The notes: a model not told the origin generated them from the sequence alone. A DNA stretch of 64,000 nt from Puniceicoccus vermicola (GCF_014230055.1 NZ_JACHVA010000040.1:1-64000), one strand, 5' to 3'. Counted from the first letter of the stretch, positions 1 through 64,000 are shown. Translations and numbers: made by a program.

Positions 1-1166
1 AGGAAGTCGTTGAAGTTGAGTTGGTTAGATAATTGAGTTTCGTCAAAATTTGTGAAGGATTCTGTAAATAGCTGATTGATATGAACTTTCTGAAAAGCGT
101 TAACACTCAGAACTTGCAGAATCCGGGTCAAACTGTGGTCGAGGCAGAGAGTCTTTTTGAGACTGGCGACGAGAAGATAGGTGCAGATGGCGATCCAAAT
201 TTGGGTTCTGACGGCATTGTCCGAGGTTCCGAAGAAGGACTTGATCCGCAGGTTCTGTTTGATCCATTTGAAGAAAAGTTCGATCTGCCAGCGGCTCTTG
301 TAGACCAAGGCGACGGTCAATGCTGGGATGGAAAAATTGTTGGAAAGGAATACCAAGTCCTTGCCAGTCTCCTCGTCGAAGAAACGAACTCGACGCAAAG
401 CAATGGGATATCGTTCCTTGGACAGGGCTCCGCTCAGACCGATTGTTTGATCGCTGCGCAGACCTGTGATTTTGGCAACTCTGCGGGACTCCCGGACATA
501 GCAGTCGAGGTTGCGTTTGGCACGGATAACGAAGAACGCTCCGGCCTGGCTGAGGCCGAAGAGTCGACCGAAGTCGAGGTATCCACGATCCATTACATAG
601 ATCGTTCCGGGAGAGACTGGCATTCGGTCGAGGAAAGACACATCGTGTTCCCGTCCCTTCGTAACGTCGATGAACAGCGGGATAGAGCCTTGAAGTTCGA
701 ACTGCGTGTGGATCTTTACCGCCGCTTTCGTGGAACGAAAGTCCGCCCAAGGGAAGAGAGTCAGGCAAAGATCGATGGTGCTCGAATCGACCGCGACGAC
801 CATGCCATCGAGACCCATCGGGTTCGTCTCGCCTGCCTAAAGTCTCCGCGTCCTTCGAATGAGGATATGAGCCATGGCTTCGTAGACGCGCCAGTCCCTC
901 CATTGGTTGGCATATGCCAAATTGGTGCGGGTAATGTTGCCGCGAAACCCCATCGCGTAAGCGTTTTGATTCCCGCGCAAACAAGCCTCGATCTCGCGCA
1001 ACCCCTCCCGGTAAGTCAACTGGGCAAAGACCATGGCAAGGAATTGGTCGCGTGCGGTAAATCCGCGACTGCTCTTGGGCATCGGGTAAAGCTTGATGCA
1101 TCGGTCGAACTCCTTCCGGTCCAAGCCATCGGTAATCTGAGTAAAAACGAGCCTGCCAGCGTTCAT
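1..1166 (-). pseudogene. IS4-family transposase interrupted by an amber codon, truncated by the window edge
   Basis: The protein starts at MNAGRLVFTQITDGL (1166) with the N-terminal domain usual in IS4-family transposases of the DUF4372 type. The frame then meets a TAG at 837-839 and, without any shift, continues into the catalytic domain. DDE landmarks are visible: VAVDSSTIDLCL (first Asp), VMDRGYLDF (second Asp) and YKSRWQIELFFKWIKQ (catalytic Glu region). The frame stays open to base 1, where NQLNFNDF resembles the family's usual C-terminus, so only a few residues lie outside. The stop probably replaces a Tyr codon. The copy should be inactive unless the codon is read through. Longer frames in other registers across this region are shadows. 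Confidence 0.85.
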
Positions 1167-1292
1167 CCGTTATTGAGAACGAATGCGACGGAAGGTCGCC
1201 AGCCGATTCAAATGCGTGACAACCTTTATCCTGTGTAAGACTCTTCAAATGAATCACTTGGAAAAATCGAAACCCCTCTTAACTGGACACTA
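1..1292 (-). mobile_element. Partial IS4-family insertion sequence (right part)
   Basis: This is the element carrying the broken transposase. The transposase start lies at 1166, and the element probably ends about 100-130 bp upstream, near the AT-rich switch at 1280-1295 (AACTGGACACTAGTG). The other end lies before base 1, so inverted repeats and target duplication cannot be compared. The outer boundary is a guess from the composition change and the usual short leader of such elements. Confidence 0.5.
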
Positions 1293-1295
1293 GTG

Positions 1296-1760
1296 ATATT
1301 ATAATATAAACTATTAGCGAATTTCTAGATTAATGGATGCCGATTTTTGCGAACAGAGACCAACCCTGGAATCAAGGTTTGGAAGTCCGAAGCCGATTTC
1401 GTTTCATCCGGGAGAGCCGAAATATTGAATGTGAACTCGTAAAAGAATCTCTAATTCTTCCTATCTTTCATAGATGCGAGAAACAACATTCAAAGATGAG
1501 GCAATTATACCTATCCCCGACAATCTGAGCTTCCATCCACACTCATTCTTTTTCTACCGCAAAAGTCCCGATGCCCCATCTAAAGATGGCTGGGACAGTT
1601 TCCTCTCCGGGATCCCAGGAGACGGATTGGGCGATCCTGATGACTCGCGCAGGCTGGCAGCCTATGTTACTTTTCGGAGGCTGGGGCCATCGATGCTGAC
1701 TCGTTGACAACTCAAACTCTCGCGTTGCAGCGGGGACTCTCCTCCGGCACGCTGAACTCA
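1296..1760. other. Intergenic stretch between the IS remnant and the first intact gene
   Basis: This is about 465 bp with no convincing gene. Short frames at 1337-1528 and 1474-1707 lack family resemblance, and the second runs through a repeat. The first 150 bp are AT-rich and the rest is closer to genome average. A degenerate copy of the AGGCTGGCAGCCT palindrome sits at 1649-1665. No clear sigma-70 promoter or ribosome site was found for the downstream gene. Confidence 0.5.
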
Positions 1761-2861
1761 ATGCAGGACGACCCACATCTCGACGAGCTCCAGACCACCC
1801 GTAAGAAGCCGATTTATCCGCTCAAGGATGGGCTGCGGTCTTACATGATCCGACACGGGCGGGAGATGGAACTTCCGGTCACCTATGAGGAACTGCTGGA
1901 CTACTCCGTCTCGGTACCGCTCCGGGACGCCGATGGCAACGACACGCTCTGGGAAACGGTCGCCTACCCGCAACCGGAGATGAGCCGCATCGCCAAGGCC
2001 CTGACTCAGATTTACGGTCTGCTCAAGACCAACGGAGATTGGTCGGCGGTCGATCACCTCTACATGGACCGGATCGATTTCTGCACTTTCGGCAATTCGC
2101 ACCCTTTCCGGATTCGCATCGTCAACGTCCACAACGACAACCCCGACTACTACTACATCAAGAAGGCCGATGCCTCCCGGGTCTACGGACTGGAGCTGGA
2201 ACACCTGCTCTCCCCGAACCGGATGCACTACATGACTTATCAGCAGACGCTGGTCGAGGAGCACGTGATCGGCATCCCGGGGGACGTCTTCATCAACGAG
2301 TGGCTCGACAACCCACAGATCAGCCGCATTCGTCTGGCGAAGGAGCTGGTGAAGTTCAACGAACGCTGTTTTCTGCGTCTCCTCGGCGACATGCGATCCT
2401 ACAACTTCGTCGTCGACATCACCCCCGACTTTGAGAGCTTCCAGCTTCGCATCCGTCCGATGGACTTTGACCAGCAGAGCTACCAGGGACGGAAGCACGT
2501 CTACCTCCCCCAGTTCTTCAAAAGCAACAACGCCCTCGTCTTTTTCTGCCTCAACAATCTCATCAAGGAAACGGCCTATCAGTATCAGCTGGAAGAGCAC
2601 GCCATGATGACCCGCCGCATCAATCTCATTCACCAGCGTCTCCGAATGCTCCTCGCCGAGATGTCGGACGACGTCATCTCAGAACCGGAGAACGTCGAGC
2701 AGTTGAAGCACGAACTCGCTGACCACCACGAACGGAAAGATTTCCTCAAAGCCAACAGCATGGGGGAAATCGTTCGCGAGAGCCTTCATACCATTCTCGA
2801 CCGCAGCGTCGTCCCTGCGGACAAAGGCTCGCCCTTGCGGTTGGATTTGGAGGGATCGTAA
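1761..2861 (+). CDS. Conserved hypothetical protein, 366 aa, function unknown
   Basis: I do not recognise a named domain. The protein is soluble in appearance (no signal peptide or membrane helix), acidic, and rich in aromatic and charged residues. Notable stretches are KKPIYPLKDGLRSYMIRHGR near the start, NDNPDYYYIKKADASRVYGL and LRIRPMDFDQQSYQGRKHVY. The combination of an Arg/His-rich start, repeated KK/RR and conserved Asp-Phe-Asp hints at a nucleotide or phosphate-handling enzyme, but that is speculation. I chose ATG 1761 (MQDDPHLDEL). A TTG at 1704 would add 19 residues, but they look like random sequence and have no ribosome site. It is monocistronic and is followed by 293 bp carrying a REP-like palindrome. 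Confidence 0.7.
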   Translation: MQDDPHLDELQTTRKKPIYPLKDGLRSYMIRHGREMELPVTYEELLDYSVSVPLRDADGNDTLWETVAYPQPEMSRIAKALTQIYGLLKTNGDWSAVDHLYMDRIDFCTFGNSHPFRIRIVNVHNDNPDYYYIKKADASRVYGLELEHLLSPNRMHYMTYQQTLVEEHVIGIPGDVFINEWLDNPQISRIRLAKELVKFNERCFLRLLGDMRSYNFVVDITPDFESFQLRIRPMDFDQQSYQGRKHVYLPQFFKSNNALVFFCLNNLIKETAYQYQLEEHAMMTRRINLIHQRLRMLLAEMSDDVISEPENVEQLKHELADHHERKDFLKANSMGEIVRESLHTILDRSVVPADKGSPLRLDLEGS

Positions 2862-3013
2862 GGGATTTCCGGTGCCGTCCACCGATCCGGCGGGATGCGG
2901 CTTGGGCCAAGCCGCGCAACCTCGAAGGAAAGACTTCACTGCTAGGCCTACGAGGCTTGGCGCTTTCTTTAAATTTCTCGGAAAAAGAAGACCCATCGGC
3001 CGTCCCCATGTCC

Positions 3014-3032
3014 CACAGGCTGCCAGCCTGTG
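3014..3032. repeat. REP-like palindrome CACAGGCTGCCAGCCTGTG
   Basis: This is a perfect 9-bp stem around one central base. The same palindrome occurs at 5470-5488 and 5706-5724, with a degenerate copy at 1649-1665. All copies are intergenic, within 4.1 kb. It lies in the 293-bp gap between the 366-aa hypothetical gene and the helicase gene and has no T-run, so it is a repeat unit rather than a classical terminator. Confidence 0.8.
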
Positions 3033-3154
3033 TCTCCAGTTCGGCCTCAAAGCATCGATCGCAGCAGAAGCGGAGCGCTGCAATCCACCATCTGGGCCCA
3101 CCCGAGAAAATCGCTCTCGCCATTGACGGGAAGGCTTTCCGAAAATGAAGCCGC

Positions 3155-5464
3155 ATGAAGATTGATCCTGAAACCCAGACCGTGATGCTCGGCGTTCGCG
3201 AACTCAGTGAGTTCGAGATCTGCCAGCGTTCTTCCGGACGGGGAGCGGGCCGATGGCGGTTGGAAGCTGGGCGGACTTGGCACCAGACGATTCAAGGGGA
3301 GTCTCAGGAAGAGTTTGATCGGGAGAAGTCGATTTCCGGGCGAATCGAACGCGGGGGATGGTCGATTCAGATCGACGGTCGCTGCGACCTGTTCCGCCTC
3401 GACGAAGCTGGTTTACCAGTTTTTGGCGAGATCAAGACGGTCACCGACCCCCTCCCGCTTCCGGCTTCTGAGTTGCGCGCGCGGTTTCCCGCCTACTTCC
3501 GTCAGCTGGCCTGTTACTCGCTCCTCGCAGGCGAATCTTACAATCTGGCCAAGTCGTTTCTTCTCTTCCTAAACATCGATACAGAAATCCGCCAGACGGT
3601 CGCACTGGGTCCGGAAGATCTCGAGAGTCTCGAAACGCATCTCGATTCGCTGGTCGAATTCCTGCAGTTCACAGCCGAACAAACCGCTTCGCGCGTGCAG
3701 CTCGAATGGAACAGCTTCCGGGCTCATCCCCGCGCTGGACAGGTGCAGGCCTCTGAAGATCTGGCCTGCGCAGAAAAGACTCATCGAGTCGTTGGTTTTC
3801 AAGCACAGACGGGGTTTGGAAAGACCCGGATCGTTCTCGAGCATGCCCTCGAAGCCATCCGAGCCGGGAAGGCGGACCGTATTCTCTATCTCACCGGGAA
3901 GATCAGCGGGCAGGAACAGGCGTGCACGGAGGCCCGTCAGCTCTTTCCGGACTCCCAAGGGCTCCGATCGTTCCGGATGCGAAATCACCGGGAGCACTGG
4001 GCAGCCTGCCCGCTGGATGGGTGCCTCCAGGATAAATGTGCGCCCCCCGCCGAAGAGCGCTCAGCCCTTCCGGTCGCCGAACTCATTCGACACCCGGGAC
4101 ATGCCGAGGAGGCTTGGGATGGGATCCGCGAGCTTGCCGAGAATTTCCATCATTGCCCCTACTCTCTCTCCCGCGGGCTACTCCCCTTTTCAGATCTCTG
4201 GATCGCCGACTACAACTACCTGTTCTCCCCCTCCTCCCGACATATTTTCCTCGAGCAGCCCGGCTTCGATCCGGCTCGCACCTGGCTCCTCATCGACGAG
4301 GCTCACAATCTCCCCGACCGCACCAGTTCGGCCCTCGGGGGACGGCTTGACACACGGCTACTTCAAAACGCCGCCGAGGATCTTCGGGAGTTTCGCACTG
4401 ACAACACCTTGAAAGCCACTCTCCGGGAGATCGCGCGCGAGATCGAAAATCTTCATCCCGACCGGATGGTGGACTCGGCGACTCTTTTTGTCTTCACCGA
4501 CCTGTTCGAGACGGCTTCGGATTCCCTAGCCAATAGCCCACTCCCATGGAGAGAGCTGACCGGTGACACCGTTTCAACCCTGCAGGCGCTGGAGTCCGCG
4601 CTTTTTCTGCTCGAACGGGAGGAACTTCATCCGCTTCTCTGGTCGCCGAGTCCGGGTCGGCTCGAATGGCTACCGCTCGAAGTCGGTCCCTGGATTGCGG
4701 AGACGCTTTCCGGCTTCGCCCAATCCGTATTCTTCTCCGCAACCCTGGATCCCTTCCCCTCCTTCGTCTCCAATTTCGGGCTCACGGAAGAGCAATGCCA
4801 ACTCGTGCGGGCCGAAGCCGACGGGACCCACCGCTTCCGCACCGCCATCGACACCCGGGTGCAAACGACTTTGCGCGAGCGCAAACGCAACGCTTCCCGC
4901 ACCACCGAGACTCTCCGCGATCTGGCCGAATCGAGCGGCGGATGCGTGGCCGCGTTTTTTCCTTCGTTTGAATACGCCGAAACCATCCAGACCTATCTCG
5001 AAGCCATCGCTCCCCACCTCCGCAGCGTTCTTCAACCCCGCGACCTCAACGCCAACGAGCGGGAGGAATTCGCCCGCACAGCGCCCCTTTCCCACGATGT
5101 TCTCTTTCTGATGCTCGGCGGGAGCTTTGCCGAAGCAGTCGACGCCTTCGGCGGAATCGTCGAAACGGCCATGATCATCGGCCCGGGTCTTCCCGAGCTC
5201 TCCACCCTCAACCGCATCCGCATGGACGCCTACCCGAACCGGGAGGAAGGTTTCCACGAAGTCTGCCGCATTCCGGGTATGCGCCGCGTCAACCAAGCGA
5301 TCGGACGACTCGTCCGCAGCCTCGAGCACCGCGCCACGGTCCTCCTCCACGACCGCCGTTTTCTCGAGCCGGAATACCACGACCTCCTTCGAAAAGATCT
5401 CGGCGAAATTGCAACCATCCGCAACGAGGGCGATTGGCAGGACTGGATCGGCGGAGCGGGTTAG
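3155..5464 (+). CDS. RecB-type nuclease fused to an XPD/DinG-like iron-sulfur helicase
   Basis: This 769-aa protein is predicted to unwind and cut DNA during repair. Residues 1-130 carry a PD-(D/E)XK nuclease of the RecB/Cas4 type: His43, D78 in IDGRCDLF, E92 and K94 in GEIKT, and Q117/Y121 in RQLACY. The helicase follows with Walker A AQTGFGKT (217-224), four cysteines placed as in the XPD iron-sulfur domain (C285, C290, C295, C334), the DEAH box (381-384) and motif VI QAIGRLVRS near the C-terminus. The motif layout supports a 5'-3' SF2 helicase of the Rad3/DinG group. ATG 3155 has only a weak upstream purine stretch. It stands alone between two repeat-rich gaps. An alternative reading is a DinG paralog whose nuclease half is only structural. 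Confidence 0.88.
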   Translation: MKIDPETQTVMLGVRELSEFEICQRSSGRGAGRWRLEAGRTWHQTIQGESQEEFDREKSISGRIERGGWSIQIDGRCDLFRLDEAGLPVFGEIKTVTDPLPLPASELRARFPAYFRQLACYSLLAGESYNLAKSFLLFLNIDTEIRQTVALGPEDLESLETHLDSLVEFLQFTAEQTASRVQLEWNSFRAHPRAGQVQASEDLACAEKTHRVVGFQAQTGFGKTRIVLEHALEAIRAGKADRILYLTGKISGQEQACTEARQLFPDSQGLRSFRMRNHREHWAACPLDGCLQDKCAPPAEERSALPVAELIRHPGHAEEAWDGIRELAENFHHCPYSLSRGLLPFSDLWIADYNYLFSPSSRHIFLEQPGFDPARTWLLIDEAHNLPDRTSSALGGRLDTRLLQNAAEDLREFRTDNTLKATLREIAREIENLHPDRMVDSATLFVFTDLFETASDSLANSPLPWRELTGDTVSTLQALESALFLLEREELHPLLWSPSPGRLEWLPLEVGPWIAETLSGFAQSVFFSATLDPFPSFVSNFGLTEEQCQLVRAEADGTHRFRTAIDTRVQTTLRERKRNASRTTETLRDLAESSGGCVAAFFPSFEYAETIQTYLEAIAPHLRSVLQPRDLNANEREEFARTAPLSHDVLFLMLGGSFAEAVDAFGGIVETAMIIGPGLPELSTLNRIRMDAYPNREEGFHEVCRIPGMRRVNQAIGRLVRSLEHRATVLLHDRRFLEPEYHDLLRKDLGEIATIRNEGDWQDWIGGAG

Positions 5465-5465
5465 T

Positions 5466-5728
5466 GTACCACAGGCTGCCAGCCTGTGAGATGTTGAGCC
5501 GGCCTCCCTGATGCGGAGAAGGATGGAATCAGCATCAAGGCAAGGGAGACGGGTTGATCTCTTTGCTGTTTTGGAAACTGGAGGCGGATCGGCTCCTTGC
5601 TTGCATCACTCGGAGAGGGGAGAAGAATCGGACACTTTTGTTTCCCCACGAAGGGTCAGCCTTTGCTGACTACTGGGCAGTCGAATGCGGACGGACTCGG
5701 ACGAGCACAGGCTGGCAGCCTGTGGTAC
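5466..5728. repeat. 263-bp segment bounded by inverted copies of the CACAGGCTG palindrome
   Basis: The left end reads GTACCACAGGCTGCCAGCCT from 5466, and the right end (5706-5728) is its exact reverse complement including the outer GTAC. The two palindromes are therefore in inverted orientation, as in a REPIN or a small non-autonomous element. The interior has no credible gene. A 10-C run (5737-5746) and the widespread motif TCCTGAGCGTGTCGAAGG (5752-5769) follow just outside. The segment starts right after the helicase stop codon. Confidence 0.7.
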
Positions 5729-5775
5729 ATTTTAAGCCCCCCCCCCACTCGTCCTGAGCGTGTCGAAGGGCTACC

Positions 5776-5877
5776 GACTCACCCGCCTTCGCCCTACGGG
5801 ACTACGGCGTGGCATGCCGAACCACTGACTCACCCGCCTTCGCCCTACGGGACTACGGCGTGGCATGCCGACCCACC
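5776..5877. repeat. Tandem duplication of a 51-bp unit
   Basis: Two adjacent copies (5776-5826 and 5827-5877) differ only at their last few bases, and a third begins as GACCCACC and decays. The unit is GC-rich and holds CGCCTTCGCCCTACGGG. It lies upstream of metY and creates an artificial reading frame with a repeated peptide. It looks like a recent slippage or unequal-crossover product. Confidence 0.85.
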
Positions 5878-5960
5878 GACCCACCGCCCCACCGGTATCC
5901 GCCTCATCGAAAACCGCTTTTCCTTTGCACTTGCCCCAAAATTCTTCAGTTTTAGCCGCT

Positions 5961-7265
5961 ATGGAACCCAAAAACCCAGGACTCGGAACCCGCGCTCTTC
6001 ATGCAGGCCAAACGCCTGATCCCATCACCCGTGCCCGCGCGGTACCTCTTCATCAAACGACCAGCTTTGTTTTCAACGATACCGAACAGGCCGCTAACCT
6101 CTTCGGATTGAAGGAGCTCGGTAACATTTACACCCGCCTGAACAACCCGACCAACGACGTTCTCGAGCAACGTCTGGCGGCTCTCGAGGGCGGAACCGGC
6201 GCCTTGGCTCACTCCAGTGGACAGGCTGCGATCACCGACACCGTCCTCAACATTTTGGGAGCCGGAGACCACATGATCGCCGTAGCTCAGCTCTACGGCG
6301 GCACCTACAATCTTTTCCACTACACCCTGCCGAAGCTCGGAATCGAGGTCTCGTTTGTCGACGTCGACGATCCCGACGGCTTCCGCAAGGCTCTGAAGCC
6401 GAACACGAAGCTCTTCTACGGAGAAGGACTCGGCAATCCGCGCCTTAACATTTTCCCATTCGAAGAAGTGGCCGCCATCGCCAAGGAAGCGGGCGTACCC
6501 CTCGTCATCGACAACACGGCCTTGAGCCCCATGCTCAACCGTCCGATCGAATGGGGCACGAACATCGTCGTCCACAGCACCACGAAGTTCATCGGTGGCC
6601 ATGGCACCTCGATCGGAGGCATCGTCGTCGACGGAGGAAACTTTGACTGGGGTTCCGGCAAGTTCCCCGGCTTCACGGAGCCAGACCCGAGCTACCACGG
6701 TCTCGTCCACTGGGATGCCTTCAAGGCTTTTGAACCGCTGGGCGGAGCCAACGTCGCCTTCATCCTGAAGATGCGGCTACAACTGCTCCGCGACATCGGC
6801 GCCTGCCCCAGCCCCTTCAACTCCTGGATGAAGCTGCAGGGTCTGGAAACTCTCCACATCCGCATGGAGCGTCATTGCCAGAATGCCATGAAGGTGGCCG
6901 AATTCCTCGAAGGCCACGACGAAGTGAACTGGGTCAACTACCCCGGCCTGAAATCCAGCCGCTACCACGATCTCGCCAACAAGTATCTCGAACCCGGGAT
7001 GTATGGCGCACTCATCGGCTTCGGCGTCAAGGGCGGTATTGAAGGCGGCAAGAAATTCATCGAGAAGCTCAAGCTTTTCAGCCATCTGGCCAACATCGGC
7101 GATGCGAAATCTCTGGCGATCCATCCGGCGACGACGACTCACAGTCAGCTCACCGCCGAGGAGCAAGAGGCCTCCGGCGTTAGCAACGACTACGTCCGCC
7201 TCTCGGTCGGACTCGAGAACATCGAGGACATCCTAGCCGACATCACCCAAGCTCTGGAAAGCTAA
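5961..7265 (+). CDS. metY: O-acetylhomoserine aminocarboxypropyltransferase (sulfhydrylase)
   Basis: A 434-aa PLP enzyme that makes homocysteine (or methionine) from O-acetylhomoserine and sulfide (or methanethiol) in the cytoplasm. The sequence is typical of the Cys/Met metabolism PLP family: NIYTRLNNPTNDVLEQRLAA, LEGGTGALAHSSGQAA, and the Schiff-base lysine K209 in HSTTKFIGGHG. The length matches MetY rather than the shorter cystathionine enzymes. ATG 5961 (MEPKNPGLGTRALHAGQ) fits the family start; longer versions run into the 51-bp repeat. No methionine-related riboswitch is visible upstream. The gene ends 29 bp before the LysM gene, and the two may be cotranscribed. Confidence 0.93.
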   Translation: MEPKNPGLGTRALHAGQTPDPITRARAVPLHQTTSFVFNDTEQAANLFGLKELGNIYTRLNNPTNDVLEQRLAALEGGTGALAHSSGQAAITDTVLNILGAGDHMIAVAQLYGGTYNLFHYTLPKLGIEVSFVDVDDPDGFRKALKPNTKLFYGEGLGNPRLNIFPFEEVAAIAKEAGVPLVIDNTALSPMLNRPIEWGTNIVVHSTTKFIGGHGTSIGGIVVDGGNFDWGSGKFPGFTEPDPSYHGLVHWDAFKAFEPLGGANVAFILKMRLQLLRDIGACPSPFNSWMKLQGLETLHIRMERHCQNAMKVAEFLEGHDEVNWVNYPGLKSSRYHDLANKYLEPGMYGALIGFGVKGGIEGGKKFIEKLKLFSHLANIGDAKSLAIHPATTTHSQLTAEEQEASGVSNDYVRLSVGLENIEDILADITQALES

Positions 7266-7294
7266 TCGCAACGGAGAGGAGCCTTCTTTCTCTT

Positions 7295-7996
7295 ATGCCT
7301 ATCGTTGAACCTCGTTTTGGCCGGTCGAGCCACTCCCCGTGTGCGGGGTTTGGCTCACTGGCCCTGTGGATCGGCATTTGGGCGATCGTGATCAGCCTGA
7401 TCTGCCTCTACCTCGGGATCGACGCCCGCAATGTCGCTCAGGATTCCCAGCGACGCATGGCGCGGAATGTCGAACTCCTCGACGAGAGCCGCACCAAGAT
7501 CGAATCGCTGGAGACGGAGATCCGGGAGTTTCTCCGGCTTACAGAGCAACGGCTGAATGACATGTCGTTCACGGTTGAACAGAACCAGACCCGGATAAAG
7601 ACCAACGCGATTCAACTCGGATCGACCCGCAAGGTGGCCTCCGAGTTGATTGAAGGGCTGACTTCGCAGAAAGAGGCCATCACCGAATTGGCGACCCGTA
7701 TCCCGGCAATTCCTGAAGGCGTGCAAACCGAGCGGACCCGGCCCCCACGGCCGACGCCCTCTCCGACAGCCCGCACCCAGCCAGAGGGCGCGAACACCGG
7801 TTCGAGCACACAACAACAGACAGCCGCCCCGAAACCGGCTCCGAAGCCTCGGGCCACCTACACGGTGAAGTCTGGCGATACGCTGGTGGACATTGCCCGC
7901 CGCAAGAATTTGAGCGTCCCCGACCTCTTGGATGCCAATCCCGATATCGATCCAAACGTGATCCGCGTCGGACAGAAATTGAATCTACCCGAATAA
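7295..7996 (+). CDS. Membrane-anchored coiled-coil protein with C-terminal LysM domain
   Basis: A 233-aa protein with one N-terminal membrane helix (about residues 20-42, [20 protein letters not shown]), a heptad-rich coiled coil (about 50-140), a Pro/Thr/Gln-rich linker and a final LysM motif starting [20 protein letters not shown]. It is probably inner-membrane tethered with LysM reaching the peptidoglycan, possibly a cell-wall or division scaffold. A purine-rich GGAGAGGAG lies 14-15 bp upstream, a rather long spacing. It sits between metY and leuS, which gives no functional clue. Confidence 0.85.
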
Positions 7997-8009
7997 ATTC
8001 GGCCGTACC

Positions 8010-10607
8010 ATGCACGCAAACTGTGAACAATACGACCCTGCCAAGATTGAACCATTCTGGCAGGACTTCTGGGAAAACAACGGCACGTTCCGCACCTCCG
8101 ATCCGGACGAGCGCCCCCGCTTTTACGGGCTCGACATGTTTCCGTACCCATCCGGTGCCGGACTCCACATCGGCCACCCAGAAGGATACACCGCGACCGA
8201 CATTATCTGCCGCTACAAGAAGGCCAAAGGTTTCAACGTCCTTCATCCCATGGGTTGGGATGCCTTCGGACTTCCGGCCGAGCAGTACGCGATCAAGACC
8301 GGCACCCACCCGGCTCAGACGACGGCCGCCAATGTCGAGAATTTCCGTAAGCAGATCAAACAGATCGGCTTCGCGATCGACTGGACCCGTGAGATCAACA
8401 CGACGGACCCCAACTATTACCGTTGGACGCAGTGGATCTTCCTCCAGCTCTTCCGTCTCGGCCTCGTGTACGTCGACGAGCGCCCCGTCTGGTGGTGTCC
8501 GGAGCTCCGTTCCGTGCTCGCCAATGAAGAAGTGGTTCAAGGTCGCTCCGAGGTGGGCAATCATCCGGTCGAACGACGCAACCTCCGCCAAGTCGTGCTC
8601 CGCATCACCGCCTATGCCGACCGCCTTCTCGATGGCCTGAAAGACCTCGACTGGCCCGAATCGACCAAGCGCCAGCAACAGGCCTGGATCGGTCGCAGCG
8701 AAGGCGCCGAAGTCACCTTTACTGTCGACAACAAAGCGCGCCCTACGGTCACCGTTTTCACCACTCGGCCCGACACTCTTTTCGGCGCGACCTACCTCGT
8801 CCTCGCTCCTGAGCATCCGCTCGTCGATTCCATCACTGACCCTTCGCGCCAAGCCGATGTCGATGCCTACCGCGAAAAGGCCCGGGCCAAGAGTGATCTC
8901 GACCGGACCGATTTGGCGAAGGAGAAGACTGGGATTTTCACCGGAGCCCACGCCATCAACCCGGTCAACCAGGCGCGAATCCCCATTTGGATCGCGGACT
9001 ACGTTCTCGCCAGCTACGGCACCGGTGCGATCATGGCCGTGCCCGCTCACGACGAGCGCGACTACGAGTTTGCCAAGGAATTTCAGCTCCCGATCCAGCG
9101 GGTTATCGAACCCGGGAAGTCCAAAGGGAACGGGCACACCCCGGAACTCCCCTTCGCCGGAGAAGGAAAGCTCGTCCATTCTGGAGATTTCAGCGGCCTC
9201 ACCACGGAGGAAGGGCGCAAGAAAATCACCGCCAACCTGGAAAGTCACGACGCCGGCAAGACTTCGGTCAACTACCGCCTGCGCGACTGGATTTTCTCCC
9301 GTCAGCGCTATTGGGGCGAACCCATGCCGATGCTCTGGGTCGATGAAGAAGCTTGGAAGAAAGCTTCGGCGAACCGTGAAACCATCGTTGGCCGGGCCCT
9401 CCCCGAAGAGGCCGTGACCAGCAATCTGGACGGGGACGTGCGCTACGCTCTGCCCATTCCTCCGGAGCAGCTTCCCCTCACTCTGCCCGAGGTTGAAACC
9501 TTCCAACCCGCCGGCACTGGCGAGAGTCCGTTGGCGACGATCCCCGAGTGGTTGAACGTCTGGTTCAACGTCGAGACCGGGGAAACGATCTCCCAGGACG
9601 AATCCAAACCCGAAGGCGATGCATGGGTTCCCGCGCGACGCGAGACCAACACCATGCCGCAATGGGCCGGCTCCTGCTGGTATCACCTGCGCTACATGGA
9701 TCCGGACAACGCCGACGCCCTTGTCGATCCGGAGAAGGAAAAGTATTGGCAGAGCCCCGATCTCTACATCGGCGGGGCTGAGCACGCCGTTCTTCACCTT
9801 CTTTACGCCCGCTTCTGGCACAAGGTGCTCCACGACGTCGGCGCCGTCTCCTCCGATGAGCCCTATCGCAAGCTCTTTCACCAAGGCATCATCCTCGGCA
9901 CTGACGGCGAAAAGATGTCCAAGAGCCGTGGCAATGTCATCAATCCGGAAGTCGTCATCGACGAATACGGAGCCGACTCCCTGCGCCTTTTCGAAATGTT
10001 CCTCGGACCACTCGAAGACATGAAGCCTTGGAATCCCTCCGGAATCGAAGGCGTTCACCGTTTCCTGAAAAAGGTCTGGCGCGCACTCATCGGCCAAGAC
10101 GGCCAAGCCTCCGACAAGATTGTCGACGAAGGCGAAGAAACCCCGGAAACGCTCAAGGCTCTCCACGAGACGATCCACAAGGTCACCGGGGACATTGAAG
10201 GATTGCGACTCAACACCGCGATCTCGCAGATGATGATTTTCGTCAATCACCTGACCAAAGCGCAGACCATCCAACGTGAGACCGGCAAAGCCTTCGTGCA
10301 ATTGCTGGCTCCTTTCGCGCCTCACATGGCCGAGGAAGTCTGGGCACGGCTCGGCGGCGAACCCGGTATCGCCAACGCACCTTGGCCCGAAGCCGACCTC
10401 TCTCTCTTGAAGAGCGACTCGGTGAAATACGTGGTCCAAGTGAACGGCAAAGTCCGCGGCGAACTCAACACCGCCAAAGATACTGGCAAAGATGAGGTTC
10501 TGGCCGAGGCTAAGCAGATCGACAAAGTCGCCTCCTTCCTCGAAGGCAAAACCATCCGCAAGGAAATCTTCGTCCCCGGCAAAATCGTCAATTTCGTCGC
10601 GAATTAG
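8010..10607 (+). CDS. leuS: Leucyl-tRNA synthetase
   Basis: An 865-aa class I synthetase that charges tRNA-Leu with leucine. The HIGH signature is in [13 protein letters not shown] (about residue 51) and the KMSKS loop in [11 protein letters not shown] (about residue 635). The CP1 editing domain lies between them, with [19 protein letters not shown] and the [13 protein letters not shown] segment. The C-terminal anticodon-binding domain ends with the family pattern [11 protein letters not shown]. Length is normal for bacterial LeuRS. It starts 13 bp after the LysM gene, so the two probably share a transcript. It is followed directly by an 11-bp tandem array. Confidence 0.97.
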
Positions 10608-10680
10608 CGGCGGATCGGCGGCGAGTCGGCGGCGGATCGGCGGCGGATCGGCGGCGGATCGGCGGCGGATCGGCGGTCAG
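10607..10680. repeat. 11-bp GC-rich tandem repeat array, about 6.5 units
   Basis: The unit GCGGCGGATCG repeats six times from 10607, with one variant (GCGGCGAGTCG at 10618-10628), and ends in a partial copy. The first base overlaps the last base of the leuS stop codon. Because 11 is not a multiple of 3, the array would shift frame in coding sequence; here it is entirely downstream of the gene. Such arrays are slippage-prone and usually vary in copy number. Confidence 0.85.
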
Positions 10681-10752
10681 AGGGATCCCTGCCCTGCGCG
10701 CATCCTTGCTGTCTCTTCCTGCGTTTACATGTGCAGAGAATAGGCCAAGGGC

Positions 10753-10862
10753 GGAGCGCAGAATTGATTCCGCCCCGACAGAGCGGAAGAAAGAAAGGAG
10801 CAATTCAGATTCTGTGGCGAAACGCCCGAGAGGCATACGGGGCAGAATCAATTCCGCGCTCC
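10753..10862. repeat. REPIN-like pair of inverted palindromic repeats
   Basis: Two 25-bp arms, 10753-10777 and 10838-10862, are inverted copies (core GAATTGATTCCGCCCCG and its complement, two mismatches) separated by 60 bp. The same unit occurs 50 kb away at 61114-61150, where the match to the complement of the right arm extends through TGCCTCTCGG. The unit is itself near-palindromic (GCGGAATTCATTCCGC in the third copy). Two inverted REP units around a short spacer is the usual REPIN layout. Confidence 0.75.
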
Positions 10863-11032
10863 ATTCGTACTCTTCTCGAGACGGCATAAACCCGAAGACT
10901 GGTGTCTCAATTGAAGCCCCCAAAAGCGGTGAAGGAAGTTGGGACTACTTTTTTTCCTGACTCCTCTGTCGGGAAAACTCCCGAAATGGAAAGAGAAAGA
11001 TATTTGGGGGCGCGAACGAACCCGCCTAGCCT

Positions 11033-11788
11033 CTAGAATCGGAAACCGACCGAGGTGGACAACCGTGCGTCGCGTTGTTCGAGTTCGTCCCCGAGGGAAT
11101 CGTCGTAGTGGACCTCGTAGGAGAGTTTGAAGCTCAAACGGTCCGCAAACAGGGTTTCCAGGTCCAGATTCATCACAGCCGAGAGGTCATCGGTGTCCGT
11201 CCTCTCCAGGGTGGTGTTGAAATTCTGGGTAAAGATGAAGCCGTCACTCACTTCCCAGGAAAGGTTCTGATTCAGGTTCCCCATCAGCTTGAGGCGATCT
11301 TCGATCGGACGATCGACCGAATACTCCCCCACCACACCGGGAACGATGTTGAACGAGAGCGACTGGTTATCGAGTATCCGCAAACCATACCCTACGCTCT
11401 GGCGGTAACCGCGCGAGTAAGGGCCAAAATTACTGTCATCGACTGTCGAACGGGACTCCAGAAACCCGTAATCACTGAGACTGGTCTGATAATTTACGCC
11501 CAAACGGTGATCGGAAGACGAAGATGACGGAGTCAGCGAGGATGAGGGAAAGGCACTGTGTTGGATTGAAACCAAAGAGCTATCGGAATCGCTTCCATTC
11601 TGGAAAAGGCGAACGCTCTCCCCCGAAGGCGAGTAGGTCCAAGCCGAGCCCGAAGACTCCTGCGGGGTCTCGACGGATTCCGATCCGGAGGAAAGTAGAA
11701 TGTCGGACTCCGCAGACACTGCGAAGCTCGCGCCACATAGCATTGCTACGCTCGACAAAATCCTAAATTTCCAGCCCTTCACCACCAA
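11033..11788 (-). CDS. DUF481-like outer-membrane beta-barrel protein
   Basis: About 250 aa with an N-terminal signal sequence (hydrophobic ILSSVAMLCGASFAVSA). A Ser-rich segment follows (residues 30-95), then alternating amphipathic strands consistent with a small barrel. The chain ends VGFRF, with the terminal aromatic residue expected for BAM-inserted proteins. The strand pattern, including LSFKLSYEVHYDDSLGDELE, recalls the DUF481/YdiY family. The start is uncertain: TTG 11788, GTG 11785 and GTG 11782 are all possible and give a workable signal peptide, while ATG 11743 would shorten it. It lies 70 bp downstream of the convergent-side end of the helicase gene on the same strand. Confidence 0.7.
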   Translation of the reverse strand: MVVKGWKFRILSSVAMLCGASFAVSAESDILLSSGSESVETPQESSGSAWTYSPSGESVRLFQNGSDSDSSLVSIQHSAFPSSSLTPSSSSSDHRLGVNYQTSLSDYGFLESRSTVDDSNFGPYSRGYRQSVGYGLRILDNQSLSFNIVPGVVGEYSVDRPIEDRLKLMGNLNQNLSWEVSDGFIFTQNFNTTLERTDTDDLSAVMNLDLETLFADRLSFKLSYEVHYDDSLGDELEQRDARLSTSVGFRF

Positions 11789-11858
11789 AGAAAAAAGACC
11801 CGTTCAAAAAAAAATACAAGAAGGAATGCTTTTTTCCTCCCCTACTTTTTCGACTTCT

Positions 11859-13037
11859 TTACCGATTTCGACGCCTTGGACGGGTTTTACGAGGATTTAC
11901 TCCCTGCAGGGGATCGTAACGATACCCAAACCCTTCCAGCTTTGCCTTTGGCACCTCGCGACCGATGTAGGACTCGATCGCCATCAAAGCACTCGTTTCA
12001 TCGGGAGCCTGAAGAGTTACAGCAGTGCCTTCGCGCTTAGCCCGGCCCGTTCGACCGATCCGATGCACGTAGTCTTCCGCGTGCTGAGGAACGTCGTAAT
12101 TCACGACGTGGGTCACATTTGCGATGTCCAGACCCCGCGAAGCGATGTCTGTCGCAACAAGAATCGGAATCTCGCCACTTTTAAAATTAGCCAGCGCACT
12201 CGTTCGCTCCGATTGATTCAAATCCGAGTGAATGACTCCGACATTGAACCCGCGTTCGTTCAGCCAGCGGGCCACCCGATCGGATCCACGCCGCATCCGG
12301 CAGAAAATCAAGGTGTTCTTGGCATCAAATTGATTGAGCAGAGCGACCAGGAGGTCGAACTTCTGCATCGCATTCACCGGATAGACCTCGTGCTTGACCG
12401 TGGAGGCCGTCGAAAGACTTTGGCCAATCGTAATATTGACCGGATCCTTGAGCGCCCACTTCGCCAGACGCTGAATCGTATCCGGAACGGTCGCCGAAAA
12501 AAGGAGGGTCTGGCGATCCTTGCGCTTGCACTTACTGATGATCTTGCGGACGTCCTCGATGAACCCCATGTCGAGCATCCGGTCCACCTCGTCGAGAATC
12601 AGAATCTCCACGTCGTCGAGATTGGCCGTGCCCTGCTGCACATGGTCCAAAAGGCGACCCGGTGTCGCAACGATCACATCGACCCCATTCGCCAAGTCAC
12701 TCTTCTGCTTTCCATAGCCGACACCGCCGTGCAAGAGAGTTACCTTTAGGTCAAGGTATTTCCCATAGAGATGAAAATTCTCCTCCACTTGGGCCGCCAA
12801 TTCACGAGTCGGCCCAATGGCTAGACAACGGCATTTCCCGTGGCCGCCGAGCCGCTCAATCGTCGGCAGCGCAAAGGCTGCGGTTTTGCCGGTCCCGGTC
12901 TGGGCAGAACCGATGACGTCCTTGCCCTCGAGAATGACGGGGATCGCTTGTTCCTGAATGGGGGTCGGCGACTCGTAGCCGACATCTTCAATGGCCCGAA
13001 TAATTTCGGGGCGGAATGGGAGGTCTGTAAACTTCAT
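11859..13037 (-). CDS. DEAD-box ATP-dependent RNA helicase, RhlE-like
   Basis: A 392-aa SF2 RNA helicase, probably acting on ribosome assembly or mRNA structure. Visible motifs are the Q motif (PTPIQEQAIPVILEG), Walker A AQTGTGKTAA, PTRELAAQ, motif II as DEVD instead of DEAD (LILDEVDRMLDMGF), SAT (motif III) and HRIGRTGRA (motif VI). A short Arg/Lys-rich tail (KTRPRRRNR) may bind RNA. ATG 13037 matches the usual start MKFTDLPF. The gene stands alone, with the MITE-like element upstream. Confidence 0.93.
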   Translation of the reverse strand: MKFTDLPFRPEIIRAIEDVGYESPTPIQEQAIPVILEGKDVIGSAQTGTGKTAAFALPTIERLGGHGKCRCLAIGPTRELAAQVEENFHLYGKYLDLKVTLLHGGVGYGKQKSDLANGVDVIVATPGRLLDHVQQGTANLDDVEILILDEVDRMLDMGFIEDVRKIISKCKRKDRQTLLFSATVPDTIQRLAKWALKDPVNITIGQSLSTASTVKHEVYPVNAMQKFDLLVALLNQFDAKNTLIFCRMRRGSDRVARWLNERGFNVGVIHSDLNQSERTSALANFKSGEIPILVATDIASRGLDIANVTHVVNYDVPQHAEDYVHRIGRTGRAKREGTAVTLQAPDETSALMAIESYIGREVPKAKLEGFGYRYDPLQGVNPRKTRPRRRNR

Positions 13038-13165
13038 ATCTTCAAAGCGAAGAAGAAGTCAAAAATCGCCGGCAGATGCCGGGGTCCTCTCCGCATTCAT
13101 CAAAACCCTCAACCAAAAGGGCCTTCGGGCCTCTTGGCGAGCCTGTTTTTTCGAGGCCCAGGTTA

Positions 13166-13434
13166 TACCGAATTTAGTAAGTTTTGACCGTTATGGTGCA
13201 GCGCAGAATCGAAGCAGCGCAAGGCGCAGGGATCGGATTCGTATCGAGATACGCTCCGATCCCTGCAACGCCGCGACCTTCGATTCTGGGCGCATCCCCC
13301 TGGGACGGGCGGGAAATGAGCCTGAGCAGCGTTAGCCCAAATGGCACGGGTCGCAGACCCGCCTTCAATTGGGCCGCCTTGCTCAGGCTCATTTCTCATC
13401 CCGCCATAACTATCAAAACTTCCTAAATTCGGTA
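13166..13434. mobile_element. MITE-like non-autonomous element with terminal inverted repeats
   Basis: The 269-bp element has near-perfect ends: TACCGAATTTAG at 13166 and its complement ending at 13434, with similarity extending about 30 bp inward (AAGTTTTGA, GTTATGG). The flanks are TTA on both sides (13163-13165 and 13435-13437), a plausible 3-bp target duplication; a TA duplication with slightly shorter ends is equally readable. Inside are two nested hairpins: arms at 13201-13214/13278-13293 enclosing 13227-13237/13255-13265, and arms at 13308-13328/13380-13404. There is no coding capacity. The right flank TTA is, on the minus strand, the stop codon of the reductase gene. Confidence 0.8.
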
Positions 13435-14376
13435 TTAGATGCGAGAGGAACCGCTCAGCTCCGACTTTGCCCGGATCAAATCGCCAAGCGCATGAACAAG
13501 AGGGAGCCGCATCTCCGGATCGATCCCCTCCGCCATCTCCACAAACGCAAAATTGAGAGAATCGATCTCGGTCTGCCGTCCCGCCCGGAGATCCTGCAGG
13601 GTGGAAATCAGCTGCGGGGAATTCTGACTGATCCGCTCCACCGACTCGAGAATTTCCTCTTCGCTCAGTTCGAGGCCCTTCGCACCGACCAGCTGGAGAC
13701 ACTCCCTAATCAGCGAACGGACGAGGGGAAGAAGCGACCGACCACGAGCAAAGATGCCGTTATCCACGTCCAACAACGGGCAGATCGAATTGAAAATCAC
13801 ATTCACGATCGCCTTCTTGAAGACAGGACCCTCCAGAGCATCGCAATAGGAGAACGGAAACCGATCCGTCTGCAAAGTTTTGACCGCCTCGCGGATTTCT
13901 CGCGCATCTCCACAGAGGGTGCCCACCAGAGAATCCGCAATCGACCGAAACTGATAGGACAACCCGGCTCGATCTTCACTGGATTGACTCGTCAAATAAA
14001 GAACCGCCCGGCCAAGATTCGGAAATCCTTGATCTTGGAAGGCTCGCTCCACGTTCAATCCGTTCTGAGCGAGGACAATCGGCCCCGCTCGATATACCCG
14101 TCGCAAACCCTCCGCCACTCTCTCATTCGCATAAGTTTTGCAGGTGACGACAATAACCCCATTCACCCCTCGCAAATCCTCAAAGGCGACCGTCGGCACC
14201 TTCGCTCGTATCGACTCATCTCCCATCGTCACTTCCACCCAAGTCGATTGACTGGAATCCGCGACTCCCGATCGCATTCTTACCAAGACGACTTCTCTCC
14301 CACTCATCGTCAAGAAGGCTGCCAATGGCGCCCCCACTGCGCCTCCTCCCAATATGTAAACCCGCTCCATCGACAT
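13435..14376 (-). CDS. Ketopantoate reductase (PanE/ApbA) family protein
   Basis: A 313-aa protein with an N-terminal Rossmann fold (VYILGGGAVGAPLAAFL), a central region with VVTCKTYA and LAQNGLNVE, and the helical C-terminal domain containing the family lysine in FKKAIVNVIFNSIC. The family reduces 2-dehydropantoate with NADPH in coenzyme A synthesis; many paralogs have other 2-keto substrates, so I leave the symbol empty. ATG 14370 is an alternative start two codons in. It lies 13 bp after the LysR gene and is probably cotranscribed. Its stop codon is formed by the flank of the MITE-like element, so the original C-terminus may have been altered by the insertion. Confidence 0.85.
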   Translation of the reverse strand: MSMERVYILGGGAVGAPLAAFLTMSGREVVLVRMRSGVADSSQSTWVEVTMGDESIRAKVPTVAFEDLRGVNGVIVVTCKTYANERVAEGLRRVYRAGPIVLAQNGLNVERAFQDQGFPNLGRAVLYLTSQSSEDRAGLSYQFRSIADSLVGTLCGDAREIREAVKTLQTDRFPFSYCDALEGPVFKKAIVNVIFNSICPLLDVDNGIFARGRSLLPLVRSLIRECLQLVGAKGLELSEEEILESVERISQNSPQLISTLQDLRAGRQTEIDSLNFAFVEMAEGIDPEMRLPLVHALGDLIRAKSELSGSSRI

Positions 14377-14389
14377 TTCTCAGCGTCTC

Positions 14390-15289
14390 TCAAGGAGCTT
14401 CCTCAAGGCCCCAAACGCGGCAAACTTCATCAATCACAACCGCTCCCCGGCGATAGCCCTCCGTTCCTTTCCGAAACACAAATGACAAGAGCACCGACTC
14501 GGAAAAACAGGGCACGATTGCGATGGATTTTCGGTCGTGGTAAAGCTCGAGCGCCTTCCGGGAGATCACACTGACACCCATTCCACCGGCGACATAACTC
14601 AGAGTAGTTAAATCATTGGGACAATTGCGAATCTGGGATTTCAGCCGAAGGCCGTGACCTGCGGCCCAGTTTTTCGCAGCAGTAAAACACGAACACCCCT
14701 CACTCATGAATATCCAAGGATGCTCTTCCAATGCCTGCGGCAAAACTTCCGCCCAATCGATCTCCCACTTCGCTGGGGCGACAAGAATCAACTCCTGCCT
14801 TGTCAGCGGAATCGCCTCCAAATTTGCATTTTCAATTGGGCCCTCGAAAAAACAAAAATCGACCTGCTCCCCGAGCAATTTCCGCAAATTCTCAACCGAG
14901 TTCCCAAAACTGGTTTCGAGATTCAAATTGGGATACTGAGCCACCAACGCCTTCAACAGTGCATCAAACCGAATCACCTCTGGAGGGTTATTGATGGCTA
15001 AACGAATCGTCCCGCTCACCGCGTCATCTGAGGTCCGAACCCGATCTCTCAATTGATCCACACGACTCAGGATCCCCTCAGCCTCCTGCCAAAGCGCGTG
15101 ACCCGCTTCGGTAAGGAACATTCCCCGGGCGCTCCGCACAAACAGCTGTACCTCTAAAAACTCTTCAAGCGCTTTGATCCGGGCACTGACCGACGGAGCA
15201 CTGAGATGAAGCTTCTCGGCGGCCCGTGTCAGGTTTTCCTCTCCGGCGACAGAGCAAAAGATTCGCAACTGCTGAATGTCTACACACAT
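14390..15289 (-). CDS. LysR-family transcriptional regulator
   Basis: A 299-aa regulator with the N-terminal winged HTH (MCVDIQQLRIFCSVAGEENL, then TRAAEKLHLSAPSVSARIKA), a linker helix and a periplasmic-binding-like effector domain (from about residue 90). It is first in a two-gene unit with the PanE-family gene and is transcribed divergently from the cytochrome/barrel/reductase cluster across a 254-bp gap. LysR proteins often control the divergent neighbour, so it may regulate the electron-transfer genes, but no T-N11-A box was identified with confidence. Confidence 0.92.
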   Translation of the reverse strand: MCVDIQQLRIFCSVAGEENLTRAAEKLHLSAPSVSARIKALEEFLEVQLFVRSARGMFLTEAGHALWQEAEGILSRVDQLRDRVRTSDDAVSGTIRLAINNPPEVIRFDALLKALVAQYPNLNLETSFGNSVENLRKLLGEQVDFCFFEGPIENANLEAIPLTRQELILVAPAKWEIDWAEVLPQALEEHPWIFMSEGCSCFTAAKNWAAGHGLRLKSQIRNCPNDLTTLSYVAGGMGVSVISRKALELYHDRKSIAIVPCFSESVLLSFVFRKGTEGYRRGAVVIDEVCRVWGLEEAP

Positions 15290-15543
15290 CGATTCTTAAA
15301 CAGCCGACAGTTTACACCCTTTCCGGAAAAAGAACATGATTCGTTTCCAAAGTCCCCTTCGGCCAACCTGAACACTCGACATCTGGAGAGGCACAAAATC
15401 GAGAGTCATTCGCAAATAGTCAGCGTTTCACTTGGGCTCCAGTCCCAATCGCACATCGGCCCAACCCTTACCGGAGCAGGCTTCCGATTTCCCTCGTTTC
15501 AAGCTGGTATTTATTCTTCTAATCACTACCGATTTATTTGCTA

Positions 15544-17586
15544 ATGACCACCTTCCGCCTCAAACCTATCACTTTCATCGGTATCCTTGGCGCATTGCTT
15601 TGCACAGCTTCCGTAGCGGTTTGGGCTGGGGTTGAATCCTCCCTCAAAAAGACGGAACATGAAGTGGCCGACGAATACAAAAAGATCGAGGACAAGGTAA
15701 ATTCCAAGGCTAGGGATTTTTCTTCCCGGCACGAGATGTTCAAGAGCGTCGAGGAGGAAGCAACGGCCAAACAACTCAAAGCAGCCAAGGGAAATCCAGC
15801 CCTCCAGCAGCAGATCGCCGACCAAGCCCACATCGATCTTCTAACCCGCAAAAGATTCCCATCGGCGATGGATTGCTCCGTCTGCCATCCCTATCACTTC
15901 GAAGGCTGGTCCGCCTCCGCTCACTCCTACGCCCAGATCAGCCCGATCTTCAACGCAATGCAGGGCACGTTCATCGACCGGAGCAACGGAACCAACGGCG
16001 ACTTCTGCATCCGCTGCCACACTCCGGTTGGCATGGCTCTTGAGGAACCTCTCTTCACGGCGAACGAAAACCGGTCCTCCGTCTCCCGCGAGGGGGTCAC
16101 CTGCATCGTTTGCCACCGCGTAAACGGAGAATTTGGCCGCGTATCGGGACGATTCCCAATCGAGGAGGGGCCGATCTACGACAAGATGTACGGTCCCTTG
16201 GCCAACAAGGTCATTCAGGAAGTCATCAAACGATATGACGTCTCACCCGCTCCGGGAGTCAACGAGGGAGCGGAGAAGATCCACGCCGGCACCGAACGAA
16301 TTGGCGTCTTCCAGAAGCCCGTCTTCTGCGGAATGTGTCACGACGTAAACAGCCAGAACGGATTCCGACTCGAAACCGCCTACACGCAATTCCTTAACTC
16401 CCCCGCGCATGAAAAAGGCCAGAGCTGCCAGGATTGCCACATGTCCAAGATCCCCGGACAGCCGCTAAGTGGGTTCCACAAGGGACCCGTCGCCGAGATC
16501 GGAGGCCAACCTACCCGCGAACAAAGGTTGACGGACCATTCCTTCCATGGCCCCGACTACTCGATTGTGCATGCTGGCGTCTTCCCCCACTCGGTCGAAA
16601 CAACCGAGCTGGCCGCGTTCCAGGACTGGTTTGATTTCGACTACACGGCCGGTTGGGGATCTGAAACGTTTGAAGCCGATGAAACGGGAAAGTCCGATTT
16701 CCCTGAGGCCTGGCAAAGCAGATCCAAGCGGATCAAAGCCCGCCAATTGATCGATTCCCAAATCAAGCGATTGAAAAAATTTGATGCCGGACGCCGGCAA
16801 CTCCTGCGCCGCGGATACCAGTTCCGGGAGTTCGAACTTTTGCAAAATGACGACAAGGGCATTGCCTTCGAAGTCACGATCCAAAACGGAACGGATGGCC
16901 ATGCCATTCCCACGGGTTTCGATGCCGAGCGGGTGGTCTTCGTCCAAGTCACCGTCACGGATCAGGAAGGCAATATCGTCTTCCAATCCGGTGACCGCGA
17001 TCCCAATGGAGACCTGCGCGACGGCCTATCTCGCTATGTTCACAATGGAGAAGTGCCGTTTGACTCATACTTGATGAGCCTTCAATCCGACTTCCTGGCT
17101 CTCAATCTCCGCGGTGGACAGCGACCCGAGATCCTCACCATCGACTATTCCGCCACAGCCCTTCCCTTCGTTCGCCCCAACACGATGTCGAGCCTGCTCC
17201 TCGGTCATCCACCCGACACCCGAAAGATCGTCAACAGTCTTCCTCCCAACGGCAGCCTCACAGGCCGCTATGTCGTCACGAAAGATCAGCTCACCGGAAA
17301 GGGGCCCTATCTGGTCAACCTTCGATTCATTTCCCAAATGATGCCGGTCCACTTGGTGTGGGAAATCAGCGGAGTCGGATTTGACTACGGCCTCTCCGCA
17401 AAGGAAGTCGGGGACCGCCTGGTAAAGGGAGCCCTCACCCTCTGGGAACACAACATACTGCTGGATTCTCCCAGCGCCTCCATCGACCTTCGGCCGACCG
17501 AGGATGATATCCTTTCTTCAAAAACCACCGACGAGACCGACAACCACTGGTATCGCTACATCAATTCTCTCCTGAAAAAGAACTGA
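15544..17586 (+). CDS. Periplasmic pentaheme cytochrome c (cytochrome c554-like) with signal anchor
   Basis: A 680-aa protein with an N-terminal signal/anchor (about residues 9-29), a charged helical region (35-100) and five CXXCH heme sites at 111-115 (CSVCH), 155-159 (CIRCH), 187-191 (CIVCH), 262-266 (CGMCH) and 295-299 (CQDCH). The GVTCIVCH pattern resembles the cytochrome c554 family. The C-terminal half is beta-rich and holds HAIPTG (453-458), a motif seen in several multiheme cytochromes. It probably acts as a periplasmic electron carrier. I use ATG 15544; a TTG two codons earlier is possible. It is first in a tight three-gene unit: its stop overlaps the ATG of the barrel gene (TGATG). 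Confidence 0.88.
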   Translation: MTTFRLKPITFIGILGALLCTASVAVWAGVESSLKKTEHEVADEYKKIEDKVNSKARDFSSRHEMFKSVEEEATAKQLKAAKGNPALQQQIADQAHIDLLTRKRFPSAMDCSVCHPYHFEGWSASAHSYAQISPIFNAMQGTFIDRSNGTNGDFCIRCHTPVGMALEEPLFTANENRSSVSREGVTCIVCHRVNGEFGRVSGRFPIEEGPIYDKMYGPLANKVIQEVIKRYDVSPAPGVNEGAEKIHAGTERIGVFQKPVFCGMCHDVNSQNGFRLETAYTQFLNSPAHEKGQSCQDCHMSKIPGQPLSGFHKGPVAEIGGQPTREQRLTDHSFHGPDYSIVHAGVFPHSVETTELAAFQDWFDFDYTAGWGSETFEADETGKSDFPEAWQSRSKRIKARQLIDSQIKRLKKFDAGRRQLLRRGYQFREFELLQNDDKGIAFEVTIQNGTDGHAIPTGFDAERVVFVQVTVTDQEGNIVFQSGDRDPNGDLRDGLSRYVHNGEVPFDSYLMSLQSDFLALNLRGGQRPEILTIDYSATALPFVRPNTMSSLLLGHPPDTRKIVNSLPPNGSLTGRYVVTKDQLTGKGPYLVNLRFISQMMPVHLVWEISGVGFDYGLSAKEVGDRLVKGALTLWEHNILLDSPSASIDLRPTEDDILSSKTTDETDNHWYRYINSLLKKN

Positions 17587-19283
17587 TGCTCCTCCGCCGA
17601 ATCCATCGCCTCTCGTTCCCTCTCTTCCTCGCCGGATCCGTGTCGGCTGCTGCACTCTGGGATGCCACGAATTCCAAGAGTGCGGAGCAGACGAGGCCCG
17701 ATAAAGAAGTGCACTCGACCGAAAGCACCGCATCCGAGGATACCAAACCAGTCGCAAAGACCCGCTCGCAGCCGGAAGATTCTTCCTCAAAAGCCGCGCC
17801 CACTCCCAGAATGGTCAAGGGCACGGTCATCCTGACCAGCACCGGAGAAGAGGCCGAGTACGACATCCCTTCCTTCGACCAACCAGAAGTTTCCAGCGAC
17901 GCTGTCATCCAGGAAGAAGACATTCTCGATGCGCCCCGCCCGGCCGTTCAGAATCCCGCTCCCACCGATTCCCAGCGGAGCATCGTCACCCGGATCCGCA
18001 AGAGTGCTTTGCTCGACGTCGCCTACCCGCTGGCTGACTTACCCGAACGGCCCAATCTCCTCCTCAGCTGGGGAGACCCCTTCTTCGGCCCCGGACCGAT
18101 TAGCAAGGGATTCGAGATCCCCACCGGAGCCATCTGGAATCCGCAATTCTTTATATTCGGCACCTACTCCACCGCTCTTCAAACCTTCGACGACGGAGCG
18201 GTCCAAACCACCGAGTGGGTCAACGCGCTTGATCTCTACGGGAACCTCAACCTCACTCCAACCGAAAGGATCCTCATCGGCTTCACCCCCTTGGATCGAA
18301 ATGGTAGCTTCACCGGATACCAGTGGGAGCCCGACGATAAGGGCCTCGACGCGCTGAACGGCAACATCGAAACTCTTTTCTTCGAGGGCCGATTGACCAG
18401 TCTTTTCCCCGGCCTGCTCGACTCCAGCGTCGATTGGAACGTCGATTTCTCCGTAGGGCGCCAGCCGCTTTTCTATCAGGACGGCATCCTTATCGACGAC
18501 AACATCGACAGCATCGGCATTACCCGGACCAACCTCTTCTGGCTCGGCAGCTCGGCAACGACCGTCACCGGTCTCTTCGGGTGGGATAATATCGACCGCG
18601 GAACCGGAGTAAATGAGGAGGATTCCGGTGCATCCCTCTTCGGACTGCTAACGCAGTGGAACTACAATGATCTCCAGGTGGAGTTCGATGTGACCTTTGT
18701 GGACGGAGGGCACACCATCGGCGGCGACGGAACGAATATTTCCCTCGGGGGCAATACCCGCTTCGGAGGTTGGCTCAATATCACAGGCAGCATCAACCAA
18801 TCGATCGCCTCCGGTGAAGAAACCGCCGGGAGCGGGACAGGAACTTTGCTCTTCGCCCAGTTTTCAACCCAGCCGTCCCACACCGTCGACAACCTCTACG
18901 TAAACACCTTCCTCGGAATTGACGAATTCACCTCAGCCGCCCGCGGGGCGAACGATGGCGGACCTCTCGGTCAGGCTGGCATCCTCTTCGCCGCCACGGG
19001 CCTGGGCACCTTCGGGCCAGCCCTGAATTCGAGTGGTCAAAATACCGTAGGCGGAGCCATCGGCTACCAACACTTCCTCGGAGATGTCGATCAGCAACTC
19101 ATCGGCGAGATCGGAGGGGTGACGAGCTTAAAAGGTTCCTCCAATACCGCCGTTGCCACTGGTGCCGAGTACGAGCTCGGATTCTGGCAGCATTTTGTGC
19201 TCACACTCGGAGCCTCCGTTACCTTCCAAGAGGAACTGGATACCGGCTATGGACTCCGTTCCGTCATCACGTACTCGTACTGA
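17586..19283 (+). CDS. Outer-membrane beta-barrel (porin-like) protein, partner of the multiheme cytochrome
   Basis: A 565-aa protein with a signal peptide (SFPLFLAGSVSAAA), a disordered charged segment (about 25-110) and then long alternating strands with Gly/Asn/Asp turns through to the C-terminus VITYSY, which ends in an aromatic residue. Several segments such as LFFEGRLTSLFPGLLDSSVD and QVEFDVTFVDGGHTIGGDG look like barrel hairpins. I do not recognise a named family. Its translation is coupled to the pentaheme cytochrome, which suggests a porin-cytochrome relation as in MtrAB-type conduits. That is inference from context and architecture, not sequence identity. A simple solute porin remains possible. 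Confidence 0.75.
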   Translation: MLLRRIHRLSFPLFLAGSVSAAALWDATNSKSAEQTRPDKEVHSTESTASEDTKPVAKTRSQPEDSSSKAAPTPRMVKGTVILTSTGEEAEYDIPSFDQPEVSSDAVIQEEDILDAPRPAVQNPAPTDSQRSIVTRIRKSALLDVAYPLADLPERPNLLLSWGDPFFGPGPISKGFEIPTGAIWNPQFFIFGTYSTALQTFDDGAVQTTEWVNALDLYGNLNLTPTERILIGFTPLDRNGSFTGYQWEPDDKGLDALNGNIETLFFEGRLTSLFPGLLDSSVDWNVDFSVGRQPLFYQDGILIDDNIDSIGITRTNLFWLGSSATTVTGLFGWDNIDRGTGVNEEDSGASLFGLLTQWNYNDLQVEFDVTFVDGGHTIGGDGTNISLGGNTRFGGWLNITGSINQSIASGEETAGSGTGTLLFAQFSTQPSHTVDNLYVNTFLGIDEFTSAARGANDGGPLGQAGILFAATGLGTFGPALNSSGQNTVGGAIGYQHFLGDVDQQLIGEIGGVTSLKGSSNTAVATGAEYELGFWQHFVLTLGASVTFQEELDTGYGLRSVITYSY

Positions 19284-19289
19284 CCTGCC

Positions 19290-21008
19290 ATGCTTCCCTC
19301 CCTCATTCGAAAGCGAACGGTTTTCTTCACACTCCTGAGCCTCCCAGGCCTTTTTGTTCTGGCGAGTATTTACGCCCCGAGCTTCAACTCATGGCAGTTT
19401 CGGGACATCCAGAATTTCCTGGGGAACATTGCAATGTTCCTCCTTATCTTCGTTTTGAGTCTGACCCCTTTGATCCAGCTCTTCCCTCGATGGAGGTTGG
19501 CTCAAGCCCTCAATACCCACCGAAGGTCTATCGGGATCAGCTGCTACATTTACGCTTCGCTTCACTTGCTGTGCTACATCATCTCGCTGCCGAGCTCAGC
19601 GAGTATCCTCCAGGATTTCCAGGAATTTCTTTACCTGCAGCTAGGACTCGCCGCTTTCATTCTTCTGACCCCCCTCTTCCTCACCAGCAACAGCTACTCC
19701 GTAAGGGTATTTGGATACAAACCCTGGAAAATCCTCCACCGGCTCGCCTACATCGCCGCGATCGCCGTTTTCCTACATCGCTCTTTGGGCGAGGAGATTC
19801 AGCTTTTCCAAACTCTCCTCATCTTCTTCCCCCTCTTCCTTCTCGAGAGTCTCCGTATTCTCAAGAACCTTTTCGGCCTCTTCAAGAAGAAGGGAAGCGC
19901 GCCGCCTCCCGTCATCCGCAAGCCCCGCCCCAAACCGGCCTGGGAGGGCTATCGGGACTTCAGGGTCGCCCGCAAAGAGCCCAACCCCGGCGAGATCTGC
20001 TCTTTCTATCTTGAGCCAGTCGATGGTCAACCGCTCCCTCCCTTTCTCCCCGGACAATACCTTACCTTCAAATTCGAAGTTCCCGGACAGGCAAAACCGG
20101 TTCTTCGTTGCTACAGTCTTTCGGATGCACCGGCCCAAGACCATTATCGAATCTCGGTTAAACTTCAGCGCGCGCCACGAGACGTCCCCACTGCCGCGCC
20201 CGGAATTTCCTCAACCCACCTCCATGCCACCGTCCAAGAAGGAGACATCCTTCAGGTAAAAGCGCCTGCAGGAAAATTCACTCTCGAAGAGAATGTTCGT
20301 AAGATCGCTCTCGTCAGTTCCGGCGTCGGCATCACTCCCATGCTTTCGATGCTCTACCACCGCATCAACCAGGGACTGCGTGATGGCGACGAGATTTGGT
20401 TCTTCCACGGGGCCCGCACTCGAGGTGGACACTTCACCGCGGAAGAACTGGAAAAGATCGCCGACAAGAATCCTCAACTCCAGATCCGAGTCTGCTACAG
20501 CCGACCAACCGAAGGAGAAAAGCAGATCAAACAGGATTTCCAGATCGGCCGGCTTGGAGCTGGATTCATCCGCACACATCTTCCCAGCAAAGACTACGAT
20601 TTCTACATTTGCGGCCCCAATGCCATGATGGCCGAGGTTGTGCGTGGCTTGGAGGATTGGGAGATCGCACCAGAGAGGATTCACTTCGAGGCCTTTGGTC
20701 CCTCCTCGGTCAAGCGCACACGCCCCCTCCCCAAGTCCGCCAGCGAAGAACCGACCTGCACGGTCACCTTTGCCCAATCCCAAAAAGAGCTGGAATGGAC
20801 AGGAGAACAGGAAAACCTTCTCGAGCTTGGAGAAGCCGCCGGACTCACTCTCCCCTTCGGCTGCCGCTCGGGAGTGTGTGGAGCGTGCAAACAGGAAATT
20901 GCTAGCGGCGAGGTCGAATACGACTCTGCCCCCGCGGCCGACCCCGGCGAACACGCCTGCCTCCTCTGCCAAGCCAAGCCCAAAGGCGACCTAATCCTCA
21001 AAGCCTAA
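19290..21008 (+). CDS. Transmembrane ferric-reductase-like protein with FAD/NAD(P) and 2Fe-2S domains
   Basis: A 572-aa three-part redox protein. Residues 10-190 form about six membrane helices with histidines placed for heme b (H77, H92, H150, H163). Residues 220-470 are a ferredoxin-NADP reductase module with the FAD motif RCYSLSD (273-279), SSGVGITPML and the NAD(P) end CGPNAMM. Residues 485-572 are a plant-type ferredoxin with C525, C530, C533 and C560. It is built to pass electrons from cytosolic NAD(P)H via flavin and iron-sulfur to heme b in the membrane. It starts 6 bp after the barrel gene and ends the three-gene unit. It could feed the periplasmic cytochrome or run in reverse. Confidence 0.88.
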   Translation: MLPSLIRKRTVFFTLLSLPGLFVLASIYAPSFNSWQFRDIQNFLGNIAMFLLIFVLSLTPLIQLFPRWRLAQALNTHRRSIGISCYIYASLHLLCYIISLPSSASILQDFQEFLYLQLGLAAFILLTPLFLTSNSYSVRVFGYKPWKILHRLAYIAAIAVFLHRSLGEEIQLFQTLLIFFPLFLLESLRILKNLFGLFKKKGSAPPPVIRKPRPKPAWEGYRDFRVARKEPNPGEICSFYLEPVDGQPLPPFLPGQYLTFKFEVPGQAKPVLRCYSLSDAPAQDHYRISVKLQRAPRDVPTAAPGISSTHLHATVQEGDILQVKAPAGKFTLEENVRKIALVSSGVGITPMLSMLYHRINQGLRDGDEIWFFHGARTRGGHFTAEELEKIADKNPQLQIRVCYSRPTEGEKQIKQDFQIGRLGAGFIRTHLPSKDYDFYICGPNAMMAEVVRGLEDWEIAPERIHFEAFGPSSVKRTRPLPKSASEEPTCTVTFAQSQKELEWTGEQENLLELGEAAGLTLPFGCRSGVCGACKQEIASGEVEYDSAPAADPGEHACLLCQAKPKGDLILKA

Positions 21009-21233
21009 AGAAAGTATAAATCCATTCGTTCGCGATCGTCAGCGCCCCGCTGGCAGCCGCGCCCCACCTAAACTCGGAAGGGAAAATGGACGGACCATCA
21101 GCCTGACGCAATTGGTTGAAAATCACGAAAGGACTCGATCGAAATTGCAACATGCCCAGTCTCGTGCGAATTATCTTCAAGCAGACTCCATGGCTATCGT
21201 TCGCAAAACCGTCCTCTCCCACGTCTACTCTTC

Positions 21234-22325
21234 ATGAATCCAGGGCAACTCCTTCTCGTCGGCATTCCCGGTCCAGAACTCGATCCGGAAACCGCGAACC
21301 TCTACCGCAAGATTCAGCCCGGCGGGTTTATTCTTTTCAACCGCAACCTCGAGTCTCCCCATCAGGTCCGCAAGCTCATCGACAACCTGCGCGACCTCAG
21401 CGAGATTGAGCCCATTATCACGACAGACCAAGAGGGCGGCCGTGTTTCCCGTCTGCGCACTGTCGGTCACGAACCTCCCAATCCCCAGCAGCTCCGTCAA
21501 AAGGGAGACCCTGAACTCATCCGTGCCCACGGACGCCTCACGGGGCAATTGATGAGGCTCTTCGGTTTCAACCTAAACCTCTGCCCAGTCCTCGATATCT
21601 CCTTCGATGACGAGGCCGACAACTCCCTCCGTGGACGCTGCTACGGGAAAAGCCCGGAGGAGGTCATCCGCAACGCCCGTCTCTTCAATACCGCCATGCG
21701 TGAGGAAGGCATAGCCAGCTGCGCCAAGCACTTCCCGGGATGCGCCGCGGCCACGGTCGACCCCCATCACGAGCTGCCAGTGATTCGCCGTTCCATTGAG
21801 GAGATGGAGGACTGCGAGCTACGGCCCTTCCGGGCGATGATGGAAGAAATCGATTCGATGATGATTGGGCACTCTTGGTATCCGTGCTACGACCCCGAGC
21901 CTCTCGCCTCCTCTCTCTCGAAATCGGTGATCCGGGATCTGCTCCAAGAAAACTTGGGCTTCAAGGGGCTCATTATGACTGACGATCTCGACATGGGCGC
22001 ACTCCTCAAAAGCCACACGCTCAACGAGAGTCTCGACGACGCCCTCGGCGCCGGGAACGACCTTCTCATGATATGCCACCGCGTCGAACAACAACGTGAG
22101 GCGGGCCGTCACCTTGAGAAGGCCGACCGCAACCAAATCGACCGGGCGCTGGAAAATATCGCCAACTTCAAAAAGGGTCTCCAACCCCCGACCGAGTTCT
22201 CCGAGGATGCCCATGCAGCCCTCGACCAGCAGGTCTGGAATCTCCGGGTCGACACCCTCGGCCTCGAACAGGCCAAGCAACGGGGCAACGAAAGCTACAA
22301 ATGCTCCCCCGTTGAAAAATTCTAG
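21234..22325 (+). CDS. Glycoside hydrolase family 3, beta-N-acetylhexosaminidase (NagZ-like)
   Basis: A 363-aa single-domain GH3 enzyme with TDQEGGRVSRL, the substrate-binding KHFPG (with Cys following) and the nucleophile Asp in MTDDLDMGAL. The short form without the C-terminal GH3 domain and without a signal peptide is typical of cytoplasmic NagZ, which removes GlcNAc from anhydro-muropeptides in peptidoglycan recycling. ATG 21234 has no visible Shine-Dalgarno. It lies 225 bp after the redox operon and has no obvious partner nearby. Confidence 0.88.
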   Translation: MNPGQLLLVGIPGPELDPETANLYRKIQPGGFILFNRNLESPHQVRKLIDNLRDLSEIEPIITTDQEGGRVSRLRTVGHEPPNPQQLRQKGDPELIRAHGRLTGQLMRLFGFNLNLCPVLDISFDDEADNSLRGRCYGKSPEEVIRNARLFNTAMREEGIASCAKHFPGCAAATVDPHHELPVIRRSIEEMEDCELRPFRAMMEEIDSMMIGHSWYPCYDPEPLASSLSKSVIRDLLQENLGFKGLIMTDDLDMGALLKSHTLNESLDDALGAGNDLLMICHRVEQQREAGRHLEKADRNQIDRALENIANFKKGLQPPTEFSEDAHAALDQQVWNLRVDTLGLEQAKQRGNESYKCSPVEKF

Positions 22326-22370
22326 CAGGATGCAGGATCACCCACCTCACCGGGATCATCAACGCCTCGG

Positions 22371-24194
22371 TCAGAATCCGACCGACAGTCGATAGAAAGC
22401 TTTCTCTCCGGGGTCAATTGATTCGGCATCTGTGATCGTAATTGTCGTCCCATTACCGCTCGACATCGCGACTACATTCGCAGACCCCGAGGCGCCGCCC
22501 GATTCACTCCAGCTACCAATCACACTCCAAGAGTCCGCCGCCAACGTCAGGCTCTTTTCCAGCGAATAGGTGGCCCCACTGGGAGCTGTATCCGGAATCT
22601 CAATAACAAACTCCGCATTTCCTCCAGCCGTGAGCGAGGGCGCCGCGATCGGACGGGCCGAATATGCGGTCGGGTCGAGATCAAAGCCATACTCCACTCC
22701 GTTCCCCACTTGGTCTCCATCATAATCCGCCCCTTCCGCAATCTCTTCACTAACCGTCGGGGTCGTCCCCGTATTTTCAAAGGCCCAGAGGTAATAAGGT
22801 TCCGCGTCGATAATGGTCGCCGTAGCCAGCGGATCACCTATCACCACACTTTGCCAGGAAAGCTGCATAATCGAGGACCAGGCGGCTTCAACATAGGTCA
22901 ATCCCTCTTCGTAAAAGGCATTGAGGAATACTTCGCTGCGAGAGATGCCAATGTTAAACGGTTCCCACACCGGTCCGGTGGCAAAGGTTCCGCCAGCCGC
23001 GATCCATTCGGTTACTTGGGCTTGATTTACGGCCAGCGTCACGCCCGCCAGACCAGCCGCCCCGTAGCTTTCGTAAGCCGCAAAACTCGCCCCCGGAATC
23101 AACTGACCCTCGTAGCTGCTCAGGTATTTTCTCTCTCCTCCACCATTGTGATTTACGCCGTAAGAATTCAGATGAGCGACCGGTCCAGTGACGACGACCT
23201 CCGTCCCCGAAAACGAAATGGTGTCGATTGCACCACGAAAGAACTTATTCGAATGGTCGAACTGCAACTGATCCCAATCGGCAGCAAAGAGGCTTTCGAC
23301 ATTGCCATAGTCGTCCACAAGATCGTCGATCACGGGGTCATATATATACTGGAGCCGCACGTCCTTTCCCTCACTGTCGACTGTCCTTGAATCCGCATCG
23401 AGAAGGATCGCATCAGTCTGCTTGCGGATGACAACCGATGCAGCTCGATCAATCATCGCTTTTACGTCGGAAACGGTTTCCGCGTCAAGTCGGGCCGTGA
23501 GGTAAAGATGCCCGGCGTCGAAGGGAACGTATTGAGGTTGCCCCGGATTCGACGATTGAATCATTCCAAGCCACCAATTGTAACCCACCGCTTCCGGTTC
23601 GAAATAACGGTCGCCCGAAACAATTTCGCTCCGATCAAAATTCCCGAATGGCGTCGTTCCACGGTAATAAGGATTATAAATTGCGCGGTCGGCGGGCGAG
23701 TCCGAGGAGCCGCCGGCCTCCCCCTCTTCCAAGTCGAACTGCAAGAGCGTCAGCTCAGAATCGACGGAAGCATAAGTGATATTTCCGTTGTTGTAGGCGG
23801 TCGAAGAGGCTTCGGGATTATCTCCAAGATTCGGACTGTTCGGGGCAATCTGCTGAATGCGGTGTGGCAATCCTTTCGTCAATACGATCACACAAATCAA
23901 CTCCGCCAGACCGTCCCCATTTTCGTCGACATTCCCATTCAAATAGGTGCGAATAGGCGTTCGGATCTTACTGATAAAGTCGGCGTAGGAGATGGTTCCC
24001 GGCAGGAGAGACTCGTCATTGAGATCTAGTTTCTTCACCCCTTTCCGTGCTTCTGCATAGTAGTCGGCCACTTCCTGACTGTCCCCATTCTGACTGTTGT
24101 AGACCACAAGAACCTGTTCTGGATCCAAGGCCAGAAGACCTCGGCCAAAACAAAAGAGGACTGCAGCGAGGACAATGAAACGGACGTGGGGCAT
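22371..24194 (-). CDS. TIGR03790-family secreted protein
   Basis: A 607-aa exported protein with a clear signal peptide (FIVLAAVLFCFGRGLLA). The mature N-terminus PEQVLVVYNSQNGDSQEVAD and the later YYAEARKGV and LTKGLPHRI match the TIGR03790 family known from Verrucomicrobia and Planctomycetes, whose function is unknown. A calcium-loop-like segment DYDGDQVGNGVEYGFDLDP (about residue 490) precedes a C-terminal beta domain ending FYRLSVGF, a kind of tail often seen on large secreted verrucomicrobial proteins. No cell-wall or PEP-CTERM sorting signal is present. It is monocistronic and faces the hexosaminidase gene tail to tail. Confidence 0.8.
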   Translation of the reverse strand: MPHVRFIVLAAVLFCFGRGLLALDPEQVLVVYNSQNGDSQEVADYYAEARKGVKKLDLNDESLLPGTISYADFISKIRTPIRTYLNGNVDENGDGLAELICVIVLTKGLPHRIQQIAPNSPNLGDNPEASSTAYNNGNITYASVDSELTLLQFDLEEGEAGGSSDSPADRAIYNPYYRGTTPFGNFDRSEIVSGDRYFEPEAVGYNWWLGMIQSSNPGQPQYVPFDAGHLYLTARLDAETVSDVKAMIDRAASVVIRKQTDAILLDADSRTVDSEGKDVRLQYIYDPVIDDLVDDYGNVESLFAADWDQLQFDHSNKFFRGAIDTISFSGTEVVVTGPVAHLNSYGVNHNGGGERKYLSSYEGQLIPGASFAAYESYGAAGLAGVTLAVNQAQVTEWIAAGGTFATGPVWEPFNIGISRSEVFLNAFYEEGLTYVEAAWSSIMQLSWQSVVIGDPLATATIIDAEPYYLWAFENTGTTPTVSEEIAEGADYDGDQVGNGVEYGFDLDPTAYSARPIAAPSLTAGGNAEFVIEIPDTAPSGATYSLEKSLTLAADSWSVIGSWSESGGASGSANVVAMSSGNGTTITITDAESIDPGEKAFYRLSVGF

Positions 24195-24501
24195 CGAACA
24201 AGAAGAATAATGAAAACTATAACAATTCCTAAAAAGAGCAAAAATCTGCGGTCGAAACAGATCTCACGGCCGGGCCTCTGATTCAAGCACACCTCGCTAA
24301 AGACGGAGCAATTTACCAGCGTTATACAAATTCACCGGTAGATTGAGAAACCTCATCCCAGGAACCTTGCATTTTGCAACGGGCAAGACTCCCCTCAAAT
24401 CACCAAAGGGGAGGACCTACGAGATCGATCCCGCGAATTAATCCGAAAGGCCAGCTAGAATTTCAATCCAGGATGCGGTGGTCCGACCTCACCCGAAAAA
24501 A
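24195..24501. other. Intergenic region upstream of the TIGR03790 gene
   Basis: About 307 bp between two minus-strand genes. It should hold the promoter of the TIGR03790 gene. Small inverted repeats are present: TTGCA-TTT-TGCAA at 24367-24379, and CTCCCC/GGGGAG flanking 13 bases near 24388-24412. Neither is followed by a T-run. No RNA gene or small reading frame was recognised. Confidence 0.4.
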
Positions 24502-25962
24502 TCAACCACCCCGCCGTGCCGCGACCGCCCATTCGTAGACTTGTGAGTATTCTGCCGCGGAACGATCCCAAGAAGCGTCTCGGGTCATCCCGTTGATCCG
24601 GAGTCGGTGAACTTCATCGGGCGCATGCTCCCAAAGAGTGATGGCCTCAAATATCCTTCCTAAAAGGTCATGCGGATGCGGATCATCGAAAAGAAAGCCA
24701 TTCGAATTTTCCTGTCCCACCGGGATGACCGTGTCCGCTAACCCTCCTGTTCGGCGAACAACCGGAATCGTCCCGTATCGCATTGCATACTGTTGCCCCA
24801 GCCCACACGGCTCGAAACGGCTTGGCATGATAAAGAAATCAGATCCCGCAATAATCCGATGCGCAAGTGCTTCGCTGAATCCAATGTAGGTCCCTACACA
24901 ATTCGGATGACGCCAAGCGGCTTGCGAGAAACTGTCTTCTTGCCATTGCTCCCCGGAGCCGAGAACTACCAATTGCATTCGGCCACTATCCGCGATTCTC
25001 TCCACCACAGAGGCAAGCAGATCGAGTCCCTTCTGGTGAAAAAGTCGGGATACGACTCCGAAAAGAGGTATATGAGGGTTCACCTCAAGACCAAATTCGC
25101 GTTGCAAATCGGCCTTCACACGATCTTTCCCAGCGAGATTTTCTACTGAATAGTTTTCGGGCAGCTGGGGGTCGGTCGCCGGATTCCAGGCGTCGAGATC
25201 GATCCCATTTAAGATCCCGACCAGGTCAGCTCCCTTGAAACGCAATGCGTGATCCAAACCAAAACCACCACTAGGGCTACGGATCTCGAAAGAATAAGTC
25301 GGACTGACGGTTGTGATCTTATTTGCATGATAGATCGCTCCCTTCATCCAATTCATTCGCCCCAAGGATTCGAGCCCTGCTTCTTGATAAACCCAGCTCG
25401 GCAACTGAGTGTAATTGAGAACCTCAGGCGAAAAATTCCCTTGGTGCTCGAGGTTGTGAATCGTGTAAACGGAGGAAGTCCCCTGCCACGGTCCACTATT
25501 GTAGAGAGTGTTTAAATAGATCGGAACCAGCCCCGTGGTCCAATCGTGGCAATGGACCACATCTGGAATCCAGTCGAGCAAGTGACAGGTCTCCAATGCG
25601 GCCCGCGCAAAGAAAGCAAACCGACGGTCATTATCACCATGAGCCCCCCAAGGACCATGATATATTTCCCCGCGGGAGAAGTACTCCCCATACTCAATAA
25701 AATAGAGAGGAACCTTCGCCCCATGATTGATCTCAGTCTCCCAAAGCGAAGCGAACTGCGTACCATCTCCCGTCGGAACGTAGAGAATTTCGGGACGCCG
25801 CGCCCAATTTTCCTCGATCGTGAGACTTCCGTGGCGGGGACAAACAATCCGAACATCGTGTCCGGCCGCCGCCAGCGCTTTGGGCAATGCCCCGACTACA
25901 TCAGCCAACCCACCTTCTTTGACGAAGGGAGCGACTTCGGGTGCAACCATCAATATCTTCAT
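24502..25962 (-). CDS. glgA: Glycogen synthase (ADP-glucose), GT5 family
   Basis: A 486-aa glycosyltransferase of the GlgA type that extends alpha-1,4-glucan from ADP-glucose. The N-terminus MKILMVAPEVAPFVKEGGLA carries the KxGGL nucleotide-binding motif, and the C-terminal half has SRFEPCGLGQQYAMRYGTIP and RRTGGLADTV. Length is normal. The ATG overlaps the stop of the upstream exosortase gene by four bases (ATGA), so translation is coupled. That pairing is unusual for glycogen metabolism, so a role in exopolysaccharide synthesis is also possible. Confidence 0.92.
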   Translation of the reverse strand: MKILMVAPEVAPFVKEGGLADVVGALPKALAAAGHDVRIVCPRHGSLTIEENWARRPEILYVPTGDGTQFASLWETEINHGAKVPLYFIEYGEYFSRGEIYHGPWGAHGDNDRRFAFFARAALETCHLLDWIPDVVHCHDWTTGLVPIYLNTLYNSGPWQGTSSVYTIHNLEHQGNFSPEVLNYTQLPSWVYQEAGLESLGRMNWMKGAIYHANKITTVSPTYSFEIRSPSGGFGLDHALRFKGADLVGILNGIDLDAWNPATDPQLPENYSVENLAGKDRVKADLQREFGLEVNPHIPLFGVVSRLFHQKGLDLLASVVERIADSGRMQLVVLGSGEQWQEDSFSQAAWRHPNCVGTYIGFSEALAHRIIAGSDFFIMPSRFEPCGLGQQYAMRYGTIPVVRRTGGLADTVIPVGQENSNGFLFDDPHPHDLLGRIFEAITLWEHAPDEVHRLRINGMTRDASWDRSAAEYSQVYEWAVAARRGG

Positions 25963-27017
25963 TCTTCCTTCTTCTCTGACCCTTGATCTTCTTCTTCTCC
26001 CGATGAATCCTCATCCGAGTAAGAGGTTTCCTCAAGCTTGAGGCGAAAATTGAACAGGGGTAAGAGCAGAAACAAGCCGACACAGGTAAAACCGAGAACC
26101 GCGTAGCCCGTGATATCATGAACCTTTCCGGCAATCGCATCAGAGCCATAAACATGAGCCCAACTGGTGAGGAAGAGACTGCGCACGATATTCATGATAA
26201 AGGCGAAGATCATCGCGCAAACGACGAGGAGAATTTTCTTCCACCAACGATTGAGAAACACCGCAGCCAGAAATGATCCGGCAAAGAGGCAGGCCGTCAG
26301 AGAGCGGATCCCCGAGCAGGCGTCTTCCACTCCTACCCGTCCCTTTTCTAGGATAAGAGTATTGCCCTCCCGCTGAAGCGGAATTCCTAGAATATCGAAG
26401 ACGTTGAAAACAATAACAGTAACCTTATTGAGCAGAAACAGGCTTACCTTCGTCTCGGCAAAATCCAAAAGCGGAATTGAAAGAATCCAAATCAAGGCAG
26501 GGAAGACAAACAAACCCGTGAAAAGAAACCGATAGCGTGCAGGAACCGTAGTTCCTTCGCCTACCGGAGCCCACCCAGCTCCAATAAAAGCCATTGAAAT
26601 ACAGGTGGCGGCAAATCCGTAAGCAAGCGCCTGTCCACCGGGCAAGAGAGGATTATTCGCAATCGCCTGTAGGAATCCTCCTAAGAGGAAAAGGCCCAAT
26701 CCACCCAGTGCCCCGCACCAAGCGAGAGCAACAAGCAGTCCGGTGCCCAGTGACTGCGAACGCGGCAAGACCGGAACCACCTCGCCATTCCATTTCCTTT
26801 CCTGCAGGAATGCCTTAATCTGAGCCCACCGCTCATAAACCACATACCCCACGAAAAATGGGACAATGAACCCAAAACTATAATCCTCTCGATTCGCCCA
26901 CCACTTTTGCTGGTCGAAGACCAAATAGCCTGCCATCGCAATCAGGAGAAAGCCAGTATAACGGATATAGGAGGGAAACCCGGTTTCGGCCGGCTTGCTA
27001 GGGGTTGAGGAAACCAT
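25959..27017 (-). CDS. Exosortase (EpsH/archaeosortase family)
   Basis: A 352-aa polytopic membrane protein with about eight helices. The catalytic triad of exosortases is visible: Cys in VEDACSGIRSL, Arg in NIVRSLFLTSWAHVYG and His in VHDITGYAVLG. Exosortases process PEP-CTERM proteins during transport to the surface and are commonly linked to exopolysaccharide genes. The C-terminal tail is highly acidic (SDEDSSGEEEDQGSEKKEE). It is first in a coupled pair with glgA. No PEP-CTERM substrate was found in this window. Confidence 0.9.
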   Translation of the reverse strand: MVSSTPSKPAETGFPSYIRYTGFLLIAMAGYLVFDQQKWWANREDYSFGFIVPFFVGYVVYERWAQIKAFLQERKWNGEVVPVLPRSQSLGTGLLVALAWCGALGGLGLFLLGGFLQAIANNPLLPGGQALAYGFAATCISMAFIGAGWAPVGEGTTVPARYRFLFTGLFVFPALIWILSIPLLDFAETKVSLFLLNKVTVIVFNVFDILGIPLQREGNTLILEKGRVGVEDACSGIRSLTACLFAGSFLAAVFLNRWWKKILLVVCAMIFAFIMNIVRSLFLTSWAHVYGSDAIAGKVHDITGYAVLGFTCVGLFLLLPLFNFRLKLEETSYSDEDSSGEEEDQGSEKKEE

Positions 27018-27112
27018 AGAAGAGAGAGAAGCCTACAAACTTTTGGTAAAACTCTCCGAAGACAAGACCAGATCGGCAGAATCGACAATTCCCGCTCAAC
27101 GGAAATCAGAAT

Positions 27113-28069
27113 TCACCCAAACAATCCCTTTCGCAGTCCCGTCCCCACGGCGAGCCCCTTCCAGTCGCTCCCCCGCAACGGGTGAGGTCTTCGCGCCCGC
27201 TTCCCATCCGGTTCGTTTTCCAAGAACTTGTTCACAAAGTCCTCCGATCCCAGCACCATCCCATCCGAAAAATACCGCACCCGGCACCGCAAAACTACAG
27301 AAAGAGGCAACTTACCCTTCTCCTCCTGCAATACCCGCACCGCTTCCTCGTGAGAAATAGACGCTTTCCCTTCTTTCTCACCACCGCCAGACCCATACAA
27401 AGTCTGCCGATACCCAGCCAGGTCCTTATCCACCATTGAGAGCCCAGCTCGAGCCAATCGCCCTCCACCAAGCGCCTCCGCATAACCGCAAAACCGATAA
27501 TCCTTAGGATCCGAAACCAGCCCGGCCCGAACCGCGTTCAGGTCAATATAGGCCGCCACCGTCCGCAAAGCCCAACGATCCCCTTCCACCAGCACACTCT
27601 TAAAACGTGCCGACCAAAGCGGACCAAACCGATCCCGTGAGCGGTTAAACCAAAGCGTATACCGAAGCTTCAGAGTCCGCATAAACTCCGAAACATCATG
27701 CATCCGGCGGGTAAGCTCCTTACGCAACTCCCTTCCATCAAGAAAGTTATCCTTCAAATGCCCCTCCAAAACCTCCGCAGGCATTGGATTCCAGGGAGTA
27801 GGCTTAGGATAAAGCTTCCGATACCGACGAACCAACTCCGCATCTGAAACCTCTGTCCCTGCTGGTGGCACCTCCACCAAAATATGGAAATGGTTCTTCA
27901 TCACCGCATAAGTAACCACCCGAACCCCGGAAAACTCAGCCACCTGCCAGATCATTTTCCGCAAAACCTCCCTCTCCCGGTCGCCAAAGAGAGCCTCCCC
28001 ATTCACCGTCCGACTCATCAGATGGTAATACGCCAATTGATCCGAAATACGACACCTACGCCTGCCCAT
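27113..28069 (-). CDS. Y1/HUH transposase, REP-associated (RAYT) type
   Basis: A 318-aa protein with the HUH motif HFHILVEVP (about residue 60) and the single catalytic tyrosine in AAYIDLNAVRAGLVSDPKDY. The flanking pattern is the one typical of TnpA_REP/RAYT proteins rather than compact IS200 TnpA. RAYTs mobilise REP/REPIN sequences in trans and are often stably maintained. It begins with ATG 28069 (MGRRRCRISDQLAYY) and has no terminal repeats of its own, but an AT-rich hairpin lies just upstream (28096-28113). The REP-like palindromes in this window are possible substrates. Confidence 0.85.
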   Translation of the reverse strand: MGRRRCRISDQLAYYHLMSRTVNGEALFGDREREVLRKMIWQVAEFSGVRVVTYAVMKNHFHILVEVPPAGTEVSDAELVRRYRKLYPKPTPWNPMPAEVLEGHLKDNFLDGRELRKELTRRMHDVSEFMRTLKLRYTLWFNRSRDRFGPLWSARFKSVLVEGDRWALRTVAAYIDLNAVRAGLVSDPKDYRFCGYAEALGGGRLARAGLSMVDKDLAGYRQTLYGSGGGEKEGKASISHEEAVRVLQEEKGKLPLSVVLRCRVRYFSDGMVLGSEDFVNKFLENEPDGKRARRPHPLRGSDWKGLAVGTGLRKGLFG

Positions 28070-28095
28070 GCATTCGTATCATTGCGGATTAATCA

Positions 28096-28113
28096 TATTA
28101 GTCAACACTAATA
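28096..28113. repeat. Perfect hairpin upstream of the RAYT gene
   Basis: TATTAGT and ACTAATA form a 7-bp perfect stem around the loop CAAC, 27 bp upstream of the RAYT start codon. It could be an operator for the transposase promoter or a structural element recognised by the HUH enzyme. It does not match the GC-rich palindromes elsewhere in the window. Confidence 0.5.
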
Positions 28114-28315
28114 GAACGGTTATATAGAATAAAGCCTCCCGTGGGTTGTAAGGAAAAAACAAGGTTCAGAGCCTGAGCTACTTTAAGAGCAAAGCCCTGC
28201 TGCTTTTCGCATTGAAGCCTGACGTCCTTCCTTTCAATCTCCTAATCGAACATGAAGGCTTTTCGCGAAACAGAGTCGAAAGACAAAGAACTGAAATTCT
28301 GCTGAATTTTCGAGC

Positions 28316-28822
28316 ATGCCGCACGAATACCTGCACGCTCACTGGCGTATGCCCTACATCAAGGAGCCTTCGGAAACAGGGGCGAAACGGGCAAACCCAT
28401 TTCTCTCGATTCCTCATTCTGAAAATCCGAAGGAGGCCCTGCTGCTTTACAAGGGGTCGAAGAGTTTCATCGTCATGAACAAGTTCCCCTACAATGCGGG
28501 CCATTTGCTCTGCATTCCTTATCGGGAGGTCGGTGACCTTGAGGATTTGGAGGACGAGGAGTATGGCGACCTTTGCCAGACCGTCTTGAAGGGGAAGAAA
28601 CTTCTTCGGCTGGCTCTGCAGCCGGATGCTTTTAACATTGGCTACAATCTGGGAGCTTCCGCGGGTGCGGGTATTCCCGGGCATCTGCACTGCCATATTG
28701 TTCCTCGGTGGTCGGGGGATACTAATTTTATGCCGGTAATTGCTGGCACTCGCGTTCTTCCTGAAGCTATGGCCGCCATGTGGGAGCGGCTTCACCAGTT
28801 TGTCCCACAAATCGAAGATTAA
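28316..28822 (+). CDS. HIT-family nucleotide hydrolase/transferase
   Basis: A 168-aa histidine-triad protein with the active-site motif GHLHCHIVPRW near residue 122. The N-terminal segment (HEYLHAHWRMPYIKEP) and the insert around LSIPHSENPKEALLL resemble the Ap4A-phosphorylase-like HIT branch. Its likely role is hydrolysis of adenylated or dinucleoside polyphosphate compounds. It stands 7 bp before phoH and may open the phoH-pgpH-ybeY unit. Confidence 0.9.
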   Translation: MPHEYLHAHWRMPYIKEPSETGAKRANPFLSIPHSENPKEALLLYKGSKSFIVMNKFPYNAGHLLCIPYREVGDLEDLEDEEYGDLCQTVLKGKKLLRLALQPDAFNIGYNLGASAGAGIPGHLHCHIVPRWSGDTNFMPVIAGTRVLPEAMAAMWERLHQFVPQIED

Positions 28823-28829
28823 CTCTATC

Positions 28830-29816
28830 GTGGAAACTCACGCCTACAGCCAGACTCTCGAATTCGACTCCCCTCGCCTGCTCAGCCAGCTCTATTGCGG
28901 AAAGGAGGGGCATCTTACCGAAGCCGAAAAGGCGCTCGGGGTTACCCTCATCACCCGGGACGACTGGTTGAAGATCGAGGGATCCGAGGCCAACGTGCAC
29001 ATGGCGAAAGAATTTTTCGAAATTCTCCGTCTTGCCCGTGCCCAAGGCCTCAAGATTCGGAACAATGACTTTGAAAAGATGCTGGGTGCCGTTGCCGACG
29101 GTGAGGGAGCTGAGATGCGCGATCTGTTCGAAAATCCGCTCATCATCCAGCTGAAGCGCAAGAGTATTGTCCCGAAAACCGTCCACCAGAAGCAGTACCT
29201 GAACCGCATCCGCAACCACGACGTTTCCTTCGGGATCGGTCCGGCCGGAACAGGGAAGACCTATTTGGCAATGGCGGCGGCACTCGATGCATTCCAAAAG
29301 GGCGAGGCTGAAAAATTGGTCTTCACCCGACCTGCTGTCGAAGCGGGGGAGGCTCTCGGCTTTCTACCCGGCGACCTGCAGGAGAAAATCCTTCCCTATC
29401 TTCGCCCTCTTTATGACGCCCTCTATGACATGGTCGGGGTTGAAGAGACTCAACGGATGATGGAGCGCCAACAGATCGAGATCGCCCCTCTCGCCTACAT
29501 GCGCGGGCGGACGCTTTCCCGGTCTTTTGTCATCCTGGACGAAGCCCAAAACACCACTCCAGAACAGATGATGATGTTCCTCACCCGCTTGGGTGACGAC
29601 TCGAAGATGATCATCACCGGGGATATTACTCAAGTTGACCTTCCCCGCAGCAAAAAATCCGGTCTGAAGCAGGCCATCCAGATCCTCTCGCATGTAAAGG
29701 GAGTTTCTATTTTCGAATTCGACGGCGTTGACGTCGTTCGTCACCCACTGGTCCAACGGATCATCCAAGCCTATGAAAAGGGCAATGGTGAATCCCAGGC
29801 AGTTACGTTTGTCTAA
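28830..29816 (+). CDS. phoH: PhoH-like ATPase
   Basis: A 328-aa P-loop protein of the PhoH family, thought to act in RNA metabolism. It has the N-terminal KH-like region, Walker A IGPAGTGKTYLAMA, RPAVEAGEALGFLPGDL, and Walker B VILDEAQNTTPEQM with the following TGDITQVDLP. I chose GTG 28830 (VETHAYSQTL), 7 bp after the HIT gene; an upstream ATG at 28740 would read through the HIT gene. It is followed by pgpH and ybeY, a widely conserved order. Confidence 0.92.
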   Translation: METHAYSQTLEFDSPRLLSQLYCGKEGHLTEAEKALGVTLITRDDWLKIEGSEANVHMAKEFFEILRLARAQGLKIRNNDFEKMLGAVADGEGAEMRDLFENPLIIQLKRKSIVPKTVHQKQYLNRIRNHDVSFGIGPAGTGKTYLAMAAALDAFQKGEAEKLVFTRPAVEAGEALGFLPGDLQEKILPYLRPLYDALYDMVGVEETQRMMERQQIEIAPLAYMRGRTLSRSFVILDEAQNTTPEQMMMFLTRLGDDSKMIITGDITQVDLPRSKKSGLKQAIQILSHVKGVSIFEFDGVDVVRHPLVQRIIQAYEKGNGESQAVTFV

Positions 29817-29852
29817 TCTCCCGTTTCGGGACCCGAATCCAACCAGAACTCC

Positions 29853-32276
29853 ATGGGAATTTTCCGAAAATTCAGGAAAGACCGGAATCCATCGCCTCTG
29901 CAACGGCGGCGGGGACTCGGGCCGAACGAGAACCGCTCCATACCCCTCAAGGTCGCAATCTACTGGTTCCTCGGTTTTATCGGGTTTACGGGTCTGATCG
30001 TGCTCATTGCCTTCGCGGGTCTAACCCAAAGCGACCCGCAAATCGCCCGCGATCAGGTCGCTCGTGACCGGGTCGTCGCCGATTTCTCCTTTTCCTTTGA
30101 GAGCGATGTACTGACCCAACGTCAGGTCGCGCTCGCCCGGGAACGGATCCCCCCTTTTTACGAGGTCGACATCGCTCCTTTCGAGGAATTCTCCCGGGCT
30201 CTGAACGCCCTCGAGTTCGATTTCGCCGAGTTCGAGACCAACCTCCAAGACCTTGAAGGGGTGAACCGCATGGAGGCCATCCGTGCCTTCGTCCGTGAAT
30301 TCTCGGACGAGCGGGGGATGGAACTTCCGGTCGAACAGACTGCAGTTTTCCTGAATGAAACCTCCCCAGCCCAAAGGAATCGGCTGATCCAAGACGCAAT
30401 CGACGTGCTCGGCAGCATCTACCGGAATGGGATTATTGATGAGGATGATCCCAATTTTTCCGGAATCGGATCCTTCAATGTCATCCCCGTGCAAACCGAA
30501 GATGACGAAATCGCACGCGTGGAAATCCAGAGGCCCTACGACGCGAGAGTATCTCTCCGCAACGAGCTGGCCAACATGGATGTCAGCGATACCGTCTTCA
30601 ACTCCCTCTACGAGATTCTCAGCATCGGGGTGCAGCCCAATCTGGAATTCGATGCCGAGCAAACCCGCACCCGACGCGATGAAGCAGCCGTAAAGGTCAA
30701 TCCCGTCCGGGTAGAGATCCGCGAAGGAACCACCATTATCGAACCCGGAGTAACGGTCTCGGCCCTCGCCTACGAAAAGCTTGTCCAATACCGGCAGGAG
30801 CAAAGCACCCGCGCGGCAAACCGTTTCTTCCTCGATCCGACATTTCAGCAACGGACTCTCCTCACCTTGATGGTCCTGCTGACCTCAGTGCTTCTCCTTC
30901 AGCTCGGATTCCCTCGGCTCGCCAACGACCCACGCCGGCTGGGGACGGTGGCCTTACTGATTCTGGTCAACCTTCTCATCTTCCGATTCTCCCTCTATCT
31001 GGGGAACTCTGATCTTTTCCGCGGGGATCATCGCATTATAGGAGTCCTGCCCTACGTCGCCCCTCTGGCGTTTGGTCCGATTACCGCAGGTATCCTCCTC
31101 GGCCCAATATTGGGAGCCCTCACCGCCTTTATCATTTCGGCGATCTTCGCCATCATGCTAGGCGAGGCCAGCTTCCTCTTTCTGGCGGGGATGATCTCCT
31201 CTCTGGTCGGGATCTTCCTCTGTCATAACATTCGCCTGCGTACGAACGTCGTCCGGGCCTCCTTCCTCGCTGGAGTGACTCTTTCGGGCTTTATCCTCCT
31301 CCACGGTGCCCTGCTCGATTCCGACCTGGCCCAGATCGGTCGGCAAATCGCCGCGGCCTTGATTTCCTCCTCAATCACAGGGGTTGTCATCCTCGGCTTC
31401 CTCCCCCTTCTCGAGCGGTTGTTCAACTATACCACCGATATTACTCTCCTCGAATACACAGACTTCAACCACCCCCTTCTGCGGCGGATGCAGGTCGAAG
31501 CCCCCGGCTCCTATCACCACAGTTTGATGGTGGCCAACCTCTCCGAGAATGCTGCGGCCGAAATCGGGGCCAACCCCCTCGCCTGCCGCGCCTGCGCCCT
31601 TTTCCACGACATCGGCAAGATCGTCAAACCTGAGTATTTTACGGAAAACCAACGCTCTGGCCGCAATCCCCTCATTGAGCAAAAGCCTTCGATGAGCGCG
31701 GTCATCATCAAGCGTCACGTCAAAGAGGGAGTCGAGCTGGCTCGCAAATACAAGCTGCCGAAGGTTTTCGTCGATGTCATTCGCCAGCACCATGGAACAA
31801 GCCTCATCCAGTATTTTTACCGGGAGGCGATCAACCGTCGCGAACGTAGTCAGCTTCCCCTCTTCTCCGACATCAGCGCCGAAACCGTCGAGGAAAACAC
31901 TTACCGCTACGATGGTCCGAAGCCGGACTTCGTCGAGAGCGCGATCATTCTTTTCGCGGACTCGATTGAAGCAGCAAGCCGTTCTCTCCAGAAGGTCAAT
32001 GCCCAGAGCGTCGGCGAGTTACTGGACCGCATCTTCCAAAGCCGGATCGAAGACGGCCAACTCGACGAATGTCCATTGACCCTCCAACAGGTTGCCATCA
32101 TCAAGCAGAGCTTCACCCGCACCCTCTTGAATAGCTTGCACACCCGCATCGCCTATCCTTCCGACGAGAAGGACAAAGAAAAGGAAAAGAGAGGCAAGGA
32201 AGGCAAAGAAGCCGAACCCAAATCCACACCACCCGAAGAAAATGACAAGGGAGATACAGATAATCAGCAGGTGTGA
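29853..32276 (+). CDS. pgpH: 7TM-HD phosphodiesterase, PgpH-like (cyclic-di-AMP)
   Basis: An 807-aa membrane protein. A first helix (about residues 35-55) is followed by a large extracytoplasmic 7TMR-HDED domain, a block of seven helices (about 330-530) and a cytoplasmic HD domain with SYHHSLMVANL, the metal pair in LFHDIGK and the later QHHGTSLIQYF. The family hydrolyses c-di-AMP. The C-terminus is a Lys/Glu-rich tail. It sits between phoH and ybeY; its last 35 bp overlap the start of ybeY, which implies coupled translation. Confidence 0.92.
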   Translation: MGIFRKFRKDRNPSPLQRRRGLGPNENRSIPLKVAIYWFLGFIGFTGLIVLIAFAGLTQSDPQIARDQVARDRVVADFSFSFESDVLTQRQVALARERIPPFYEVDIAPFEEFSRALNALEFDFAEFETNLQDLEGVNRMEAIRAFVREFSDERGMELPVEQTAVFLNETSPAQRNRLIQDAIDVLGSIYRNGIIDEDDPNFSGIGSFNVIPVQTEDDEIARVEIQRPYDARVSLRNELANMDVSDTVFNSLYEILSIGVQPNLEFDAEQTRTRRDEAAVKVNPVRVEIREGTTIIEPGVTVSALAYEKLVQYRQEQSTRAANRFFLDPTFQQRTLLTLMVLLTSVLLLQLGFPRLANDPRRLGTVALLILVNLLIFRFSLYLGNSDLFRGDHRIIGVLPYVAPLAFGPITAGILLGPILGALTAFIISAIFAIMLGEASFLFLAGMISSLVGIFLCHNIRLRTNVVRASFLAGVTLSGFILLHGALLDSDLAQIGRQIAAALISSSITGVVILGFLPLLERLFNYTTDITLLEYTDFNHPLLRRMQVEAPGSYHHSLMVANLSENAAAEIGANPLACRACALFHDIGKIVKPEYFTENQRSGRNPLIEQKPSMSAVIIKRHVKEGVELARKYKLPKVFVDVIRQHHGTSLIQYFYREAINRRERSQLPLFSDISAETVEENTYRYDGPKPDFVESAIILFADSIEAASRSLQKVNAQSVGELLDRIFQSRIEDGQLDECPLTLQQVAIIKQSFTRTLLNSLHTRIAYPSDEKDKEKEKRGKEGKEAEPKSTPPEENDKGDTDNQQV

Positions 32277-32703
32277 CCGCTTGACCGTGGACGAAGCCGG
32301 AGTCGAGGAGTGCTTGCGAAAGCTCGACTCGGACGCCCGTTTTGCCGTCCCCGATGGGGATCTCTCGGTTGTTTTTCTCGGCAATGAGGAAATGGGCGAA
32401 CTCCACGGAACATTTCTCGGCGATGCGACTCCGACCGATGTCATCACCTTCCCCGGAGATACCTCCTTTGGAGAAGCCGGGGAAATTTGTGTTGGCGTAG
32501 AGCAGGCGGAAGCCGTCTACAAAGATCATGATGTGAGTCTTTCCCACGAGATTCTCCTGTATTTGGCACATGGCTGGCTTCACTTAGCCGGATATGATGA
32601 CAAGCGCGAAGAAGATCGAGTGGAGATGCGCCGCGGTGAAAAGGAGGCCCTCGCCTTCCTTCTCGCAGATCGTGAGCCACCAGAATGTTCTCTGTCAGAT
32701 TGA
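32242..32703 (+). CDS. ybeY: Endoribonuclease YbeY (16S rRNA maturation)
   Basis: A 153-aa zinc protein of the UPF0054 family, acting in 3' processing of 16S rRNA and ribosome quality control. FLGDATPTDVITFP and the metal motif AHGWLHLAGYDD are clear. The third ligand, normally His in GYDH, is Asp here, a substitution seen in some other phyla. ATG 32242 lies inside the end of pgpH in another frame. The last gene of the phoH-pgpH-ybeY set. Confidence 0.9.
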   Translation: MTREIQIISRCDRLTVDEAGVEECLRKLDSDARFAVPDGDLSVVFLGNEEMGELHGTFLGDATPTDVITFPGDTSFGEAGEICVGVEQAEAVYKDHDVSLSHEILLYLAHGWLHLAGYDDKREEDRVEMRRGEKEALAFLLADREPPECSLSD

Positions 32704-32734
32704 CTCTCTGAAATAGAGGCGGATTGTTCAGAAC

Positions 32735-33463
32735 ATGTTACGGAACCTCCGCAACGCATTTCTAACTGGCGTCATTTTACTCCTCCCTCTCGGAGTAACG
32801 TACATCGTCGTTAATTTCATCATCGTTAAGATAGGAGTTCCGGCGAGCGGTATCTTTTTTTGGTATGTTGGCGACAACATTCGGAGCGTCACACTGCTCA
32901 ATACCGTCCTCAACATTCTCTCCCTCTTTGTTCTCATAATCTTCATCATCGGGCTGGGTTTCTTCTCCCGATACGTGTTGGGACGGCTTCTCATCTCGAT
33001 GGTCGAGAAGATTCTCGATCGCCTGCCCTTCGTCAATTCGGTCTACCGCACGGTCAAGCAGATCGTCGACACCTTCAGCCAACAGCAGAGGGCCGTCTTC
33101 CACGAAGTCGTTCTTGTCGAATATCCCCGCGAAAACTCGTGGGTTCTCGGCTTTCGCACCAGCGAGACGAAAGGAGAAGTCCAAGCCAAAACAGGCCAGC
33201 ATCTCTCCAACATATTTGTCCCGACCACCCCGAATCCTACTAGCGGGTTTCTCCTGATGATTCCCACCGCCGATATCATTCCCCTGAAGATGACTGTCGC
33301 CGAGGGAATGAAAGTTATTATTTCAGGAGGAGCAGTCTCGCCCGAATACAGTCCCCAGACCGAAGAAGAAAAATTAGCGATCAACGCCGACAGCCCCCAT
33401 CCGATCGAGGACTCTGATGGGGACGCCGAAGAGTCCCCATCGAGCAAGGACGCTTCTTCCTAA
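32735..33463 (+). CDS. DUF502 family membrane protein
   Basis: A 242-aa protein with two N-terminal membrane helices (about residues 8-35 and 55-80) and a soluble domain holding the DUF502 pattern: LPFVNSVYRTVKQIVDTF, VVLVEYPRENSWVLGF, IFVPTTPNPTSGFL. Function is unknown; plant relatives are linked to trafficking. The C-terminus is acidic and Ser-rich. It lies 31 bp after ybeY and is probably the last gene of the operon, facing ligA. Confidence 0.9.
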   Translation: MLRNLRNAFLTGVILLLPLGVTYIVVNFIIVKIGVPASGIFFWYVGDNIRSVTLLNTVLNILSLFVLIIFIIGLGFFSRYVLGRLLISMVEKILDRLPFVNSVYRTVKQIVDTFSQQQRAVFHEVVLVEYPRENSWVLGFRTSETKGEVQAKTGQHLSNIFVPTTPNPTSGFLLMIPTADIIPLKMTVAEGMKVIISGGAVSPEYSPQTEEEKLAINADSPHPIEDSDGDAEESPSSKDASS

Positions 33464-33526
33464 GCCTAGATCCGAAGACGCGGCACCCGCCATTCAGACA
33501 GCAGCAGGAAACCTGCCCCCCCGTTC

Positions 33527-35542
<2,016 letters not shown>

Positions 35543-37366
35543 TTACTCGGTAACTTGGGTAGGTTCGAATTTACGGGTTTTGTCGTTACTCCGGTGCAGG
35601 GCCAGAATCTTCCCCCCAGCCTTTGGAACAAAGGTGCTCCGGGAGGAGAAAATCCGCAGCTGCCCATTCTCTCCGATCACGAAGAGAGGCAGAATAAAAC
35701 CGTCGAAGCTGGCAGCCTTTTCGGGATCCCAATCTTCCTTGAGATGGATTTCCCGCACGACGGCTCCGGAATAAAACTCTTTTTCGATGAGATCGAAAGT
35801 CGCCTTGGAGTCGAAGAGGACATTCTGTTGGCGCTCGGCCGATCCGCCCCTCGCCTTCTCCGAATTCTCTCCGGTTGCCAAGTGATAGACGTGGGTCTTC
35901 CCGAGATGTTTCCCGAGAGCCAACTCGGCAAATGCATTAATCTCCGCATTTCCGGTTACGGCTAGGCCTCTCCCAATCTCCGAGAAATCGATCTCCTCCA
36001 TAAATTCTGAGGAGTGAATGTTGCCCTGGTGCGCTTCCAGTCCGATGTTAATGGCCGATTCCGTGTGGCTCCCGTTCGAATCAATCAGGGCCACATGGAT
36101 GCCATTCCTCTTCAAGGCCACGGCAATCATCCGAGCCCATGGATGGGCTCCGACGAGAATGAGCCCCTGCGGATTCGAAGAGCCGATCTGCACCTTGCGG
36201 GCATAGACAGAGGCAGCGATTCCGTAGAACAGCACCGTTCCAAGAATCACGAAAAGAACCTCGGCGAAGAGACGTTCGCCATCCGGGTCTCCTGTCTGAC
36301 TCAATCGGAACGCAAAAACCGAAGCCAAGGCGGTGACCACGATCCCACGCGGAGCCATGAGCATCAGGAAAAAGCGTTCCTTCCAGATCAACTTCGTTCC
36401 GACCGTCGAAGCCACCACCGACAACGGTCGGACGATGAGAATCGAGGCGAGAAGGAAGAGCAAACTCGACCAACCGACCTGAAAGAGAGTATCCGGCTCG
36501 ACTCGGGCACCGAGGACAATGAAGAGCCCGGAGATGAGAAGAATCTGAAGATTCTCCTTAAACTCGATGATGTGTTTGATGGGAAAAGTTCGCTGATTCG
36601 CCAAAATGATCCCCAGCAAGGTGACCGAGACCAATCCCGCTTCTTCCTGAAAAAGGTTAGAGACCGAATTCAAGGCGATGACCACGGTCAGCGTCACCGG
36701 AATATGAAGATAGTCCGGCAGCCAGCGGTGCCGCATGGCAAAGATGAGCACAAAGGCACCAACAATGGCGCCGACGATCCCCACGCCGAGAGTCACCAGA
36801 ATCCCCGAGACAAAAGTACTCGTGGCCGAATCCAGCCCGCCGTGAAGAACCGTTTCGAGAATCAACACCGAGAGGATTGCCCCGACCGGATCGTTCAGGA
36901 TCCCCTCCCACTTCACGACATGGCTCACACGCCCTCGAGGGCGAATTTGCCGTAGCATCGGCCCGATGACCGTCGGCCCGGTGATGACCAAAAGAGCTCC
37001 CAATAGAAGGGAGATCTCCAAAGAGAGCCCCAGAAGGAGCCAGGCAAAAAACGTCGACAGAAGCCAAGTCAGAAGCCCCCCGATCGATATCAGCCGGAGG
37101 ATAATCGTTCCACTCTCTCGAAACTCCTTGAGGTTGAGAGACAGCCCTCCCTCAAAAAGAATGACGGCCACCGCAATCGAGGCGACGGGGAAGACTAAAT
37201 CCCCAAAAAGCGCATCGGGATCCAGCAACCCTATCCCTGGTCCGGCGACTAGGCCAAACGTGAGCAACAGAAGAATCGAAGGAATCTGAAAACGCCACCC
37301 ACACCACTGTGCGAAAGTGCCAAGAAAAATGACCCAGGTCAGGCCGATCAGGATCTCTTTATCCAC
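35543..37366 (-). CDS. CPA1-type Na+(K+)/H+ antiporter with a C-terminal nucleotide-binding domain
   Basis: A 607-aa protein with about twelve helices in the first 390 residues, typical for sodium/proton exchange (TGPTVIGPMLRQIRPRG, then KWEGILNDPVGAI with the Asp pair region). The C-terminal 200 residues look like a TrkA-N/Rck module (GLILVGAHPWARMIAVAL, VALIDSN, AVTGNAEINAFAELALGKHL), which usually senses NAD(H) or nucleotides. It is probably a regulated cation exporter in the inner membrane. It is separated from ligA by 3 bp. Confidence 0.9.
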   Translation of the reverse strand: MDKEILIGLTWVIFLGTFAQWCGWRFQIPSILLLLTFGLVAGPGIGLLDPDALFGDLVFPVASIAVAVILFEGGLSLNLKEFRESGTIILRLISIGGLLTWLLSTFFAWLLLGLSLEISLLLGALLVITGPTVIGPMLRQIRPRGRVSHVVKWEGILNDPVGAILSVLILETVLHGGLDSATSTFVSGILVTLGVGIVGAIVGAFVLIFAMRHRWLPDYLHIPVTLTVVIALNSVSNLFQEEAGLVSVTLLGIILANQRTFPIKHIIEFKENLQILLISGLFIVLGARVEPDTLFQVGWSSLLFLLASILIVRPLSVVASTVGTKLIWKERFFLMLMAPRGIVVTALASVFAFRLSQTGDPDGERLFAEVLFVILGTVLFYGIAASVYARKVQIGSSNPQGLILVGAHPWARMIAVALKRNGIHVALIDSNGSHTESAINIGLEAHQGNIHSSEFMEEIDFSEIGRGLAVTGNAEINAFAELALGKHLGKTHVYHLATGENSEKARGGSAERQQNVLFDSKATFDLIEKEFYSGAVVREIHLKEDWDPEKAASFDGFILPLFVIGENGQLRIFSSRSTFVPKAGGKILALHRSNDKTRKFEPTQVTE

Positions 37367-37426
37367 AGGAAGAGGAGCCTTTCCGCTTTCCCGAAAATTG
37401 CAAGCCCTGTAGCAAGATCAATGAGA

Positions 37427-38200
37427 CTAAACCTCGAGCCGCAAACCGTCATAGGCCAACTCGACCCCTTCCGGCAGATCCGCCCCCACCTGTTCGTAAT
37501 CCACCGTGCAGGTCATGTGGGTCAGAAACGTCCGCTTCCCTCCGATAATATCAGCGGTCTCCACAGCCTTCTCAATCGTCATGTGCGAAGGATGTGGTCG
37601 CTGCCGCAGACCATCCAGAATAACGACCTCCGCCCCATTCGCCAGATCACGGGCTTCCTCCGGAACTTCAGAGCAATCCGTAAAATAGGCGATTCGGCGT
37701 CCCCCCCTCTCAAAAATCAATCCCAGGACCTCAATGGCTCCGTGAGGGAGTGGTGACGAATAAATTTTCCCATCCGGGATTTCCAGAACCTTGGGCATCT
37801 CCGTCAGCGAAAAGGCGGGGTATCCCTTCACCACTGCCTTCTCGCGGACCGCGTACGGAAAAATCGTCCGAACCCGGTCCAGACCCTCTTCCGTTCCGTA
37901 GACCGGCAAAGCCTCCCCATCGCGCATATCACAGTATCGCCGCAAATCATCCATTCCCAGAATATGGTCGGCGTGCCCATGGGTCAGAATGAAATAGTCG
38001 ATCCCCGGAATCTCGTTCTCGATACACTGCAGGCGAAACTCCTGCCCGGCATCCACCTGAACCCGCGTTTCTCCCATCCGGACATGAATTGAGGAACGCG
38101 TCCGCCAGTTCCGGCGGTTCTCAAGGTCACAAAGCCCCTCCGGCTGCGCAATCATGGGAACCCCCTGTGAAGTTCCTGTTCCGAGAAAAACCAGTTCCAT
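37427..38200 (-). CDS. Metallo-beta-lactamase-fold hydrolase, PhnP-like
   Basis: A 257-aa enzyme with the N-terminal MELVFLGTGTSQGVPMI and metal motif LTHGHADHILGMDDLR, followed by YFTDCSEVPEEA and LDGLRQRPHPSHMT. This order fits the PhnP/ribosyl cyclic phosphodiesterase group rather than classical lactamases. Likely substrates are cyclic phosphate diesters. It is monocistronic on the minus strand. Confidence 0.9.
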   Translation of the reverse strand: MELVFLGTGTSQGVPMIAQPEGLCDLENRRNWRTRSSIHVRMGETRVQVDAGQEFRLQCIENEIPGIDYFILTHGHADHILGMDDLRRYCDMRDGEALPVYGTEEGLDRVRTIFPYAVREKAVVKGYPAFSLTEMPKVLEIPDGKIYSSPLPHGAIEVLGLIFERGGRRIAYFTDCSEVPEEARDLANGAEVVILDGLRQRPHPSHMTIEKAVETADIIGGKRTFLTHMTCTVDYEQVGADLPEGVELAYDGLRLEV

Positions 38201-38519
38201 AGAACGGATTTGTAAAGACCTCTGGCAAGGATTGACGAGAGGATTCGATCATCCCTTTCTAATTCTCCTCCCCGACAAAGAACCCTAAGGCGAAGACTGC
38301 GCGTCAACTGTTCGACCTCAGCTCTCAATCGGGATTCCGACCGACCCGCCTCGTCCGGAAAATCGAAGCTCCTATTGTAGATAGGACCGATAGAAAATTC
38401 GCCCAAGCGCGGCTCTCGCCGGTTCTGAGTTGCACAATTGGGTTAAGAGATATTTTTTCCCCTACTTGACCTCGGCTCTCGCCTTGTCTTTGACTCAAAG
38501 GTCGATCCAATTATTGCGC
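38201..38519. other. Divergent intergenic region
   Basis: About 319 bp between the PhnP-like gene (minus) and the YfgM-like gene (plus), so both promoters should lie here. A small hairpin TCCTAT-TGTAG-ATAGGA sits at 38370-38386. TTGACC at 38466 and TTGACT at 38490 resemble -35 boxes, but no convincing -10 follows at the right spacing. No RNA gene was seen. Confidence 0.4.
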
Positions 38520-39344
38520 ATGAAAGAATCTGAACCGACATCCACCCCAAAGCACTCGCCGATGAACCCTCCCGGGGAACATCATCCGGACGGAGCTTTT
38601 GACGATCCGCTTCACGACTGGTGGCAGAAGAACGGTAAATCGCTGATTGCCGGGGCTGTGATCGTCATCGTCGGCACCGCAGCAGTTTTCGGCTTCCGCA
38701 TTTATCGCCAATCCCAGGAGCAATCGATCCAGATTGCCTTCAATGAAGCAGTTAGCTCCGAGAGCCTCGAGAGTTTTGCTCAAGAGAATGCCGGGTATCC
38801 GCTTGGGGGAGTTGCAGCTCTGCAGACCGCCAACACCGCATTTGAGAACCAAGAATGGGACCAAGCTCTTGCGAACTACAAGATCGCAGCAGAATCTTTG
38901 AAAGGCAATCCCCTCTCCGGGAAAGCCCGACTCGGCATTGCCGTTACTCAGTCAGAGATGGGCAACAACGAGGAAGCACAAAAAATCCTCTCTGCCCTCG
39001 CAAATGATGAGAAATCCTTCCCGGCATCCCGCGCGGAAGCCATGTATTTCCTCAGCCTCCTCTCCCTGGAATCCGGCGACTATGACAGCTTTTCGCAATG
39101 GTCTTCCAAACTCGCCGAGATTGACCAGATTGGTCAGTGGACCGCCAAACTTGGCTACTATGAAGACCGCACCCCTCTTCCAGTAATCGAGGTTACCTCC
39201 GAGGAAAGCGCAGAAACCGCGTCCACTCCCGAAGCGACCGCCGAAACGGAAGCTGCGGTAGAGGTTGTGGAAAGCACGACGGACTCCGACACCGCCTCCA
39301 CGCCGGAAACTGAATCGGCCGAGCCCACTTCCCCGGCAGAATGA
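38520..39344 (+). CDS. YfgM-like membrane-anchored TPR protein
   Basis: A 274-aa protein with a short cytoplasmic N-terminus, one membrane helix (about residues 43-60, SLIAGAVIVIVGTAAVFGF) and a periplasmic TPR-like region (75-220). The segment DPLHDWWQKNGKSLIAG is typical of the YfgM/TPR_21 group, which associates with the Sec translocon and periplasmic chaperones. The last 60 residues are Glu/Thr-rich and probably disordered. I chose ATG 38520; the upstream in-frame start adds a segment that overlaps the presumed promoter. It overlaps the CbiX-like gene by four bases. Confidence 0.8.
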   Translation: MKESEPTSTPKHSPMNPPGEHHPDGAFDDPLHDWWQKNGKSLIAGAVIVIVGTAAVFGFRIYRQSQEQSIQIAFNEAVSSESLESFAQENAGYPLGGVAALQTANTAFENQEWDQALANYKIAAESLKGNPLSGKARLGIAVTQSEMGNNEEAQKILSALANDEKSFPASRAEAMYFLSLLSLESGDYDSFSQWSSKLAEIDQIGQWTAKLGYYEDRTPLPVIEVTSEESAETASTPEATAETEAAVEVVESTTDSDTASTPETESAEPTSPAE

Positions 39345-40192
39345 TTGCGGGCGGAGCCAAAGCTCCCCTCTTTCTCCTGACGGACAACGGATCGATCCGT
39401 CCAGCCTCCGCGTTGGCCCTACGAGCAGCGGCCGAGGACCTTTCCAACCGCACGGGTCAGACCGTGATGCCCGCCTCCCTGGCGCACTGCCATCGGATTC
39501 CAGCCGAAGAGCTCGGGGGCACTCCCGCCCGGCGGCTCAAGGAGACCCTCCTCGATCCTTCCCTGCCAGAGGAACGTCCGGTTTTCATTATTCCCTTTTT
39601 TCTCGCGAACCGCGGAGCGATCGTCCGCTTGGTCGAGCAAGCGATCGCCGAAACCCGTGAGGAACGGCCACAACTTAGCGTCGAACTCCTCCCCTATCTT
39701 TTCGAAGAGGATGGGGCCGAACAGGAAATTCTCGCGCGGGCGGGCACTGTCCGAGTTCGCGAACAAATCCGCCCCAGCGACACCCAAAAGCCTACGGTCG
39801 TCCTCGTCGACCATGGCAGCCCCTATCCGGGTGCGGCCCAGGTCCGCAATTTTGTCGCCGGCCAGGTGCAGGCATTTCTCCACGATGAAGTTCACACGGT
39901 CATTCCGGCCTCGATGGAGCGGCGCGACGGGGACGAATACGCCTTCACCGACCCCCTTTTGGAAGAAGTTCTCCGACGCCCCCATCTAAGCCAGCGACCC
40001 CTGATCCTTCTCATGTTTTTCCTCCTACCCGGACGCCATGCCGGGCATGGAGGTGATGTCGCGGAAATTTGCGAGGAGGCGATCGAGGAATCCCCCTCTC
40101 TCGAGATTCGCACCACTGAACTTCTCGGCGACCACCCAATCCTCTTGGAGGCGCTGGCAAAAAGGGTCATTGGGGCCTTAGGGAATGGTTGA
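39341..40192 (+). CDS. CbiX/SirB-like sirohydrochlorin chelatase, two tandem domains
   Basis: A 283-aa protein made of two related halves. The C-terminal half has the CbiX motifs VVLVDHGSPYPGAAQVRNF and LLPGRHAGHGGDVAEI, with the expected metal-binding His. In the N-terminal half the corresponding element reads FLLTDNGSIRPASAL, with Asn in place of His, while IIPFFLANRGAIVRLV mirrors the second half. The family inserts Co or Fe into sirohydrochlorin on the way to cobalamin or siroheme. No other tetrapyrrole gene is nearby. The N-terminal half may be non-catalytic. Confidence 0.82.
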   Translation: MIAGGAKAPLFLLTDNGSIRPASALALRAAAEDLSNRTGQTVMPASLAHCHRIPAEELGGTPARRLKETLLDPSLPEERPVFIIPFFLANRGAIVRLVEQAIAETREERPQLSVELLPYLFEEDGAEQEILARAGTVRVREQIRPSDTQKPTVVLVDHGSPYPGAAQVRNFVAGQVQAFLHDEVHTVIPASMERRDGDEYAFTDPLLEEVLRRPHLSQRPLILLMFFLLPGRHAGHGGDVAEICEEAIEESPSLEIRTTELLGDHPILLEALAKRVIGALGNG

Positions 40193-40217
40193 CAAGGGCG
40201 TCATTTCTCGCCTTACT
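40189..40217 (+). promoter_or_regulatory. Candidate sigma-70 promoter for rpmF-plsX-fabH
   Basis: A perfect -35 box TTGACA (40189-40194) lies 17 bp before CTTACT (40212-40217), a weak -10 with three of six matches. The -35 overlaps the stop codon of the CbiX-like gene and the start of rpmF is 42 bp downstream. The spacing is good but the -10 is poor. Confidence 0.35.
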
Positions 40218-40259
40218 CCACCGTTTTTCCAGACAAAGAACTTTATTTATTGAACGACC

Positions 40260-40439
40260 ATGGGACAACCAAAGCGCAAACACTCTAAGCAAAGAAGTCG
40301 CAAACGTCGCGGCGCAAACCGTTTTGAGGCACCTCTCCTCGCAAAAGATTCGACGGATGGCAGCGCCTACATGCCTCATCGCGTAAATCCTTCCAATGGG
40401 ATGTACCGCGGCCGTCAAGTCATCGACCTAGAGGTCTAA
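40260..40439 (+). CDS. rpmF: 50S ribosomal protein L32 (zinc-ligand-free form)
   Basis: A 59-aa protein with start MGQPKRKHSKQRSRKRRG and the C-terminal MYRGRQVIDLEV, both recognisable as bL32. The usual four zinc cysteines (CxxCG and CPxCG) are absent: the segment reads DGSAYMPHRVNPSNGMYRG. This is the so-called C-minus form. The position directly before plsX and fabH is the classical rpmF-plsX-fabH order and supports the call. An AT-rich leader with TTTATTTATTG precedes the ATG. Confidence 0.9.
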   Translation: MGQPKRKHSKQRSRKRRGANRFEAPLLAKDSTDGSAYMPHRVNPSNGMYRGRQVIDLEV

Positions 40440-40476
40440 GAGAGATCGCTCCGCCTAACGGGCTGGTTCGATTACT

Positions 40477-41580
40477 ATGTTTGGGGCAGCGACAAGCCGG
40501 TCCATAGCCATCGATGCTATGGGAGGCGATCGCGGACCGGATGCGTTCGCTCAAGGCGTAGCTTTGGCCCTAAAAGATCCCGAGTTCGACACTAATTTTG
40601 ACGAGCTCATCCTCGTCGGCGACGAGTCAATCCTCTTCCCTGCCCTCCGCAAGGCGGGCATTTCAGGGGAGAAGCGAATTGAAGTCCATCATGCTTCCGA
40701 GGTGATCGGGATGGACGAAAAGCCCTTGATGGGCATCCGCCGCAAACCCGATTCCTCAATGGTGCAGGCTCTGCACCTCGTAAGAGACGGCCGTGCATCG
40801 GCCCTTCTCAGCTGTGGAAACACCGGCAGCCTCATGGCTGGCGGCACGCTCCGCATCCGCCCCCTTCCCGGCGTAGAACGCCCAGCTCTGGGGACGATCA
40901 TCCCGACCCGGGAGAGCAAATTCATCCTCTTGGATGCCGGTGCCAACCCCGAACCAACGGCCCTGCAGATGTGCCAGAATGCGATTCTGGGCTCGAATTA
41001 CGCCAAGGTGGCCATTGGCAAAGAGCGCCCTCGCGTAGGTCTCCTCACCATCGGCACTGAGGAAGGCAAAGGCAGTGCTCGCATTCACGAGTCTCACGAG
41101 CGCCTCAAACAGCTCGATTCGGTCATTGAATACACCGGCCTGATCGAAGGTTTCCAAGTTTTTCAGAACCATGTTGATGTCGTTGTCTGCGACGGATTTA
41201 CCGGCAACATCGTTCTCAAGGTATGCGAATCGCTCTTTAAAATGCTCAGTGGGTATTTAAAAGACGAACTTTCGGCGAATTGGCTCCGCAAAACCGGCGC
41301 ATTTCTGTCGATGGGCGCTTTCAAGGAGATCAAGCATCAGCTCGATCCCGCGCAATATGGAGGGGCTCCCCTCCTCGGCCTGAAAGCTCCGGTCCTCAAA
41401 GCCCACGGTTCTTCCGACAGCGAATCGATCGCCGGGGCCCTCAAGATCGCCGCGAACGCTTTGAAATACGATATGACCGAGCACATTCGGGAAGACATTG
41501 AGAAAGCCACTCAAGTCCTCGAACGGATCAGCGAAGATAATTCAACGAATGGACCTGAAAAAGAGATGGCCTCCTCTTAA
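40477..41580 (+). CDS. plsX: Phosphate acyltransferase PlsX
   Basis: A 367-aa enzyme that makes acyl-phosphate from acyl-ACP for phospholipid synthesis. It has IAIDAMGGDRGPDAF at the start, LLSCGNTGSLMAGGT, LDAGANPEPTALQM and CDGFTGNIVLKVCES, all standard for the family. It follows rpmF by 37 bp and precedes fabH by 24 bp, the conserved fatty-acid/phospholipid cluster. Confidence 0.97.
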   Translation: MFGAATSRSIAIDAMGGDRGPDAFAQGVALALKDPEFDTNFDELILVGDESILFPALRKAGISGEKRIEVHHASEVIGMDEKPLMGIRRKPDSSMVQALHLVRDGRASALLSCGNTGSLMAGGTLRIRPLPGVERPALGTIIPTRESKFILLDAGANPEPTALQMCQNAILGSNYAKVAIGKERPRVGLLTIGTEEGKGSARIHESHERLKQLDSVIEYTGLIEGFQVFQNHVDVVVCDGFTGNIVLKVCESLFKMLSGYLKDELSANWLRKTGAFLSMGAFKEIKHQLDPAQYGGAPLLGLKAPVLKAHGSSDSESIAGALKIAANALKYDMTEHIREDIEKATQVLERISEDNSTNGPEKEMASS

Positions 41581-41604
41581 AAAAACAACCACTCTTGACC
41601 ACTT

Positions 41605-42618
41605 ATGTCCCATCACGGTCCTTCTATTTATGTGCGCGGAACCGGCTCGTACGCGCCGGAAAAGATTCTTACCAACGAGGATATCTCGAAAATCGTTGAT
41701 ACCAACGACGAATGGATCGTAACCCGCACCGGGATTCGCGAGCGCCGAATCGCCGCCGAGAATGAATCGACGAGCGACATGGCAGCCAGGGCCTGCGAAA
41801 AGGCGATGGAGATGGCCGGAATCGGGCCCGATGAGGTCGATGCGTTAATCATCGCAACCCTCACGCCGGATATGCTTTTCCCCTCAACTGGGTGTTTGGT
41901 CCAGAACAAGCTAGGCCTGGGAAAGGTCCCGTCTTTCGACGTAGACGCTGCCTGCTCGGGATTCATGTATGGCCTCGAGACCGCACGCGGGATCCTCTCC
42001 GCCAATCCGCGCTATCGCAACGTGCTCCTCGTCGGAGCGGAAAAGCTCAGCTCGATCATTGACTGGGAAGATCGCTCGACCTGCGTGCTTTTTGGGGATG
42101 GAGCCGGAGCTGTGGTTCTCAGCCGCGAAGAAAATCGTGGCGGAGGAGAACTCCTCGGTGTCCAACTGGGGGCCGACGGCAACTGCGCCCATATGATCCA
42201 CATGCCAGCCGGAGGTTCGAGCATTCCTGCCTCCATGGACTCGATCAAGAACCGGCAGCACTACCTCAAGATGAACGGACGCGAAGTCTTTAAACTCGCC
42301 GTCCGCGCGATGGTAAAGGCTTCCCACGACATTCTTGAAGAATGTGGGGTTGAGTTGAAAGATGTGGGTTGCGTGATTCCCCACCAGGCCAACATCCGGA
42401 TCATTGAGAGCGTGGCCTCTCACATGAAGCTGCCACTCGATATTTTCCCGAACAACGTCCACAACTACGGCAATACTTCAGCCGCTTCGGTGCCCCTAGC
42501 ACTCGATGAGGCCATTCGGGGTGGAAAAATCGCCGATGGAGAATATGTCCTCATGATCGCATTCGGCGCAGGCCTGACCTGGGGCTCGACTCTCATGAAA
42601 TGGAATTCGCCCAAGTGA
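41605..42618 (+). CDS. fabH: 3-oxoacyl-ACP synthase III
   Basis: A 337-aa condensing enzyme that starts fatty acid synthesis from acetyl-CoA and malonyl-ACP. The catalytic Cys lies in FDVDAACSGFMYGLE, the His in IPHQANIRI and the Asn in VHNYGNTSAAS. Length is typical. Its TGA overlaps the ATG of the BamD-like gene (TGATG at 42616-42620), so fatty acid initiation and outer-membrane assembly genes are translationally linked here. Confidence 0.97.
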   Translation: MSHHGPSIYVRGTGSYAPEKILTNEDISKIVDTNDEWIVTRTGIRERRIAAENESTSDMAARACEKAMEMAGIGPDEVDALIIATLTPDMLFPSTGCLVQNKLGLGKVPSFDVDAACSGFMYGLETARGILSANPRYRNVLLVGAEKLSSIIDWEDRSTCVLFGDGAGAVVLSREENRGGGELLGVQLGADGNCAHMIHMPAGGSSIPASMDSIKNRQHYLKMNGREVFKLAVRAMVKASHDILEECGVELKDVGCVIPHQANIRIIESVASHMKLPLDIFPNNVHNYGNTSAASVPLALDEAIRGGKIADGEYVLMIAFGAGLTWGSTLMKWNSPK

Positions 42619-43691
42619 TGAAATTTCTCCCAACGCTTCTTCTCATAATTTTCCTGCCGACGGCTTCCTTCGGTTTCCTCGATTGGTTCCGAAGCGATAA
42701 GAATGTCGACTATTCGGTGCCGACGATCCAGCAACTCGACGCCGCCGACCAACTATACACCGCCGCGCTCGACGCCCGGGACAAGAACAAGCCGAAGACA
42801 GCCCTGAAGTCTCTCCGGACGATTCTCCTCGATTACTCGAACACACCCGTGGCTGCTGACGCCCTGTTCCTCGCAGGCGAAATCCAGATGAAGCAGCGGA
42901 ATCTGAGTGAGGCATTCAAGAACTTCCAGAAGATCGTCAACCGCTATCCGGGGTATGAGCGATTCGACGCCGTCATCTCCAACCAATTCATCATCGCCTC
43001 GAGCTTCATGAACAGCGGCGAATCCGGAAAGGTTCTCGGTATTTTCGGCTCGAATCACTACGACACAGCCATGGAGTATTTCGAGGTGATCATCAAGAAC
43101 TCGCCTTACAGTGACTACGCCCCCCTGTCTCTCATGAACATCGCACTCATCGCCCAGCAAAAGAGCGATGAGGAGCTCGCTATCGACGCGCTGGACCGCT
43201 TGATCACCCTCTACCCCAGAAGCTTGCTGACGCCCGATGCCTACTTCGCGATGGCGCAGGTTTTCGCCAGCCTCATCCAAGGGCCTGAATACGATCAGGG
43301 CTCAACCCTTGAGGCCATCAATTACTACCAGGACTTTCTGATTCTTTTCCCCCGCAGCCAATATGTGGACGAGGCCGAGAAAGGGCTCCAGCGAGTCAGC
43401 GAAATCTACGCGCAGAGCAAACTCATCATCGCGGAGTTCTACTACGTAAACCGTCATGAGGAGGAAGCTGCAGCCGTTTTCTACAACGAGACAATTACGG
43501 TCGCTCCCGAAACGGAAGCTGCGGACATTGCCCGTCAACGCCTGGAACGAATGGAATCGGGAAAGAAACCGCCACGGTTTAAGGTAAAGCTGAAGAGCAA
43601 CGACATTCCCAGCGCGGTGAATGACTTCTTCGTCGAACGGTGGCGTGCCATCGACCTGGAAGAGGCTGAGAACGACAGCATCCTCAACTGA
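42618..43691 (+). CDS. BamD/YfiO-like TPR outer-membrane assembly protein
   Basis: A 357-aa exported protein with signal peptide MKFLPTLLLIIFLPTASFG and a series of TPR-like helices (AADALFLAGEIQMKQRNLSE, FKNFQKIVNRYPGYE, AIDALDRLITLYPRS). The architecture is that of BamD/YfiO-type proteins, but no lipobox cysteine is present, so it may be soluble in the periplasm. It is coupled to fabH and precedes an LptE-like gene. Alternative: a CpoB-type TPR protein. Confidence 0.8.
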   Translation: MKFLPTLLLIIFLPTASFGFLDWFRSDKNVDYSVPTIQQLDAADQLYTAALDARDKNKPKTALKSLRTILLDYSNTPVAADALFLAGEIQMKQRNLSEAFKNFQKIVNRYPGYERFDAVISNQFIIASSFMNSGESGKVLGIFGSNHYDTAMEYFEVIIKNSPYSDYAPLSLMNIALIAQQKSDEELAIDALDRLITLYPRSLLTPDAYFAMAQVFASLIQGPEYDQGSTLEAINYYQDFLILFPRSQYVDEAEKGLQRVSEIYAQSKLIIAEFYYVNRHEEEAAAVFYNETITVAPETEAADIARQRLERMESGKKPPRFKVKLKSNDIPSAVNDFFVERWRAIDLEEAENDSILN

Positions 43692-43749
43692 CCTGGAGGA
43701 TCCAACGTTTTCACTCACGGGTAAGATTGAAGATTTATCCGAATCCCGA

Positions 43750-44271
43750 ATGATAAAAATCCTCCAGATTCCCTTTTTCCTCTTCGCCGCTTTGATCGCT
43801 GGCTGTGCGGGATATCAAAAAGGGAGCTTGCCCAATTCCGAAACGGCGTCCCTCTACCTCGAGCCGATTCAAAATGAGGCCTATATTTCTGGAGTGGCCC
43901 CACTCTTCCAATCCGAGCTCCGCCGTCAGATTCTTTCCAGCCGTCTCCTCAAACTTGTCCCGACTCCAGAGGAAGCGGACATGGTAGCTTACATCCGGCT
44001 CCTTGACTACGAAGAGCAACCCATTGGTTACCTGAAGAGCGACACGGGTCAGCCCATTTCCGCACGCATTTCCGTTTCTGCTCAGCTCACCCTGACCGAG
44101 ACGGACATCGACGAGACTGTTCTCATTGAGGACATGCCACTGACTGCGAATTCGGCAGTCTACTCCTCCCCATCCACCGCCTTTCCCAATCCGGTTGATC
44201 AAAGCAAACCCGCAATGGTTAGCGATCTGGCTCGGCGCGTCGTCCTGGAATTGGAATTACAGCGCCCCTAA
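43750..44271 (+). CDS. LptE-like LPS-assembly lipoprotein
   Basis: A 173-aa lipoprotein with signal and lipobox FFLFAALIAGC (Cys at about residue 19). The rest is a small alpha/beta fold with SLYLEPIQNEAYISGVAPLF, QSELRRQILSSRLLKLVP and a C-terminal amphipathic helix LARRVVLELELQ, the pattern of LptE/RlpB-type proteins that plug LptD. ATG 43750 gives the signal peptide; the longer frame starts inside the previous gene. It is 58 bp after the BamD-like gene. Confidence 0.75.
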   Translation: MIKILQIPFFLFAALIAGCAGYQKGSLPNSETASLYLEPIQNEAYISGVAPLFQSELRRQILSSRLLKLVPTPEEADMVAYIRLLDYEEQPIGYLKSDTGQPISARISVSAQLTLTETDIDETVLIEDMPLTANSAVYSSPSTAFPNPVDQSKPAMVSDLARRVVLELELQRP

Positions 44272-44314
44272 ACGAGTGGGCGAGCCCCGGGGCAAAACTT
44301 CCCTGCGGCCAATG

Positions 44315-45853
44315 CTATCCTGGGAAAAACAAGAAGAACTCGCTGCCCTCGCCCTGCTGGCTTTTCACTTCGAGTCGCCCGCGGTTCCGTTCGACAAAGT
44401 CCTTCACGAGTACAAGACCCAATCCGGTTCCATTCTCTTGGTCAGTGCCTAGAGTAGAGATGCTACCTTCGCGCAGGAACAGACGAGAGATCGCCTCCTC
44501 ACTCATTCCTACTCCACTGTCCCGGATGGAGACAACGACCTCCCCTGCCCTCTTTTCTGCCGAAATTATCACTTCGCCGCCTTCCGGTGTAAACTTGATC
44601 GAATTGCTGAGAACGTTGTTCAGGATCACCGTGAAAGTCTCGCGGTCGACCTCAAGCATCAGACCCTTGGGGACCTTATTCAAAACATCGATCCGCTTGC
44701 CTTTAGCCGTCGCGCGATGCGACTCGATCGACTTCTCCGCGATATCGGAGACATCCAGCATCACTGGCTTGATCTCGATTTTGTTGCTTTGAGAACGAGC
44801 CCAATTCAAGAGATTTTCCAATAACTCGTAAGTGATACGGGACGAGCGATCAATCTCTTCAATCATCTCCTTCCGTTCCTCATCTCCAAACTCTCCATAT
44901 GATTCCGAGAGGATGTAGGAGTATCCCAAAATCGCGTTGAAGGGATTCTTTAGATCATGAGCGATAATTGAAAAGAACTTATCCTTGGTTTCATTGGATT
45001 CGAGCAATTCCTCGTTTACCTGCTCAATCGCATCAACCTTCTGTTTCAAGTCGTAAGCCATTTGATTGAACGATCCCGCGAGTATCTGCAGCTCTCCCTT
45101 CGTGTTCAAATCAACGAACGTATCTAAATTTCCTCGACCAATCTCGTCGGCACTGCGCACGAGTTTCATCAGAGGTTTTGAGATCGAACGGGAAATCAAT
45201 AATCCAAGACCAATGGCGAAGATAAAACTCAGAACCGAAAGATAGATCCCCAGTCGAATCGTTCGCCGGACCCGAATGTTCAATTGGCGAATCGCCCATT
45301 CGATTTCCTCTTTCGCAAGTTCCGCAATTTCGGCTATACGCTCTTGGATATATCGGGAACTTGGCTCCAAGACGTCTTCGAAGACCTCCTCAGCCTCCTC
45401 GAATTTACCCTCCTCCTGCAGTGCCAGCACTTTATCGAGAGAAGAAAAGAACTCCGGAACCCGACTCATCATCGTATTGAGTTTTTCGATCTCTTGTTGT
45501 TCCAGCTCGTCAAAGCCATCTCGCCCTGTCCCTAAATACGTTGCCCGATTCAATTTCCCGAGCGCCTCCTCCATTTCCACCCTCGCCACTCCAATCTTCT
45601 GTTTCGCGAGTTCAATTTCGTCCGACCGCCCCCCCAGAGCCCATTCGAGTAGCAACTCGCGAACATTTGAGCTTATTCGCTGCTGCGTGTAAGCGACCCG
45701 GTGGGACTCAATCAATTCCGCCCGGTTGGAAAGCTCAAGATCGTCAATTTGCTGGATCGTGATAAAATTCTGCCTCAGGGCATTGAAGTCTACGATCATC
45801 ATAACCCCCGTCACTAAAACGAATCCAAGAGTGATCTTCTTCCAGATCTTCAT
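44315..45853 (-). CDS. Membrane sensor histidine kinase with HAMP domain (orphan)
   Basis: A 512-aa kinase. A helix near residues 7-24 and a second near 203-225 bracket a periplasmic helical sensor (four-helix-bundle style, many Glu/Lys). HAMP follows (ISRSISKPLMKLVRSADEIG), then HisKA with the phospho-acceptor His in FSIIAHDLKNPFNAILGYS, and HATPase_c with NNVLSNSIKFTPEGG, RDSGVGMSE and GTGLGLVLVKDF. No response regulator is adjacent, so its partner must be elsewhere. Confidence 0.93.
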   Translation of the reverse strand: MKIWKKITLGFVLVTGVMMIVDFNALRQNFITIQQIDDLELSNRAELIESHRVAYTQQRISSNVRELLLEWALGGRSDEIELAKQKIGVARVEMEEALGKLNRATYLGTGRDGFDELEQQEIEKLNTMMSRVPEFFSSLDKVLALQEEGKFEEAEEVFEDVLEPSSRYIQERIAEIAELAKEEIEWAIRQLNIRVRRTIRLGIYLSVLSFIFAIGLGLLISRSISKPLMKLVRSADEIGRGNLDTFVDLNTKGELQILAGSFNQMAYDLKQKVDAIEQVNEELLESNETKDKFFSIIAHDLKNPFNAILGYSYILSESYGEFGDEERKEMIEEIDRSSRITYELLENLLNWARSQSNKIEIKPVMLDVSDIAEKSIESHRATAKGKRIDVLNKVPKGLMLEVDRETFTVILNNVLSNSIKFTPEGGEVIISAEKRAGEVVVSIRDSGVGMSEEAISRLFLREGSISTLGTDQENGTGLGLVLVKDFVERNRGRLEVKSQQGEGSEFFLFFPG

Positions 45854-46005
45854 ACAAGTAATTGACTAGGGGCTAAATTGGAGCGAGGAGATCCCTGTCC
45901 AGAACCTTAGGCATAACCAAGCGACCAAGAAAGGCAATCTCTGGAAGCGAAAAGCTCCGCATCCCGACCCTTTTTTACGTTCTGCTACCGACGCATACTA
46001 TTGGA

Positions 46006-47025
46006 TCAGTGAGTCAGCGCAAACAAAGGTCTGAATGGAAGAATTTTAGTCCGGGCAAGAATCGAAAGAAACCGCACCCCTGCCGGACGCAGAAGGAACG
46101 GATGGAGAGAATTTGCCACTCGGAAGCGCGTTCGCAAATGCCTGCAATGGGACCGAACGATATCATCCCTGGCCCCCTCCCACTCCAGCCGTCCATTCGC
46201 CCACTTCTCCAACGGAGTCAGTGCCAACTCGGCCGACTCGAACGCGATCGACATCCCATTACCCGTAAATGGAGGAATGACTCCCCAAGCGTCACCCAAG
46301 CGCACTTCGCCCTTTGGTGGAGGTTTGAGTCCAAACGCAACGCCAGCCACGCCAGCCGCACTACCCGGCTCGATCCTGCATTTCTTCAACAAATCGACTA
46401 CCGGCTCCATCCCCGAGGCCGATGCGTAGGCTTCCAAGATTTCCTCCTTCCCACCCCGCACCTCAGGGCGTTTGCGAAAAAGCCCGCAAAGATTCCAATA
46501 TCCTCCCTCGACGGGACAAAGACCCACGTAACCATAATCCCCGAAAAACAGAGTCAGCTCCCGCGGGAGATCGCCCGCGATGTGAAGCTTGAACCCCATC
46601 CAAGAGGTTCGTTCCGCAATCCTCCCAGAGGCCAACACGACCCCTTCCTCATTGGGATTTCCCCGCCAACGTTGACCGAGAATGACCTCCCCTCCGTTCG
46701 CCCGAACTCGCTCTACGAGGCGATGATCGAGCGCGTACCGGGAAATCCCCAACGCCGGACGCGGAAGCTCTCCCGAGAACAGGATTTCACCCTTTTTGCC
46801 CAGCCAAGTGGCGCGATGGTGAAGAAGAACATCCTCCAGATCATCGGCTACCCGCAAATTCTGTAGAGTCTCCGGGCGAACGCCGCAGATAAATTCCCCA
46901 CAAACCCGGTGACGCGGTATTTCCCCCGCCTCCCAGACCGTAACCGGGATTCCACGGTCGGAGAGAGCTACACCCAGCGAAAGGCCTGCCAGACCGCCTC
47001 CAACAATCGTCAATTCTCGAGCCAT
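46006..47025 (-). CDS. FAD-dependent oxidoreductase, geranylgeranyl-reductase-like
   Basis: A 339-aa flavoprotein with the N-terminal dinucleotide-binding fold ELTIVGGGLAGLSLGVAL, the CGEFICG segment near residue 43 typical of the geranylgeranyl reductase family, and the second FAD motif RLGDAWGVIPPFTGNGMSIA. Such enzymes oxidise or reduce lipids and polyketides. It overlaps the upstream methyltransferase by 16 bp and is probably coexpressed. The pair matches two of three genes in common type III polyketide synthase clusters, but no synthase is present here. Confidence 0.85.
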   Translation of the reverse strand: MARELTIVGGGLAGLSLGVALSDRGIPVTVWEAGEIPRHRVCGEFICGVRPETLQNLRVADDLEDVLLHHRATWLGKKGEILFSGELPRPALGISRYALDHRLVERVRANGGEVILGQRWRGNPNEEGVVLASGRIAERTSWMGFKLHIAGDLPRELTLFFGDYGYVGLCPVEGGYWNLCGLFRKRPEVRGGKEEILEAYASASGMEPVVDLLKKCRIEPGSAAGVAGVAFGLKPPPKGEVRLGDAWGVIPPFTGNGMSIAFESAELALTPLEKWANGRLEWEGARDDIVRSHCRHLRTRFRVANSLHPFLLRPAGVRFLSILARTKILPFRPLFALTH

Positions 47026-47666
47026 GAGACCATGCGATAAGCTCCCCGGATATCCGAGACGATCTTACATTTACGCCCATTTCGGTCCGCGCCCAAAAGA
47101 TCGGCAATCTCCCGACCGCGAAAACCCGCCCCGATGCTCACCCGTCCGTCGTGCCAGGAGACCGGATGCAGGCCAAAGGGCCTCATGGCCGCCAAACCCC
47201 AAACCGCCCAGCCGACCCGCAGAGGCTCGTTGATGATCCAAACCGGGAGGTGGGCCATCTTCTCTCCCAGAGCTTTGAGATCTCCATCCTCGAACTGATG
47301 CAGCAATAGATTCGAGACCAGTAGATCCGGCCCCGGATTCCAAGAAGCGGTCAGAAGATCCTCCTGCCGCCACAAGCCTGCTTCGGGCCAATCGGGCGGA
47401 CGCTGCCACAAATCGAGCCCGGTGTAATCTCTCTCCTGCAACTCCGGGATCTTCTCGAACAGATACCGCCCCAGATCGCCCTCCCCGGCCCCGATCTCCA
47501 CGATTTTCCGACCCGGTTGATAATATTTGCGGACTTGCCGGGCGATCCAGGCCCAGTTCCCCATGAACCGATTCAAAAAGCGCAAGTCCCGGCGGTTGGC
47601 CACAGCCCCCGGATCATCGGGCTCCAAGGTGTCTAAAATCTCCGGCCGAACTACTCGTGACTGCAT
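47010..47666 (-). CDS. Class I SAM-dependent methyltransferase
   Basis: A 218-aa methyltransferase with the SAM motif IVEIGAGEGDLGRYL (motif I) and LLVSNLLLHQFEDGDL (motif IV region). The start MQSRVVRPEILDTLEPDDPG at 47666 matches relatives found beside chalcone-synthase-like genes; two upstream starts (47684, 47702) are possible. NRRDLRFLNRFMGNWAWI is typical for that subgroup. It overlaps the FAD gene and likely methylates a phenolic or quinone-like product. Confidence 0.85.
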   Translation of the reverse strand: MQSRVVRPEILDTLEPDDPGAVANRRDLRFLNRFMGNWAWIARQVRKYYQPGRKIVEIGAGEGDLGRYLFEKIPELQERDYTGLDLWQRPPDWPEAGLWRQEDLLTASWNPGPDLLVSNLLLHQFEDGDLKALGEKMAHLPVWIINEPLRVGWAVWGLAAMRPFGLHPVSWHDGRVSIGAGFRGREIADLLGADRNGRKCKIVSDIRGAYRMVSWLEN

Positions 47667-47820
47667 AACCCGGTAGGATGCCATGAACTTTCGACAGAGC
47701 AAGACCGGGAAGCCCTATCTCCCTCAGGCAAAAATTCCTGCCCAATCCTCGTTCTTGACTTCGACGGAAGCCTTTCCAAGTCTCCTTTGAAATGTTCACC
47801 CGTCCAAACGCACCGCGCCG

Positions 47821-48210
47821 ATGAGCCAAGAGCCCATTGATCCCCAGACCCTCGCAGAACTCAGAGCCTGCACAGAAGCTCTGGAAGACCGCAAAGCGAA
47901 GGATCTCCGGATACTGGATGTGAGAGGAAAATCTTCGATTACCGATTTCCTCGTGATCTGCTCCGGAACGTCCTCTCCACACCTCCGTGCCCTTTGCACC
48001 TCAGCCGAGAAGGCGCTGTTCAACAGCCCGGGCAAAGTCTCCCGTCACCGGGACGAGTTTGAGAGTGGTTGGGTCGTGACCGATGGAGTCGACTTCGTTG
48101 TTCACATCTTCACGGAAGAAATGCGCGGCCTCTTCCGGCTCGAAGCCCTCTGGAAAGACGCCACGGAGATCCCGCTGAGCGAGATCCAGGAAGTCTCTTC
48201 GACGAAATAG
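47821..48210 (+). CDS. rsfS: Ribosomal silencing factor RsfS
   Basis: A 129-aa protein of the DUF143/RsfS family that binds L14 and blocks subunit joining in starvation. The core DLRILDVRGKSSITDFLVIC, SGTSSPHLRALC and the end WVVTDGVDFVVHIFTEEMRG, FRLEALWKDA are characteristic. It stands alone here, divergent from the methyltransferase pair, away from the usual nadD neighbour. Confidence 0.95.
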   Translation: MSQEPIDPQTLAELRACTEALEDRKAKDLRILDVRGKSSITDFLVICSGTSSPHLRALCTSAEKALFNSPGKVSRHRDEFESGWVVTDGVDFVVHIFTEEMRGLFRLEALWKDATEIPLSEIQEVSSTK

Positions 48211-48410
48211 TGCGATCGCACGGCGCGAGCCGTTGAACTTTTCGAAGAACCAGCGGCTGGAGCTGCTGTCCCCGGTTTTGAGGACGATCCTCTTCACAGA
48301 AGATAAATCCTCCTGGAACTTCCTTGATTCCGAGGAAAGTCCTCTCGGACCGTCTTCGGAGCTCCGAAAGAGTTGAACCGTCAAGGGATCGCAGATCCCT
48401 ATTCGATGAA

Positions 48411-48965
48411 CTATCCTTCCAAGAGGGAATAGCGCATCAGAGCCGCTAAGGTCAGTGAATGCGTGATCTCCCCGCGTCGGCAGGCCTCACGGACGTCCTT
48501 CATGGGTAGAAGAATGACCTCCATCTCCTCATGCTCGTCCCAGTCCACCTCGTCCACAAGCTTGGCTTGAGGCACCAGCACGTAGTGACAACGATTGTTC
48601 ATAATCGCCGGATTCGGATGGCAATCGGCAAAGATCTTCGCCGTGCCACCGGCGAATCCGGTCTCCTCGCGCAATTCGCGAACCCCGGCATCGAGAGGAT
48701 TCTCTCCGTCATCGACCATTCCCCCGGGCAATTCCAATGAGAACTCTTCGCTCCCATGGCGGAATTGACGCACCATGACGAGTTCGTCGTCAAGAGTGAT
48801 CGCGACGACATTGACGAAGTCATTGGTGTCGACGACATACCAATCGCTGACCCGTCCGTCATCCTCCCTGCGGCTTTTCTGGGTAATCACTCGGAAAACA
48901 CGGCAATCCGCGACTTCCTGCACTTCCTCAACCTTCCACGCCGATGGTATTTTTCCCGTTTCCAT
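48411..48965 (-). CDS. Nudix hydrolase (ADP-ribose pyrophosphatase-like)
   Basis: A 184-aa protein with a full Nudix box from GGMVDDGENPLDAGVRELRE to ETGF (about residues 79-102). The preceding VNVVAITLDDELVMVRQFRH fits the ADP-ribose/NADH branch. The likely substrate is ADP-ribose or a related nucleotide diphosphate. It is divergently transcribed from the HTH-hydrolase gene, with start codons only about 50 bp apart. Confidence 0.92.
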   Translation of the reverse strand: METGKIPSAWKVEEVQEVADCRVFRVITQKSRREDDGRVSDWYVVDTNDFVNVVAITLDDELVMVRQFRHGSEEFSLELPGGMVDDGENPLDAGVRELREETGFAGGTAKIFADCHPNPAIMNNRCHYVLVPQAKLVDEVDWDEHEEMEVILLPMKDVREACRRGEITHSLTLAALMRYSLLEG

Positions 48966-49013
48966 ATTGCCATGTTCGTGCGAACCTTATCGGGAGACAA
49001 CCGATTTCAAACC

Positions 49014-49835
49014 ATGCCAGATCCATTCACCCACCTCGAAGACTTCAGCGAAGACATCATTGCCAAAGCCCAGGACGGCTTGCGAATGACCAACCGTGAA
49101 CTTGCCGACCGGGCAGGAATTGAGCTGTCCACGGTAAAGGCCCTCAAAAATGGATCGATCGACGAGGAAGCCCTCATTCGCGTCGCTTCCGCCCTCCAGC
49201 TGCACGGAGAACGCCTCATCACATCGGCCCGCAAGTCGTGGCTCCCCGAGACAATCGAGTGCCCTCACCTCACTACCTTTACGAGCGAGTTCCGCTCAAT
49301 GACCGTGAACGCCTACCTCCTCACTTGCCCTGACCATCGTGGAGTGCTCTTCGATACAGGAGTCGACGCCCAACCGATTTTCCAACATCTCGAGGAAAAT
49401 GAAATCGAGCTCGAAGCCCTCGTTCTCACCCACGGACATCTGGATCATGTCGCCGTGATGGAGCCCATTCTTAAGGCTTGGCAGAAGATTCCCGTCTTCG
49501 CCCACCCCTCGGAGAACATCGACTCGGCCCAACCCCTCCATTGGGGAGAATCGTTTGAAGCGGGACCTTTCCGCCTCCGAAGCCTATCGACTCCAGGACA
49601 CACTCCCGGTGGAACCTCTTTCTTTGTTGAGGACCAGAGTCCACCAATAGCAATTGTGGGAGACGCCCTCTTTGCCGGCTCAGTCGGGGGTTGTGCGGGG
49701 GACTACGATCATGCCCTTCAGTCAATCCGGGAGAACATCCTCACCCTTCCACCCGAGACCATTCTCTGCCCCGGCCATGGCCCGACGACGACCGTCGCCG
49801 AGGAAAAACAACACAACCCCTTCTTCCCAAACTGA
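49014..49835 (+). CDS. HTH domain fused to a metallo-beta-lactamase-fold hydrolase
   Basis: A 273-aa protein with two parts. Residues 10-65 form an XRE-like helix-turn-helix (MTNRELADRAGIELSTVKAL, KNGSIDEEALIRVASALQLH). From about residue 95 it is a GloB-type metallo-hydrolase: TVNAYLL, FDTGVDAQ, metal motif LTHGHLDHVAVM, TPGHTPGGTSF, VGDALFAGSVG and CPGHGP. The start may be ATG 49014 or 48972. The stop overlaps the ATG of the DNA methyltransferase (TGATG), so the two are made together. The HTH may bind its own promoter, which is shared with the Nudix gene. Confidence 0.82.
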   Translation: MPDPFTHLEDFSEDIIAKAQDGLRMTNRELADRAGIELSTVKALKNGSIDEEALIRVASALQLHGERLITSARKSWLPETIECPHLTTFTSEFRSMTVNAYLLTCPDHRGVLFDTGVDAQPIFQHLEENEIELEALVLTHGHLDHVAVMEPILKAWQKIPVFAHPSENIDSAQPLHWGESFEAGPFRLRSLSTPGHTPGGTSFFVEDQSPPIAIVGDALFAGSVGGCAGDYDHALQSIRENILTLPPETILCPGHGPTTTVAEEKQHNPFFPN

Positions 49836-50632
49836 TGTGGCGCGACGTATCCAAAGGACAACTCTTTCAAGGCGATGTCTTTGAAGGCCTCGCCGCCTGG
49901 ACCGGGGACAAAGCGCAATGCATTGTCGCGGACCCTCCCTATTTTCAGGTCCAAACCAAGGAGGAGTGGGACAACCTTTGGCCAGACGAAGAGGCCTATC
50001 TCGATTGGACCGCCCAATGGGTAAAAGCGGCCTCTCAGCATCTGGCGCCCGATGGAATTCTCTACATTTTCGGGCAGCCCGGCAAAAGAGAACACGTCTG
50101 GCTCAAAGTCTGCGCCCATCTCGTCGACACCCTCGCCTTCCATGACCTCATCGTCTGGGACCGCGCTGTCGGCTACAACGAACGCCGCGACTCGTTCACC
50201 CCGCAATTCGAAATGATCCTCGCCCTACGCCACCCTGAGGCGAACAAGGTGTTCTTCGACAAAGATGCTGTCCGCATCCCCTATGACGAGAAGACGATCC
50301 AGACCTATCTCCGCGACAATCGCTACAAAGACAAGGAAGCTCGGGAAAAACACCTACGTCGTGGGAAATACGCCACCAACATCCTCCGCGTCCCCTCTCT
50401 GAAAGGAAGCTCCAAGGAGAAGATTGGCCATCCGACTCAAAAACCCATTTCTCTCATCGATCAACTGATCCGCTCCAGCTCCAAGCCGGGGGATCTCGTT
50501 CTCGACCCCTTCCTCGGAAGTGGAACCACCTCCGTCGTCTGTGAACGCACTGACCGCCGCTGGATTGGCATCGAATCGAGCGGGGACTATGTCCAAATGA
50601 CCGAAGAGCGACTGGCCACCTTGTTTCCCTAA
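49835..50632 (+). CDS. Solitary DNA methyltransferase (N4-cytosine or N6-adenine, beta class)
   Basis: A 265-aa DNA methyltransferase. Catalytic motif IV DPPYFQVQ is near residue 33 and the SAM-binding motif FLGSGTTSVV is near residue 228, so the order IV-I is that of the beta class. GHPTQKPISLIDQL and the C-terminal WIGIESSGDYVQMTEERL are standard. No restriction endonuclease is adjacent. It is coupled to the HTH-hydrolase gene. It may be an epigenetic regulator or a remnant of a restriction-modification system. Confidence 0.92.
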   Translation: MWRDVSKGQLFQGDVFEGLAAWTGDKAQCIVADPPYFQVQTKEEWDNLWPDEEAYLDWTAQWVKAASQHLAPDGILYIFGQPGKREHVWLKVCAHLVDTLAFHDLIVWDRAVGYNERRDSFTPQFEMILALRHPEANKVFFDKDAVRIPYDEKTIQTYLRDNRYKDKEAREKHLRRGKYATNILRVPSLKGSSKEKIGHPTQKPISLIDQLIRSSSKPGDLVLDPFLGSGTTSVVCERTDRRWIGIESSGDYVQMTEERLATLFP

Positions 50633-50633
50633 T

Positions 50634-50689
50634 TAGGCGAAAAGTCTGGTCGCGAAGACTACGCCTCCAGGCTCTGGATGTATCCAGAT
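50634..50689 (+). terminator. Paired hairpins after the DNA methyltransferase gene
   Basis: Right after the stop codon, AGGCG and AGTCT pair with AGACT and CGCCT to form a two-step stem (50634-50669), followed by a perfect TCTGGA-TGTA-TCCAGA hairpin (50674-50689). There is no T-run, so this is at most a weak or factor-dependent terminator. Confidence 0.3.
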
Positions 50690-50743
50690 GTGCGGGGACT
50701 TCAGTTGCAGCCCATCCTGAGAGGAAACCACGCAGAGGTTCAG

Positions 50744-50839
50744 GGGAACGCGGTGCTTCAGCCCTCGTTTTCGGAATGTTTTCTTGGTTATGCACGCAGG
50801 CCGAGCGCTGCCCTCCCGAAAGTCCGAGGGAAATCGAAT
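50744..50839 (+). repeat. Diverged dispersed repeat, copy 1
   Basis: This sequence, beginning GGGAACGCGGTGCTTCAGCC and continuing through TGCACGCAGGCC and CCGAGGGAAATCGAAT, resembles the minus strand of 55573-55676. Identity is moderate with small gaps. It lies in the 400-bp gap between the DNA methyltransferase and the sugar porter. The rest of the gap (50840-51032) shows no recognisable element. Confidence 0.55.
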
Positions 50840-51032
50840 CGTTTTGTTTTAAAACCACCGTCACTTTTCATCCCCCCAAAGAGCCCACAGGATCACTTTC
50901 AGAAAGGGCAATTTCCCGGAGAGAATTTGTTGGCCATTTCAGCCAAATTTCACAAAGCTGCACCTATATCCGAACTACCCCATCTTCTCCCGAGACAACG
51001 GGAAAGACATCTACTAACCCCAGAATTCGATC

Positions 51033-52691
51033 ATGAGTGAAGCCGTGCTCCCCGAACCTGTTCACAAAACGCTATCTCAAGTAGAAGCAAATTTCGCGAA
51101 CTCGACCCTCAAACCCCTTAGCGGATTCACCATCGGCATTGTCGCCGCCATGTCGGGGGTTCTCTTTGGCTTTGACGCATCGATTGCCGCAGCCTGCGGG
51201 ACCTCCGTCAATACCCACTTTGGCATCACGAATTCCCCCGGCCTCATGGGCCTCTGGGTGGGATGCGTTCCCCTCGGGGCACTCTTCGGTGCGATGCTGG
51301 GTGGGAAAGTATCCAGCACTCTCGGTCGGAAAAAGGGACTCTTGCTCAACGCCCTTCTCTTCATCGCCGGCATCGTCCTCGCCGCGGTCTCTCCGGGCTT
51401 CTGGGTATTCGTCGTGGCCCGACTGTTGATGGGACTGGCCATCGGAAATTCGGCCGTCATCACTCCCATGTACATGGCCGAAGTGGCTCCCCCGGAAAAT
51501 CGGGGAAGGATTCTCTTCATGTATCAGCTTTCCATCGTCATCGGGATTCTGGTCTCGTTCATTGTCGGAGTCACCGTCGATAGCCTCATTCCCAATGACG
51601 ACGTAAATTGGCGGGTAATGATTGGAGTCGGTTTGATCCCTGCCTTCATCTTTCTCTTTGGCATGTTTCGCATGCCCAACAGCCCCCGCTGGCTTATCGA
51701 AAAAGGCCGATGGGCACATGCCCACGAAATCCTCCTCAGGATGATGGACCGAAGTGAAGCCCGCAAGACCTTCAGCGAGATTCACGAGAACGCGGTAAAG
51801 GACGAGAAGGTTTCGATCAAGAGCCTGTTCAGCAAACTCTTCTTCCCGGTCATTCTTCTCGGATTCTTCCTCCAATTCTTCCAACAATCGACCGGCATCA
51901 ACGCCGACATGTACTTCGGCCCCGAAATTTTCCGGGAAGGTGGCTTTAGCCAAACCGCCAGCATGTGGGCGCAAGTCGCAATGGGGATGGTCAACCTTAT
52001 CGCCACGATAGTCTCCATCTTCCTGGTCGACCGTCTTGGGCGGCGTAAACTGATGATGATCGGGGTCAGCGGGATTGTCCTCATGCTTTGCGTGCAATCG
52101 TATCTCTTCCACGCCTACGACAGCCAGCGCAGCACTCTCCAGCAAACGGTTTCCAACACGCAGACAGCCGAGGCTACCCAACGCCCGGTCCTCCCCAACA
52201 CCGGGGCAGCTGTCATCCACAAGGGATACACCCAATCGAAAGCCTTGATCTCGCCGGATGCCAAAACCAGCATCACCGACGCCGCGTCCAAAGTCGCCGC
52301 TAGCGTTTCCTCGCATCCGACGCAGACCGTCACCTACCTGATTTTTGGCAGCATTCTCCTTTACATCGTCTTCTTTGCGATCAGTGCTGGCCCCCTCTGC
52401 TGGTGTATTATCTCCGAGATTTTCCCCATGCATTTGCGGGGGATCGGAATGTCCATCGCGGTCGCAGCCAACTGGCTCGTCGACTATTTCGTCAGCCAAC
52501 TTTTCCCGGTGATGAAACAGGATCTTGGGATGACGGTGACCACACTCATCTACGCAGCCTTCACCACCTTGGGCCTCGCCCTCGCCGCGAAATTCCTGCC
52601 AGAGACCAAAGGCGTGCCCCTCGAAGAAATCGAACGCAATATCTACGCTGGCAAGCCTCTCCGCGAAATCGGTGTTCCCTCGGGGAAATAA
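51033..52691 (+). CDS. Sugar-porter-family MFS transporter with a periplasm-side insertion
   Basis: A 552-aa transporter with about twelve helices. Sugar-porter marks are GRKKG after helix 2, the RLLMGLAIGNS/PMYMAEVAPPENRG helix pair, QQSTGINADMYFGPEIF in helix 7, DRLGRRKLM and PETKGVPLEEIE at the end. Between helices 9 and 10 (about residues 365-440) is a Ser/Thr/Gln-rich insertion of some 75 residues not usual in this family. The substrate is probably a monosaccharide driven by H+ or Na+. It is not in an operon. Confidence 0.92.
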   Translation: MSEAVLPEPVHKTLSQVEANFANSTLKPLSGFTIGIVAAMSGVLFGFDASIAAACGTSVNTHFGITNSPGLMGLWVGCVPLGALFGAMLGGKVSSTLGRKKGLLLNALLFIAGIVLAAVSPGFWVFVVARLLMGLAIGNSAVITPMYMAEVAPPENRGRILFMYQLSIVIGILVSFIVGVTVDSLIPNDDVNWRVMIGVGLIPAFIFLFGMFRMPNSPRWLIEKGRWAHAHEILLRMMDRSEARKTFSEIHENAVKDEKVSIKSLFSKLFFPVILLGFFLQFFQQSTGINADMYFGPEIFREGGFSQTASMWAQVAMGMVNLIATIVSIFLVDRLGRRKLMMIGVSGIVLMLCVQSYLFHAYDSQRSTLQQTVSNTQTAEATQRPVLPNTGAAVIHKGYTQSKALISPDAKTSITDAASKVAASVSSHPTQTVTYLIFGSILLYIVFFAISAGPLCWCIISEIFPMHLRGIGMSIAVAANWLVDYFVSQLFPVMKQDLGMTVTTLIYAAFTTLGLALAAKFLPETKGVPLEEIERNIYAGKPLREIGVPSGK

Positions 52692-52834
52692 GAGACTGGA
52701 AACAGTCCTAGGATAGATTTCGCTTCCCAGGGCTCATCGCAGATGAGCTCTAGGGGCGGCTTGGTGTCCGTGGTTCGAGCACAAGCTTGGCAGGATCCTA
52801 CTGCTCAATCACCAGCCCCAATAAGTCCGCTCAA

Positions 52835-53557
52835 TCAATCCTCACCACGTCGGTTGAGGACGATCTCCTTCGGCCATGCCGCACTACTGAGATCCAGCAA
52901 GTAGGTAACCGTCTTCGCGATATCTTCCGGCGTCAGAACATCCGGTCCACTGGCTCCTGTCAGCGGAGTGGCCACCATCGCCGGACACACTGCTGCTACG
53001 CGAATTTGATCTTCAGCGCCCTCATCGGCCATGGCCCGACTGAGGCCCATGACACCGTGCTTGGAAGTAGCATAGGCCCCCACGCCCGACCAAGCTTCCA
53101 CTCCGCAAAGCGAGGAAATGTTAATGATCCCGCCCCTCAAACCGTTCTCAGGAACGACCTCATTCTCCAACATTGAGGCATAGGCGGAACGCGAACACCA
53201 GTAGGTCGAGTACAGGTTCGTCTTCATCACTCGATCAAAGGTCTCGGTATCCGTATCCATGATCTTTCCTCCGGCCCCGATACCCGCATTATTGACCAAG
53301 AGCTCGACGCCTCCAAATTTCTGCACGGCGGTCTCGATCAATCCGTGGCACTCACTCTCTTTCGACACGTCGACCGAAATCGGCAGGGCCTCTATCCCGA
53401 AGCGATCCGCAACCTCCGCCGCGACTCTCTCGTTCTCTTCCTGACGCCGACCAGCGACAACAACGTTCATTCCCCGGGCGGCCAAAGCGTAAACGATCGC
53501 CTCGCCGATTCCGCTATTCCCTCCAGTGACGATCGCGGTCTGATTTTTTCCAAACAT
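52835..53557 (-). CDS. Short-chain dehydrogenase/reductase
   Basis: A 240-aa SDR with TGGNSGIGEA (cofactor motif), NNAGIG, catalytic Ser in NISSLCG and Tyr/Lys in YATSKHG. The basic AGRRQEE after strand 2 favours NADP(H). The C-terminus WPKEIVLNRRGED resembles 3-ketoacyl-reductase-like SDRs with unknown substrates. It is 31 bp downstream of folC on the same strand and may be cotranscribed with it. Confidence 0.92.
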   Translation of the reverse strand: MFGKNQTAIVTGGNSGIGEAIVYALAARGMNVVVAGRRQEENERVAAEVADRFGIEALPISVDVSKESECHGLIETAVQKFGGVELLVNNAGIGAGGKIMDTDTETFDRVMKTNLYSTYWCSRSAYASMLENEVVPENGLRGGIINISSLCGVEAWSGVGAYATSKHGVMGLSRAMADEGAEDQIRVAAVCPAMVATPLTGASGPDVLTPEDIAKTVTYLLDLSSAAWPKEIVLNRRGED

Positions 53558-53588
53558 GGATATAGCCTAATCCGACGACTCCAATTTC

Positions 53589-54899
53589 TCAAATTCGATC
53601 TTGAAGATCCAGCGTTTCCGACAGCCCATCGGACTGTAACCGGCTGAAAACCTCGCCGATCAGATAAATCGATCCCGTCAATAGAACAGGATCCGGCCCC
53701 TCGGAAAACCGAGCGCAATCTCCCCCGGGGAAAAGCTCTTCGACCGAGGTCTCCAGAACCTCTCCCTGAAAGCTAGCAGGCACCACGCTCCTCATTTCAT
53801 CGAAGCTCAGGGCTCGGGGCTGAGATGGCCGAACGATCAAAATCCTCCTTGCGTAGGGAGCGACTACTCTCAGGACCGCCCACGCCCGGGCCAATCCAAG
53901 GCTGCCGACGACCACCTCCAATTCACCGCGGGGACTGCCGAATCGCCCCTGAAGATTCTCGGCCAGCACTTCCGCACCTTGGGGATTGTGGGTGCTATCA
54001 AAAATAATCGAGCGAGATCCGACCTTCCGTTCTTCCCAGCGGCCCGACCAAACGGTGTTTTGGAAAGCCGATCGCATATCACATGGATCCAATGGAAAAC
54101 GCGTTCGCACAACTTCCAGTGCAAGCTGGGCGGTCCCGGCATTCCATCGTTGAAACCGACCGACCAAATTGGTCTCCGGCAACTCCGCCTCCCGAAAACG
54201 ATCCCTCACCGAATGCACCGGACAGCTGAGCTCCGCAGCTCGCTCTCTCACGACCCCTTCCGCATCCGATGGAAGCAATCCCATCACCACGGGAATTCCC
54301 GCTTTCAAAATCCCGGACTTTTCACCCGCTATCTTCGTAATCGTTTCTCCGAGAATCTCGGTGTGATCCAAACCAATGGAGGTGATGATGGAAACCTCGG
54401 GAGTTACAATGTTAGTCGCATCCAAACGCCCTCCCAATCCCACTTCGAGCATCGCGCAATCGACCGACTCCTCCGCGAACTGAAGAAAGGCCATCGCCGT
54501 CATAAATTCAAAAAAACTGGGATAGTCATCATCCGATTCCTGCACGACTTTTCGCGCCGCTTCTCGCAACATCTCTGTCAGACGAATAATCCTTTCTTCC
54601 GTCAACGGTTCGCGGTTCACCTGAACCCGCTCCCCCAGATGCACCAAGTGCGGAGACGAATAGAGCCCAGTCTTCAGCCCTCCTCTACGCAAGGCCGATT
54701 CCAGAAGAGCACAAACCGATCCCTTCCCATTGGTCCCCGCCACGTGGATCACCGGAAACTTTCTCTGCGGATGCCCGAGAGCCTCGGCCAGTCTCTCCAT
54801 CCTCCCGATGCCGTACTTCGATCCACGATTGCGCAGCCCGAAGAGAAAATCTCGCACTTCAGGAAAAGACGGGATGGCATCGGAATCTGATAGACTCAT
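53589..54899 (-). CDS. folC: Bifunctional folylpolyglutamate synthase/dihydrofolate synthase
   Basis: A 436-aa Mur-ligase-family enzyme that adds glutamate to dihydropteroate and folates. The P-loop VIHVAGTNGKGSVCAL, the omega-loop region SPHLVHLGERVQVN, and the Mg-binding CAMLEVGLGGRLDATN with DHTEILGETITKIAGEK are all present. The start MSLSDSDAIPSFPEVRDFL (54899) gives normal length. It likely heads an operon with the SDR. Confidence 0.95.
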   Translation of the reverse strand: MSLSDSDAIPSFPEVRDFLFGLRNRGSKYGIGRMERLAEALGHPQRKFPVIHVAGTNGKGSVCALLESALRRGGLKTGLYSSPHLVHLGERVQVNREPLTEERIIRLTEMLREAARKVVQESDDDYPSFFEFMTAMAFLQFAEESVDCAMLEVGLGGRLDATNIVTPEVSIITSIGLDHTEILGETITKIAGEKSGILKAGIPVVMGLLPSDAEGVVRERAAELSCPVHSVRDRFREAELPETNLVGRFQRWNAGTAQLALEVVRTRFPLDPCDMRSAFQNTVWSGRWEERKVGSRSIIFDSTHNPQGAEVLAENLQGRFGSPRGELEVVVGSLGLARAWAVLRVVAPYARRILIVRPSQPRALSFDEMRSVVPASFQGEVLETSVEELFPGGDCARFSEGPDPVLLTGSIYLIGEVFSRLQSDGLSETLDLQDRI

Positions 54900-54959
54900 G
54901 CTCCCAACTTTCCGAAGAAACCTCCGGGAGACAAGCGGATTGCTTGTCCGCCTCCCCGC

Positions 54960-55406
54960 TCAGGTTTCGGATCCAGCGGAACCCGACCAATCTCCACTCT
55001 CCACGAGGATCCCGCCCTCACGCTGAATCTTCTCGCGACTCATCTCGTAGGACCACACCCGCTCGGTCTTCTCCACATCACAACGCTCTACATCGACCCG
55101 CAGTCTCACGTAATCATTGGCCTCGACTGAGGGATTCTCCGGATCAAACCCTTCGAGAGAATCGATCCCCTTCAACGCTGCGATATCGCGGAGCTTGAGA
55201 ATGAAGCCATAGATCCAACGATCTCCACCGAATTGAGCCGCCGGATACCCGACAGAAAGATGATAAACCTGGCCCCGCACCCGGGCTGGCCACCACTGCT
55301 CGACCTTTCCCTCACAAAACTGAGGCCAATAGAAGCCACCTGGCTTCAACGTCCCGTAGACAAAGACCTGAAGATCTTCAAACCATCCTATTTCGCTCGT
55401 AGACAT
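54960..55406 (-). CDS. Gamma-glutamylcyclotransferase-like (GGCT/AIG2) protein
   Basis: A 148-aa protein with the family signature QVFVYGTLKPGG close to the N-terminus and a later Glu in the YGFILKL/GIDSLEGFDPENPS region. The family cyclises gamma-glutamyl amines to 5-oxoproline. I chose ATG 55406 (MSTSEIGWFEDLQV); the longer frame upstream reads through repeat-containing non-coding sequence. It lies 60 bp upstream of folC on the same strand. Confidence 0.88.
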   Translation of the reverse strand: MSTSEIGWFEDLQVFVYGTLKPGGFYWPQFCEGKVEQWWPARVRGQVYHLSVGYPAAQFGGDRWIYGFILKLRDIAALKGIDSLEGFDPENPSVEANDYVRLRVDVERCDVEKTERVWSYEMSREKIQREGGILVESGDWSGSAGSET

Positions 55407-55572
55407 CTCTATCAAAATTGAAAGGAACCCGATTTGAAGCGAATCCGAACAGCGAAAATTCAAAAAGAAATTTCCGAAAAGCTCCGATCGGAAACCACTC
55501 CAAGCAGAAGCTTGAATCCGTCGTTCCGAAAATCTCGGAGCGTAACTATAAGTGCGGGAATTTTTGGAGCAA

Positions 55573-55676
55573 ATTGATCCCATTTCCCTCGGCCTTTCAG
55601 GAGCGCAGCTCTTTAGCCTGCGTGCGTAAGGACAATAACCTGGGAAATACGCGGGCTCAAAGCACCGCGCTCCCAT
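55573..55676 (-). repeat. Diverged dispersed repeat, copy 2
   Basis: Read on the minus strand it begins GGGAGCGCGGTGCTTTGAGC and runs through TTACGCACGCAGGC and CCGAGGGAAATGGGATC, matching the order of elements at 50744-50839. It occupies the middle of the 400-bp divergent gap between the GGCT-like gene and the beta-helix gene. No promoter could be assigned with confidence in the remainder. Confidence 0.55.
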
Positions 55677-55807
55677 GAACCTCTCCGCAGATTTCACACA
55701 AAATCGATGTAATTGGCTGATGGAGTCCACGCACTTCTGATCTCCCACCCCCATCCTCACGATTCAGTCGTTGACCCTCCCCCGGCAAAGAGGAGGATAA
55801 CATTTGC

Positions 55808-56491
55808 ATGAAAGCATCGGACTTTTTCGACATCGCCCCTGATCATCCTATTCGTTCCTGGTTCTCTCTCGAGGAAGCTCCTTGGGCCTGGCTTCCCCAG
55901 ATCAAGGACGCGTTGGCCGGAATCGAGTCCCGGCTTCCGGCATCCGTTCCGCCCGGTCTCCACATCGAAGGCCCGGTCTTCTTCGAAGGTGAGGTCAAAC
56001 TCCCGCCTTTCGGATCCATTACCGGACCGGCATGGATCGGCAACGGCTGCGAATTGCGGCCTGGGGTCTATATTCGCGGAAACGTCTTTGCCGGCCGGAA
56101 TTGCGTTCTCGGCAACTCGTGTGAATACAAGAACTGTATCCTCCTCGACCACGTTCAGACCCCTCATTACAATTACATTGGCGATTCCGTTCTCGGCAAT
56201 CGGGCCCACCTCGGCGCTGGCTCCATTCTCTCCAACCTCCGATTCGATCAAAAGCCCGTCGTCGTCCGGACGGCCGAAGGATCCTCGGAAAGTGGCCTTC
56301 GCAAATTTGGAGCGATCCTTGGAGATGGTGCAGAAGCCGGATGCAACGTCGTCCTCCAGCCAGGCACCGTCCTGGACAGAAATTCTGCGGTCGCCCCTGG
56401 TCTCGCCTACGGCGGCTATCTTGAGGCGGAAAATATCGCTTTCTGGAAGCCTAGCTTCCGCAAGCTCCACCGCAGCGTTCTCGAACGTTGA
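55808..56491 (+). CDS. Left-handed beta-helix transferase, GlmU C-terminal-like
   Basis: A 227-aa protein built mostly from hexapeptide repeats (GPAWIGNGCELRPGVYIRG, NVFAGRNCVLGNSCEYKNC, YIGDSVLGNRAHLGAGSILS, GDGAEAGCNVVLQPGTVLDR). The arrangement recalls the acetyltransferase half of GlmU and nucleotidyl/acyl-transferase partners in UDP-sugar synthesis, but the pyrophosphorylase domain is absent. It is probably a cytoplasmic trimer. ATG 55808 is clear. It is monocistronic, converging on the HAD gene. Confidence 0.85.
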   Translation: MKASDFFDIAPDHPIRSWFSLEEAPWAWLPQIKDALAGIESRLPASVPPGLHIEGPVFFEGEVKLPPFGSITGPAWIGNGCELRPGVYIRGNVFAGRNCVLGNSCEYKNCILLDHVQTPHYNYIGDSVLGNRAHLGAGSILSNLRFDQKPVVVRTAEGSSESGLRKFGAILGDGAEAGCNVVLQPGTVLDRNSAVAPGLAYGGYLEAENIAFWKPSFRKLHRSVLER

Positions 56492-56512
56492 AGCACTGCT
56501 GGGCCAGAACGC

Positions 56513-57178
56513 TTAGTCCCCCAGAACCGACAGAACTTCCCGGGGAGAACTGACTAAATCGTCCGCTCCCGCCTCTCTCAGCTCTCGCTCCGAGCCGAAG
56601 CCGTAAGTGACCCCGACCGCGCGTAGCCCATTTGCCTTGGCGCCGATCACATCATGAAGGCGATCACCGATCATCCACGTCTTCTCGGCAAGGAGATCCT
56701 CTACGGCAAGAACGTTGCGGATTAAGTCTGCCTTTTCCGCAAAGGTTCCGTCGAGGTGACTCCCATACATCTGCACAAAGAATGGGCTTAGACCGAAATG
56801 CTGCAGGATCCGGCGCACAAACACCTCAGGCTTCGAACTCGCAACAAAGAGTTTCATTCCCGCCTTCGACAATTCATCGAGAACATCCGGCACCTCCGGA
56901 TAAACCGAGTTCTCGAAAAGCCCGATCGTCGAGAATCGCTCCCGGTAGTGCCGTAGTGCTTCCTCACACACGTCTTGTGAGTCGTCTTCCAGAAGAATGA
57001 CGAAAGACTTCAAGAGCGGAGGCCCGATACACCAGAGCAAATCGTCTCTTGGAGGAGCCTCTCTCCCCATTTTTCCCAATGCATACCGCAAACATTCCGT
57101 AATCCCAGGCTTCGGATCCGTCAGCGTTCCATCCAGGTCAAAGAGTAGATTTTCCGGTTTCACTTCAGCACACTGCAT
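56513..57178 (-). CDS. HAD-superfamily phosphatase (phosphoglycolate-phosphatase-like)
   Basis: A 221-aa HAD subfamily IA enzyme: motif I NLLFDLDGTLTDPKPGITE, motif II FVASSKP, the lysine region FAEKADLI and motif IV WMIGDRLHDVIGAKANGLR. The helical cap fits the Gph group, whose members act on phosphoglycolate or pyrophosphate. It is alone on the minus strand. Confidence 0.92.
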   Translation of the reverse strand: MQCAEVKPENLLFDLDGTLTDPKPGITECLRYALGKMGREAPPRDDLLWCIGPPLLKSFVILLEDDSQDVCEEALRHYRERFSTIGLFENSVYPEVPDVLDELSKAGMKLFVASSKPEVFVRRILQHFGLSPFFVQMYGSHLDGTFAEKADLIRNVLAVEDLLAEKTWMIGDRLHDVIGAKANGLRAVGVTYGFGSERELREAGADDLVSSPREVLSVLGD

Positions 57179-57408
57179 CTCGACTCAGAAGAAGGCGAGC
57201 CCACTCAGTTTCGAGACGGCCCCTTCCGATTCCGGGTGGAGCGAAGATCAAGCAACAGCCTCTGCGCCACGGAAATATTTTCTGAACCCATTTTATGGTC
57301 CGCATGGGGCGGAAGAGACACCTGCAGGAAGAGTTCTTCGAAAGACGCCTCTCATCTGCTCCGAGATTTCCAGTTGCTCTTTGACCAGACATTTACGAAC
57401 TTTTCTCT

Positions 57409-58545
57409 ATGACCGATCACATTTCTTCCGAAGGGGCAAAAAAAGGAATTTTCCGTTCAGAAATGGCCCTCTGGGTCGGCATACTGACCACCCTGATCTT
57501 TTTTACCGTTGGGGCCTCTTGGGTAAAAGAGCTCGGAAGCGGGATCGCCGCCGGGGGAATTTTTCTCTGGCTCTTCGCGGTAATGCTCTGGCTCAGCTTC
57601 GGCGTCGTCAAACATGCGGAATGCCTCGCCGTAAAGCTGGGAGAACCCTTCGGCACTCTGATCCTCACACTCGCCGTCATCAGCATCGAGGTGGTGATGA
57701 TTTCCGCAGTGATGATGACCGGGAAGGAGAATCCAACCCTCGCCCGCGACACCATGTTCTCCGTGGTCATGATTGTTCTGAACGGGATGCTCGGGGTTAC
57801 GCTCCTTCTCGGAGGACTCCGCCACCATGAGCAGAACTACAATCTACGCGGTGTCCGTTCCTATACCGGCGTTTTGGTCGCACTCGGCTTTCTCTGCCTG
57901 ATCCTTCCCCGCTTCACTCAATCCGCTCCCGGCGGAGAGCCATCCGATTTGATGGCTTTTTACCTCATCCTCGTCTCGATTTCACTCTACGGGGTTTTCC
58001 TCTTTCTCCAATCGACCCGACACAGTGCCTTTTTCAAAAACCCGGAAGAAATCGATTCCGACCATGAAAGTCACGGCCATGAGGGTCTCGAAATTCGATC
58101 AATCGGATTTCATGTCGGGTTGCTGGTGCTCACCATGCTCCCGATCGTACTCCTTTCCAAGAAAATGGCGCTCGTGGTCGACTTTGGTATCAGTGCCACG
58201 GGAGCCCCTGAACCCCTCGCCGGATTTCTCGTTGCCATTCTCGTTCTCTCGCCCGAGGCCATGGCCGCTATAAAAGCCGCGCTGAACAATCAACTGCAGC
58301 GCACGGTTAACATCGCACTGGGTTCTGCCCTCGCGACCATCGGCCTCACCGTTCCGGCAGTCCTCCTCATTAGCGAAATCACCGGCAAGCATATCGAGCT
58401 CGGGCTGGAGCCAGCCGGAATCGTTCTTCTCGTGGCGACCTTCATGGTTGCCGACTCGACCTTTGGCAGCAAGCGGACCAACACCCTCTCCGGCGCCGTC
58501 CATCTCGTCCTCTTCGCCACCTACGTGATTCTGATCTTCGATTGA
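57409..58545 (+). CDS. Calcium/proton antiporter, ChaA-like (CaCA family)
   Basis: A 378-aa membrane protein with about eleven helices. The two CaCA alpha repeats are visible: GEPFGTLILTLAVISIEVVM with the acidic Glu, and LVAILVLSPEAMAAIKAALN. A His/Glu-rich loop (DSDHESHGHEGLE) sits in the middle between the two halves. It probably exports Ca2+ or Na+ in exchange for H+ at the inner membrane. It is monocistronic, with 230 bp upstream. Confidence 0.92.
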   Translation: MTDHISSEGAKKGIFRSEMALWVGILTTLIFFTVGASWVKELGSGIAAGGIFLWLFAVMLWLSFGVVKHAECLAVKLGEPFGTLILTLAVISIEVVMISAVMMTGKENPTLARDTMFSVVMIVLNGMLGVTLLLGGLRHHEQNYNLRGVRSYTGVLVALGFLCLILPRFTQSAPGGEPSDLMAFYLILVSISLYGVFLFLQSTRHSAFFKNPEEIDSDHESHGHEGLEIRSIGFHVGLLVLTMLPIVLLSKKMALVVDFGISATGAPEPLAGFLVAILVLSPEAMAAIKAALNNQLQRTVNIALGSALATIGLTVPAVLLISEITGKHIELGLEPAGIVLLVATFMVADSTFGSKRTNTLSGAVHLVLFATYVILIFD

Positions 58546-58729
58546 TCTACGACTCGCTGGCATCACAGCGGCCCAATCTACCGAAAACAGGGAGAATACA
58601 GACCGCATAAACCCACCGATTCCAGCGCGGTGGCCCCCCGAGATCGTTCGGCGGGCTCGTCTAGCCAGTCGCAAAAGGCACTCCTCCAATCCATTGCAAT
58701 CCGTCGAGAACTCATCATCCTAGAACCCA

Positions 58730-59989
58730 ATGTGGAACACCCTTTTTTATCTGCGCAACCGACTCGCCGAATGCCTATGGCTCCGCCCATTGGTCATGTG
58801 CATCGTCTCAGTGCTCGCCCTCGTCGTCGCCTACTACGCAGGAACTTGGTTTGAAGGGGATCACTTTCCCGAGATCAGTGCCGACACCCTAAAAGTCCTT
58901 CTCGGCGTTCTCACATCAGGGATGTTGGTCATCGCGACCTTTGCCGCCGGAGCAATGATCTCTGCCTACGCCTCGGCCAGCCAAACAGCCACCCCGCGGG
59001 CCTTTCCGGTCATCCTCTCGGATGATGTCTCCCAAAACGCACTCTCTTCCTTCGTCGGAGCCTTTCTGTTTGCCGTCATCGCCCTGCTCGCGGTGATGAA
59101 TGACATTTTCCATGCGGGAGCCAGATTCCTTCTCCTCCTCCTAACCCTTGGAGTCTTCTGGGTAGTCGTCATGACCTTCATCCGCTGGGTTGACCGAATT
59201 GCCCGCCTCGGGAGACTCGGCACCACCCTCGGGCAGGTCGAAGAAACCGTCACCCGCTCGATCCAGCATTATCAGGCCTCATGGCTTTGGAAAGCCTGCC
59301 CACCGGACCCCAATCCAAAAGGCTTGGGCATTCACCAATCACAAATCGGATATTTACAGCGAATCGACTGGCCTCGCCTTCAAGAAATCGCGGAAGAGGC
59401 GAATCTTCGCATCCAGATTCTCGCCCTTCCCGGAAAATTTGTAACCCCGGACCAGTGCTTAGCCATCCTTTCTGGAAAATCGAAAGAGGACCTGAACGCC
59501 AAGGAAATCAACGAGATCCAGAATGCCTTCCACATCGGGGACAAGCGAATGTTCGACGAAGACCCCCGATTTGGATTCGTAGTTCTCTCCGAAATTGCCA
59601 GCCGCGCGCTCTCCCCTGCGGTCAACGACCCTGGAACCGCGATCCAGATCATCGGTCAGTTCGTCCGTCTTCTCCACCTCTGGAAGAATCCCACCCGCGA
59701 ATTCAACCCAGAGAAGCAATCCCGGTTTGACCGACTCCAAGTAGCGCCCATCTCTCTCGAAGGGATTTTCGAAGACGCCTTTCTCGGTATCGAGCGGAAC
59801 GGGGCCGAATTCAAGGAAGTGATGATCCGCCTGCAAAAAGCCTATCAGGCCATTGGGAAGATGGATGAAGAACTCCAAGCTCTGGCTTCCCAGCATGCTC
59901 AACAGACCCTTCGACGCGCGGAAGAAGCCCTCGCTTTCGATGAGGATTATCAGGCTGTGAAGGCGATCTGTAAGCCAGAGAACCCGTGA
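58730..59989 (+). CDS. DUF2254 family membrane protein
   Basis: A 419-aa protein with four helices in the first 150 residues (for example VMCIVSVLALVVAYYAGTWF and FVGAFLFAVIALLAVMNDIF) and a long cytoplasmic domain. The DUF2254 hallmark FGFVVLSEIASRALSPAVND and PGTAIQIIGQFVRLL are present. Function is unknown. Its stop codon overlaps the GTG of the next gene, so translation is coupled. Confidence 0.9.
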   Translation: MWNTLFYLRNRLAECLWLRPLVMCIVSVLALVVAYYAGTWFEGDHFPEISADTLKVLLGVLTSGMLVIATFAAGAMISAYASASQTATPRAFPVILSDDVSQNALSSFVGAFLFAVIALLAVMNDIFHAGARFLLLLLTLGVFWVVVMTFIRWVDRIARLGRLGTTLGQVEETVTRSIQHYQASWLWKACPPDPNPKGLGIHQSQIGYLQRIDWPRLQEIAEEANLRIQILALPGKFVTPDQCLAILSGKSKEDLNAKEINEIQNAFHIGDKRMFDEDPRFGFVVLSEIASRALSPAVNDPGTAIQIIGQFVRLLHLWKNPTREFNPEKQSRFDRLQVAPISLEGIFEDAFLGIERNGAEFKEVMIRLQKAYQAIGKMDEELQALASQHAQQTLRRAEEALAFDEDYQAVKAICKPENP

Positions 59990-60441
59990 CCTTTCTTGCC
60001 CTGTATATAATCTCCGGACTCATTTCTTACCTCTGGCTCAATCGCAAAACAAAGGAGGGGGTGCAACCCGCGTACGGCCTGTTCATGCTGAACGGCTTTG
60101 GTATTTGGATCGTCATCTTTCTCTGGCCCATCATCATTCCTTTCACAGTAATCGATAACGCGATCCAAGAACGGGAATTGAATAGTCGGAGAAATCAGGA
60201 AGAACCGCAAAGAGTCGACATGGGTCGAGAAATCGGAAAATTGGGTGAAACTCTGACAGCCCAAAGCCCTACCGGACGAGTATGGGTTGACGGCAAAGAA
60301 TATGAGAGTCGATCCACTCGCTCGTTCATTTCCAAAGGGAAAAAGATTCGCGTCGTGGGGCACTCCATGGACTACCTCCAGATCGAAGGAGTAGATTCAG
60401 ACATCACACACCGCTCTGATCGTTCCCGCAGAAAAACTTAA
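59986..60441 (+). CDS. Small membrane protein with NfeD-like OB-fold C-terminus
   Basis: A 151-aa protein starting at GTG 59986, four bases into the end of the DUF2254 gene. Two membrane helices (about residues 2-16 and 30-55, GIWIVIFLWPIIIPFTVI) precede a soluble segment with GETLTAQSPTGRVWVDGKEY and GKKIRVVGHSMDYLQIE, which resembles the NfeD C-terminal OB fold found in membrane-quality-control partners of SPFH proteins. It probably works with the DUF2254 protein. Confidence 0.7.
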   Translation: MTFLALYIISGLISYLWLNRKTKEGVQPAYGLFMLNGFGIWIVIFLWPIIIPFTVIDNAIQERELNSRRNQEEPQRVDMGREIGKLGETLTAQSPTGRVWVDGKEYESRSTRSFISKGKKIRVVGHSMDYLQIEGVDSDITHRSDRSRRKT

Positions 60442-60563
60442 GTGTTGGGCCGATTCCGATTGATGAAGAATCCTCCCCCAACCGACCAAACCGACCGAGG
60501 GAACAGCCCTGCCTCGATCTGGCGATAAGAGAATCCAAGGCTGATTGCGGTGAGTCTCTCTCT

Positions 60564-60854
60564 TTAATCCATACCAACAGGATTCTCTTCCCTGGGCGGA
60601 TGCAGGAAGAAGGGACCGGCAGGAAGCAACGAGGCAATAAAGGCAATCAAAACGAAACGGCGACTCCAGCCTAGCCTGATCCAGCAGAGACCGAGGATGA
60701 CCATATAGGCAATGAAGAGAGCCCCGTGAGCCCAGCCAACGACTTGCACGGCCATCTCGTAGCCTGCCAGATATTTGAGCGGCATCGCCACCAAGAGGAG
60801 AACCAAATAGGAAATCCCTTCCAAAATTGCGACTCGATGAAACCATTCTGCCAT
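60564..60854 (-). CDS. DUF3817 family small membrane protein
   Basis: A 96-aa protein with three helices and the family core ILEGISYLVLLLVAMPLKYL and VGWAHGALFIAYM. I chose ATG 60854 (MAEWFHRVAILEGIS); the longer frame lacks family resemblance. Function is unknown. The proteins often occur as single small inner-membrane proteins. It faces the NfeD-like gene tail to tail across 122 bp. Confidence 0.88.
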   Translation of the reverse strand: MAEWFHRVAILEGISYLVLLLVAMPLKYLAGYEMAVQVVGWAHGALFIAYMVILGLCWIRLGWSRRFVLIAFIASLLPAGPFFLHPPREENPVGMD

Positions 60855-61113
60855 AGTAACTGACGCAATTCGGAATCGGCTTATTTGCAATGCCAATCGA
60901 CTGAAGAGGAGGAGACTCGGATTTGCAAAATATGGGAAACTAGAAAATGAAGCCTCAAAATCAACGATCCCCTGATCACCTATCCAAGGGGGCCCCTCAA
61001 GCCTCCGCACACGGCTTCAGCAGACAGGCTTTTCCCAGCCTTTCGACCAGCAAGGGAGGAGTCTGGAACACACACCTTTCAGCTCCATTACTTGAGCGTC
61101 AGGCCTCCGCATT

Positions 61114-61150
61114 GGAACGCGGAATTCATTCCGCCCCGCATGCCTCTCGG
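61114..61150. repeat. REP-like unit, third copy of the 10.75-kb family
   Basis: GGAACGCGGAATTCATTCCG and the following CCCCGCATGCCTCTCGG match the complement of 10825-10862 over 37 bp with a few mismatches. The core GCGGAATTCATTCCGC is palindromic. It lies in the 325-bp gap between DUF3817 and the ABC1 kinase, near the 3' end of the kinase gene; the rest of that gap shows no recognisable feature. Confidence 0.7.
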
Positions 61151-61179
61151 CCTATTCAGCTTGAAAATAGCCCCCTAAC

Positions 61180-62532
61180 CTAAGAAACCGTCTCAGTCGG
61201 GATGAACCCCAAGTAACCATTCTCCCCTCCTCCCAAAACGGGCCGGGTCGTGCGAATGCGCGCACCGAGCATTCCCATTAGTGAATAGAGGCCAAAGTAA
61301 GCCCGATTGACATAGAGACCGTGCGCGGAACCCCGACCGGAACCAACCTTCCGGATTTCCGGGTCGTTGCCAGTGCGCTCCCCAAATTCACGAACTTCTT
61401 CGAGGTAGCCGGGATCGCCGAAATCAAACTCACCTTCGACAAAAGGACGGGAAAGGAGCTGCACGGATTCGCGGAACATGGCCATTAAAACCTCTCGGGC
61501 GCGCTCCGAATCGGAATCGAGAACCAGATCGAGATTCCGCAACGACTTTTCCAGCAGGGCCGGATCCGTGGCAACGCCGGGCTCCAACAAGCGAAAATAG
61601 GCTTCGTGAAAATCGTCGGGGATCTCTTTCACACACCCGAAATCAAGAACCCACAACTCCCCATCCTTAACAAAGAAATTTCCGGGATGAGGATCGGCGT
61701 GAAAAGCTCGCAAAGCGTGGACCTGGTGATGATAGAAATCCCACAAATGCTGCCCGATACGATTCCGCAACTCCGGCGCAGGATCGGTTTCAATGAATCG
61801 GTCGAGAGGAACTCCTTCGACCCACTCCATGGTGAGAATGCGTCGAGTCGAATACTCGGGAAAATACCTCGGAATACGTACTGGCACCGAGCCCAGAGTC
61901 CGCTCCGCAAGGTCGGTCCCCCTTCTCCACTCCATCTCATAATCGGTCTCCTCAATGAGCCGGGCTTTCACCTCCTCAAGGTAGGGGTCGATTTCGGCCG
62001 CTGAGAGTTGGAATAAACGCATGGCAAACGGGCGGACTAGACGCAGATCGTTCTCCAAACTGGCGGCGACTCCTGGATACTGCACTTTGACCGCAAACTC
62101 CCGACCGTCCTTAACCGCTTTATGCACCTGACCAATCGAAGCTCCACTCACGGCTTCCCGACTGAACTCGTCAAAAATTTCCAAAGGGCTTCGCCCAAAC
62201 TCCCGACGAAAGGTTCGCTCGACCAAGGGATAGGACAATGGCGGCGCTTGGTAATGAGCTTTTGAAAACTCCGTCGCGTAGGCCGTTGGCAGCAAGGCCG
62301 TGTCGATGCTCAACATTTGGGCAATCTTCAAAGGCCCGCCCTTCAACCGACTCAAGGCGCCATAGGAATCCGACGCATTGGCGCGATGCAGGCTCTCACG
62401 GTCATCCTTTCCGGTCACCAAACGCTTGGCGCGGTACCGGGTGTAGTTCACACCGATCTTCGCACCCGCATTGACCAAGGCAGCTGCACGCCCGATCTTT
62501 CCCTTGGGGATCGAGGTCTGCTCTTTCATCAC
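61180..62532 (-). CDS. ABC1/UbiB-family atypical kinase
   Basis: A 450-aa protein kinase-like protein of the UbiB/AarF/ADCK group. The N-terminal family signature is GGPLKIAQMLSID (KxGQ-type motif, here KIAQ). The Ala-rich loop appears as SGASIGQVHKA, the VAIK lysine is in FAVKVQYPGV, and the catalytic region reads FHADPHPGNFFV and VLDFGCVKEI. It lacks a C-terminal membrane helix. Members support quinone or lipid metabolism. It overlaps the TetR-type gene by four bases (ATGA), forming a coupled pair. Confidence 0.9.
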   Translation of the reverse strand: MMKEQTSIPKGKIGRAAALVNAGAKIGVNYTRYRAKRLVTGKDDRESLHRANASDSYGALSRLKGGPLKIAQMLSIDTALLPTAYATEFSKAHYQAPPLSYPLVERTFRREFGRSPLEIFDEFSREAVSGASIGQVHKAVKDGREFAVKVQYPGVAASLENDLRLVRPFAMRLFQLSAAEIDPYLEEVKARLIEETDYEMEWRRGTDLAERTLGSVPVRIPRYFPEYSTRRILTMEWVEGVPLDRFIETDPAPELRNRIGQHLWDFYHHQVHALRAFHADPHPGNFFVKDGELWVLDFGCVKEIPDDFHEAYFRLLEPGVATDPALLEKSLRNLDLVLDSDSERAREVLMAMFRESVQLLSRPFVEGEFDFGDPGYLEEVREFGERTGNDPEIRKVGSGRGSAHGLYVNRAYFGLYSLMGMLGARIRTTRPVLGGGENGYLGFIPTETVS

Positions 62533-63173
62533 TTCTTTCCGGAAAGAAACCGGAAAAAATCAGCCGCCGACTCGGGGATCCGGGTGTCAGCCAGATCGAA
62601 AAAGAGCCGGGACGACTTTTCAACGAAAGCATCGGTACTCTCGAAATTCTCCGAATCATCCTCCAAGTGGTATTTCAAGATCGCCCGAAAATGCCCATAG
62701 AGGAGCTTCGCCACCTTTTTATCTGCCTTCAACTTCGTGGCCAGCTTGCCTTCTCCCACCTCTTCAGCTGCGACTGGTTCCGCCCACTCCAAGAAGGATT
62801 TCCGGAATCGTTCCAACGTTTTCGGATCGGGTGCTGGGAACTTCCTGGGAAACCGCGCCAGATACCAAGACCTTTGTCCCCGGATCGCTTCGAGAAAGGT
62901 ATAGAAAAAAGCCAAAGCTTTCTGCCTCGGTGGATAAGTCGCATACTCCTCATCCGCCTCCAGCATTTCCCGAACGTGGTGCAACCGCTCGGCCCAGATA
63001 GCTCCCTCCAGAGACTCCAATGTCGGGAACTCGGCAAAAAATTCTTCCTCACCGATTTCCAGCAAGCGACAAAAGGCGAAAACGGAAGGCGGCGGCTTGC
63101 CATTCTCTAAAACGTAAATCCGATACGTTTCCATCCACTTCGAAAGATCCCGCTTTTCTGCCGCTTCTGCCAT
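62529..63173 (-). CDS. TetR-type transcriptional regulator
   Basis: A 214-aa, mostly helical protein. The N-terminal 60 residues (YRIYVLENGKPPPSVFAFCR, LLEIGEEEFFAEFPTLESLE) have the TetR-like HTH arrangement found in Verrucomicrobia and Bacteroidetes, where it is often next to an ABC1 kinase. The remainder is an all-alpha ligand-binding domain (RQKALAFFYTFLEAIRGQRS). ATG 63173 (MAEAAEKRDLSKW) is preferred over the longer frame. It probably controls its own pair. Confidence 0.75.
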   Translation of the reverse strand: MAEAAEKRDLSKWMETYRIYVLENGKPPPSVFAFCRLLEIGEEEFFAEFPTLESLEGAIWAERLHHVREMLEADEEYATYPPRQKALAFFYTFLEAIRGQRSWYLARFPRKFPAPDPKTLERFRKSFLEWAEPVAAEEVGEGKLATKLKADKKVAKLLYGHFRAILKYHLEDDSENFESTDAFVEKSSRLFFDLADTRIPESAADFFRFLSGKK

Positions 63174-63348
63174 GGAGGAAAAGGGAAGCGAAAGCTCGGC
63201 AATTTCAAGTACGGCCCACCGAATCCTAGCGATGCAGAACGAGGAAAAACCATTGCGGCGGACATCCAAGGTGGGAAGGTTGCTTTAGCACCCTCCTTCT
63301 TCCTCTGGCCAACCGTAGAAATGGCTATCGCAATTCCTCTCCGGCGCT

Positions 63349-63380
63349 TTGGGGCCGTAACGCGAGGGCTACGGCCCCAA
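63349..63380. repeat. 11-bp perfect stem-loop downstream of rpoC
   Basis: TTGGGGCCGTA and TACGGCCCCAA form a perfect 11-bp stem around a 10-base loop. No T-run follows on either strand. It is 18 bp beyond the rpoC terminator and could be a second transcription barrier or a member of another palindromic repeat family. Confidence 0.5.
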
Positions 63381-63397
63381 AACTATCAAGGCGTCCG

Positions 63398-63431
63398 AAA
63401 AAAAGGCGCTCCTCCTTTCGGAGAAGCGCCT
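63398..63431 (-). terminator. Intrinsic terminator of the rpoC operon
   Basis: On the minus strand, AGGCGCTTCTCC pairs with GGAGGAGCGCCT around GAAA (one bulge), directly followed by a run of six to seven T. It starts 26 bp beyond the rpoC stop codon. This is the only textbook Rho-independent terminator noticed in the window. Confidence 0.85.
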
Positions 63432-63456
63432 GATAAATTGAGTTGGACTCGGGGTC

Positions 63457-64000
63457 TTAGACCGCTTGTTCGCTGGTCTCTTCCTCGGTCGGTTCCGCTT
63501 CGGCTTCGAGGCCCAAGGTATCGATCCTCAGGTGACGATAGGCAGGGAGACCGGAACCGGCGGGGATCAGATTCCCCATGATGACGTTTTCCTTGAATCC
63601 CTTGAGATCGTCGGACTTGCCGAGGGTGGCAGCGTCGGTGAGAACGCGAGTCGTTTCCTGGAAGGATGCAGCCGAGATGAAACTTTCGGTTTCGATCGAG
63701 GCCTTGGTAATACCGAGGAGAACGGGCTCGGCTTCCGCAGGCTTACCACCGGCTTCTTCCAAGCGCTCGTTTTCTTCCATGAACGTGAAGCGATCGATTT
63801 GCTCACCCCAGAAGAACTCGGAGTCACCCGGATCGGTGATCCGGACCTTCCTCAGCATCTGAGAGAGGATCACTTCGATGTGCTTGTCGTTAATGGTCAC
63901 ACCCTGGAGACGATAGACCTTCTGAATTTCGGTCAGGAGGTATTCCTGAACGGCGTTCGGTCCGAGAATCTCGAGCATTTCGTGCGGATCGGCGGCGCCT
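63457..64000 (-). CDS. rpoC: DNA-directed RNA polymerase subunit beta' (C-terminal part)
   Basis: The last 181 codons are visible; the gene continues beyond base 64000. [59 protein letters not shown] and [14 protein letters not shown] are the highly conserved C-terminal end of beta', which contacts the active-site region and the clamp. The tail ([16 protein letters not shown]) is acidic. A strong terminator follows. Confidence 0.97.

Follow-up and report, generated by a model that had tools for sequence, protein, structure and literature searches.

A compact three-gene relative of PCC4 in Puniceicoccus vermicola: a candidate NAD(P)H-driven envelope reductase

Introduction

Whether three adjacent genes in Puniceicoccus vermicola could pass electrons between the cytosol and the outer membrane, and in which direction, is the question raised by the locus analyzed here. 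The locus lies within a stretch of 64,000 nucleotides (NZ_JACHVA010000040.1:1-64000), hereafter the window. A previous sequence-only reading had described the genes as a pentaheme cytochrome (CYT), an outer-membrane barrel (BAR) and a heme-b membrane protein fused to a flavin reductase and a ferredoxin domain (RED), and had proposed that they work as one module.

The closest described system is PCC4, a putative porin-cytochrome cluster which, in the accessible part of the text of He et al. (2017; PMC5566968), was named on the gene content of Fe(II)-oxidiser genomes and also occurs in drinking-water filters. It comprises a porin, 4-, 5- and 10-heme cytochromes and other redox genes, and its inner-membrane protein carries two WX3HX13H motifs and an SGXXG motif. 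A Hyphomicrobium subgroup is without the Fe-S (pfam13247) gene and has the redox gene in a different order. The authors of that study proposed an inward flow of electrons, ending in the quinone pool. No experimental test of PCC4 was found in the open-access papers searched.

Results

CYT, BAR and RED were all found to be real open frames, tightly packed on the + strand. CYT (15544..17586, +) begins with an ATG at 15544, with an alternative TTG at 15538, and ends with a stop at 17586, giving a secreted pentaheme c-type cytochrome of 680 aa. The ATG of BAR (17586..19283, +), an outer-membrane beta-barrel of 565 aa, overlaps this stop (TGATG), and RED (19290..21008, +; 572 aa) follows after 6 bp. 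The packing, the five CXXCH motifs, the barrel and the domains of RED were all confirmed by the open frames, Pfam and the predicted model of BAR. The divergent neighbour (14390..15289, -) was assigned to the LysR family by both Pfam and NCBIfam; comparison of flanks showed that it is absent from beside the module in the genomes G022, G116 and G103 (loci L012, L013 and L014), and the earlier suggestion that it regulates the module was rejected because the linkage is not kept in relatives. No Fur box above shuffled sequence was found upstream of CYT, promoter and terminator scans gave little above shuffled expectation, and a search for signs of plasmid carriage returned weak partial matches only.

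The five CXXCH motifs of CYT occupy residues 111-115, 155-159, 187-191, 262-266 and 295-299. Together with conserved candidate distal histidines at 96, 127 and 247 they define a heme domain of approximately residues 96-310 (15829..16473, +), which is helical in the predicted model. It is followed by a beta-rich C-terminal domain of approximately residues 420-650 (16801..17493, +), whose strands were predicted at high confidence and which partly aligns with the second domain of 5ze8, the pentaheme cytochrome c552 of Thermochromatium tepidum. This protein was the best match of CYT by fold (Foldseek E 2.4e-10, TM 0.70 of target) as well as by profile (E 1e-19), at about 15% identity, and as far as the accessible text goes it and the PHC family share with CYT the arrangement of five hemes and then a beta-sandwich domain (PMC11976967). 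The same cable-bacteria study, in its accessible part, connects the T. tepidum protein to ExtKL-type pentaheme proteins (PMC11976967). Matches of CYT to named families were marginal, with Cytochrome_C554 of Pfam only just above its cut-off and ExtKL (NF040886) at 41.9 bits, below the curated cut-off of 250. The five CXXCH histidines are conserved along with at least five candidate distal histidines, which fits five bis-His hemes and hence electron transfer; with ten conserved histidines for five hemes, there is no obvious open catalytic site in CYT.

From residue 187 onward (residues 187-565; 18144..19280, +), BAR was predicted to form a beta-barrel of about 18 long strands, with pLDDT mostly >90, while residues 31-143 were modelled with low confidence and are probably disordered. 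No Pfam family matched BAR. Its best structural matches by Foldseek were 18-stranded barrels of the OprD/Occ, AlgE, MOMP and Wzi types, at about 10% identity and TM-scores near 0.6 of target, so that they indicate class and not function. MtrB was not among the matches listed from the Foldseek and profile searches. The interior is polar and conserved, the predicted pore-facing residues scoring above the lipid-facing ones (2.54 vs 1.92 bits). CYT and BAR were modelled separately, and BAR may be too narrow for CYT to fit inside.

RED matched Ferric_reduct, FAD_binding_6, NAD_binding_1 and Fer2 of Pfam, each above cut-off, and gave partial matches to MsrQ and flavohemoprotein in NCBIfam. The Ferric_reduct domain spans residues 45-160 (19422..19769, +), the FAD_binding_6 and NAD_binding_1 domains residues 252-450 (20043..20639, +) and the 2Fe-2S ferredoxin domain residues 498-565 (20781..20984, +). 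Histidines 77, 92, 150 and 163 are invariant in four relatives, and by its sequence RED has the features of NOX and ferric reductases, namely two His pairs in the heme-b domain followed by FAD and NAD(P) domains. The cytosolic half is homologous to PCC4 reductases. No homology was detected between the heme-b domain and the PCC4 membrane protein; the heme-b domain is instead 34-41% identical to stand-alone MsrQ-like proteins. One such stand-alone gene adjoins an MsrP-like gene (Oxidored_molyb) at locus L181, and apparently also at L183. No Oxidored_molyb match was obtained in four genomes that share the compact gene set of the window (G000, G022, G116 and G103), with G052 positive as control, and without MsrP the MsrQ-like domain of RED would have another partner.

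To what extent the three genes form a unit was judged from their distribution. Within the order, full-length CYT was present in 5 of 177 genomes (G000, which is P. vermicola itself, G022, G116, G103 and G008), and in all five the order CYT-BAR-RED is kept, although the surroundings differ except in the close relative G022. Of the 388 genomes in the phylum sample, the 7 that gave strong CYT matches were also the 7 that gave BAR matches (Fisher p 4e-15). Co-occurrence across Verrucomicrobiota had been set beforehand as the test of a conserved unit, and the genes do co-occur. A wider scan of named genomes yielded at least 416 relatives, of which 80 were kept; these came from Acidobacteriota, SAR324, Nitrospirota, Nitrospinota, Planctomycetota, Bacteroidota/Rhodothermota and Myxococcota, as well as Alpha- and Gammaproteobacteria and others. 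When all open frames were searched, BAR was adjacent to CYT in every locus with at least 1.5 kb downstream (78/78). CYT and BAR are an inseparable pair, and their adjacency across many phyla, with a gene order kept despite differing flanks, places the layout above chance. At the acidobacterial locus L069, on a single contig, CYT and BAR lie in one open frame, and no frame encodes a signal peptide between the two; this fusion joins the C-terminus of CYT to the N-terminus of BAR, so the pair is probably held together periplasmically. An apparent CYT-BAR readthrough at L051 was set aside, as the CYT frame is broken and BAR retains a signal-like segment.

Flanks of about 9 kb on each side were available for 33 loci, and 22 of these also had genes for a heme-b membrane protein, a 10-heme and a 4-heme cytochrome. 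The common order of this full operon is the 5-heme cytochrome, BAR, RED, a 4-heme c554-like cytochrome, a cNMP-binding/4Fe-4S protein, a membrane protein of ~275 aa and a 10-heme cytochrome, and the isolate Tistlia consotensis has the same order; Ferruginivarius sediminum is another isolate that carries the full set. The membrane proteins carry the PCC4 motifs (W75-H79-H93, W248-H252-H266, G118/G121) and the Fe-S protein matches PF13247. In Hyphomicrobium loci the Fe-S protein gene is absent and a 2Fe-2S domain opens the reductase. On gene content and motifs, the full operon appears to be PCC4, and the CYT-BAR pair would on the same grounds already be known as its 5-heme cytochrome and porin. 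From gene position we infer that the RED-type reductase is the PCC4 'redox gene', and RED, homologous to the PCC4 reductases, is the counterpart in the window of this FAD/NAD/2Fe-2S gene.

Partial gene sets were informative as to where the reductase belongs. G101 groups genes for the reductase, the Fe-S-type protein, the membrane protein and the 10-heme cytochrome without full-length CYT, so that this inner-membrane gene set exists without CYT and BAR. In G079 the membrane and 10-heme genes are neighbours and a reductase homologue lies in that region of the contig, and G153 combines a reductase with a 10-heme gene; neither has full-length CYT. These sets suggest that the reductase is part of the inner-membrane side. 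Nitrospirales have a TM-2Fe-2S protein alone in the reductase position and several acidobacterial loci are without a reductase, and the family may therefore have partners besides NAD(P)H.

Five members with the compact form were found: P. vermicola, UBA4506 (G022), G116, G103 and Methyloprofundus (L055), that is, four Opitutia-type genomes together with Methyloprofundus. Their reductases are ~570 aa in length and have several N-terminal TM helices, whereas full PCC4 reductases have one such helix or none. They form a clade with SH-aLRT support of 100 for CYT and 95 for RED, the topologies of the two trees agree, and in the CYT tree the clade nests among full-set Verrucomicrobiota (e.g. L015 and L070). 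Profile searches of the P. vermicola genome gave no match to the 10-heme cytochrome or to the two-heme-b membrane protein, and a single 28-residue match (E 6e-4) to the 4-heme family. With the 10-heme, heme-b and 4-heme profiles nothing convincing, apart from some short weak matches, was obtained in P. vermicola, G116, G103 or the Methyloprofundus MAG, which is small and may be incomplete; the controls G008 and G525 gave strong matches. G022 carries a distant reductase, membrane protein and 7-heme cytochrome set elsewhere in its genome. By sequence, the compact module appears to be a minimal variant derived from PCC4, in which the intermediates were lost and the reductase was fused to an MsrQ-like heme-b domain. 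The four Opitutia-type genomes encode 3-4 heme-copper oxidases each and are therefore probably aerobic.

Discussion

We consider it about an even call that the three genes encode an envelope reductase that is driven by NAD(P)H and descends from PCC4. In the NOX and MsrQ families electrons pass from NAD(P)H to FAD and on to hemes b, and NAD(P)H is likely to be the donor by way of RED. RED would oxidise cytosolic NAD(P)H through its FAD, its b hemes would carry the electrons across the inner membrane, and the 2Fe-2S domain could serve as a second port or relay. CYT, periplasmic and held to the outer membrane by BAR, would accept these electrons and reduce an acceptor reached via BAR, either extracellular or a solute inside the pore. 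We infer the direction of flow, the partnership of CYT with RED and the docking of CYT on BAR, and transfer from RED through CYT to an outside or pore-bound acceptor would follow the same scheme. As BAR is not MtrB-like, electron passage across the outer membrane inside it is putative only, and no periplasmic shuttle bridging the two membranes is encoded within the module. The transfer from NAD(P)H would involve no pumping, which makes an assimilatory, protective or redox-balancing role likelier than energy-conserving respiration. A broader claim would be that the compact module is a complete three-protein exporter from cytosol to surface, showing that PCC4 in general is NAD(P)H-driven and outward, acting extracellularly as a ferric reductase or NAD(P)H oxidase, and is not a conduit from Fe(II) oxidation to quinones; we hold this only tentatively and rather doubt it.

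Other arrangements of the same parts were weighed. BAR could be a solute channel admitting a soluble oxidant, with CYT as the periplasmic reductase or its donor, and the electrons of RED would then stay in the cell. The OprD/Occ, AlgE, MOMP and Wzi matches and the conserved polar pore agree with this, and it resembles one role proposed for ExtI of Geobacter in selenite and tellurite reduction (PMC5877670). The fold matches speak to class only, however, the ten histidines of CYT leave no obvious catalytic site, and no known substrate gene is linked; we rate the channel as a serious rival, though a less likely one. The inward flow of the He et al. model, by which Fe(II) or another external donor would feed CYT and then the b hemes and flavin of RED, fits the finding of PCC4 in drinking-water filters and in genomes of Fe(II) oxidisers (PMC5566968, accessible part). 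The compact form, however, has no inner-membrane partner besides a reductase of the NAD(P)H type. Reduction of NAD(P)+ by a high-potential donor is uphill and against the membrane potential, which on general bioenergetic grounds counts against inward flow, and reductase homologues accompany the inner-membrane set even where CYT and BAR are missing. We therefore regard inward flow as improbable.

It could also be argued that RED is an independent enzyme of NOX or MsrQ type, acting in superoxide formation or periplasmic protein repair, which neighbours CYT and BAR by chance. NOX enzymes are known in bacteria, and both the identity of the N-terminal domain to MsrQ-like proteins and the MsrP-like neighbours at L181 and apparently L183 could be read in this way. 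Against it stand the absence of an Oxidored_molyb gene from all four compact genomes searched, the CYT-BAR-RED order of all five compact loci, the agreement of the RED and CYT trees and the homology of the cytosolic half to PCC4 reductases, and we judge a chance neighbourhood very improbable. The earlier view of the three genes as one conserved unit stands, and a NOX/MsrQ-like heme-b, flavin and 2Fe-2S protein is indeed encoded at the locus as the inner-membrane redox partner.

Compared with the accessible description of PCC4 (PMC5566968), the window shares the 5-heme cytochrome, the porin, the FAD/NAD/2Fe-2S reductase, a ferric-reductase-type heme-b step at the inner membrane and the absence of an extracellular cytochrome. 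It differs in that neither a 4-heme nor a 10-heme cytochrome is present, nor the Fe-S protein, nor a separate membrane protein with WX3HX13H/SGXXG motifs, and in having an MsrQ-like heme-b domain fused to the reductase. That part of the description makes no mention of Verrucomicrobiota or of a compact form (PMC5566968). What is unusual is the heme-b/reductase fusion with loss of the remaining PCC4 parts. The sequence-only reading had called a flavin/ferredoxin-fused, ferric-reductase-type donor unusual among electron conduits; the PCC4 inner-membrane protein is already ferric-reductase-like, so a donor other than CymA/NapC is not unique to the window.

The Geobacter ext cluster, like full PCC4, combines a porin-like protein with cytochromes of 4, 5 and 10 hemes as well as an Fe-S protein and a cytochrome b (PMC5877670). 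Its porin-like ExtI, encoded beside the 5-heme ExtKL, is needed for normal selenite and tellurite reduction but not for Fe(III) reduction, and is weakly similar to phosphate porins (PMC5877670), whereas BAR falls in no Pfam family; the cluster as described has no NAD(P)H reductase (PMC5877670), unlike the window with RED. MtrAB, PioAB and MtoAB also pair a multiheme cytochrome with an outer-membrane barrel, but BAR is a barrel of about 18 strands resembling OprD, AlgE and MOMP rather than MtrB, and its cytochrome has five hemes and not ten. The porin-multiheme cytochrome system of Verrucomicrobia (He et al. 2017, PMC5615132) is from the same phylum, but has, in the accessible part of that paper, an eight-heme periplasmic cytochrome and a porin for which 20 or more transmembrane segments are predicted, with no flavin reductase mentioned there. 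RED shares a heme-b TM domain with MsrQ and with bacterial NOX (SpNOX, PMC5676040), in which it is fused to an FAD/NAD(P)H module, and differs from both in its extra 2Fe-2S domain, its fixed CYT-BAR neighbourhood and a genome without MsrP.

The compact clade appears to be a natural simplification, in which CYT, BAR and a single NAD(P)H reductase were kept and the rest was replaced by the heme-b fusion. The three-gene set is small enough for reconstitution in a laboratory host. If RED feeds CYT and BAR, the compact form would point to where the electrons come from, and which way they run, in the parent PCC4, which is present in many phyla.

Other genes of the window

The cytochrome, barrel and reductase genes are neighbored by a gene at 22371-24194 of the window encoding a TIGR03790-family protein of unknown function, and a homologue of this protein likewise adjoins the module in the close relative UBA4506. 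Also present are an exosortase/archaeosortase-family gene at 25959-27017 (signature TIGR04178, above cut-off), which adjoins GlgA, and a gene at 27113-28069 resembling a REP-associated tyrosine transposase (partial match, under the curated cut-off).

Variation among related loci

In UBA4506, consecutive genes at L177:5730-9162 encode a distant reductase of 613 aa, a membrane protein with five TM segments and a cytochrome with seven hemes, a set which is possibly a related NAD(P)H-to-cytochrome module. The inner-membrane set of PCC4, partial or whole, was observed at three Opitutales loci (L179:110-5766, L178:6966-13176 and L180:659-4007), with members drawn from the reductase, Fe-S protein, heme-b membrane protein and 10-heme cytochrome; the 5-heme cytochrome was absent from the genomes carrying these loci. 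At L179 the inner-membrane genes are followed by a 792-aa protein with no Pfam match and a further multiheme cytochrome. In Nitrospirales the reductase position is occupied only by a 160-aa membrane-anchored 2Fe-2S protein (L062:13251-13730, L064:8867-9355), and thus the ferredoxin domain is retained and the FAD/NAD part lost.

At L051:8950-12658, in genome G280, a TAG together with a frame change breaks up the cytochrome gene, which continues in frame into the barrel; this disruption may reflect decay or an assembly error. In an acidobacterial MAG a single 1139-aa ORF (L069:9893-13312) spans both cytochrome and barrel, with no signal peptide at the junction of the two halves. This one-ORF form is good material for structural study of the cytochrome together with its barrel.
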